From a virus, in IMG/VR virus record IMGVR_UViG_3300021508_000041, positions 1 to 31,712 of that record: 31,712 bases of DNA. One strand, written 5' to 3'. A program made the translations under genes and the position numbers. Each line of letters opens with the position of its first letter. The stretch's first letter is position 1. Positions 1 to 31,712 of this stretch are shown one piece after another. The notes beneath the pieces were generated by a model. It was not told where the DNA came from, ran no database searches, and saw only the letters and a program-made list of their open reading frames with translations.

Positions 1-3
1 CAT
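1..3 (-). CDS. start codon of a gene running off the left edge
   Basis: Only the ATG is inside the window, so the product cannot be named. Upstream on the minus strand is a good ribosome binding site (AAAGGAACAG, 3 bases before the ATG). The roughly 50 bases before the start resemble those before the small gene starting at 363, including the string CCAACACA, so the two genes may share a duplicated leader. Confidence 0.4.
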
Positions 4-237
4 AATCTGTTCCTTTCAATGCCTGCCAACACAACGGTCAATTACGACCTGCGGTTGCAGTGCAGTTTTATTAATCTGGCTTTTGCTTCAGCCAGCGCGT
101 TTAATTTAGCTCTTCTATTCAGTCGTATTACCTACATCGTTGTGTTCCTAAAAAATCAATTGCGTTAATTTGCTCGTAATCATGATAAACAGAAAATCTA
201 ATATCCTTCGGCATTAAATTTTCTGTGTTTATGCTGC
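4..237. other. short gap, possible remnant of a small gene
   Basis: No firm gene is seen. On the minus strand a 28-codon frame runs from an ATG at 214 to a stop at 128. A second open frame, shifted by -1, continues to 42 and would encode a helical, basic segment (RAKLNALAEAKARL). Together they could be one small gene with a frameshift, programmed or accidental, but the ribosome binding site is weak and the first frame is too short to judge. Confidence 0.2.
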
Positions 238-363
238 TTAATCTTCTGTAAAGTGTAAGCACCGCGTTTTAAATAAATCACCAAGCAAGAATCCTAAATA
301 AATACCGGTAAAAAACATGAGTAGCGGGTGCTTTGAAAATAAGTCATATAAATCAAAATCCAT
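238..363 (-). CDS. 41-residue membrane peptide
   Basis: A short open frame with a strong ribosome binding site (ACAGGAAAG, 3 bases before ATG). The predicted peptide has an acidic N-terminus and one hydrophobic stretch (about residues 13-29, LLMFFTGIYLGFLLGDL), followed by a short basic/polar tail with one Cys. It could be a single-pass inner-membrane peptide of the kind phages use for early host takeover or lysis control, but no family is recognised. It overlaps the end of the frame at 294-476, so one of the two may not be translated. The start resembles in its upstream sequence the gene start at position 3. Confidence 0.5.
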   Translation of the reverse strand: MDFDLYDLFSKHPLLMFFTGIYLGFLLGDLFKTRCLHFTED

Positions 364-476
364 AATCTTTCCTGTGTAGTGCCTTCCAACACAGCTTTCA
401 ACGCGACCACCAATAGCCTGTGCGTTTTAGAAAGTGTGTTTATTATTATTAAAATTCCAACTGGATAGTCCCGCAT
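294..476 (-). CDS. 60-residue hypothetical protein behind an operator
   Basis: The frame is open further upstream, but the start at 476 is preferred because AAAGGATC lies just before it and the dyad at 493-510 sits 16 bases upstream, the same spacing as at other operator-linked genes. The peptide has a hydrophobic N-terminal segment (VGILIII) and a second in the C-terminal half, with a basic centre. Its 3' end overlaps the 41-residue peptide by 70 bases in another frame. No family is recognised; the C-terminal part may only be a shadow of that neighbour. Confidence 0.4.
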   Translation of the reverse strand: MRDYPVGILIIINTLSKTHRLLVVALKAVLEGTTQERLWILIYMTYFQSTRYSCFLPVFI

Positions 477-492
477 AATTGATCCTTTAGGT

Positions 493-510
493 TTTGGTAC
501 GTGTGCCAAA
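493..510. promoter_or_regulatory. dispersed dyad operator, copy 1
   Basis: TTTGGTACGTGTGCCAAA, one base away from the consensus TTTGGTACGTGTACCAAA found elsewhere in the window. It lies between the stop of the 327-residue gene and the start at 476, 16 bases before that start codon, next to its ribosome binding site. A protein-binding site controlling the minus-strand gene is the likely role. Confidence 0.6.
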
Positions 511-512
511 TA

Positions 513-1496
513 TTACAAAGTGTCCAGTTTTTCGGTGAGCAGGGTGATGACATCCAGTAGTTCACTTACTTTTTTGGTGATGTACTTAGACTTTACACCT
601 GCATCATTGAAGTCTTTGATCTGCTGCTTAATATCCTTGATCACCCCCATGATGTTTTCAGGTGACAGTTCTTCTATATCAGTGCCATAGATGTAAGTGA
701 CGTGTTTTACAGGTGTATCTCTTAATTCTTTGCTCATTGCTATTTCCTCTAGCTTGGTTTCCACAACATCGAAATGATCCTGTGCTTTGGTTATGTGTTG
801 GTTTATTTCCCTACCTAACTGCTCCCTGTACAGTTCAGGCGTGTAAAACTTTTTGATTACTTTCAGTTCCTCTTGGGCACAGTTGCAGTAGGTTTCCAGT
901 TCATAAACGGCTACCTCAATTAAGTGGTCGAAAATCTTCAGCCACGCCCTCATTAACTGGATGTCCGTACACCTATTAACAAGAATCGGACTGCTTTCCT
1001 TTATAAGGTACTTCACCCTTCCCGCAGGTAGTTTGCGTTTACGGGTGTGCATTAATTTCTGCACTTCCTTAATGCAGAATTTATAGGTTTCGTGGTCGTT
1101 GACGGCGCTTAGGTACAGGTCTTCAACGGTGTTGTCGTACTGGTCCTGCTTAGTTCTAGGGCAGTACAACTCTCTGATTCTCTCCAAACGTTCTTCACTA
1201 CAACGGTTAGGTGCTGCTGTTAATTTACTCAAAGCCTGAGGTATGAACTCTTTGAAAACATTAGCCCACAAAGAATGCAATGACACAGTTTTTAGCTTTA
1301 ACGCGCTATTACCATACTTAGGTACCTTCGATAGAACTTCCTGTATGACAGTAGACAAAGGTACCGCGTTCCTCAACATTTGCTTACAAGCTAGCTCCAC
1401 GCAGGCCTCGCGGGTTTTCCTTTCGTTTTTTATCTCAGATATGAACAAGCCGTGGGGTGCCTCCCCCACGGGGGTTAATAACTTATTACGGCTCAT
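513..1496 (-). CDS. 327-residue repeat protein, paralogue of the gene at 1702-2550
   Basis: Function unknown. The start is supported by CTAAGGAGC 7-8 bases before the ATG. The protein is mostly helical and charged. Two internal units of about 41 residues can be aligned by eye (about 73-113 and 179-220), each with a Trp near the start, a Leu-rich middle and an ending of the type L..(L/F)Y.P. The last 64 residues (264-327) match the C-terminus of the 282-residue neighbour: V(T)(Y/F)IYGT.I.ELS, then GVKS.YITK.V, then a Leu-rich end. This points to duplication of a gene and of a unit within it. It is the last large gene of the left minus-strand run; the C-terminal part could be an oligomerisation or partner-binding module. 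Early phage protein is an inference from position. Confidence 0.8.
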   Translation of the reverse strand: MSRNKLLTPVGEAPHGLFISEIKNERKTREACVELACKQMLRNAVPLSTVIQEVLSKVPKYGNSALKLKTVSLHSLWANVFKEFIPQALSKLTAAPNRCSEERLERIRELYCPRTKQDQYDNTVEDLYLSAVNDHETYKFCIKEVQKLMHTRKRKLPAGRVKYLIKESSPILVNRCTDIQLMRAWLKIFDHLIEVAVYELETYCNCAQEELKVIKKFYTPELYREQLGREINQHITKAQDHFDVVETKLEEIAMSKELRDTPVKHVTYIYGTDIEELSPENIMGVIKDIKQQIKDFNDAGVKSKYITKKVSELLDVITLLTEKLDTL

Positions 1497-1702
1497 GTGA
1501 AATGCTCCTTAGTTAGCCTCAAGGCTGTAGGTATAACCCCCTCAACCTTGAGTATTAGAAAGTACCCTTTCGCCCCTAGGAGGTTCTTTTTCTTCCAGTA
1601 AGACATAGCCTCACTGAGGTCAGTAAAAGGTTTAACCAGGCTAGTTCTGGAGTAATCCAAAGGGTAGCTTGGCTCCCCTTTTTGCTTGATTATTTCATAC
1701 AT
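1493..1702 (-). CDS. 69-residue hypothetical protein between the two paralogues
   Basis: The start at 1702 is an ATG that overlaps the stop of the upstream gene as TGATG, so translation is probably coupled; a TTG one codon earlier is less likely. Its own stop overlaps the ATG of the 327-residue gene (ATGA). The peptide is small and basic, with the stretch SEAMSYWKKKNLLGAKGYF in the middle and a hydrophobic LILKVEGVIP segment. No family is recognised. Its place between two paralogous genes suggests the three are made together. Confidence 0.65.
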   Translation of the reverse strand: MYEIIKQKGEPSYPLDYSRTSLVKPFTDLSEAMSYWKKKNLLGAKGYFLILKVEGVIPTALRLTKEHFT

Positions 1703-2550
1703 CAAGAGTCAAGCCTTGCAATCAACACCTTGATAGCTTTGTTAAGTTTTTTCACTTCCTTAGTGATGTAGGTAGACTTCACACCTGTTTCTTTCAGGGT
1801 TTTGATATCGTCCTGCGCTCTTTTAATGTTGCGCATCAACTCTTCCTTGGATAACTCTTTGATAGCTGTTCCGTAGATGAAAGTTACTTTTTGCATTACT
1901 TTTTGCATTGCGTTTTTATCGTTCATTGTTGTTGCTCCAGTTGTTATTGTGTATTTTTCGATTAGGTAGTCAAACTCTTGCCCAGAGATTTGCCTACTAT
2001 GGTGTAAATCCCTGATTATGTCAGGGGCGTACTCTTCCATAAGTCTTCCCCATAGCTCTTTAAGCTCTGGTGCTTCCAAAGGATAATCACTAAATTCCTT
2101 TACAGAGTTAGCTATATCATAAAAAATAGCAGTCTCCCCCCCTTTAATAGTGTCCTGCATTAGCTCATAAAGCCTAGAGTCCAACCCTGACATGCTGAAT
2201 TGCTTCATCATTGCGGAATAAACCAAGGCCACATTGCTAGTCCTTTTGTTTATAGGGTAGCCGTACAGCTCCATTAATTTCTCGTAATCATTCTGGCTTA
2301 CCGAGCCGTCCCGTACAAGTCCGTTTATTATTCCCTCGGACAGGTGCTTATTGAGTTTACTCCACAACTCAAGCAGTTCTCCCTTTGGAAGTATTTGTGT
2401 GAAACAGCTTCTTAAGGGGTTCTCCATCTCACTACGAGTGAGAGGCGCCTCCCTCATTATGAAGTCCTTGACCACGCTTTCTACACGCCGCATGGCCTCA
2501 GGGTCCTTCAGTATGACTCTGAAAATCTCTTCGATATACATGCTAGTCAT
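1702..2550 (-). CDS. 282-residue repeat protein, paralogue of the gene at 513-1496
   Basis: Function unknown. Two internal units can be aligned by eye at about residues 59-99 (LLELWSKLNKHL ... YEKLMELYGYP) and 161-201 (ELKELWGRLMEE ... FDYLIEKYTIT). The C-terminal 63 residues (220-282) align with the end of the 327-residue neighbour, sharing FIYGT.IKELS, GVKSTYITK.V and a Leu-rich tail. A 12-base tandem repeat near 1890-1912 encodes the doubled QKV motif just before this domain. The start overlaps the stop of the 38-residue membrane peptide (ATGA). The protein is helical and lacks membrane segments or recognisable catalytic motifs. It probably acts as an oligomer or with its paralogue; this is inference only. 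Confidence 0.8.
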   Translation of the reverse strand: MTSMYIEEIFRVILKDPEAMRRVESVVKDFIMREAPLTRSEMENPLRSCFTQILPKGELLELWSKLNKHLSEGIINGLVRDGSVSQNDYEKLMELYGYPINKRTSNVALVYSAMMKQFSMSGLDSRLYELMQDTIKGGETAIFYDIANSVKEFSDYPLEAPELKELWGRLMEEYAPDIIRDLHHSRQISGQEFDYLIEKYTITTGATTMNDKNAMQKVMQKVTFIYGTAIKELSKEELMRNIKRAQDDIKTLKETGVKSTYITKEVKKLNKAIKVLIARLDS

Positions 2551-2663
2551 CGTTTCTGCTCACGGTTAACAGGTCCATGCAGGGTGCCCCACACAGCCTG
2601 TGCTATAGTCAGCAGGGCAAAGGCTATGAGTCCAGCCATTATTGCTCTTTGTAATCTAGTCAT
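2547..2663 (-). CDS. 38-residue single-pass membrane peptide
   Basis: A short gene wedged exactly between two others: its ATG directly follows the TAG of the gene at 2664-2879, and its TGA overlaps the ATG of the 282-residue gene (ATGA). It has a basic N-terminus (MTRLQR), a hydrophobic helix of about 17 residues (AGLIAFALLTIAQAVWG) and a short basic C-terminus. The tight fit between neighbours supports it as a real gene. No family is recognised. Small membrane peptides of this form occur in phage early and lysis regions, but no role can be assigned. Confidence 0.6.
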   Translation of the reverse strand: MTRLQRAIMAGLIAFALLTIAQAVWGTLHGPVNREQKR

Positions 2664-2879
2664 CTAGTCCTCCAGTACAGTGTCACCGAAAACATCGATA
2701 CGTTTTCCCTTATAAGAAATTCTAGCAGTGGCAAAATTACCAAAGCTAGACCAAAATTCCACTTGTCGAGTCACCTCCTTACCTGATTTAGTTTGTAGCG
2801 TAATACTGTCACGCTTTCCGTCCGTTAAATTCACCCAACGACTTCCATTGTTGTTCAGATAGTATGTGCCTGTTCTCAT
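2664..2879 (-). CDS. 71-residue beta-rich hypothetical protein
   Basis: The start is supported by AGAGGAG about 8 bases before the ATG, and the ATG overlaps the stop of the upstream gene (ATGA). The sequence alternates polar and hydrophobic residues with many Gly, Thr and Ser (GTYYLNNNGSRWVNLTDGKR, then VEFWSSFGNFATARISYKGK), which looks like a small beta-barrel. No family is recognised. It belongs to the run of co-transcribed small genes. Confidence 0.65.
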   Translation of the reverse strand: MRTGTYYLNNNGSRWVNLTDGKRDSITLQTKSGKEVTRQVEFWSSFGNFATARISYKGKRIDVFGDTVLED

Positions 2880-3118
2880 TGCAACAACTCCTCTATAGCG
2901 TCCAGCTTTTTCTGGTTAGCAGTCACTTCAGCATGGACAGCGGACAGGAACACAGACATGCTGCTTATGTATGTAGGTAACAGGCTTTGAGGTACGCTGT
3001 GTGAAAGATGCCCGTCACTAAAATATGAAGGGTTTTGGATACGCCCAGCAACACCCTTCTCCAGCTGTTTAAGCCTTGCCTGCCCTTCCTGTAACTGTTT
3101 TAATCTAGTTTGTTCCAT
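2876..3118 (-). CDS. 80-residue coiled-coil hypothetical protein
   Basis: Translation starts after GGAGTAAACA, which also contains the stop of the upstream gene. The N-terminal 25 residues are a Gln/Leu/Lys heptad-like repeat (TRLKQLQEGQARLKQLEKG), and the C-terminus is another amphipathic helix (HAEVTANQKKLDAIEELL). The middle is rich in Ser, Pro and Tyr. A short helical protein that oligomerises is likely; a function cannot be given. Confidence 0.65.
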   Translation of the reverse strand: MEQTRLKQLQEGQARLKQLEKGVAGRIQNPSYFSDGHLSHSVPQSLLPTYISSMSVFLSAVHAEVTANQKKLDAIEELLQ

Positions 3119-3121
3119 TGT

Positions 3122-3340
3122 TTACTCCAATTCACATTTAGCACAAGCACAATCCCCAGGACCTGAGTGATCTACGCCATGCTTACAAATATACCAAGGG
3201 CGCTCTTCGCTGCATTCTTCACAACGGATTTCGTCCCCATTAATTCCAGTACTTCCACAAGGTACAGGTACGTTTTTATAGCCGAAACCATCAGGGACAT
3301 ACTGGTCCACCATTACTGTGCAGTTGTTATTCGTTGACAT
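3122..3340 (-). CDS. 72-residue Cys-rich, zinc-ribbon-like protein
   Basis: Eight Cys in 72 residues, with two CxxC pairs: C40/C43 (RCEEC) and C66/C69 (CAKC), plus C52 and C64 and His54/His58 between. This spacing suits one structural zinc site. Small zinc-ribbon proteins are common among phage early genes, where they may bind nucleic acid or host protein, but this one is not recognised. The start at 3340 overlaps the end of the upstream gene by 14 bases and has only a weak ribosome binding site, so coupled translation is probable. Confidence 0.65.
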   Translation of the reverse strand: MSTNNNCTVMVDQYVPDGFGYKNVPVPCGSTGINGDEIRCEECSEERPWYICKHGVDHSGPGDCACAKCELE

Positions 3341-3692
3341 ATTTTCGTACCATTACCAAGTGGTCCACTTTCACTCGTCTGTAAGGCCCAACCCCTGCAC
3401 TTCTCACACCTACCGTGCCGTCCAACCCTACCCCCTCAACAACCACTAAAGTATCTGGGTTGTCATATTCTTGCTTCAGTTTAACCTGGTCCTTACACTT
3501 GAATTGTTTGTTAGGTGTGATTTTTAGCACAGCGGGCACTTCACTTCTGCCAGTAACAGCCATAGTGAAGTCCTCCAATGACACCTCTACGGTCGTCTCG
3601 GAAACTCCTACCCGAACTGTCAGGCGAATTGCTTGCTGCTCCTCTGCCATGCTTGTTATTCTGCCTATGGTTAGGCTACATCCAGTTGTCAT
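3327..3692 (-). CDS. 121-residue hypothetical protein
   Basis: The first ATG (3692) overlaps the stop of the upstream gene (ATGA) and is preferred; an ATG at 3650 (MAEEQQ) is the alternative. From residue 15 on the protein is beta-rich and amphipathic: IRLTVRVGVSETTVEVSLED, then TLVVVEGVGLDGTVGVRS, ending with a basic VDHLVMVRKYVNE. No catalytic motif or membrane segment is visible and no family is recognised. Confidence 0.65.
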   Translation of the reverse strand: MTTGCSLTIGRITSMAEEQQAIRLTVRVGVSETTVEVSLEDFTMAVTGRSEVPAVLKITPNKQFKCKDQVKLKQEYDNPDTLVVVEGVGLDGTVGVRSAGVGPYRRVKVDHLVMVRKYVNE

Positions 3693-3967
3693 GTTTCTTC
3701 ACCTTCTACTTCGTAATATACCCTGGCCCCGTCATCATCCAGCGGCACGGAAAATTTCAGGCCTCCCTCGAACTTCAGTTGCCTCGCTGCTGGGTAATAA
3801 AACCAGCTTCCACCTTCGAACTTTCCCCCATTACCTTGGATTTTAGTTATTTTACGTGGCATACCTATCAATGGGCCGTATGGATACCAGTCATGTTTCA
3901 GCATAGTGACAGTAACCCCAACCTGCATAATTCTCTTCAGGTCAGCCAGCGTTCCTAATTGTTTCAT
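3689..3967 (-). CDS. 92-residue hypothetical protein
   Basis: The ATG at 3967 is chosen because GGAGATAA lies 6-7 bases upstream; a TTG at 3982 is in frame but has no better site. A basic helical N-terminus (MKQLGTLADLKRIMQVG) is followed by a Gly- and aromatic-rich segment (GGKFEGGSWFYYPAARQLKF) and an acidic C-terminus (YYEVEGEET). It overlaps the next gene by ATGA. No family is recognised. Confidence 0.65.
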   Translation of the reverse strand: MKQLGTLADLKRIMQVGVTVTMLKHDWYPYGPLIGMPRKITKIQGNGGKFEGGSWFYYPAARQLKFEGGLKFSVPLDDDGARVYYEVEGEET

Positions 3968-3987
3968 TTTCGTTATCTCCAAAGTGT

Positions 3988-4254
3988 TCAGCTGTCTCGA
4001 TTAATAGGTCCTCTTGTAGCCTTCGGCAATCCAACCGCTTTAAAGTGGCGGGTAGCGGGAGTGATAAGTAGGGGAGGTACTCCCCTCTCATTGATTGTGA
4101 TGTAATGGGTAATAGTTCCGCAACCCATCGTTTTATAGAGCTTTAAGGTCTCCTTCAAAGTGGTGAACTCCCCAATTAATTTGTCCTCGTTAGGGTCGTA
4201 TTTTCTTATGAAAGGGTTCTTGTGTTTCCGAATTTGTACTGTTATTGGATTCAT
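3988..4254 (-). CDS. 88-residue basic hypothetical protein
   Basis: Start supported by GGAGTAAACATAA before the ATG. The protein is basic (about 15 Lys/Arg in 88), with the segment FTTLKETLKLYKTMGCGTITH, which reads as a helix followed by a strand, and a basic C-terminus. No family is recognised. The 16 bases covering its ribosome binding site and ATG are repeated almost exactly 45 bases upstream, where they open a four-codon minicistron. Confidence 0.65.
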   Translation of the reverse strand: MNPITVQIRKHKNPFIRKYDPNEDKLIGEFTTLKETLKLYKTMGCGTITHYITINERGVPPLLITPATRHFKAVGLPKATRGPINRDS

Positions 4255-4284
4255 TTATGTTTACTCCAGGTTGAGGGTTGGTGA

Positions 4285-4299
4285 CTACTGCGTAGTCAT
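4285..4299 (-). other. four-codon minicistron with duplicated ribosome binding site
   Basis: On the minus strand GGAGTAAACGTAAATG is followed by three codons and TAG (M-T-T-Q-stop). The same element with one change (GGAGTAAACATAAATG) opens the real gene 45 bases further on. The ATG overlaps the stop of the gene at 4296-4640, and the minicistron contains the hairpin GACTACTGCGTAGTC. It may be a duplication scar or a device coupling translation of the two genes. Confidence 0.35.
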
Positions 4300-4640
4300 T
4301 TACGTTTACTCCAAATAGTTGTGTATTTTGTCCACGTGGTGAACTCCCTCTTCGCCTTCCTCAGGTGGGTTTTATCTTTGGTACACGTACCAAACTCTAG
4401 CACAAAGGCGTCGAAGCTGAAGATATATTCAGGCAAAGCCTGGTTCTTAAACTCATTGTTTTGTCTTAAGCGGTCCCACTCCTTCCGTGTGTCAGGTATA
4501 CCGTCGTAATAAGAGCGGGCTACACAGAGGTCCTGTGTGATTTTCTGGATTGTTTTAGCTATCTGCCCAGGCAGGCTCTTATAGATGTCAGGTAAGGCGT
4601 TACCTCTCTGAGCCCGTAGTAGCCTGTTGCGTAGGCTCAC
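4296..4640 (-). CDS. 114-residue basic hypothetical protein
   Basis: Starts with GTG at 4640, overlapping the TGA of the upstream gene (GTGA). The protein is basic, mostly helical (QIAKTIQKITQDLCVARSYY; FKNQALPEYIFSFDAFVLEF) with a Lys/Thr/Trp-rich end (KREFTTWTKYTTIWSKRK). No family is recognised. Codons for EFGTCTKD carry a perfect 18-base copy of the dispersed operator, in the opposite orientation to the other copies. That suggests the site is kept for DNA binding rather than for the protein. Confidence 0.65.
   Translation of the reverse strand: MSLRNRLLRAQRGNALPDIYKSLPGQIAKTIQKITQDLCVARSYYDGIPDTRKEWDRLRQNNEFKNQALPEYIFSFDAFVLEFGTCTKDKTHLRKAKREFTTWTKYTTIWSKRK
4377..4394. promoter_or_regulatory. 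dispersed dyad operator, copy 2 (inside a gene)
   Basis: TTTGGTACACGTACCAAA on the plus strand, which is the exact complement of the consensus TTTGGTACGTGTACCAAA. It is the only copy inside a coding region and the only one in reverse orientation with respect to the asymmetric central GT. It could be an auxiliary operator for looping or a roadblock to transcription. Confidence 0.5.
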
Positions 4641-4906
4641 TTCTTACTTTGGGGCTCAACGAGGGCTACCCACTCCTCCTCAGGTATTTCTATTAGATCG
4701 TCTGCGTGGTTAGTGCGCTGTACTTCTTGTGGCCACCGTCCCTTCCTTGTCCAAGCCCCAGGAAAGCGTTTACCTTCAGAAAGGATGTGTCCTTTTACTG
4801 GGAATGATCTGTTGTGCGCAGGGTCTACGCACCACAGTTCTACTGGGTTTCCGCTTCTGGTTTTATAGCGCTTCCGTACGTTTATGTTTTTAAGAATGAT
4901 CCCCAT
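4637..4906 (-). CDS. 89-residue basic hypothetical protein
   Basis: The start at the ATG 4906 is chosen because GGGGGCC lies just upstream; a TTG at 4936 would extend it without a ribosome binding site. It overlaps the upstream gene by 17 bases. The protein has a basic N-terminal half (NINVRKRYKTRSGNPVELW) and an acidic, Glu-rich C-terminal stretch (DDLIEIPEEEWVALVEP). The segment PVELWCVDPAHNRSFPVKGH is beta-like, suggesting a small barrel fold. No family is recognised. Confidence 0.65.
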   Translation of the reverse strand: MGIILKNINVRKRYKTRSGNPVELWCVDPAHNRSFPVKGHILSEGKRFPGAWTRKGRWPQEVQRTNHADDLIEIPEEEWVALVEPQSKK

Positions 4907-5171
4907 TTGAGGCCCCCATATCCTGAGGTAAGGCAAGTGGAGCTTCTTTAAGAAAGGCTATCTGGTCTTCTATTTGAGACTCTACGGCTGTGTTCATTAT
5001 GTCCCTGGCTAGACAAACACTAGCGCTGATTGATTGTAGTTTCAGGTACATTCCGTCGTTTCCTGTGGCTTTAAAAGCTTGTGACAGGTTAACTAATTGT
5101 TCCGCAGCTTCCGAGGATAACTCGTTGGACTGCGCAATGCTGCGAATGTAGCTGGACCGATTAATGCTCAT
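4890..5171 (-). CDS. 93-residue helical hypothetical protein
   Basis: Start supported by AGGAGAG 5-6 bases upstream; it overlaps the upstream gene by 11 bases. The sequence is nearly all helical and amphipathic, rich in Ser and Ala (SSEAAEQLVNLSQAFKATG; LQSISASVCLARDIMN; ESQIEDQIAFLKEAP). No membrane segment or metal-binding pattern is visible. It may be a small helical bundle or dimer; no family is recognised. Confidence 0.65.
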   Translation of the reverse strand: MSINRSSYIRSIAQSNELSSEAAEQLVNLSQAFKATGNDGMYLKLQSISASVCLARDIMNTAVESQIEDQIAFLKEAPLALPQDMGASNGDHS

Positions 5172-5643
5172 CGTTTCTCTCCTGCCTGATATGGTACTGG
5201 CTGAGCCAATAATCGTAGGTCATTAACACGCAACCTTCATTGGTTATGTGTTTGTCATAGCGGAACTGGCTCAGTAATTCCATAGCCTTTCCAGTTGCTA
5301 CCGCTTCCGTATGTTTATGGCTGGCGTTTGTTATAGCAAGCATGACCGCTGTTACGTCCACTGATTTATGATCGAAGGTTCCATCGACTCTCTTCAGTAC
5401 AACTCTTTCCATGCACCTCAACGGTTTTCCTGGAAGGGCAAATTGCAGGTAAATAGGCTTAGCCCAGGCTTGCTGCCTGTCCCGAAATATTAGTACTGTT
5501 TCCGTGGCAGGTTGTTGCAGGTCATAAGATGCCACTGTGTAGATGCCTGACAGTTCCTCGTCGTTGTCCTTGTCGTGGAAGTAAGCTTGTTGGCCACACC
5601 GGGCGGGTAATTCTTTAAGGAGTGCTTCCGTGATGTTATTCAT
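5161..5643 (-). CDS. 160-residue hypothetical protein
   Basis: The start is placed at 5643, where the ATG overlaps the TGA of the upstream gene (ATGA) and is preceded by AGGGAG; a longer frame back to 5688 lies inside the neighbour and is rejected. The N-terminal part is helical, the centre beta-like (ETVLIFRDRQQAWAKPIYLQF), and the C-terminus carries a conserved-looking helix and aromatic stretch (CVLMTYDYWLSQYHIRQ). No catalytic pattern is recognised. It is co-transcribed with the RHH-like gene. Confidence 0.65.
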   Translation of the reverse strand: MNNITEALLKELPARCGQQAYFHDKDNDEELSGIYTVASYDLQQPATETVLIFRDRQQAWAKPIYLQFALPGKPLRCMERVVLKRVDGTFDHKSVDVTAVMLAITNASHKHTEAVATGKAMELLSQFRYDKHITNEGCVLMTYDYWLSQYHIRQERNDEH

Positions 5644-6086
5644 GCGGTTTTCTCCCTGTAGAGTATCAGTTGGTGTACAACCTGCCACAAAGGTATGCCT
5701 ACCTTGTCCGCCAATGCTACAAGTTTGGCGTGGTCTGAGGGCTTTATTCGCAAACTGGCCGTTACGGCTTCGTTATTCAGTTCTTCTGACACCTGGACAT
5801 GTAGAGGTATGTTTGGGTTAGTGTTTAACATGCTCTCAATGACGTTTGACAAACTACGGCAACCTAAGGCTTCCTGAGCTGCTAATAATGTTTTATGCGC
5901 TGCGGGGGTCATGTGTATGCCTCTTCTTGCGCCCATTGCTCGGTTAACAGGGTTAGTCACCACCTCTCTACAAGCTAAGAGGACATTTATTCGCTGCGGG
6001 AAGGAGGCACCAAATTTAAGGAGTCTTGTGTGTACTGACTCGCTAACGTCTATTCTAACGCTCCTCGTTTTACTTCTGTTTTTCAT
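5640..6086 (-). CDS. protein of three ribbon-helix-helix-like units, candidate DNA-binding regulator
   Basis: Three segments of about 33-35 residues share the pattern of a ribbon-helix-helix unit: a short strand with alternating residues, then two helices. They are at about residues 9-41 (SVRIDVSESVHTRLLKF), 54-88 (RRGIHMTPAAHKTLLAAQ) and 110-143 (ASLRIKPSDHAKLVALADKV, then VVHQLILY). Members of the Arc/MetJ class normally carry one unit and bind DNA as dimers through the strand; three in a chain would be unusual. The N-terminus is basic (MKNRSKTRSVR). A good ribosome binding site (AAGGAAAA) precedes the ATG. It is a reasonable candidate for the protein that binds the dispersed TTGGTAC dyads, but this is inference. 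A ParG- or plasmid-type regulator is another reading. Confidence 0.6.
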   Translation of the reverse strand: MKNRSKTRSVRIDVSESVHTRLLKFGASFPQRINVLLACREVVTNPVNRAMGARRGIHMTPAAHKTLLAAQEALGCRSLSNVIESMLNTNPNIPLHVQVSEELNNEAVTASLRIKPSDHAKLVALADKVGIPLWQVVHQLILYREKTA

Positions 6087-6097
6087 TTTGGTTTTCC

Positions 6098-6526
6098 TTA
6101 TTTAAGTTTAGTTAGTAGTTCAAAAGGTATCACAAAACATCCAAGTCGCAAAGACAGGATGAGTGTTGTCTTCAGGACTACCCCTTCCGTGCGTTTATCG
6201 GTTACTACTACACGGCCTTGGGCAGGGTAACCCAAAGTATAAAGGTCGTCCGTTGTTTTAGAGAAATGGTGGCTGTTGTCTGGGGTTTCCTCCGAAGGTG
6301 TGTAGGATACAAGGTAAGTGTCTCGGGCTTCCGTATACGATATGTGGACGGCTACGTTCGGGGGTATTGTTATTTGGATGCCGTCCATTGTATAGAGTGA
6401 GCGGGGTTGGCTCCGAGGTGCGGGGAGGGTTTCATCCAGGGAGGCTGTGTGGCCGTTTGGGTGAGCCCGTGCAACGAAGGAGAGGTCAGATTTTGGTCCT
6501 ACTATGGTGACTTTTAGCTTTTTCAT
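6098..6526 (-). CDS. 142-residue hypothetical protein, first gene after an operator
   Basis: AAGGAAGC precedes the ATG by 4-5 bases, and a perfect operator dyad ends 22 bases upstream, so this is probably the promoter-proximal gene of the leftward run. The protein is beta-rich (MKKLKVTIVGPKSDLSFVAR; GIQITIPPNVAVHISY; GRVVVTDKRTEGVVLKTTL) with a Pro/Ser/Thr-rich linker near residues 31-45 and a hydrophobic C-terminus (LRLGCFVIPFELLTKL). No family is recognised. Confidence 0.65.
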   Translation of the reverse strand: MKKLKVTIVGPKSDLSFVARAHPNGHTASLDETLPAPRSQPRSLYTMDGIQITIPPNVAVHISYTEARDTYLVSYTPSEETPDNSHHFSKTTDDLYTLGYPAQGRVVVTDKRTEGVVLKTTLILSLRLGCFVIPFELLTKLK

Positions 6527-6547
6527 GGTGCTTCCTTAAGGTTTAAA

Positions 6548-6565
6548 TTTGGTACGTGTACCAAA
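6548..6565. promoter_or_regulatory. dispersed dyad operator, copy 3 (perfect)
   Basis: TTTGGTACGTGTACCAAA: two 8-base arms around a central GT. It lies 21 bases before the start of the gene at 6098-6526, at the head of the long leftward gene run. On the minus strand TAATAC, a possible -10, lies 8 bases upstream of it, so a bound protein could block the start of transcription. Confidence 0.65.
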
Positions 6566-6932
6566 ACTGTATTATGGTGAGGATTTTCGGCAGTCGGTGC
6601 GGTCCCTTTTCTACAAAGTGATTTGTAAGTTGCCCTGATTTTAAGAAACGCAAACCTTACTACTCAGGTTCTTCACTTCACCACTCCGTTCAGAGCAAGT
6701 ATTGTATCAAATTGAGTGTCGAAAACGACATTAATTTGCCTTTTTAAAGCTGCCTTAATAATAATAATAATAAATAAATACTATACCATATATAAAACAA
6801 ACTAAGAGAGGGCACGGCCTAAGAAGCTATCGCATGATTTTAACCTGTTCAGTATTTTCCACGTAATCCTGTGGGGCGCTGATAAGTCTATAGTTCAGTC
6901 AAAAGTGCTGGCTACAAGCTTCCTTACCAGTA

Positions 6933-6965
6933 AACGCCTACAATTTGATCAGCGAACGCCTACAA
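6933..6965. repeat. two iteron-like direct repeats
   Basis: AACGCCTACAA occurs at 6933-6943 and again at 6955-6965, 22 bases apart, that is about two helical turns, with TTG following in both copies after one or two bases. The core GCCTAC recurs at 7108 and at both ends of the 68-bp palindrome (GCCTACGTTTGG). This spacing suits binding of one protein to the same face of DNA. Confidence 0.4.
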
Positions 6966-7147
6966 ATTGCGGGTATGTTGTTATTAAGCATTCAATTATG
7001 TCGTACTGTCAGTGGTCTGGAACCGAAAGGCAAAACCAGCCTTAGCGGAGCCTGTGGCGCGAATCCTGTTCCGTAATTCGCGTGGTAAAGTGTACAGTGG
7101 TATAACATGCCTACACCGACCTGTGATGCCCAGTTTCGCCATTAACT

Positions 7148-7215
7148 CAGCATATGCCTACGTTTGGCGTGTAATTTCTTCGAAGAAATTACACGCCAAA
7201 CGTAGGCATATGCTG
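7148..7215. repeat. perfect 68-bp palindrome, candidate telomere resolution or replication site
   Basis: Two 34-base arms with no spacer, centred between 7181 and 7182 on TTCGAA, with no mismatch; the symmetry stops abruptly at 7147/7216. The outer part of each arm holds GCATATGCC and the inner part GGCGTGTAATTTCTTC. A rho-independent terminator would need a loop and a U tract, which are absent. Perfect palindromes of about this size are the substrates of phage protelomerases (telomere resolution sites of N15-type and VHML/VP882-type phages), but no gene of protelomerase size is in the window. An origin-type cruciform or an assembly join at an inverted duplication are alternatives. Confidence 0.85.
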
Positions 7216-7528
7216 TGACACCCACTAATGACTGTATACATAAGGGCGAGGATATGCTTAGCTTCCGCATTTTTGCCTTAAATCGTACAGAATTTGTACG
7301 ATTCCTCTCAGGCTTCCGTACTAATTGCACTGGATAATTGAATAAACTTATTATGGCATTCACGAGGTAATAACCCACCAGTCTTCAACGGCGTTAGGAG
7401 CCGTACTAACGAATAATCAGGCCTCCAGAGGAAATAATTAATTTACTTGAAACTCAGCCGCCTAGAATCTACATTAAGTATATCATTTAACGAGTTGCCG
7501 CTGAGGAGGTAGGTGGATACGTTAGAGT

Positions 7529-7771
7529 TCAGGTGTCTGAGTAGTAAGTAAAATCGTGCACCTGTTGCAATGTGCGGCGGGTTAGCATCCAATTATCTGT
7601 ACCTTTTTCTCGCATGACCGTGGAGTTTGCCGCCAGCACACCATCCCTTCTGTACACAGTAGCAACGCCACTACACCTGAACCGTAAAGCGGCCAGCACA
7701 CCCAGGTCATTCGCTAAGTAAAACCTGTCCACATACTTTCCGCAAGCGAACCTCACCTTGTACTTTTTCAT
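7529..7771 (-). CDS. 80-residue basic hypothetical protein
   Basis: The start at 7771 is chosen from the ribosome binding site CGAGG 9 bases upstream; the longer frame to 7933 overlaps the next gene and is rejected. The protein is basic and beta-like at the N-terminus (MKKYKVRFACGKYVDRFYLA), with AALRFRCSGVATVYRR and a polar C-terminal half (MLTRRTLQQVHDFTYYSDT). Two Cys are too far apart to be a metal site alone. No family is recognised. Confidence 0.6.
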   Translation of the reverse strand: MKKYKVRFACGKYVDRFYLANDLGVLAALRFRCSGVATVYRRDGVLAANSTVMREKGTDNWMLTRRTLQQVHDFTYYSDT

Positions 7772-7810
7772 ACATATACCTCGTGTTTTATATGCGTGAC
7801 TTCCATGATT

Positions 7811-7838
7811 TGGTCCACTTCCGTAGAAAAGTGGACCA
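7811..7838. promoter_or_regulatory. hairpin with CTTCCGT across the loop
   Basis: TGGTCCACTT and AAGTGGACCA form a perfect 10-bp stem with an 8-base loop, upstream of the gene at 7529-7771 on the minus strand. One ACGGAAG word spans the stem-loop junction and two more follow at 7848 and 7859. No U tract follows, so an operator or an mRNA leader structure is more likely than a terminator. Confidence 0.4.
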
Positions 7839-7880
7839 GTTCTAGCACTTCCGTACGACTTCCGTATAAGATAAGCACTA

Positions 7881-8135
7881 TTATGTGTGCCTGCTAACAT
7901 GTTGCAGGACCTCAGAGGGCACAACAAACCCATGCTTCTTATAAGAGTAGATTAGGTCCACGTTGTCATCAACAGATGGCGCGTGGTCAGGCCCTGAACG
8001 TTTCTGACTCTGTACATGTAATTTATGCGGCGCTAATAAAACAACGTCACGTAGAAGGAAGAGGACCTTATCCTCGTCCACTTTTTCCGGCTTTGCCTGT
8101 TTGCCAGTGTAAGGTTGAAGTGTTACGTAAAACAT
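7881..8135 (-). CDS. 84-residue hypothetical protein
   Basis: A strong ribosome binding site (TAGGGGGC) precedes the ATG by about 4 bases. The protein has a beta-like N-terminus (MFYVTLQPYTG), an acidic/basic linker, a hydrophobic segment too short for a membrane helix (VLFLLRDVVLLAP) and a C-terminal region with DLIYSYKKHGFVVPSEVLQH. No family is recognised. It lies between the hairpin at 7811 and the small membrane gene at 8144. Confidence 0.6.
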   Translation of the reverse strand: MFYVTLQPYTGKQAKPEKVDEDKVLFLLRDVVLLAPHKLHVQSQKRSGPDHAPSVDDNVDLIYSYKKHGFVVPSEVLQHVSRHT

Positions 8136-8143
8136 AAAGCCCC

Positions 8144-8299
8144 CTAGAACCTGTCAAGGCTCAAGAAAATTATTTCAAGAAAGAATTGGATAAACAGACG
8201 GTCGTCTGTTACAAGTAAAGAGTGAGTTAAAAACAAACCCACTATAGCTACGGCAACGATATATGCTTTGCCAATAGCGAGTAATATTGTGTTGTCCAT
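8144..8299 (-). CDS. 51-residue membrane protein behind an operator
   Basis: The start at 8299 is chosen because AAAGGTAA precedes it and an operator dyad (8318-8333) lies 18 bases upstream; a longer frame to 8437 would run through the operator and is rejected. Two hydrophobic segments are visible (ILLAIGKAYIVAVAIVGLFL and LFIQFFLEIIFLSL) with a short polar turn between (LVTDDR), so a two-helix hairpin membrane protein is likely. No family is recognised; a small holin- or immunity-like role is possible but unsupported. Confidence 0.6.
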   Translation of the reverse strand: MDNTILLAIGKAYIVAVAIVGLFLTHSLLVTDDRLFIQFFLEIIFLSLDRF

Positions 8300-8317
8300 A
8301 TGGTTTACCTTTAAGTT

Positions 8318-8333
8318 TTGGTACGTGTACCAA
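8318..8333. promoter_or_regulatory. dispersed dyad operator, copy 4
   Basis: TTGGTACGTGTACCAA, perfect over 16 bases, 18 bases before the start of the small membrane protein gene at 8144-8299. A second inverted repeat lies directly upstream of it at 8337-8363. Confidence 0.65.
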
Positions 8334-8336
8334 TTG

Positions 8337-8363
8337 ATATGCACACTACTACAGTGCGCATAT
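8337..8363. promoter_or_regulatory. second inverted repeat next to operator copy 4
   Basis: ATATGCACACT and AGTGCGCATAT are 11-base arms with one mismatch around a 5-base spacer. It lies 4 bases upstream of the dyad operator with respect to the minus-strand gene, where a promoter would be expected, so it may bind a second regulator. Confidence 0.4.
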
Positions 8364-8889
8364 TCATTGATACACAATCCTACTCTATGTCCGCTTATAA
8401 TCGCCCGATACTTTGCAACGATATACAAGTAAGTCATCCTGAATAATGGAGTGGACTAGGATTATGTAAAAATCCGCTTCTTTTTAACCTCACGCACGTC
8501 TCGAAGGTAGTAGTAGGTTTTAGAAAGTTCGTGTTAAGTAGTTGTGTTGCTAACTAGGACGATTAATTGCTAATTAATCAGGACTTTCCAATGTAAGGCC
8601 TTATTGCAATACACTTTGTCTATGTTGGTTTTTCCTGTGCACAGGGTTGCTATTTCTGTATTGGATTTACTAAGACAGGGAATTTTTTCACTTTAGCTGA
8701 AAGTTACTTTTTGTATTGGAACCAGGCCCACTACGCGCCTTTTGGTATGGGCTTGCGTTACGTTGAAGTATTTGAAGCGGTTTGTTAATAATCTAAGTAT
8801 TAACTGGTGACAGTGGTCAAGAGCCTATAATGGGTTTATATCGATTATTCATAATAGAATCGAAAACCTTGTATAGAATCGGCTTTAAC
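8364..8889. other. AT-rich gap, no gene seen
   Basis: No open frame with a ribosome binding site is present on either strand. The sequence is AT-rich with stops in all frames and some short inverted stretches (for example TTAATTGCTAATTAA near 8563). It may carry promoters for the leftward genes, but none stands out. Confidence 0.4.
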
Positions 8890-8905
8890 TTGGTACGTGT
8901 ACCAA
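8890..8905. promoter_or_regulatory. dispersed dyad operator, copy 5
   Basis: TTGGTACGTGTACCAA, perfect. Unlike the other copies it is not followed closely by a supported gene; the nearest minus-strand ATG (8852) opens only 11 codons without a ribosome binding site. Another inverted repeat, AATTAAAC-ATT-GTTTAATT, lies at 8911-8929 between it and the terminator. It could control an untranslated or very small RNA. Confidence 0.6.
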
Positions 8906-8938
8906 ACTTGAATTAAACATTGTTTAATTAAAACCAAT

Positions 8939-8967
8939 AAAAAAACCATACAAAGCATGGTTTTTTT
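8939..8967 (-). terminator. rho-independent terminator, probably bidirectional
   Basis: AAAAAAACCAT and ATGGTTTTTTT pair perfectly around a 7-base loop; on the minus strand the stem ends in a T run followed by ATT. It lies 45 bases after the stop of the gene at 9012-9842 and so ends that transcript. A GC-rich hairpin, GCCGGG-CATAATA-CCCGGC at 8983-9001, precedes it and may strengthen termination or protect the RNA end. Confidence 0.8.
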
Positions 8968-9011
8968 ATTGTCTTTAGTGGAGCCGGGCATAATACCCGG
9001 CCAAATTTGAA

Positions 9012-9842
9012 CTAAGCGGCTTTTAACTTTTTTTGCTTTGATGGGCTTAGCAGCTCGAACATAATTACATTTTCTTGCTCTAATTCAGATACCCGCTGTT
9101 TTAATCGGTCAATCTCAGACTGACTGGTTTTAATATCTTGCTCTTTTAAAGCGACAATATCACGGCTATTATCTAACTCTTTTTGGAGCATAATGGATTG
9201 TACCGGCGTATTATCCACGACTGTAGCATCAATTAATGACAGTGCTGTAGTGGGCGTGGTGGTGCTATCAGATGATAACAAAGGAATAAAATCATTAAGC
9301 GAGTCGTGCCAATCGTTAAAACCGGCCACCATTTCCTGAATATTAGCATCAACAGATATTATGTTAATTTCATAACGGTTTGAATCGCTGTTAAATTTAG
9401 GAGTACCCAAAACCACAATTTTACCTGCATAGCAATCAAAGCAACTAAAATTGTTTAGTTTAGCCTTTGTTGTTTTTTCTGAAAAAACGAGCCCTTTGTT
9501 TGTTGTCTTGATATGGCTTAAAATGTTAGCCGCCTGAGGACGGTCGTAACTTTCTAATAAGTGAGCCTGAACAACTGCGCTAGAGTGCCTTTTAAAAGCT
9601 TGCTTAAGCCTGAGGTGGGCTAACATATCGGCGGGAGAAAGCTCGTTTATAATAACCTGTTTACTTGTTAATAAGCCGTTAATAGCTTGTGTATAAACGT
9701 CGGTTAATTCAGAACTGGTAATGTTTGACTCATTAGCTAGTGAGACGAGGTTAATGTTAGCCGTTTGTTGGTCTGCATTGACTAAACTTTGCATACCATT
9801 AACGAACTCATTAGTTATGATTGTTTTTGATTCAATAGACAT
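9012..9842 (-). CDS. 276-residue hypothetical protein with C-terminal coiled coil
   Basis: AAAGGTGAAA precedes the ATG, and an operator dyad lies 40 bases upstream behind a leader of GTT repeats. The N-terminal half is helical and Asn/Ser/Thr-rich; residues about 155-190 look beta-like (GKIVVLGTPKFNSDSNRYEI) with a Cys pair at FSCFDC; a Ser/Thr-rich linker follows; the last 55 residues form a heptad-like coiled coil (DIKTSQSEIDRLKQRVSELE) ending in a basic tail (SKQKKLKAA). The basic tail and coiled coil would suit a DNA- or partner-binding oligomer. Base use is more AT-rich than in the neighbouring clusters, and it has its own operator and terminator, so it is an independent unit, perhaps acquired separately. 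No family is recognised. Confidence 0.75.
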   Translation of the reverse strand: MSIESKTIITNEFVNGMQSLVNADQQTANINLVSLANESNITSSELTDVYTQAINGLLTSKQVIINELSPADMLAHLRLKQAFKRHSSAVVQAHLLESYDRPQAANILSHIKTTNKGLVFSEKTTKAKLNNFSCFDCYAGKIVVLGTPKFNSDSNRYEINIISVDANIQEMVAGFNDWHDSLNDFIPLLSSDSTTTPTTALSLIDATVVDNTPVQSIMLQKELDNSRDIVALKEQDIKTSQSEIDRLKQRVSELEQENVIMFELLSPSKQKKLKAA

Positions 9843-9882
9843 AATATTTCACCTTTGGGTTTATGTTGTGTTGTTGTTGTTG

Positions 9883-9898
9883 TTGGTACGTGTACCAA
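9883..9898. promoter_or_regulatory. dispersed dyad operator, copy 6
   Basis: TTGGTACGTGTACCAA, perfect, 40 bases before the start of the gene at 9012-9842. A run of GTT triplets (about 9866-9884) separates it from the ribosome binding site, so the spacing is longer here than at the other copies. Confidence 0.65.
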
Positions 9899-9901
9899 CT
9901 A

Positions 9902-9982
9902 TTAAATATAACCAAGTTTAGAGCCTAATATATACATGGTTAATTCTAGTATCAGTGTTGCAAACAAAATAGAAACTAACAT
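9902..9982 (-). CDS. 26-residue hydrophobic peptide behind an operator
   Basis: ATG preceded by AAAAGGTTTTATT and, 17 bases upstream, by operator copy 7, the same layout as the other operator-linked genes. The peptide is almost entirely one membrane-spanning helix (LVSILFATLILELTMYILGS) with a short KLGYI end. Such a small gene would be dismissed without its regulatory context. It could be a membrane-active or regulatory peptide; no family is recognised. Confidence 0.5.
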   Translation of the reverse strand: MLVSILFATLILELTMYILGSKLGYI

Positions 9983-9999
9983 AATAAAACCTTTTGTAG

Positions 10000-10015
10000 T
10001 TGGTACATGTACCAG
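10000..10015. promoter_or_regulatory. dispersed dyad operator, copy 7 (variant)
   Basis: TTGGTACATGTACCAG: the central GT of the consensus is AT here, making the inner 14 bases (TGGTACATGTACCA) a perfect palindrome. It lies 17 bases before the start of the 26-residue peptide and marks the right-hand limit of the set. Confidence 0.6.
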
Positions 10016-10510
10016 TTGAGACAACTTGTATATATAAGGTGTCTTTGCCCTAGCTGAGCGGTGGTGGTTTGCTTATCCTTAAGACTTGAACTGAATTATA
10101 GACACATAGGCGCGAATGTCAAAAGTAACATTCATTTAGTTAGTTGTGGATAACTATTGCTATATAAAACAACCACTTAGCATAGGCACGTACTGGCACC
10201 TAACACCATTAGCTCAGTGGACTAAGTTTAGTATAACTAACTGACTGATATATAAGGTAATAATACTGTATATGCTTGTGTATAACCCACCCATGCATTT
10301 TGTGTATAAGTATACGCTAATACATATACAGGCCTCCTCAGTTACTCTGCGAATTTTCAGATTCCAACTAACGCTGTAGCTAAGGGGCCAGGACAAAATA
10401 AAAAACCCGGCACACAACTAAACCCTAATTAAAGCTGCAAACCTATAAACTCCGGCGCACGGTCACCCCAGCCCTCAGTAATCTGCTGTCTTTTATTCCC
10501 AACCAACCCC
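10016..10510. other. gap between early region and terminase cluster, no gene seen
   Basis: No open frame with a convincing ribosome binding site. Two snippets look like tRNA D-arms (TAGCTGAGCGG near 10051 and TTAGCTCAGTGG near 10208), but no matching T-arm or acceptor stem follows. On the minus strand an unpaired GTGCCGGG followed by a T run (about 10396-10412) resembles half of a terminator for the gene at 10511. Confidence 0.4.
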
Positions 10511-10822
10511 TCATAAACTATCACCAGCCCTGCGGTTATGTCCAACCCCAACCCCAACCCCAGCCTCAACCTCAACTACATCAACACTGTGAATTTCGTC
10601 CACACCTTCAATGTAAGGCTCTTTGAACGCGGGAGTGTCCTCACCCGACCACGCACCCGCTATATCCACACAGTAGAACAGCTCAGCCTGTTCCCAAGTC
10701 ATACCATCCCTAGACATAAGCTTCTGAATAATAAGTTGAGAGTCATACAAAAGCACATCAACTTGCCCACACCGGCAGCAAACACCGGTAATACAATCAT
10801 CAAAACCCTCTACTTTAATCAC
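10511..10822 (-). CDS. 103-residue conserved phage hypothetical protein
   Basis: Starts with GTG preceded by AAGGGG. The stretch LMSRDGMTWEQAELFY followed by GAWSGEDTPAF (residues about 35-66) matches the pattern of a small protein seen in many phages and prophages, usually written as MsrDGMt.eeA.e.....  ..Ga..Ge.TP.F, whose function is not known. C15, C16 and C18 near the N-terminus may form part of a metal site. The C-terminus is low-complexity (VEVEAGVGVGVG), produced by CCAACC-type repeats in the DNA. It is the last gene of the leftward terminase cluster. Confidence 0.65.
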   Translation of the reverse strand: MIKVEGFDDCITGVCCRCGQVDVLLYDSQLIIQKLMSRDGMTWEQAELFYCVDIAGAWSGEDTPAFKEPYIEGVDEIHSVDVVEVEAGVGVGVGHNRRAGDSL

Positions 10823-10862
10823 TACGTCACCCCTTATTAAGAAATCAATAATAAATACACAG

Positions 10863-12611
10863 TTAGATCATAACGCCGTGTTCCTCTGGTTGTTTAAGTT
10901 TAACCTTACCCATGGTAACACCCACACTTACGCCGGATACGAACCTCTCGTTAACTGAGGCGTAGGCAGCATAGCAGTAATTCAAGGCGTGTGCGAAATG
11001 ATCAGGCCCCGTATTAGTCCAGGTAGCAATTTTCCCCTTGCTAGTCATCTGCTTTACCTTTTTCATAGCACAAAGATGCTTAGTTAACACAGACCCCTCA
11101 TTACCGTCCTTATCTCGCACAACTTCTGTCGGCTCTGCGAAAGTGATGATGCCCGCGTTAACAGCTTTGGCCAAATCATCAAAGCTGGCATCCCTGTCCA
11201 TACTGACAATACCCTCAGTGTCATTGAAGTTGTAAATGTCCAGTATGTTGGTTTTGGACCCACCATAATAAGCACCATACGCCTGTTTCTCAAACAGTTG
11301 CGCTGTCATGTATAAAGCGGTCTCGTAGTTAGGAGCAGCATCCACAATGGACCTGATACCCCCCAGTTGCCTCATAAGCATAACCAGGAACTTACCCACG
11401 TTTTGCTCATTCAACCCAGCCACCTTGACTGACTCAGCGCACACAATACGTAGCCCGTGCTCTGTAGCTACACCTATAATAATCCAGGTAGTCTTACCCA
11501 AATCAGCCCCGATATACACACGGCGATAACCATTACCTACGACAGACTCAAGAGTCGATCCTTTACCCGCAGTGTTCCTCAATATCACTTCTTTCAGGAA
11601 GCTGTTCTCAGCAGAAGAGTGGTCCAGGCCCAAACGGAAATTGACCCAATCACTGTGCAACTTATACTTATGGACACTGAACAACACATCCTGCAACTCA
11701 TTGTACTTAGGGACGTCCCACGGCATTACCTGGTAACCAACCTTTGGTCTGTCGGCATGCTTGTGAACCCATTGGCGATGGGAGGGGTCCACAAAATCAC
11801 CCCAGGCTATGCTTGTCCTGCAGTGAGGGCAAAGCATATAAGCTCTTTCAACCCCTGGGTGGAAGCGGTCCTCTTTCTTATACTCAGACAAAGGCTCATC
11901 GAAACCCGGTATAACAACGTCATTATAAAAGTCTGGAGCTACCCACTTCCCACACTTACTATGCCGGACCATATACCGGCCCTGAGTACTGATGTCGTAC
12001 AAAGCGGATATGCCGTAATCTGGCACCGTTGGCGTAGAGAAGTCAGAGGTGATCTTTAAATCACTGTGTTGCAGACGAGAAGCGAACGAACCCAATACGT
12101 CCTGGTTACAGAAATCTATTTCGTCTGTAACGATAGCATCCAAATCGATGGAGATAGCAGCGGTGGTTCCTGAAGTACCTCTCATAACCAAGAATGAGGT
12201 TCCTATCTTCTTAACGCCTGTGTTATCAACGTCTTTGGACAATACCGACTTGATATAGTCACAACTACCTACAGCGGGATCGAACCGAGTAGAGGAAAAT
12301 TCAGAGCTAAATTTAGAGGTGGGTAGGACGTAAGCTAATTTTCGATAGTCGTGCATAGCACAAAAAGATAATGACTCCCTTATCGATAACTCGGATAACC
12401 CTACCTGCGCACATTTCTTTACGCACTTATCAGTAGACTGTTCATCCACAATATTTATCTGATATTCGTGGTCTACCCAGGACCAAGGTATACGGTCATT
12501 CCTGGGGTGTTTAAAGTTGTCTACAATCCACTGGGATTTTTTTAAAGAGTGTCGGTTTATTGACGTTTGTAGCCCTTGGCTAAATATCTTTACTTTGTTA
12601 TCCTTGGCCAC
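10863..12611 (-). CDS. phage terminase large subunit, lambda GpA type
   Basis: The packaging motor: an N-terminal ATPase that drives DNA into the prohead and a C-terminal RNase H-like nuclease that cuts concatemers. Visible motifs are a deviant Walker A (KKCAQVGLSE, 65-74), Walker B with acidic pair (AIVTDEID, D163/E164), the Cys region typical of GpA proteins (C220 and CPHC 261-264), and nuclease acids D370 (IGADLGKTTW), D424 (SIVDAAPNY) and D537 (GPDHFAHALN). The length of 582 residues is close to the family's usual 600-650. The start is GTG, directly after a hairpin whose loop carries the ribosome binding site. The gene reads away from the portal and capsid genes, which is unusual. Lambda-type enzymes cut at cos sites, so cohesive ends are possible but not shown. 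Confidence 0.93.
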   Translation of the reverse strand: MAKDNKVKIFSQGLQTSINRHSLKKSQWIVDNFKHPRNDRIPWSWVDHEYQINIVDEQSTDKCVKKCAQVGLSELSIRESLSFCAMHDYRKLAYVLPTSKFSSEFSSTRFDPAVGSCDYIKSVLSKDVDNTGVKKIGTSFLVMRGTSGTTAAISIDLDAIVTDEIDFCNQDVLGSFASRLQHSDLKITSDFSTPTVPDYGISALYDISTQGRYMVRHSKCGKWVAPDFYNDVVIPGFDEPLSEYKKEDRFHPGVERAYMLCPHCRTSIAWGDFVDPSHRQWVHKHADRPKVGYQVMPWDVPKYNELQDVLFSVHKYKLHSDWVNFRLGLDHSSAENSFLKEVILRNTAGKGSTLESVVGNGYRRVYIGADLGKTTWIIIGVATEHGLRIVCAESVKVAGLNEQNVGKFLVMLMRQLGGIRSIVDAAPNYETALYMTAQLFEKQAYGAYYGGSKTNILDIYNFNDTEGIVSMDRDASFDDLAKAVNAGIITFAEPTEVVRDKDGNEGSVLTKHLCAMKKVKQMTSKGKIATWTNTGPDHFAHALNYCYAAYASVNERFVSGVSVGVTMGKVKLKQPEEHGVMI

Positions 12612-12629
12612 GAGTTAGCCCTCTAACTC
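12612..12629 (-). promoter_or_regulatory. hairpin presenting the terminase ribosome binding site
   Basis: On the minus strand GAGTTAG and CTAACTC pair perfectly around the loop AGGG, and the GTG start of the terminase follows directly. The stop codon of the upstream gene lies in the 3' arm, so ribosomes finishing that gene would open the stem. This suggests translational coupling that fixes the ratio of the two proteins. Confidence 0.5.
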
Positions 12630-13109
12630 AGCTAATCTTTCAAAGAATATTTTCTGGTTGTCAGCGGGTAAAGTGCGTAAGGCTTCCAATACAGCATCCT
12701 TTAAATTGGCCTCTGCTTTAATGGAATCCAGTTCTTTCTGAGCTTTCAGGAACAAACCGATAAGACTGCTCATGCTGCTGATCACTGCAGCAATGTCCCT
12801 AACGCTTGCAGTTGCTCGTAGTTGACCATCCAAACCGGCTACTTGTTCCTGCATCTTTATAAACAAGTGGTATTGCCTGTCAATTTCGGACACAGTGAAC
12901 TCGGGTACACCATCGGCGAAAGTAAGCAGCTGGTGTAGTCTCGCAGACTGTTCATCGGTAAGCATAGAAGCGTGCATCTCCAAGTCTTGTATCGAATCAT
13001 TTAACTGATCAGATATAATATGGAATTGGTGCATGCTGTCTACCTGTGGCTTAGGAGACTCTTTCATCTGGGAGTGCTTTTTTTGTTGCTGTTGAATTAT
13101 CGAACTCAT
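12615..13109 (-). CDS. 164-residue helical protein, possible terminase small subunit
   Basis: Directly upstream of the terminase gene, separated by only three bases, with AAAGAGA before its ATG. It overlaps the gene before it by 59 bases; an ATG at 13067 is an alternative but has no ribosome binding site. The protein is almost all helical, with Gln-rich basic N-terminus (IIQQQQKKHSQMK), long amphipathic helices (QLNDSIQDLEMHASMLTDEQ; VSEIDRQYHLFIKMQEQVAG) and a C-terminal helix (DNQKIFFERLAELEG). Position, size and helical content suit a small terminase subunit, which binds DNA and recruits the large subunit, but no helix-turn-helix or family match is recognised. Confidence 0.5.
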   Translation of the reverse strand: MSSIIQQQQKKHSQMKESPKPQVDSMHQFHIISDQLNDSIQDLEMHASMLTDEQSARLHQLLTFADGVPEFTVSEIDRQYHLFIKMQEQVAGLDGQLRATASVRDIAAVISSMSSLIGLFLKAQKELDSIKAEANLKDAVLEALRTLPADNQKIFFERLAELEG

Positions 13110-13290
13110 CTAAAATCTCTTTGGCTAAATAATCTACACTATACTTGATGTACCTGTCATAGGGTATAGTTTTACTCCACGTTGGCTTGCTGGAGTAAAT
13201 GTGTACGGCTTTCTCTTTGAAATTAATCGTTATAACGAAAACGTTTGGGTGCATCTCGCAAAGAAGTGCTAACAAGTCGTGCTGTTTCAT
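13051..13290 (-). CDS. 79-residue hypothetical protein, first gene of the terminase cluster
   Basis: The ATG at 13290 is preferred because it leaves the divergent promoter region free; a GTG at 13335 would place the start inside the inverted repeat. It has no strong ribosome binding site. The protein has a helical N-terminus (MKQHDLLALLCEMHPN), a beta-like middle (VFVITINFKEKAVHIYSSK) and an acidic helix (VDYLAKEILDEFD). It ends 59 bases inside the next gene. No family is recognised; its place ahead of the terminase suggests a packaging or head-assembly accessory. Confidence 0.55.
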   Translation of the reverse strand: MKQHDLLALLCEMHPNVFVITINFKEKAVHIYSSKPTWSKTIPYDRYIKYSVDYLAKEILDEFDNSTATKKALPDERVS

Positions 13291-13295
13291 GGTTG

Positions 13296-13336
13296 TGTGT
13301 GTTATGATTTCTGCAAAATAGCAAATATAACACACA
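13296..13336. promoter_or_regulatory. inverted repeat with face-to-face candidate promoters
   Basis: TGTGTGTTAT (13296-13305) and ATAACACACA (13327-13336) are perfect 10-base arms with a 21-base spacer between the terminase cluster and the portal gene. Each arm contains an extended -10 box: TGTTATGAT on the plus strand (13300-13308) and TGTTATATT on the minus strand (13332-13324). Predicted start points would nearly meet in the middle, so the two promoters would compete. No good -35 is seen, which is common with an extended -10 or an activator. Confidence 0.45.
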
Positions 13337-13343
13337 AGAGATT

Positions 13344-14795
13344 ATGGCAGGCGAAAACCCAGTAACACTACCACGCAGTGTGATAGCAAGTAAAGCCCGC
13401 CTAAGTGACCCTGGTCACAGTAGAGAAGCAGACTCCGACATCCGAGATACGGAACAAAGTTTTCTCAACACAAGCATAAGGACCCTGCGAAGCATAAATC
13501 CTATTGAGGCTATCAGGGCATTGTCCAGATACAATGGGGTGTTTTCTACTGCAGTACACAGTTACGTGCAGCTGGCTATGTCAGGTTATACGCTGACAGG
13601 GTTCCAGGCGGGCGGGCATCAGTTTGACCTAGGCTTGACGGCTGCAGCAAACTCTCTGGCTGTATCTACGGATACATTATTTGACTATACAGTGGGATAT
13701 GCAGATAAGCAGGGTCTTAACTCTACGCTGGAAACCTTACTGAAGGAAGTCGTGCAGACCGGCTCCTGTGCCTCAGAGTTGGTTCTTAACCGGTTCAGGT
13801 TCCCCGACAGGATTATACCTGTACCCACTACATCCATTAACTGGAAAAGCAAAACCGATGGCACAAAATACCCGGAGCAAGTTCCTACGGGCAGTGGTGG
13901 TGATCCTATTTCTCTCGACATTCCTACTTTCTTTTACTCTGCATCTCACCAGCAGTCTAACAGTATCTTTTCTCGCAGCCCTATGGAGGCTGCTTTACAG
14001 ACCGTATTTGTATTCAGTGAATTTATTGAAGATATTTATAAAATTCTTAGAAAATCCGGCCACTCAAGAACTGTTGTTACAATTATGCTGGAGCATGCTC
14101 AGAAGACGGCGCCCCCGGACGTACAGGGCGACCCTGAAAAGCTTAAGGCATACCTGGAAGAAACTAGAAGAAGCATAGAATCATTAATATCAGGGCTGGA
14201 ACCAGATGAGGCGATTGTTACTTATGACACAGCTAAAGTGGAAATACTTAAGACCGCAGGAGAAAAGAGCGATTACACTGCGCTGCTGGATAGTTTTTCT
14301 GGTATGTTTGCAACTTCTCTTAAGTCTATGCCCTCTACTCTCGGCATGCGAATCTCGGGGTCCCAAAGCCTGTCCAACACGGAGTCGTTGATTTACCTGA
14401 AAATGGTATCATCCATCCAGACACCTGTAGAAGTGATTATGTCACGGACGTTTACTTTAGCAGCCAGACTACTTACTGGCCAAGATGGTTACATTAAGTT
14501 CAAATTCAACCCTATAGACATCAGGCCCGAGTCCGAATTATCGGCTCACAGAAGTGTTGATCAGCAGCGTATACTCCGGGACTTGTCCTTAGGGTTTATC
14601 ACTGATGACGAAGCAGGCCATTTGCTAGGCACGGGGCCTAGAGCACCTGGTGCGCCTCCTTTGTCGGGCACTATGTTCCTGGACGCTAAAGGAGCTAACG
14701 ATGCTGGGCAAACAGACGGCGCACAAGAACGTACTTTAAACGAGGGCACTGAAAATGGCAGTGCCACATCATCCGGCGGAGGAGCTGATAAATGA
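13344..14795 (+). CDS. portal protein
   Basis: The portal forms the twelve-fold ring at one vertex of the head, through which DNA passes and to which the neck attaches. Identification rests on position (divergent from terminase, directly before protease and capsid genes), length (483 residues, usual for the family) and features: an N-terminal region with PIEAIRALSRYNGVFSTAVH resembling the wing, a central NWK segment before a Pro/Gly-rich loop, a long helical stem region (about 210-300, PEKLKAYLEETRRSIESLIS), the motif IRPESELSAHRSVDQQ and the late GFITDDEAGHLLG typical of portal C-termini, then a Gly/Ser-rich tail. AAGAGATT precedes the ATG. Its stop overlaps the next start (ATGA). Confidence 0.85.
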   Translation: MAGENPVTLPRSVIASKARLSDPGHSREADSDIRDTEQSFLNTSIRTLRSINPIEAIRALSRYNGVFSTAVHSYVQLAMSGYTLTGFQAGGHQFDLGLTAAANSLAVSTDTLFDYTVGYADKQGLNSTLETLLKEVVQTGSCASELVLNRFRFPDRIIPVPTTSINWKSKTDGTKYPEQVPTGSGGDPISLDIPTFFYSASHQQSNSIFSRSPMEAALQTVFVFSEFIEDIYKILRKSGHSRTVVTIMLEHAQKTAPPDVQGDPEKLKAYLEETRRSIESLISGLEPDEAIVTYDTAKVEILKTAGEKSDYTALLDSFSGMFATSLKSMPSTLGMRISGSQSLSNTESLIYLKMVSSIQTPVEVIMSRTFTLAARLLTGQDGYIKFKFNPIDIRPESELSAHRSVDQQRILRDLSLGFITDDEAGHLLGTGPRAPGAPPLSGTMFLDAKGANDAGQTDGAQERTLNEGTENGSATSSGGGADK

Positions 14796-14986
14796 ACGAA
14801 ATAACGTTAGAGCGCCTGTTGCGCATGCAGGTAGAGTCACAAGGAGTTAAAGTCTCCCCTGAGTTTAGGTTGGCCGTGCAACGTATTACAGACAGCGAAG
14901 TAACCATCATAATCCACCCTAATGGACACAACGGGGAAACTCTGGACTACAGTGTGCGGGGCAATACTTTAACTCCATTAAACTAA
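14792..14986 (+). CDS. 64-residue small head-region protein
   Basis: Coupled to the portal by ATGA overlap, with GGAGGAGC before the start. An N-terminal helix (EITLERLLRMQVESQGV) is followed by a beta-like segment (VTIIIHPNGHNGETLDYSV). In lambda a small head-tail joining gene (W) sits near this place, but this protein does not obviously resemble gpW. Several GpA-type phages have an unrelated small ORF between portal and protease, so a head-completion role is possible. Confidence 0.65.
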   Translation: MNEITLERLLRMQVESQGVKVSPEFRLAVQRITDSEVTIIIHPNGHNGETLDYSVRGNTLTPLN

Positions 14987-14995
14987 GGTAAAATA

Positions 14996-16495
14996 ATGTT
15001 CAATAACATACTGCTCACAGAGACTGGGACGTTGTGGTTAGGCACAGAGAGTTCGTACCATGCTACTATATCTGCATATCAGAAAATGGCGGAGGAGGGT
15101 AACGACGGTTACAAGAAAGAATGTTTCTCTCAAGACCAGATGGATGCTGAGGACGACGACGAGCATTTCCTCTTAGAAATTATTGACGGCGTTGGTCTCA
15201 TTACTATTAGAGGGAGTATGGTTCCCGGTTCCGAGGGAGCTCGGGGAGCATACTGGGGTATTGTCGGATATGACGATATAAGAAATGCTATTATTTCTGC
15301 AATTAATGCGGGGGTAGAAAGTATATTCCTGGATTATGATACGCCAGGTGGGGCTGTAAAAGGCATTATGGAGTTATCTGACTTCATAAAATCTTTGGAG
15401 GTGAAGACGACATCTTTCACTGGAGGCATAGCTGCTTCTGGTGGTTTGTGGTTGGCAACAGCAGCGGATAAATTCTACGCTGCACGTATGGCGGAAGTGG
15501 GTAGTTTGGGGGTTTTGGCAGTTACTGCCGAGATGACCGAAATGTATAAAGACATTGGCATCAATCTAAGGGTGTTTAAATCCACGCCACTTAAAGCGGC
15601 TGGTAACCCTTATGAGAAGCTAACGGACGAAGCTGCGGCGCAGATTCAGAAGAACCTTGATGAGACTCACCAATTTTTTGTTAGAGAGATAGCAGAGAAT
15701 AGGGGATTGACAGATAACTTCGTGTCTGAGAACATTGCTAACGGTAAAGTATGGTTTGCAGCCGAAGCAAACGAACTTAGACTTATTGACGGCATAAGCA
15801 CTTTCGACGATTTACTGCTTGTGTTGCTGCGGGAAACTGCTGATAATACTAATGATTTTAAACAAGTTCAGGATAATGACATGGCTACTAGACGTAAAAT
15901 CCTCACCGAACAGGAGTCTGCAGCAATCGCCTCTGGCGCTAATGTAGAGACTGTGTTGGAAGAGGCTACTCCGGCATTAACTGTTGAGGACGAGGGTACA
16001 TCTAAGGATGACGCTTCTAACACAGCCGATGACAAGAGTACTGACAACAAAGATACACCCGACGCCGGCAAAGATAATGCAGATACTGAGGTATCGGCTA
16101 CTGCCCCGGAAAAGGAAATAACAGTTATCGAAGTTTTTCAGGAACAAATTTCAGCCCAACAGGACGTGATAGTCGATTTAAAGGTGGAGCTAAAACAAGC
16201 CCAGGCGAAAGTCACAGCTTTAGAGGCAACACATAACGGCCTTAAAGATGTAACTGCCGCTGCAACTCAACGACATTTCGTAGCAGTAGGCGCACCAGCT
16301 CCTTCCTTGGAAGGTTTGCTAGCGCTGGACTCTTCTGCTTTGTTGGAGCAACACTCTACAGCACTAGCCCTGGTGGTTAAACGCTACCCAACGTCAGGAC
16401 AAGTGTCCGTACCCGTTGAGGACAAAGAAGACGAAGCTGTGGCAGCCGCCGCGAAGGTAACTAACGATATTCTTTTGAAACAAGCAAGGATTTAA
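14996..16495 (+). CDS. S49 (SppA-like) head maturation protease with C-terminal scaffold
   Basis: This enzyme cleaves scaffold and capsid proteins during prohead maturation. Residues about 60-280 form the S49 serine protease domain: catalytic Ser148 in GGIAASGGLWLA and Lys200 in STPLKAAGNPYE, the Ser/Lys dyad of the family, with DYDTPGG (113-119) before it. From about 296 the sequence changes to an acidic, Asp/Thr-rich region and a long helical coiled coil (DVIVDLKVELKQAQAKVTAL), as expected of a scaffold. This mirrors lambda gpC, whose 3' part is also read separately as Nu3. Length of 499 residues is near lambda gpC (439). An internal start at 15881 is listed separately. Confidence 0.9.
   Translation: MFNNILLTETGTLWLGTESSYHATISAYQKMAEEGNDGYKKECFSQDQMDAEDDDEHFLLEIIDGVGLITIRGSMVPGSEGARGAYWGIVGYDDIRNAIISAINAGVESIFLDYDTPGGAVKGIMELSDFIKSLEVKTTSFTGGIAASGGLWLATAADKFYAARMAEVGSLGVLAVTAEMTEMYKDIGINLRVFKSTPLKAAGNPYEKLTDEAAAQIQKNLDETHQFFVREIAENRGLTDNFVSENIANGKVWFAAEANELRLIDGISTFDDLLLVLLRETADNTNDFKQVQDNDMATRRKILTEQESAAIASGANVETVLEEATPALTVEDEGTSKDDASNTADDKSTDNKDTPDAGKDNADTEVSATAPEKEITVIEVFQEQISAQQDVIVDLKVELKQAQAKVTALEATHNGLKDVTAAATQRHFVAVGAPAPSLEGLLALDSSALLEQHSTALALVVKRYPTSGQVSVPVEDKEDEAVAAAAKVTNDILLKQARI
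15881..16495 (+). CDS. candidate scaffold protein from an internal start (Nu3-like)
   Basis: Within the protease gene, AGGA lies 7 bases before an in-frame ATG at codon 296, exactly at the join between the protease domain and the helical C-terminal part. The product would have 204 residues, starting MATRRKILTEQ, with an acidic Thr/Asp-rich first third and a coiled coil (about 70-120 of the short form). In lambda the scaffold Nu3 is made in the same way from the end of gene C. Here it is an inference from the ribosome binding site and domain boundary. Confidence 0.55.
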   Translation: MATRRKILTEQESAAIASGANVETVLEEATPALTVEDEGTSKDDASNTADDKSTDNKDTPDAGKDNADTEVSATAPEKEITVIEVFQEQISAQQDVIVDLKVELKQAQAKVTALEATHNGLKDVTAAATQRHFVAVGAPAPSLEGLLALDSSALLEQHSTALALVVKRYPTSGQVSVPVEDKEDEAVAAAAKVTNDILLKQARI

Positions 16496-16499
16496 TAAC

Positions 16500-16958
16500 A
16501 TGACCGATTTTGCATTCACCCCCCTTGTCAATGACCCTCATGCCGATGTTATCACAGCGGCTCTGGGTGTTGACGCCAGCAACAAGCTTAACGATAACGA
16601 CGTAGGTAAGCCTGTTATTTTAGCCGCTAACGATAACTACGTGTTGTGCGCTGATGGCGACGATATAGATGGCTTCGTAACATCCCTTGAGGCCGAGACT
16701 GTTAACGACGGTTTCTCCGTAGGCTCTGTGCAGCGTAATAAACGCTTTCAAGTACAGGTTGAAGCAGGCGAAGCAGGCACCTTAGCTGTAGGCACCTTTG
16801 CTGTTGCAGGTATTCCAGCAGTAGCTATCAACGTAAAGCAAACGTACCCTCAGGTTATCTTGAAGGCAGCTGTAGCAGGAGCTGCACTGTGGAAAGTCAT
16901 TAGTATAATCTCTGGCACTGGAGTTGCTGGCGATCTTGTTTTAATTGAGAGAGTTTAA
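16500..16958 (+). CDS. head decoration protein, lambda gpD-like
   Basis: Decoration proteins bind as trimers on the outside of the expanded capsid and stabilise it. The call rests on position between protease/scaffold and major capsid genes and on content: small Ala/Gly/Val-rich protein with repeated beta segments (VGKPVILAANDNYVLCADGD; GTLAVGTFAVAGIPAV). The length of 152 residues is somewhat above lambda gpD (110) and close to gpD relatives in other phages. Start four bases after the protease stop, with AGGA about 9 bases upstream. I see no transmembrane or catalytic motif. Confidence 0.8.
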   Translation: MTDFAFTPLVNDPHADVITAALGVDASNKLNDNDVGKPVILAANDNYVLCADGDDIDGFVTSLEAETVNDGFSVGSVQRNKRFQVQVEAGEAGTLAVGTFAVAGIPAVAINVKQTYPQVILKAAVAGAALWKVISIISGTGVAGDLVLIERV

Positions 16959-16967
16959 GGAGCCCTC

Positions 16968-18158
16968 ATGCCAAAGTTAAATATAGAAGATGTAACCGGC
17001 GCACGCGCAGACATTGATGTAGGTCTTGCGGATTACCAAGCCGCAGGCGATGCCAATGTATCCCTGTCGCAATACTACGCAACTAAATTTCCTACGAAAG
17101 AAGGGGAAGCAACAGCTTTCGAGCAGATGTGCGTACAATCAGGCATCCGTGTAAGATCGGATAAACAAACAGGCATCCCGGCCACCTCCATGAAAGAGAT
17201 CCTGGACGATAGACCCAACAAGTATGCCGGTGTAATCACTCGTCCTGATGGTTCGGATCGTGGCGGTACTGCTGGTCGTTTGTTGTATCCTGAGGTGATG
17301 CTTGAGTTAATCAAGTCTAACTTAGTTGATAACAAAGAAGACTATTTGCAGCCCTGGGAAAGTGCTATTGCTTTAAAAACTACTGTTTCAAGCCCTCGTA
17401 TTGACCAACCAACTATTGATGTAACTGCGCCGGAAGGGTCTAAAGCACAAGTTATTGGCCAATTAGCAGAGCCTGCTGTAATGATCAGCATTACTTTAGG
17501 CGAGCGTGCTTACACTATCCCAACTAAATCAATCGGTCTGCAAATTGCTGACCAGGCTCTTGAAGCTACTACTATTGATCTTGTTGGTTTGGCGCTGGCT
17601 TCGCAAGCGCGTGGTGAACGTATTCGTCGTATTGAAGAAGATATGGGTAACATAATTAACGGCGACGTTGACTATAATATCAATGCTGTTGCTTTCAAGC
17701 TGGCTAGTCTTTTTACTTCTGAAACAATTGACGGAACTACCCCCATCACTCAGCGAGTGTGGGTTAAATGGTTGCGTGAAAACTATCAGAAAATGAACGT
17801 GACACATGTCCTCGCGGATATTGATGGTCTGTTGGATATAGAGAGTCGTTCAGGGCGTCCTACAGTATTCAACGATACTTCAAATCAAAGCAACTTGCTT
17901 GATGCGAAATACTCTGTTGAAAACATGGGTCTTCCAACACCTAAGGTTCTGTTGTTGCCTACAAGCATCGTCGGCGCTAACTCTGTGGTTGGCTTTGATT
18001 CACAGTACGCTCTGCACGAGATCACTAATGTTTCCGCTAGCTACCAGGCGATTGAGCAATTTGTCCTTCGCCGGGCTACTGCAATGCGTTTTGACTTCGG
18101 CATTGCTTTGTTCAAGTTATTTGACGAAGCGTTCACTGGGTTGACTATGGGGAGCTGA
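16968..18158 (+). CDS. major capsid protein, lambda gpE family (HK97 fold)
   Basis: The main shell subunit of the head. Order after protease and decoration genes, 396 residues, and high-expression features (AAGGAGCC before ATG, terminator 50 bases after the stop) support this. Family-like stretches are LLYPEVMLELIKSNL, the acidic ERIRRIEEDMGNIINGD (long spine helix and following strand), the WVKWLRENYQKM helix, and the C-terminal RRATAMRFDFGIALFKLFDEAF. There is no obvious propeptide boundary; any N-terminal cleavage by the S49 enzyme cannot be placed. Codon use is smoother than in the early genes. Confidence 0.88.
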   Translation: MPKLNIEDVTGARADIDVGLADYQAAGDANVSLSQYYATKFPTKEGEATAFEQMCVQSGIRVRSDKQTGIPATSMKEILDDRPNKYAGVITRPDGSDRGGTAGRLLYPEVMLELIKSNLVDNKEDYLQPWESAIALKTTVSSPRIDQPTIDVTAPEGSKAQVIGQLAEPAVMISITLGERAYTIPTKSIGLQIADQALEATTIDLVGLALASQARGERIRRIEEDMGNIINGDVDYNINAVAFKLASLFTSETIDGTTPITQRVWVKWLRENYQKMNVTHVLADIDGLLDIESRSGRPTVFNDTSNQSNLLDAKYSVENMGLPTPKVLLLPTSIVGANSVVGFDSQYALHEITNVSASYQAIEQFVLRRATAMRFDFGIALFKLFDEAFTGLTMGS

Positions 18159-18207
18159 TGCTAGGCTTATGCTTAGTTGTTAATTTCGTAACAAAGCAGT
18201 AAAATAG

Positions 18208-18237
18208 AACCCGGGTAGGTTACTGCCTGGGTTTTTT
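18208..18237 (+). terminator. rho-independent terminator after the capsid gene
   Basis: AACCCGGGTA pairs with TGCCTGGGTT (two G-U pairs) around a short loop, followed directly by a T-rich run. It lies 50 bases after the major capsid stop and before the endonuclease gene, so the capsid message probably ends here and the next gene needs read-through or its own promoter. Confidence 0.8.
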
Positions 18238-18255
18238 ATTATCTGGAGTAAAGTT

Positions 18256-18864
18256 ATGAGGGCAAGCAGAAAACGTGAATTATGTGGGAACCGGTTTAAC
18301 AACTGGCTGGTTACAAAAGAGTTTAAGAGGAATGATAGTAGGGTGGTAAGCTGGCTGTGTATTTGCAAGTGTGGTAAGGAGAAGTACGTGAGGGCGTATA
18401 GCCTCACCTCTGGAGCATCCAAGTCATGCGGGTGCGATAGGAACCATGGGAAGACAAGGAGTCCAACGTACAAGTCTTGGCAGCACATGAAGGCCAGGTG
18501 CGACGTAAAAAGAGACAAGTCATACCTGAATTACGGGGGACGAGGAATAACTTACTGTAAAAGGTGGTCAGCCTTCCAAAATTTTTTAAAGGACATGGGC
18601 GAGTGCCCTAAGGGACTAACTCTGGAGAGGGGAGATAATAACAAACAATACAACAAAGGCAACTGCACCTGGGAGTCTAGGGAGCAACAAAGCCGGAATC
18701 GCCGCAACACGCTTGACGTAGATACTGTTGCCTGCATTTTGACCATGTTCAAATATGGCGAAAGAATATGCGATATAGCCAGAGGCGCAGACCTGGACAA
18801 AACTAAAGTTCGGAAAATTTGTAGGGGTATTACCTGGAAAGGTCAAGGGGCTCTGCCTATATGA
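18256..18864 (+). CDS. free-standing HNH/AP2-type homing endonuclease
   Basis: Mobile nuclease gene of the type that spreads by cutting related phage genomes. The N-terminal part has the Cys pairs of a zinc-binding unit (WLCICKCG, C35/C37/C39, and SCGC, C58/C60), then the conserved stretch TYKSWQHMKARC, NYGGRGITYCKRW (93-104) and LERGDNNKQYNKGNCTW (123-139), which is the HNH part of this family, with R/D where the first His of HNH would be in other groups. The C-terminus is a likely helix-turn-helix (CDIARGADLDKTKVRKICRG) for target recognition. GGAG precedes the start. It lies directly after the capsid terminator, a typical insertion point between essential genes. No intron is apparent. Confidence 0.82.
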   Translation: MRASRKRELCGNRFNNWLVTKEFKRNDSRVVSWLCICKCGKEKYVRAYSLTSGASKSCGCDRNHGKTRSPTYKSWQHMKARCDVKRDKSYLNYGGRGITYCKRWSAFQNFLKDMGECPKGLTLERGDNNKQYNKGNCTWESREQQSRNRRNTLDVDTVACILTMFKYGERICDIARGADLDKTKVRKICRGITWKGQGALPI

Positions 18865-18871
18865 TTTTATG

Positions 18872-18880
18872 TGGTAAACT
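18872..18880 (+). promoter_or_regulatory. candidate late promoter, extended -10
   Basis: TGGTAAACT: TG, one base, then TAAACT, 30 bases before the start of the SGNH hydrolase gene and downstream of a terminator and a mobile gene. The same nine bases recur at 20406-20414, and related boxes stand before the portal and tail tube genes. No clear -35 is visible. Confidence 0.35.
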
Positions 18881-18909
18881 TTATGAATAATTAACAAAGG
18901 AGACTCCCA

Positions 18910-20391
18910 GTGATCAGGTTAAAAGCTAGCGATATCTATGCCACAGATAAGCACAATAAGGAGATAGCTGTTGCGCTTAGCAGGGCCGCTAACGGAGAGG
19001 CCAAAACCTACTCAGTGGAAAAACTACCAGACGCCTCCTTGTGGCAGGGGGGCAATCTGATGTTAGATGACGGCACCGAGTTGGCCGTAAGAAACGATAG
19101 GTTCGAGTTGGCTGGGGGGCCTGTGTCTTGCAGAAGGTCGTACAATCAGTTCACGGCAAATGGCAGATATAGTGTACCGAGTATTTTTGGCACAGGAAGT
19201 AGCAGTCCCACGGACCTCCTTACGGAGCAAGGAATAAGAGACACGCAGACGCTGATGGATTCAGGTTCCGCAGGAAGAGTTTGGTTCACTGCTACATTGA
19301 ACTTAGATGTGGTTGGTTTTTACGCCTTTAGTTTCGAAGTATTAGAGCAATCGCTGGGATTGGCAGATGATTGCGGCTTAGCGCAAGCAGGTGGTACGGT
19401 AGTGATAGACTACGGTAGCTTAACGGTAGCGGGTACGGACATAGCTGCAGGAGGTGTCGGGAGGTATTGCGCCGTATTTAGAGTATCTGTTCCGGGCACA
19501 ATAGTTTATCGCCTAGGCGTAGGCATAAACAGTAACAAAGCTTCCAGGGTCCTGGCTATAAGCCAGAGGCAAATAGAGAAGCTAAACCCATTAGCAGGGC
19601 TGGTGCCCTCTCTTTATGTTTATCCTGAGTATGCGGCTACAACTAGTTCCAAAAGGAGTACATCTATAGACGGGAATAAAAAAGTGACGGAGTATTTTGC
19701 GGAACAATTACCCACGAAGCCTTTCACGCATGTGCTTTTCGTAGGTGACTCAAGAACTGATGAAGATACAGATATAGCCGCACAGCTAGACGGCCTACTT
19801 TCCCTGGAAGGGGGAGTCTGTCACTGGCATGCAGCAGGCGGTTGGAAAGTGGAAGACGTTATTGGTCCAACAACATTACATGGTGTTACCTTTACTATAG
19901 ATAAGGCCTTGAGAGGTGTAGCTTTACGCAGGACTATATCTACTAACGGGGATGAGCAAGCATACAATATACAAAATGGCCAAAAATTCGATACTTTAAT
20001 CATAGGTGATTTAGGAGTTAACAACGCGATAGCGGGAGACTCGGCAGCAGAAATACTGAGCAAGGTAGATATTTTAGTTAAAGCTGCTGAAGTGTACGGT
20101 ATGCGGGTCATTATAACGGATAATAATCCTTTTAAAGCGGCAGGGTCTTGGACGGCAGGGAGGCAGGTGGTTTTAGAGGAATATAACGGACTTCTTTTAG
20201 ATTATTGTGCGCGAAATGGCCACTCGTTCGTACAAGGGTATTCCGCTGTAGGCGATAGTACCGATCCAGACAAACTGTCAGACGGTGCAGATACATCCCC
20301 TGACTACTCCCAGGACGGGATACACATGAATGCAGCAGGGAATTTAGTATATGCTCAACTGATCAAAGATGTCGCAGACGAAACTAGGTAA
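18910..20391 (+). CDS. SGNH/GDSL-type hydrolase, probable virion carbohydrate esterase
   Basis: Esterase or deacetylase with the SGNH catalytic blocks: block I FVGDSRTD (Ser281), block II Gly in AAGGW (about 310), block III GDLGVNN (Asn371) and block V DGIHMNAAGN (Asp469/His472). The N-terminal 230 residues are beta-rich and Gly-rich (jelly-roll-like, for example VWFTATLNLDVVGFYAFSFE) and probably attach it to the virion or bind sugar. Known relatives on phage fibres remove acetyl groups from surface polysaccharide; that substrate is inference here. GTG start with AAAGGAG about 8 bases upstream. It opens the host-recognition block. Confidence 0.85.
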   Translation: MIRLKASDIYATDKHNKEIAVALSRAANGEAKTYSVEKLPDASLWQGGNLMLDDGTELAVRNDRFELAGGPVSCRRSYNQFTANGRYSVPSIFGTGSSSPTDLLTEQGIRDTQTLMDSGSAGRVWFTATLNLDVVGFYAFSFEVLEQSLGLADDCGLAQAGGTVVIDYGSLTVAGTDIAAGGVGRYCAVFRVSVPGTIVYRLGVGINSNKASRVLAISQRQIEKLNPLAGLVPSLYVYPEYAATTSSKRSTSIDGNKKVTEYFAEQLPTKPFTHVLFVGDSRTDEDTDIAAQLDGLLSLEGGVCHWHAAGGWKVEDVIGPTTLHGVTFTIDKALRGVALRRTISTNGDEQAYNIQNGQKFDTLIIGDLGVNNAIAGDSAAEILSKVDILVKAAEVYGMRVIITDNNPFKAAGSWTAGRQVVLEEYNGLLLDYCARNGHSFVQGYSAVGDSTDPDKLSDGADTSPDYSQDGIHMNAAGNLVYAQLIKDVADETR

Positions 20392-20405
20392 CGCAAGAGA
20401 AATAC

Positions 20406-20414
20406 TGGTAAACT
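20406..20414 (+). promoter_or_regulatory. candidate late promoter, extended -10
   Basis: TGGTAAACT again, 28 bases before the start of the gene at 20443, in the only gap of more than 40 bases between 18910 and 25530. The exact repeat of the box at 18872 supports a shared promoter type. Confidence 0.35.
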
Positions 20415-20442
20415 AAACTCTCACTCAATTGGAGAATATAAA

Positions 20443-20811
20443 ATGGCTAGAAAACCTGTAGAAGAAATAAAATTAACAAGGGAACAGATCGCAGAAAATA
20501 CGGCAAACGCAAGCATTGCGCCTATGACTAATCAGGACGTAGCCGCGTCTATAGACGAGGCTGAAGAAGAAGCTGTAAAGATAACAGATAAAATTAAGCA
20601 AGAGGAAACTGATAAACTAGATGTTGATATTGTTTCTAAAGAAGCACCGGAGGTAGTCCGCGTCAAAGCGGTGTTCAACCGTATGCGTAATCCGTACACC
20701 GAAGCCATTTTCACAAAAAATAAAGTAACGGATGTGATCGACTTGCAGAGTAAAGAAAATAGTTGGACTCGTGATCAGATTGCAGCTAAAGTGCTTGTTA
20801 TCGTTAAATAA
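20443..20811 (+). CDS. 122-residue acidic hypothetical protein, head-tail region
   Basis: TTGGAGAATA precedes the start. The first 70 residues are a highly charged, Glu/Lys-rich helical stretch (DEAEEEAVKITDKIKQEETD); the last 50 form a compact, basic domain (VVRVKAVFNRMRNPYTEAIF, VIDLQSKENSWTRDQIAAKV). The C-terminal part resembles small phage proteins found just after capsid genes, but I do not recognise the family. A structural or assembly role is inferred from position only. Confidence 0.65.
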   Translation: MARKPVEEIKLTREQIAENTANASIAPMTNQDVAASIDEAEEEAVKITDKIKQEETDKLDVDIVSKEAPEVVRVKAVFNRMRNPYTEAIFTKNKVTDVIDLQSKENSWTRDQIAAKVLVIVK

Positions 20812-20834
20812 ATAAATAAATATCAGGAGCGTGT

Positions 20835-21221
20835 ATGGCCGCCGTTGAGACATTGTCAGGATTTAGGCAAGGTGACACTAAAAAAATAACAATAAATTAT
20901 GGCGCAGGAGTAGACATCACTGGCTATGAGCATTTTTTCACCATGCGAGTAGATTTTGAGGAGGTTACACCTATAACCGCACAGGTTAAAGGCGTAGCCG
21001 GTGGTCACCCGGAGGACGATGTCCTCAACGGCATTGCTGTTTTAGAGTTGGATTCAACCACCAGCATAGGTATACCTGTAGGAGCTTATGTGTATGACGT
21101 ACAAAGAGTAATACCAGCCGGGGCCAATCCACCTAAGGTTCTAACGCTACTGCCCGCTATAAAAGATCTGCAAAAGCCTATAGTTGTGAGTCCGCATGTA
21201 ACCAGAATAACGTCCGTTTAA
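20835..21221 (+). CDS. 128-residue beta-rich protein, fibre/baseplate adaptor-like
   Basis: CAGGAGCG precedes the start. The sequence reads as a small beta-sandwich: a first strand with QGDTKKITINYGAG, then FFTMRVDFEEVT, GIAVLELDSTTS and PVGAYVYDVQRVI. This pattern (intrinsic strand, 'G.Y.YDV.......G....L' ) is seen in N-terminal domains of phage baseplate upper proteins and fibre adaptors. It sits right before the long fibre gene, which suggests that it attaches fibres to the tail or head. Family assignment is tentative. Confidence 0.55.
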   Translation: MAAVETLSGFRQGDTKKITINYGAGVDITGYEHFFTMRVDFEEVTPITAQVKGVAGGHPEDDVLNGIAVLELDSTTSIGIPVGAYVYDVQRVIPAGANPPKVLTLLPAIKDLQKPIVVSPHVTRITSV

Positions 21222-21241
21222 AATTACATTAAGGATCAGAT

Positions 21242-23269
21242 ATGGATACCATACACGTATCAGAAACTGATAACGAAGTGATAGTCACTATTGAAGTTAC
21301 TGACGACGTTATCTTAGTTAACCCCCCGCCAACCACCAGCCACGAGAGCCTGACCGACCTTGCTGGCGGCGCTCCAAATGACCACTCTCATTTGACGGCA
21401 GTGCAGCTGACTCAAATATTAGCTTTAATAGTGGGGGGCGGTGCAGGTACTTTTGACCATAATGCCCTTAACAACAGAGGCATAGCAGACCAACACCCAA
21501 TAGGGGCTGTAACTGGGTTACAAGGTGAAGTTGACAAAATAACCAAGTTGTTGGAGTTACAGTCAACTTCTTGGATTTCGGGCGCCGCAGTATCTATAAA
21601 CGGGGCAGACCCAACTAAGTTTGATATTACGGGGGGTGTGGGGCAACATGTGGATCACTCAACTCACCCACCAACCATAACAGAAGTAATAATTGCCGGT
21701 CAAACAGGCGTTAGTGTAACTAACATTGCTACCCAGACAGTTACAGAGATAGCAGTTGACAAAAATGGCAACTTAATACAACAGTTTAAATACACATCAA
21801 TAGACCGCAGGGATTATTTTACAGTTGGATCACTTGCTCATCCAAATTTTGCAACTATTACTAACGCTCAAAATTTAGCGCGGGTAATAAATCACGAAGC
21901 AGTATTATCGCTTTCCGATTTAGCCCTGGCTATTGGGTCATTAACAATCCAGGGTGGTGTCGTCCAACCTAATGGTGCCAATTTAAGTATAAACATAACT
22001 TCAGCGACAACTTTTGTTATAGGTATAAATAAAGCAAAGATAAAAGATCCCAATTATGTGAGATCGGGCGCGATATCGCTTACTCCTTTTTTTAGGATAT
22101 GGAAGGATGGCGTTGGCGGGTTCAACATAGCCCCATCCACCACTATAGACCCCAACAATTATGATGATGGAACAGGCGGAGCTGGAGCTCCTAATGGCAC
22201 GGTGTTACCTAATAAATGGCAGCTGTTGAGAGTTTATTTCTTTCCAGTAGAGTCCCCGGGGGTCAGCGCAGTAGCAGTCCATTACGGCACAGATATATTT
22301 GGAACGGCTGAAGAAGCGCTAGCAGACTTAGGGATTGACTTCACCCCTCACCCTGTATTAGTCAACTCAGTTCATAGAGCCAATATAGCTGTTAAACAAG
22401 GGGTTACGAATTTATCAGACATACTTAATGCTGTATTTCAAGCCGTTGGAAAGTTTGGGCATACGGGTGGGGGAGGCTCAGCAGGGGTAGGTGTCACAGA
22501 TCATGAACTACTTAGTAATTTGCTTGGCGGAGCTACCAATGATCACCAACATCTAACCACAGCTGAACTAACTAAATTAACAAACATAGAAGATAATGCA
22601 ACTACTGACCAAACCAAAAGTGACATTGACGCTCTAGGTATTGACGCTGAAACGTTAGACGGGCTAGACTCAACAGACTTTGAGTTATTTGTCGGTAAGG
22701 ATGCTACTAGCGGTTATGTTGGTTTAACACTATTTAAAATAAATTTTAAGAATGCTGCTAATACATTTATTAGTTTTTTCACAAATGCAAATACAGCGGC
22801 TAGGACTTATACTTTTCAAAACCGTGATGGAACTATTGCTGATGATACAGATTTAGCCAATAAGGAGGACGCTGACGCTACGATTTTAAAAGATGCGGAC
22901 ATTGGTAGTAGTGTTCAAGCTTTCGACCTTGACACATTAAAAGCGGATGCTAGCGACGAATTATCTGTGGGGTTTACAACCACTGTTGAGGTGTTGGGTT
23001 CTGATACCATAACCCCAAATTTCACCACACAAAGCTTAAAAACCAGAACAGCCAGCGGTAACATAACAATTAGTAATCCTAGTACTGGGCAGGGCATAGT
23101 ACACATTATACTAACTATTGATGGAACTGACAGGACTCTTATATACGGCTCTGAAGTCAAACCAATAGTGGGGGCGCCAACTACACTTATAGCCAACAAG
23201 GTTTACCTGATGACTTTAGTGCGAGACACATCTACGCACACTGTTGTTTCCCTGCTGGAGGTGGCGTAA
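21242..23269 (+). CDS. tail fibre protein
   Basis: Receptor-binding fibre of 675 residues. A motif of the type HE.L..L.GG..NDH.HLT occurs twice, at about 34-57 (SHESLTDLAGGAPNDHSHLT) and about 418-441 (DHELLSNLLGGATNDHQHLT), the second followed by ELTKLTNIEDNATTDQT and ETLDGLDSTDF, both widely seen in phage fibres. Long Thr/Asn/Ala-rich beta regions lie between, and the C-terminal 70 residues end as a small beta-domain with VYLMTLVRDTSTHTVVSLLE. No peptidase or lyase motif is visible. AAGGATCA precedes the start; the stop overlaps the next ATG (TAATG). A trimeric fibre with two shaft segments is likely. Confidence 0.8.
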   Translation: MDTIHVSETDNEVIVTIEVTDDVILVNPPPTTSHESLTDLAGGAPNDHSHLTAVQLTQILALIVGGGAGTFDHNALNNRGIADQHPIGAVTGLQGEVDKITKLLELQSTSWISGAAVSINGADPTKFDITGGVGQHVDHSTHPPTITEVIIAGQTGVSVTNIATQTVTEIAVDKNGNLIQQFKYTSIDRRDYFTVGSLAHPNFATITNAQNLARVINHEAVLSLSDLALAIGSLTIQGGVVQPNGANLSINITSATTFVIGINKAKIKDPNYVRSGAISLTPFFRIWKDGVGGFNIAPSTTIDPNNYDDGTGGAGAPNGTVLPNKWQLLRVYFFPVESPGVSAVAVHYGTDIFGTAEEALADLGIDFTPHPVLVNSVHRANIAVKQGVTNLSDILNAVFQAVGKFGHTGGGGSAGVGVTDHELLSNLLGGATNDHQHLTTAELTKLTNIEDNATTDQTKSDIDALGIDAETLDGLDSTDFELFVGKDATSGYVGLTLFKINFKNAANTFISFFTNANTAARTYTFQNRDGTIADDTDLANKEDADATILKDADIGSSVQAFDLDTLKADASDELSVGFTTTVEVLGSDTITPNFTTQSLKTRTASGNITISNPSTGQGIVHIILTIDGTDRTLIYGSEVKPIVGAPTTLIANKVYLMTLVRDTSTHTVVSLLEVA

Positions 23270-25530
23270 TGGGTCTTATTCCGTTAGCTATGTTAGGTGG
23301 CGGCGTTGTTGATACACCAGAACTAGATGTATTAAATTCAGCGGCATTTGCTAGTGAGGACAGTGCAAAGTTTACCCGTATTTTTGGGGTAGCTACAGAT
23401 AGAAAAAAATATACCCTAAGTATGTGGGTAAAACGGTCTGTTAGTAGTATGTTTGCTGATATATTCTCGGGGTCTAGTAGTGCCTCTAATTATAATTCTC
23501 TTAGGTTCACTGCTGCTGGGGCACTAAGGACGTTTGATGTAACAGCAGGGGTTATAGAGTTTGATGTATTATCCGAAGGTCTATTTAACGACATAGCAGA
23601 ATTCTACCATATCGTTATAGCAACAGACACTACACAAGCAATAGATGCAGATAGATTAAAGTTGTGGGTTAATGGTAAGGCTATAGCTCTGTCAGGTACA
23701 CTGTACCCACTAAATTTTAACCCTGTACTAAATTCAACAGTAGAACACTGGTTTAGCGGGATACAAGGTGGAGTAGCCCCAGCTAATTTTGATGGGTATG
23801 TATCTGAAGTTAATTTTATTGACGGTCAAGCTTTAACTCCAATTAATTTTGCAGAAGAGGATTCTATTACAAGCCAATGGAGCCCTGTAGTATACGCAGG
23901 AACTTATGGAAATAATGGTTTCTACCTTGAGTTTCAAAACGGTTCTGCTTTGGGGGAAGATAGCTCTGGTAATAGTAATGCCTTTGTTAATTCTGGTGTA
24001 GTTCAGCATTGGGATACCCCATCAAACAATCACATGATATTTAATAGTTTGAGACCAGATTTAACTTCAATAAGAGTAATAGAACAATTTGGAACTAAAG
24101 GATTTGGGGGTAATGTTGCATTTCATGGAACTTTACAAATCCCTTTATCCGGCAAATATTACATAGAAGTTAAAGCAGTAAGGCTGTATGCACCATCAAT
24201 ATCACTAGGTGGAATCATAGGGGTAGGGGTGTCTTTTTTTGATTTTACAGGATACTACCTAGGCAACCACGCAAGTAATGGGTTGTATGTAAGCGGGGTT
24301 CTTACAACCGCACATGCGTCAGTTGCTGTTAATGACGTTATATCATTAGCTATAGACGCGGATGCAGGAACTTTAGTAGCTAGACTTAATGATGTTATTA
24401 TTGGGTCTCCTTCTATTTTTACAGCAGGAGCTCCAATTTATCTATTCACCAACGGGGTGAGTGATGCTGATTCAGTCATACTAGATCTACAAGTTACTGA
24501 AGATTCATGGACATATGCAGCCCCCTCTGGATATGTGCCTGTATCCACCAGAAATTTTCCAACTCCAGATATAGTTTTGCCTGAAGAATATTTTAATTCC
24601 ATAATTTATGATGATGGGGCTGGTGCTAAAGAAGTAGGTTTCCAACCAGATTTAGTTTGGCTTAAAAGTAGGGGGTCAGCGTTTAGTCATAAAATAATAG
24701 ACGCTGTGAGAGGGGCCACCCTAGCGATAGTTCCTGATACTAATGCTAACGAGATAACCGAAGCAACCGGATTGACTTCATTTGATACTAATGGTTTTAC
24801 AGTCGGGGGTGATACTGATTATTCAGACACAACGGGCGTTGGGATGATAGCGTGGTCATGGAAAGAAGGAGTTATTCCTGGATTTGATATAGTTAGTTAT
24901 GTTGGGGATGGGTCAGCTACTCATAACATAAACCATTCCCTGGCTGAAATACCTTCAATTGTTATGGTAAAAGCTTTGAATTCAGGGTCTCTCCGCACGT
25001 GGAGAATCTATCATGAATTTAATAGGCTTTCTGCTCCTGAGGACAGTACAATAAGGTTAGACGTGGCTGAGGCTGTAGCGGACTTATTAACTGCCTGGGA
25101 TAGCACAGCTCCAACTAGTACGCAATTCACAGTAGGTAGCCATGCGAGTACGAATGAAAGTGCTGTAGATTTTATAGCTTATTTATTTACCAGTATAGAG
25201 GGGTTTTCTGAGTTTAGATATTATATTGGTAACGGTTCATCAGACGGACCTTTTATATATTGTGGGTTTAAACCGGCGCTTATATTAATTAAACATACCA
25301 CTGCTTTTGTAGATTGGCATATGGTGAGCAGTGAGTCTGCTGAACATAACCCTGTTGATTCATACTTAATCCCGAATGAAGCGAACTCAGAAATTGCAGG
25401 AGTAAACATAGACATACTGGCTAATGGGTTTAAAATAAGATCTACTGATACAAGAGTGAATTCTTCTTCTGCTGGGTACATATTCCTGGCTTTTGCAGAA
25501 TCACCTTTTCAATACAGCAGGGCAAGATAA
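23269..25530 (+). CDS. LamG-like receptor-binding protein with three C-terminal repeats
   Basis: A 753-residue virion protein. The N-terminus (residues 1-20) is hydrophobic and Gly-rich. Residues about 45-230 form a concanavalin-like LamG domain (KKYTLSMWVKRSV; LKLWVNGKAIALSGT; FDGYVSEVNFIDGQAL), a sugar-binding fold; about 270-430 form a SPRY-like beta-sandwich (GKYYIEVKAVRL; GVGVSFFD). The C-terminal 300 residues contain three related units starting near 457 (FQPDLVWLKSRG), 561 (IPSIVMVKALNS) and 667 (FKPALILIKHTT), each ending in aromatic stretches, and the protein ends AESPFQYSRAR, a typical close of such phage proteins. It probably works with the fibre upstream and the SGNH hydrolase to bind host surface sugars. 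Confidence 0.8.
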   Translation: MGLIPLAMLGGGVVDTPELDVLNSAAFASEDSAKFTRIFGVATDRKKYTLSMWVKRSVSSMFADIFSGSSSASNYNSLRFTAAGALRTFDVTAGVIEFDVLSEGLFNDIAEFYHIVIATDTTQAIDADRLKLWVNGKAIALSGTLYPLNFNPVLNSTVEHWFSGIQGGVAPANFDGYVSEVNFIDGQALTPINFAEEDSITSQWSPVVYAGTYGNNGFYLEFQNGSALGEDSSGNSNAFVNSGVVQHWDTPSNNHMIFNSLRPDLTSIRVIEQFGTKGFGGNVAFHGTLQIPLSGKYYIEVKAVRLYAPSISLGGIIGVGVSFFDFTGYYLGNHASNGLYVSGVLTTAHASVAVNDVISLAIDADAGTLVARLNDVIIGSPSIFTAGAPIYLFTNGVSDADSVILDLQVTEDSWTYAAPSGYVPVSTRNFPTPDIVLPEEYFNSIIYDDGAGAKEVGFQPDLVWLKSRGSAFSHKIIDAVRGATLAIVPDTNANEITEATGLTSFDTNGFTVGGDTDYSDTTGVGMIAWSWKEGVIPGFDIVSYVGDGSATHNINHSLAEIPSIVMVKALNSGSLRTWRIYHEFNRLSAPEDSTIRLDVAEAVADLLTAWDSTAPTSTQFTVGSHASTNESAVDFIAYLFTSIEGFSEFRYYIGNGSSDGPFIYCGFKPALILIKHTTAFVDWHMVSSESAEHNPVDSYLIPNEANSEIAGVNIDILANGFKIRSTDTRVNSSSAGYIFLAFAESPFQYSRAR

Positions 25531-26063
25531 TGTGGAAAGACATTACCGGTAAAACTGGATATAAAAACATGCAGGGCGGTGAGTACTTGTATGGCAATAT
25601 GAAATTGTTAAACCCTGAAGAGCTGGCAGTTGCCTTAGCTGACGGCTTAGCTGCGTGGATAAAGCCAAAACCTAAGCCACAGTCAGCTGAAACAGTATTA
25701 AGTAAAGCCAAAGAGGTAAAAATTAATTTAGTTAAAACTTTATTCGATATAGAGGTAGGCAAGCCGGTGGAGGTAGGCGGGGTACGTTATAATGGAGGCT
25801 ATAAAACAGTTGATCGTATTGAGGGTGCTAGGAGGTTGGTGGGTTTAAAAAAAGGCGTTCAGGTAAAGGTTTATGATGTAGAGGATAAGCTTGTCATTCT
25901 GAACCCTGCACAGAGTACAGATTTAGTGATAACTCTAGGAGAAGAATATGAAAACTTATACGCGACCAGGCAGGCTTTGTTAGTCAGCATACGAGAAGCC
26001 CTTGATCTCCTAGCAGTTGAGGATGTTATCCTGCCTTGGGCCTTTGTAGGCGAAGTTATATGA
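25530..26063 (+). CDS. fibre-assembly-like protein with DUF4376-type domain
   Basis: Directly after the receptor-binding gene (TAATG overlap), as expected of a fibre chaperone or attachment partner. The N-terminal 50 residues (GGEYLYGNMKLLNPEELAVA, then a Lys/Pro linker) are followed by a region like DUF4376: helical AKEVKINLVKTLFDIEVGKP, then VGGVRYNGGYKTVDRIEGAR, a beta segment, and a final helix with the ALDLL motif. The family occurs in fibre-associated phage proteins, with unknown biochemical role. Confidence is moderate because the match is by pattern. Confidence 0.6.
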   Translation: MWKDITGKTGYKNMQGGEYLYGNMKLLNPEELAVALADGLAAWIKPKPKPQSAETVLSKAKEVKINLVKTLFDIEVGKPVEVGGVRYNGGYKTVDRIEGARRLVGLKKGVQVKVYDVEDKLVILNPAQSTDLVITLGEEYENLYATRQALLVSIREALDLLAVEDVILPWAFVGEVI

Positions 26064-26082
26064 TGTATTTGGGTTAAAAATA

Positions 26083-26604
26083 ATGTTAAAACAAGTAGTA
26101 CAAAAGCACATAGTAGTTATCACTGACGACAGCATAGTGGAGCGCAGCAGAATGAAGAGGTCCCTGGATAAAGCCTCAGATGCCCACATAGATGTTTACG
26201 AAGCAGAGTCCAAAGAAGATATACTCAACCTTATGGAGCGCCTAGACGACATACACGAGTTCCCCTCGGTCATAGTATTGGATTTTGTTTTAGGTGCCTC
26301 AAATGGATTAACAGTAGCCCGCCATCTAAGGAAAAATTTTCCCCCCGTGCCTATTATAGTGCTGGGCACTTGCATAGGCAGCGAGGACAATATAACGAGC
26401 CTTTACCGCCTAGGCGTGAATGCTTACATGGTTAAGCCGCAAACCCAAGAAGACTACGATAAGGTTATACAGGTTATAGCCGACGTGTGGTTACACGTAC
26501 CGCAGCCTAGGTGGGGTGAGCGTAAAGAAACCCCATTAAGTATTAGACCCATAGAGCGTAGACAAGGTAAAAGGAGAGATTATGATAGAAGGGCTGGTCG
26601 CTGA
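26083..26604 (+). CDS. single-domain response regulator (receiver, CheY/Rcp-like)
   Basis: A receiver domain of about 135 residues with the acidic pair D15/D16 (VVITDDS), phosphoacceptor D67 (VIVLDFVLGASNG), and K118 in NAYMVKP. The expected Thr/Ser of the switch is G95 followed by T96 (IIVLGTCIG), so signalling may differ. The segment LYRLGVNAYMVKP and the helix after it look like Rcp/CheY-type single-domain regulators. No output domain follows; instead a basic Arg-rich tail of about 30 residues (ERRQGKRRDYDRRAGR) could bind nucleic acid or a partner. Receiver domains normally accept phosphate from a histidine kinase; no kinase is in the window, so a host kinase would be needed. Placement between a fibre-assembly-like gene and lysis-like genes is unusual for a phage. 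Weak ribosome binding site; it overlaps the next gene by 23 bases. Confidence 0.88.
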   Translation: MLKQVVQKHIVVITDDSIVERSRMKRSLDKASDAHIDVYEAESKEDILNLMERLDDIHEFPSVIVLDFVLGASNGLTVARHLRKNFPPVPIIVLGTCIGSEDNITSLYRLGVNAYMVKPQTQEDYDKVIQVIADVWLHVPQPRWGERKETPLSIRPIERRQGKRRDYDRRAGR

Positions 26605-27088
26605 GTTAAGCCTACTTCAGTGGAATATACTTTTAGGGGCGGCAGCAGCCGTTGTCACTATACTTGTTGGATTAGTAAAATTGCGCAAGAAACTTTTTTT
26701 GTGGCTCTATACGGCACCTAAAACTTGTTTTTTACACGCCCTGGCAAAAAGAGGTAAAAAACAGGCGCAAAGAATATTTGAGGAGATTAGACCTATGCTT
26801 GAGCAGGAGATATTAGATACTTTGGAGGGTTACACAGAGGTGATGCAAGAGCAGAAAATAACCATAGCTAGCGCCATTGCAGAGAACGTTGAATTTAGAA
26901 ACTTTATAACAGGTAGTATATCAGTATTGCACGATACCATGGCTAAAGTGGCAGATGCCGTAGAGATTAATGCCTGTGATGCTAAAGCTATCAGAGAAAG
27001 ACTTAACACAGAGGCTTGCGGTATTGCTTCCGATTGTGCTAAAAGAGTATACATGAAACCGTGTGAGGATGGTGATGATGAGAGCTAA
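26582..27088 (+). CDS. single-pass membrane protein, possible holin or membrane anchor
   Basis: AAAGGAGAG precedes the start, which lies inside the receiver gene. One strong membrane helix at about 10-33 (LLQWNILLGAAAAVVTILVG) is followed by a basic cluster (KLRKKL), so most of the protein (about 35-168) would lie in the cytoplasm as helices (FEEIRPMLEQEILDTLEGY). Four Cys in the C-terminal third. This single-helix form with a long cytoplasmic part is not typical of holins; a membrane-tethered regulator or anchor fits as well. It precedes the phospholipase-like and amidase genes, so a lysis role is the leading inference. Confidence 0.5.
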   Translation: MIEGLVAELSLLQWNILLGAAAAVVTILVGLVKLRKKLFLWLYTAPKTCFLHALAKRGKKQAQRIFEEIRPMLEQEILDTLEGYTEVMQEQKITIASAIAENVEFRNFITGSISVLHDTMAKVADAVEINACDAKAIRERLNTEACGIASDCAKRVYMKPCEDGDDES

Positions 27089-27479
27089 AAGGCAGCTAAT
27101 ATCAAGTGAAGTATATAAGAATTTACCGCTGGAAATGAAGGCGGAAATATGCAATGGGGCCGGGGCCAAGGACGACTGGAAGAGTGAGTTCATACCAAAC
27201 ACTTTATGGGGTCTAGACTGCACCCCTGTATTCGATATACACGACTTCGATTACTATACAGGGTTTACTTACGAGGATAAGTGTAAAGCCGACGCTAATA
27301 TGTTGGTTAACCTGATAAGGAGGATAAATAATCACGGAGGGTTTTTACGTATAGCCAGAAGATATAGAGCCATGACTTACTATGACTTTGTGGTTGAGAT
27401 GGGTGAGGACGCTTTTTTCCAAGCACAGAAGGGCAACCTGCACCTGCATATAGATAATATAGGGGAAAATAATGACTAA
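27075..27479 (+). CDS. conserved phage protein, phospholipase A2-like motif, lysis region
   Basis: The start is placed at 27075 or 27078, with GAGG about 7 bases upstream; a GTG at 27063 is less likely. The stretch WGLDCTPVFDIHDFDYYTGF (residues 45-64) and EDKCKAD with D72 resemble a family of small phage proteins, often near lysis genes, whose usual form is N.HD..Y ... DK..AD. HD followed by an Asp in the next helix is also the catalytic His/Asp arrangement of secreted phospholipase A2 (H56/D57 and D72 here), which would let it attack membrane lipids. The fold match is inference. It overlaps the genes on both sides (27088 and 27472). Confidence 0.6.
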   Translation: MMRAKRQLISSEVYKNLPLEMKAEICNGAGAKDDWKSEFIPNTLWGLDCTPVFDIHDFDYYTGFTYEDKCKADANMLVNLIRRINNHGGFLRIARRYRAMTYYDFVVEMGEDAFFQAQKGNLHLHIDNIGENND

Positions 27480-28053
27480 GTTAGTGGGGTTGAGCATAGC
27501 TCATTTCCCTAAGAAAGTGGGAGCAGATTTTTGTGGGTTCAACGAGCACAACGAGTCCAAAGTCTGGATAATGCTGGTGGAGCGAGCGCTTAAAAACCTA
27601 GGAATAGGTGTGGTAGTAGCTCCTGTTGGGGGCCTAAGGAGTAAAGTGGCATGGCTTAATAAACACAACCCGGAAGTATCGGTGGAACTGCATTTCAACG
27701 GAAGCGTGAACCCTAATGTAGCCGGTTGCGAGACGCTGTTTTACCCTGGCTCTAAGAAAGGCTTAGTCTTCGCCAACACAGTGCACAGAGCTTACAAAGA
27801 GTCTATGGGTAACCGTGATCGCGGAGTTAAAGAGGGCTGGTATAGGATGGATAGGCCTATGATAGTAGATTACGCGGGAGATGTAGACGGCGATGAGATG
27901 CCTGACTATTTCCTCAGGGAGACCAACTGCCCAGCACTAATCCTTGAGCCAGACTTCATAGCCCAGGTTAATAATATCACTACCCGGCGTTTCGATGCCT
28001 GTGTAGCTATAGCTAAAGGGATAAAAATTTATTTGGAGACCCTAGGTGGCTGA
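27472..28053 (+). CDS. N-acetylmuramoyl-L-alanine amidase (Amidase_3), endolysin
   Basis: Zinc enzyme that cuts the bond between N-acetylmuramic acid and L-Ala in peptidoglycan. Zinc ligands are visible: H11 (LSIAHFPKK), E25 (FNEHNES) and H74 (SVELHFNG); the catalytic Glu is E159 (ALILEPDF). The length of 193 residues is that of a single catalytic domain with no cell-wall-binding part, usual for phages of Gram-negative hosts. No signal peptide, so release depends on a holin or other membrane damage. AGGGGAAAA precedes the start; it overlaps the next gene by 8 bases. Confidence 0.92.
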   Translation: MTKLVGLSIAHFPKKVGADFCGFNEHNESKVWIMLVERALKNLGIGVVVAPVGGLRSKVAWLNKHNPEVSVELHFNGSVNPNVAGCETLFYPGSKKGLVFANTVHRAYKESMGNRDRGVKEGWYRMDRPMIVDYAGDVDGDEMPDYFLRETNCPALILEPDFIAQVNNITTRRFDACVAIAKGIKIYLETLGG

Positions 28054-28480
28054 TATAAGCGTAGATGTTTTATATACTAACACCATTGCTATTAGATCAG
28101 CGATAGGTGTGGATGAGGCGGATATCGAAAACGATATGATCACCGGGCAAGACATGGAAGCTCAGATGTCTTCGGCCTTGGTAAAATTTAACCCAACACA
28201 CGCAGCAGACCAGTATAACCCTACCAAGTTACCCTTGCTAAAGCTCTGGTGCATGTGGTTTGGGGCTTTACGCCTAGCCGAGTCACCACCAGCTATAGCC
28301 AAGAAATACAGCACGGGCAAAGACGAGTGGGAGCGGTTCGATATTAATTGGGAGGAGCTAAAGAAAACTGCCAAGGCCAAACTGGCAGAGCTTCAAGAAG
28401 GGATCACGCCCGCCGTCGCGGATAATTTTACAATAATGGGCAAAGCAACCCCGGGATATAACCCGATAGAGGGGCCATAA
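28046..28480 (+). CDS. head-tail connector protein (head completion-like)
   Basis: GTG start with GGAG about 8 bases upstream, overlapping the amidase gene. The protein of 144 residues has helical N- and C-terminal parts (DVLYTNTIAIRSAIGVDEAD; WEELKKTAKAKLAELQEGI) and an acidic centre, with Trp-rich LKLWCMWFGALRLAESP. Position ahead of two further neck proteins and size suit a connector that closes the portal after packaging. I do not recognise a precise family, so the call is based on context. Confidence 0.55.
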   Translation: MADISVDVLYTNTIAIRSAIGVDEADIENDMITGQDMEAQMSSALVKFNPTHAADQYNPTKLPLLKLWCMWFGALRLAESPPAIAKKYSTGKDEWERFDINWEELKKTAKAKLAELQEGITPAVADNFTIMGKATPGYNPIEGP

Positions 28481-28481
28481 G

Positions 28482-29069
28482 GTGAGAATGGTACAGACGT
28501 TTAGGAAGTTGGCCAGAAATAGGCTAATGGGTTACGATGCGGGTACGGATACTTTTGTGGACGCCCTTAATCCTTGCATTTTTGAATCAAGTGGAAGGTG
28601 GATTTCGGAGCGAGTGGGGTTTAATGCCCGGAGAGTTTTGCTCGTTGAGAACCCAGTGTACCCCACGTATGATATAGTCAAGATAGGCGACGACACTGTA
28701 GAGCACATTTTGTACTCTGAGCAGAGGAACGTTTTGAGGAACTCGGCCTACCTGTATGATTACACCCTGTTGGATAAAACCAACGAGGCTCAAGCAGTAA
28801 CTTTAACTACTGTCCCCTCTGCATCAGGGATGGGTGGTACGCTAACGGAGAGTTTATCAGCTGCATTTCCCATACATATGGTTAGGTTTGCAGCCACCAG
28901 CTCATCGGAGCAGGACCATGTGGATTTTTCCAGGCTATATGCTTTTGCTCCAGGGTCCCTGACTATAGACGAGGACATGGAGCTAGAAGTGGACGGCGGC
29001 GACAGGTATGTAATTACCGAGGCAGTTGAAGAGCTTTTATGTATTAGGCTGTCAGTAACTAGGAGATAA
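28482..29069 (+). CDS. head-tail adaptor or stopper-like protein
   Basis: Start GTG at 28482 or ATG at 28488 (AAGG 5 bases before). Protein of 195 residues: basic N-terminus (FRKLARNRLMGYD), then beta-rich segments (ARRVLLVENPVYPTYDIVKI; VEHILYSEQRNVLRNSAYLY) and an acidic end (DMELEVDGGDRYVITEAVEE). Mixed beta structure and its place between connector and tail terminator-like gene match head-tail joining proteins. It overlaps the next gene at TAATG. Confidence 0.5.
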   Translation: MRMVQTFRKLARNRLMGYDAGTDTFVDALNPCIFESSGRWISERVGFNARRVLLVENPVYPTYDIVKIGDDTVEHILYSEQRNVLRNSAYLYDYTLLDKTNEAQAVTLTTVPSASGMGGTLTESLSAAFPIHMVRFAATSSSEQDHVDFSRLYAFAPGSLTIDEDMELEVDGGDRYVITEAVEELLCIRLSVTRR

Positions 29070-29527
29070 TGGTGAGTCAAGAGAGTTTTCCAGTAGCAGT
29101 TAAATCAACCCTGGATAAGTTAGGTAACGATTTAGCCTTGGCGGAGACACCTCCTGTCGAGTTTATAGACCTAGATAACGTAGTTAACACGGCCACCTTA
29201 CTCGGCTCTGATGACAATGCTTTAGTGTGGAGCATGTCTGTCTTAGTGCCTGTACCATCTGACCCGTTATACGCTTGCTCTTTCTCAATAGGCGCTAGAA
29301 CAGTTAACGACCCCGCTAACTACGACATAATGTTATTAGTAGGTAAACTCAGCACTGTATTTGAAGAGGGAGTAATAATCGATATCCACGATTACACTGG
29401 CGCTGTGGCAGGACCTCGAATAGGCGTACTGACAATGACTAAAGTGACCGTGTTGCCCCAAGAATATGACAAGGTATCAGGCATACGCATGGTATCGCTG
29501 GAAGGCAGGCTGCAGCGGCTTGGCTAA
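29069..29527 (+). CDS. tail completion/terminator-like protein
   Basis: AGGAGATA precedes the ATG. The 152-residue protein has a helical N-terminus (FPVAVKSTLDKLGNDLALAE), then beta-strands (NALVWSMSVLVPVPSDPLYA; YDIMLLVGKLSTVFEEGVII) and a C-terminal GIRMVSLEGRLQRLG. This alpha-then-beta order is seen in tail terminators that cap the tail tube and join it to the head. The position, just before an HK97 gp10-like gene and the tail tube gene, supports it. Confidence 0.5.
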   Translation: MVSQESFPVAVKSTLDKLGNDLALAETPPVEFIDLDNVVNTATLLGSDDNALVWSMSVLVPVPSDPLYACSFSIGARTVNDPANYDIMLLVGKLSTVFEEGVIIDIHDYTGAVAGPRIGVLTMTKVTVLPQEYDKVSGIRMVSLEGRLQRLG

Positions 29528-30326
29528 GGTAGAGCTCAAGGGGCTGTCATTTCAACAGATTTATGGCAAGCAGATATCCGGGCGTATATTGGTGGATTTA
29601 CAGTCAGGGGGCGGAGGTAACAAACAGCTGCTGTCTAGTTATAACAAGCACATAGTGGACGTATCCGAAAGGCTAGTTAATATAACAGCGCGTAAGATAG
29701 ATGTTGAAGTGCGTCAAACTTATAACAGTGGAATATCCTCAGTGCAGGCTTTTCTTAAAACTGGCATACCAGGGAACGCTGACGGGACCTCTTTGCAGTC
29801 TCCCGGTACTTTGAGTTTATCCGGCCCCAGCGGGTCTATAGGGATTGCTGGGTGGAAGCCGTTCAGCACAAGATACTACAACACAAAGTCCAAGCAGTTT
29901 TCCAAGACTAAAAATTTATTCTGGGTCAGGCGGGCGACAGGTGGCTTGTCGGCTAGGTTCGGTGTATTTGCTGGTCCACATAAATCAGCAGTAACCAGAG
30001 CTGCTACCGTAGTCGTTCTACAGACGAAGGGGAAGAAAGGGTCAAGGGTAAATACTTTCAGGTACGCCTTGACGTTTACTCTACCGCTGCCAGCGGCAGG
30101 GCAAGGTTATTTGAAAAAGTTACTGCAAGAGTCCTTCTTTACAGGTACGGCTTATAGGGGGGAGGGTTCTGGGTTGACAGGCGGCCTGGAGGTATTGGGC
30201 TACCTGGAAGGAAAGCCCAATATTAAGTTTGCCAAACACAGACCATTTATTGCGGCTGTTATGGCCAACAGAGGTAGGGGGTTTAAGAAAAGCATAGCTA
30301 AGTTAATTAAAACCCAAGCGCTCTGA
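29520..30326 (+). CDS. HK97 gp10-like minor head/neck protein, extended
   Basis: The start is placed at the TTG at 29520, giving MAKVELKGLSFQQ, the typical N-terminus of HK97 gp10-like proteins; the upstream ATG at 29466 lies inside the previous gene. The protein has a basic helical N-terminal region (HIVDVSERLVNITARKIDVE), a Gly/Ser/Pro-rich middle (TSLQSPGTLSLSGPSGSIG), a basic domain with KPFSTRYYNTKSKQ and a C-terminus ending PFIAAVMANRGRGFKKSIAK, where the PF...A phrase is common in this family. At 268 residues it is about twice the usual family length, with an insertion in the middle. Its stop is met by a converging minus-strand gene. Confidence 0.6.
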   Translation: MAKVELKGLSFQQIYGKQISGRILVDLQSGGGGNKQLLSSYNKHIVDVSERLVNITARKIDVEVRQTYNSGISSVQAFLKTGIPGNADGTSLQSPGTLSLSGPSGSIGIAGWKPFSTRYYNTKSKQFSKTKNLFWVRRATGGLSARFGVFAGPHKSAVTRAATVVVLQTKGKKGSRVNTFRYALTFTLPLPAAGQGYLKKLLQESFFTGTAYRGEGSGLTGGLEVLGYLEGKPNIKFAKHRPFIAAVMANRGRGFKKSIAKLIKTQAL

Positions 30327-30876
30327 GGGCAGCAGCACCTTCTTCTGTTGATATGTCTATACCTTTGTCTTTGTTCTTTTCTGCTTTGTCTTCCTCATAA
30401 GACCCGCCCATACCGTACATAGCTGCTTCCATTTTTACCAAATTCTCTTCAGCTTTGCCTTTAATGTAGTCCTTGACTAATGTCACGGCGTCGTCCCTAT
30501 CTAAGTCACAGTAAAGCTTCTCAGCAGCATCAATATCGTAATGAACCATTTTGAGAAGGGCTCCATCAATAGGGAGTTCGCTAATGTAGTCCATATAAGC
30601 TGTACCAAAACTTTTACCGTTGTTGGAGTCCTCCAAGGAGTTCTCCTCTATTTCCGTTTTTAGTTTTTTCAGCCTATCCAGAAAATAGTTTATATCGCCG
30701 TCGGTTGGCTTCACTACTTTGCAGTGCTTACTCAAAGTAGTGACTAGCACGTCAAACAATTCTTGGTCCGTACTGGCGTTTTCCGAGTCCATAGCGTAAG
30801 CCTCTAAGGCCATCAAGGGCACAGGGAACCTACGGCCATAGGTGTGCATGTAGAAAATAGAACCTTGCGTTGACAT
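30307..30876 (-). CDS. 189-residue hypothetical protein inverted in the late region
   Basis: The only minus-strand gene to the right of 13335. AAGGGACAG precedes its ATG. It overlaps the end of the gp10-like gene by 20 bases. The protein is acidic and helical (DVLVTTLSKHCKVVKPTDGD; FLDRLKKLKTEIEENSLEDS; AEKLYCDLDRDDAVTLVKDY), with a Gly/Met-rich hinge (MYGMGGSYEED). A tail assembly chaperone would normally be expected after, not before, the tube gene and on the other strand, so this may be an unrelated late-inserted gene or a regulator. No family is recognised. Confidence 0.6.
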   Translation of the reverse strand: MSTQGSIFYMHTYGRRFPVPLMALEAYAMDSENASTDQELFDVLVTTLSKHCKVVKPTDGDINYFLDRLKKLKTEIEENSLEDSNNGKSFGTAYMDYISELPIDGALLKMVHYDIDAAEKLYCDLDRDDAVTLVKDYIKGKAEENLVKMEAAMYGMGGSYEEDKAEKNKDKGIDISTEEGAAALRALGF

Positions 30877-30898
30877 AGTAGCTGTCCCTTAATAGTTG

Positions 30899-30907
30899 TG
30901 TTATTAT
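30899..30907 (+). promoter_or_regulatory. candidate late promoter, extended -10
   Basis: TGTTATTAT: TG, T, TATTAT, 50 bases before the tail tube gene and behind an inverted gene, so a new promoter is needed here. It resembles the box before the portal gene (TGTTATGAT). A good -35 is not visible. Confidence 0.4.
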
Positions 30908-30956
30908 GAAAACCTTGTAATTACAATATTTTAACACTCTTTAGAAGGCAACAGAA

Positions 30957-31712
30957 ATGGCTAAATTAGGCTCGGCAATAACACCTAAGTTCGATATTGG
31001 CACCGCTGAGATGCGTCTCGGCCCTTTGACCAAGGCGAATTTACTCCAGCAATCAGATTCCATTGGTTTGATAGACGATGCAACTTATACGGTAAACCAG
31101 ACGAACGTAGACTTGCTAGGCGGTTTCCCCAAAACTGTAGTTGACACAGCTGTCACGGAGCAGACGGCTACAATTAACGCAACCATGCGAGAGTATTCAA
31201 GGCGAAATTTGCGCATCTTACTGGGTGATGGCTTAGCTGGCACAGCGCCTACGGAGGTAAGGTCTACGTTGGACACAGCTGCCGATTTGGCTGCCGGAGC
31301 TAACGTGGTGAACGTAGACACAGGCGACGGCGCCTTATTCGCTGCGGATGACGTAGTTATTATTTACCCCGAAGGTAGACCACAAGATGTGTCCGTGTTG
31401 CAGGTCCTGTCTGTGGCTGTTGATGCTTTAACTATGAAAGCTAACCATGTCACTGCTGTTGATTATAACGCTTTAACTGAGTCAGGCACGGTGTTCAACA
31501 TTTATGTTGCCCATCAAGTCGCTATTGGTAACATCACCAGAACTAACTATTTTTCTGTCATGCTGATTCAACAAGAAAACAGCACAGGACAGCCTAAAAT
31601 AGTCTCCTTCTGGAAAGGTTCCATTGGGGGGTCAATGGAGGTTGCTACGGGGTCTGATGATTTTGCTTCCTCTGCTATGGAAATCAAACTGTTGCAGCCC
31701 ACGGTTACGGAC
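30957..31712 (+). CDS. tail tube (major tail) protein, 3' end outside the window
   Basis: Open from ATG 30957 (AGAAGGCA 6 bases upstream) to the window edge, 252 codons without a stop. The start MAKLGSAITPKFDIGTAEMR and segments FPKTVVDTAVTEQTATINAT, MREYSRRNLRILLGDGLAG and VVIIYPEGRPQDVSVLQVLS fit tail tube subunits of siphoviruses, which stack as hexamers to form the DNA channel of the tail. There is no sheath gene before it. Later residues FFSVMLIQQENSTG-like and VSFWKGSIGGSMEVATGSDD suit the outer beta-sandwich. The call is by pattern and place. Confidence 0.65.
   Translation, partial: MAKLGSAITPKFDIGTAEMRLGPLTKANLLQQSDSIGLIDDATYTVNQTNVDLLGGFPKTVVDTAVTEQTATINATMREYSRRNLRILLGDGLAGTAPTEVRSTLDTAADLAAGANVVNVDTGDGALFAADDVVIIYPEGRPQDVSVLQVLSVAVDALTMKANHVTAVDYNALTESGTVFNIYVAHQVAIGNITRTNYFSVMLIQQENSTGQPKIVSFWKGSIGGSMEVATGSDDFASSAMEIKLLQPTVTD

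Follow-up and report, generated by a model that had tools for sequence, protein, structure and literature searches.

A receiver-fold protein encoded at the start of a putative mobile lysis block in tailed phages

Introduction

The timing of phage lysis is known to work through holins and antiholins. A virus contig of 31,712 nt (31.7 kb; IMG/VR record IMGVR_UViG_3300021508_000041), analysed here over its whole length and called the window, carries a gene for a response-regulator receiver beside its lysis genes. The locus raises the question of whether lysis in such a phage reads the signalling state of the host, or whether the receiver fold has been reused as a structural regulator. A preliminary description of the DNA proposed that the receiver taps a host kinase to time lysis or to change host motility or surface behaviour, or that it serves as a phosphate sink. 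Searches of the open-access literature did not turn up a phage lysis cassette with a receiver in it; an earlier report may exist elsewhere.

A receiver domain of the Rcp1 type

The gene occupies positions 26083–26604 of the plus strand, starts with ATG and encodes 173 residues. The product matches the Pfam family Response_reg (PF00072) at 47 bits (E 3.2e-12), with a gathering cut-off of 30.2, and the copies from two further phages described below exceed the same cut-off at 39.4 and 34.8 bits. An AlphaFold2 model of the window protein, computed from an alignment of the three phage copies, displays a complete (beta-alpha)5 fold with all ten elements in order (pLDDT 73). D15 and D16 follow beta1 in the model, D67 ends beta3, G95 ends beta4, and K118 stands just past beta5. 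The best ten Foldseek matches in the PDB are all Rcp-type, phytochrome-linked single-domain regulators (DrRR, RphyB/RPA3017, Rcp1 and RcpA), and the probability assigned to receivers is 1.00. Rcp1, RphyB and RcpA were also reached by a profile search of PDB sequences. The phage protein consists of a receiver alone, its alpha5 has a Trp-containing end, and its fold is nearest to Rcp1, RcpA and DrRR, all of them features of the Rcp1 type. The Rcp-like body and a W..PQP..W segment after alpha5 are kept in the phage copies. The ORF is a genuine receiver domain by its Pfam match, modelled fold, Foldseek matches, homologues and residue counts.

Departures at the active site

The DD pair (D15, D16), the phospho-Asp (D67) and the Lys (K118) are invariant in the three phage copies, and the aromatic residue at K-3 and the Gly at D+8 are likewise kept in all three. 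The switch Thr position (G95, at the end of beta4) is Gly in 3/3 phages versus Thr or Ser in 26/26 aligned Bacteroidota homologues, a set chosen by similarity from this one phylum and not a sample of all receivers. D+4 is Gly in the three phages versus Pro in every one of the 26 homologues, and the phage residues at D+1 (Phe), D+2 (Val/Leu) and T+2 (Cys) also differ from those of the whole set. The preliminary description had read D15/D16, D67 and K118 as kept and the switch Thr/Ser as replaced by Gly, and the sequence agrees. A 2025 review defines a receiver without any one of five active-site residues as a pseudo-receiver (PMC12632262). It assigns the T to the Y-T coupling path, notes that the Pro at D+4 shapes the beta3-alpha3 loop, and mentions pseudo-receivers that bind ligands. 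By its definition the T to G change makes the phage protein a pseudo-receiver, with the other four residues kept.

Kinase tapping and a phosphate sink both need phosphorylation chemistry, so the altered switch residues (Thr to Gly and D+4 Pro to Gly in 3/3, together with D+1, D+2 and T+2) weaken both proposals. No HATPase_c kinase domain was detected in the window or in the two other phage records with the gene, sequences which may be fragments. Nothing in the analysis points to a change of host motility or surface behaviour.

An annotated phage collection gave only weak matches to the receiver, none of them of this family. Several of those matches (H6–H11) carry the annotation of ordinary OmpR or NtrC host genes, and their records resemble bacterial contigs that were entered as phages. 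A scan of genome contigs gave only weak Muribaculaceae receivers, and a search of 198 Bacteroidota genomes found Rcp-like receivers at 54.5 bits or less. In the tree the three phage receivers form their own clade (support 99/95) on a long branch; thus no cellular donor is singled out.

Composition of the lysis block

Upstream of the receiver the window carries head, tail and fibre-like genes, and the relatives of its portal and endolysin are mostly Vibrio and Pseudomonas phages. An HNH endonuclease gene (18256–18864) comes after the major head protein. Among the tail genes, 18910–20391 encodes a protein of 493 residues whose C-terminal domain resembles a GDSL lipase, with a score that falls just short of the Pfam cut-off; the protein may be a surface-polymer esterase. 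A tRNA scan of the window found none, and promoter and terminator scans gave nothing informative.

The receiver is followed on the plus strand by a gene for a holin-like membrane protein of 168 residues (26582–27088) with one transmembrane helix at about residues 16–34 and a long C-terminal region behind it. Its match to Pfam HP1-holin is weak (E 0.032, below cut-off), its homologues in the two other phages are 28–31% identical to it, and a search of the annotated phage collection found no match. Hydropathy is alike in all three phages, and in each there is no basic residue before the helix and several after it. These flank charges suggest an N-out/C-in orientation that would leave about 120 residues in the cytosol. 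The name holin is a guess from this topology and the weak match.

Next comes a phospholipase-A2-like (PLA2-like) protein (27063–27479, plus strand) with an invariant H60-D61..Y64. It is 35% identical (E 6e-9) to NVP1097O_09 of a Vibrio phage, annotated as 'phospholipase A2 domain protein' (IPR016090); it has no Pfam match, and its predicted structure (pLDDT 37) is not usable. Loci with the invariant HD..Y, besides that of the window, are L002:9109–9531, L019:10007–10429 and L025:4636–5040. A Vibrio schitovirus has a distant relative beside its terminase gene, preceded by a small lipoprotein-like ORF. The place of the PLA2-like protein in the block makes a phospholipase step in lysis possible.

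The endolysin (27472–28053, plus strand) is an N-acetylmuramoyl-L-alanine amidase (Amidase_3; Pfam 1.5e-10, PHROG 435 endolysin 5.5e-19). A small lipoprotein gene, o-spanin-like by position, stands before the endolysin in three phages (L002:9709–10002, L019:10475–10792 and L003:9422–9655). In the two of these that also carry the receiver, it separates the PLA2-like gene from the endolysin gene. The window yielded no equivalent, and the outer-membrane step may therefore differ there. The stretch past the endolysin, 28046–31712, seems to return to structural genes, of which two match locus L015; their homologues there come after the head genes. The lysis block thus seems placed inside the structural region. 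Fibre-like genes before the receiver and the holin-like, PLA2-like and Amidase_3 genes after it bear out the fibre/lysis block of the preliminary description, and with the PF00072 match and the modelled fold they support a single-domain receiver in the late lysis block of a tailed phage.

Recurrence of the block in other phages

A search of IMG/VR with the endolysin led to record G001 (locus L002), in which the receiver, holin-like, PLA2-like and endolysin genes stand in the same order. A search with the PLA2-like alignment led to G015 (locus L019), with the same four-gene arrangement. Both are phages of 80–90 kb and are related to each other, with 103 matches between their ORFs. The proteins that G001 has in common with the window are these four only; G015 has in common with it these four and one HNH nuclease (55% over 95 aa), which as the sole shared gene unrelated to lysis is probably independently mobile. 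The window terminase was found in neither. The PLA2-like protein is the best conserved between the window and the two phages, at 56–58% identity when the whole alignment is counted and about 60% within the BLAST match; the endolysin is at 54–57% and the receiver at 48–49%.

The genes next to the block on either side are not shared. The gene before the receiver (25530–26063, plus strand, 177 aa) and the gene after the endolysin (28046–28480, plus strand, 144 aa) have no tblastn match in the G001 and G015 loci, which makes the receiver the left edge of the block and the second gene the mark of its right edge. Shortly after the block an AAA ATPase gene (Pfam 4.7e-24 in L002) is found at L002:11837–13087 and L019:12531–13784; it was not seen in the window. 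Since the same block stands in two otherwise unrelated phage backbones, the receiver is, as gene order indicates, the first gene of a mobile lysis block, one that moved or persisted as a unit. Its linkage with the endolysin and holin-like genes is conserved in two independent phage lineages only, because the receiver-bearing phages number three and G001 and G015 are relatives.

Whichever of the receiver, holin-like and PLA2-like proteins served as the query, IMG/VR scans converged on G001 and G015, and the sole addition is one distant PLA2-like match (L020, in record G016), whose record has no detected receiver. Apart from G001, the contigs that share the endolysin (13 of 14) have no detected receiver; these scans relied on short peptide patterns, which a diverged relative can escape, and several of the records are possibly fragmentary. 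Nor was a receiver detected in six annotated phages linked by the endolysin, by the portal gene or by a distant PLA2-like gene. One locus with an equally close endolysin (L003, 55%) is without the receiver, holin-like and PLA2-like genes together. The preliminary description had called for a search of related phages, and had taken sporadic occurrence, together with a deletion of no effect, as the sign of a passenger. The receiver recurs at the same position in both other phages with this type of cassette, and it is thus not sporadic.

The three copies are open throughout, at 48–64% identity and with about 72 invariant columns. For the receiver, the comparison of G001 with G015 gives dN 0.29 and dS 1.91, a dN/dS of about 0.15 that is rough since synonymous sites are near saturation; the endolysin is similar (dN 0.24, dS 1.35). 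The receiver gene appears to be under purifying selection.

Overlap between the receiver and holin-like genes

The 3′ end of the receiver gene overlaps the holin-like gene by 23–26 nt in all three phages. The Shine-Dalgarno of the holin-like gene in the window, AAGGAG at 26571–26576 (plus strand), lies within the receiver ORF, 5 nt before the ATG at 26582, and an AGGAG or GGAGG is conserved at the same spot in the three phages. This overlap implies, as we infer, coupled expression of the receiver and the holin-like protein.

The overlap also bears on the Arg-rich C-terminal tail of the receiver (26548–26604, plus strand). The tail is present, as the preliminary description had it. In the codon listing and the DNA alignment of the three phages, the codons for its invariant RR..DRR coincide with the holin-like gene's Shine-Dalgarno and its ATGATAGA start, so dual coding with these signals of the next gene largely accounts for the invariant part. 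The additional arginines of the window tail are not conserved in the other copies, and residues 144–173 were modelled at pLDDT below 50. Conserved arginines explained by dual coding are not independent evidence for an output function. A nucleic-acid-binding output was set aside on this ground, the invariant residues coinciding with the Shine-Dalgarno and ATG of the next gene.

Candidate functions

The reading that we prefer, though with somewhat less than an even chance, is that the pseudo-receiver directly regulates the membrane protein or other cassette proteins without a classical phospho-switch. According to this model, the first cistron of the mobile lysis block would supply an Rcp1-type single-domain pseudo-receiver that contacts lysis proteins directly, with the cytosolic part predicted for the neighbouring membrane protein as the most probable partner. 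The contact would set when or whether that protein triggers, a putative antiholin-like or chaperone-like role, and metal binding, or phosphorylation read out another way, may still play a part. Several results argue for direct regulation: an identical order of the four genes in G001 and G015, with an HNH gene of G015 as the only other gene in common with the window; the conserved overlap of 23–26 nt with its embedded Shine-Dalgarno; a receiver dN/dS similar to that of the endolysin; a membrane protein predicted to be N-out/C-in with a cytosolic part of about 120 residues; T, D+4, D+1, D+2 and T+2 altered alike in 3/3 phages versus the 26 cellular homologues; and searches that converge on the same two contigs, no receiver being detected in phages with just the endolysin, the portal gene or a distant PLA2-like relative in common. 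Against it stand the number of phage contexts, just two that are independent, and the retention of D, DD and K, which is more than a pure scaffold needs. A spanin-like orientation of the membrane protein would place its C-terminal region beyond the reach of a cytosolic receiver. Co-transfer could also partly reflect the overlap, for loss of the receiver 3′ end would cost the holin-like gene its Shine-Dalgarno.

The retained residues speak for a signal input, in which a host histidine kinase or acetyl phosphate would phosphorylate D67 and the phospho-receiver would advance or delay lysis according to the physiological state of the host. DD, D67 and K118 do not vary among the three diverged copies, the nearest structures (Rcp1, RcpA and DrRR) are genuine phospho-receivers, and phage VP882 is known to tie its lytic programme to host signalling (PMC10426928). 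With no HATPase_c in the three phage sequences, any kinase would be that of the host. However, with Gly for Thr the protein loses both a phosphoryl ligand and the residue of Y-T coupling, Gly at D+4, a hydrophobic D+2 and Cys at T+2 depart from receivers in all three copies, and the loss of one of five residues places the protein in the pseudo-receiver class (PMC12632262); we regard a phosphorylated input as rather unlikely. The protein could also be a sensor whose acidic pocket binds Mg2+ or a small ligand and which would respond to an ion, a metabolite or membrane leakage instead of phosphate. DD and D are kept while the phosphoryl-coordinating Thr is gone, and ligand-binding pseudo-receivers are mentioned in the review (PMC12632262). 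The Lys is kept too, however, and a metal-only site does not need it; we regard such a sensor as improbable.

In a further reading, the protein could inhibit or decoy a host kinase in the manner of FixT or Osp, so as to shut off an envelope or stress response of the host at a late stage of infection, and lie in the lysis block only for late expression. Single-domain, receiver-like proteins that inhibit a kinase while unphosphorylated are known, such as Osp, which acts on CckA (PMC9430884); two-component systems of the host are affected by phage PIT4 (PMC10714779); and the Rcp-like body with its W..PQP..W segment after alpha5 is retained. Yet such an inhibitor has no need to travel with the same holin-like and PLA2-like proteins in unrelated phages or to overlap the holin-like gene, and Osp is without the DD pair and the Lys that the phage receiver keeps; we consider a decoy unlikely. 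The gene could also be a former host receiver held as a passenger by the overlap, with only its 3′ end needed, for the holin-like ribosome-binding site and translational coupling. The Shine-Dalgarno and start inside the receiver gene in three phages and the loss of several switch residues agree with this. A passenger is expected to decay, however, and the frame is open in three copies at 48–64% identity, with synonymous change near saturation, a dN/dS of about 0.15, and DD/D/K and about 72 columns invariant. We judge a passenger very improbable.

Direct regulation, our preferred reading, would give the receiver a role in lysis timing, which fits its gene context. The results suggest that in some phages a protein of signalling type has a working role in the lysis machinery. 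A receiver-type protein fixed in a lysis block that can be transferred would add to that machinery a new kind of input, or of component. Tentatively, the receiver may represent a new class of lysis regulator, in which a cassette-encoded receiver-fold protein controls a membrane lysis protein from the cytosol, either through host signalling state or by a phosphorylation-independent switch.

Comparison with known systems

The closest counterparts are the Rcp1-type response regulators (Rcp1, 1I3C/1JLK; RcpA, 1K68; DrRR, 6XVU; RphyB, 4ZYL), which like the phage protein are stand-alone receivers of about 140–170 residues with a (beta-alpha)5 fold, an alpha5 ending in a conserved Trp (..WL..) and no output domain. 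In the phage copies, by contrast, both the switch Thr and the D+4 Pro are replaced by Gly, and one residue is inserted after beta4. They also sit in a lysis operon, with no kinase partner encoded in the phage. The kinase inhibitors FixT and Osp resemble the phage receiver as single receiver-like domains without output (PMC9430884). However, Osp is without the DD pair and the Lys and FixT without the DD pair, residues that the phage protein keeps, and their target is a host-encoded kinase, whereas the phage receiver is tied to lysis genes (PMC9430884).

Receiver-fold domains are found in phage genomes as the cREC domains of jumbo phages, which are linked to NAD+/ADP-ribose enzymes, unlike the lysis-linked receiver described here (PMC7824862). 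VqmA and Qtip of phage VP882 offer a likeness in kind, in that a regulator encoded by the phage couples its lytic programme to the state of the host; VqmA, however, is a ligand-binding transcription factor for the lysis-lysogeny decision and not a receiver of a lysis cassette (PMC10426928). Among the pseudo-receivers and atypical response regulators of open papers, no stand-alone domain in a phage lysis cassette was found. The phage protein resembles this group in its missing active-site residue, and its D+4 Pro is gone as well (PMC12632262). It differs from many pseudo-receivers in that DD, D and K are retained in all phage copies, and a conserved pseudo-receiver with DD/D/K and without T is a natural test case for how pseudo-receivers work.
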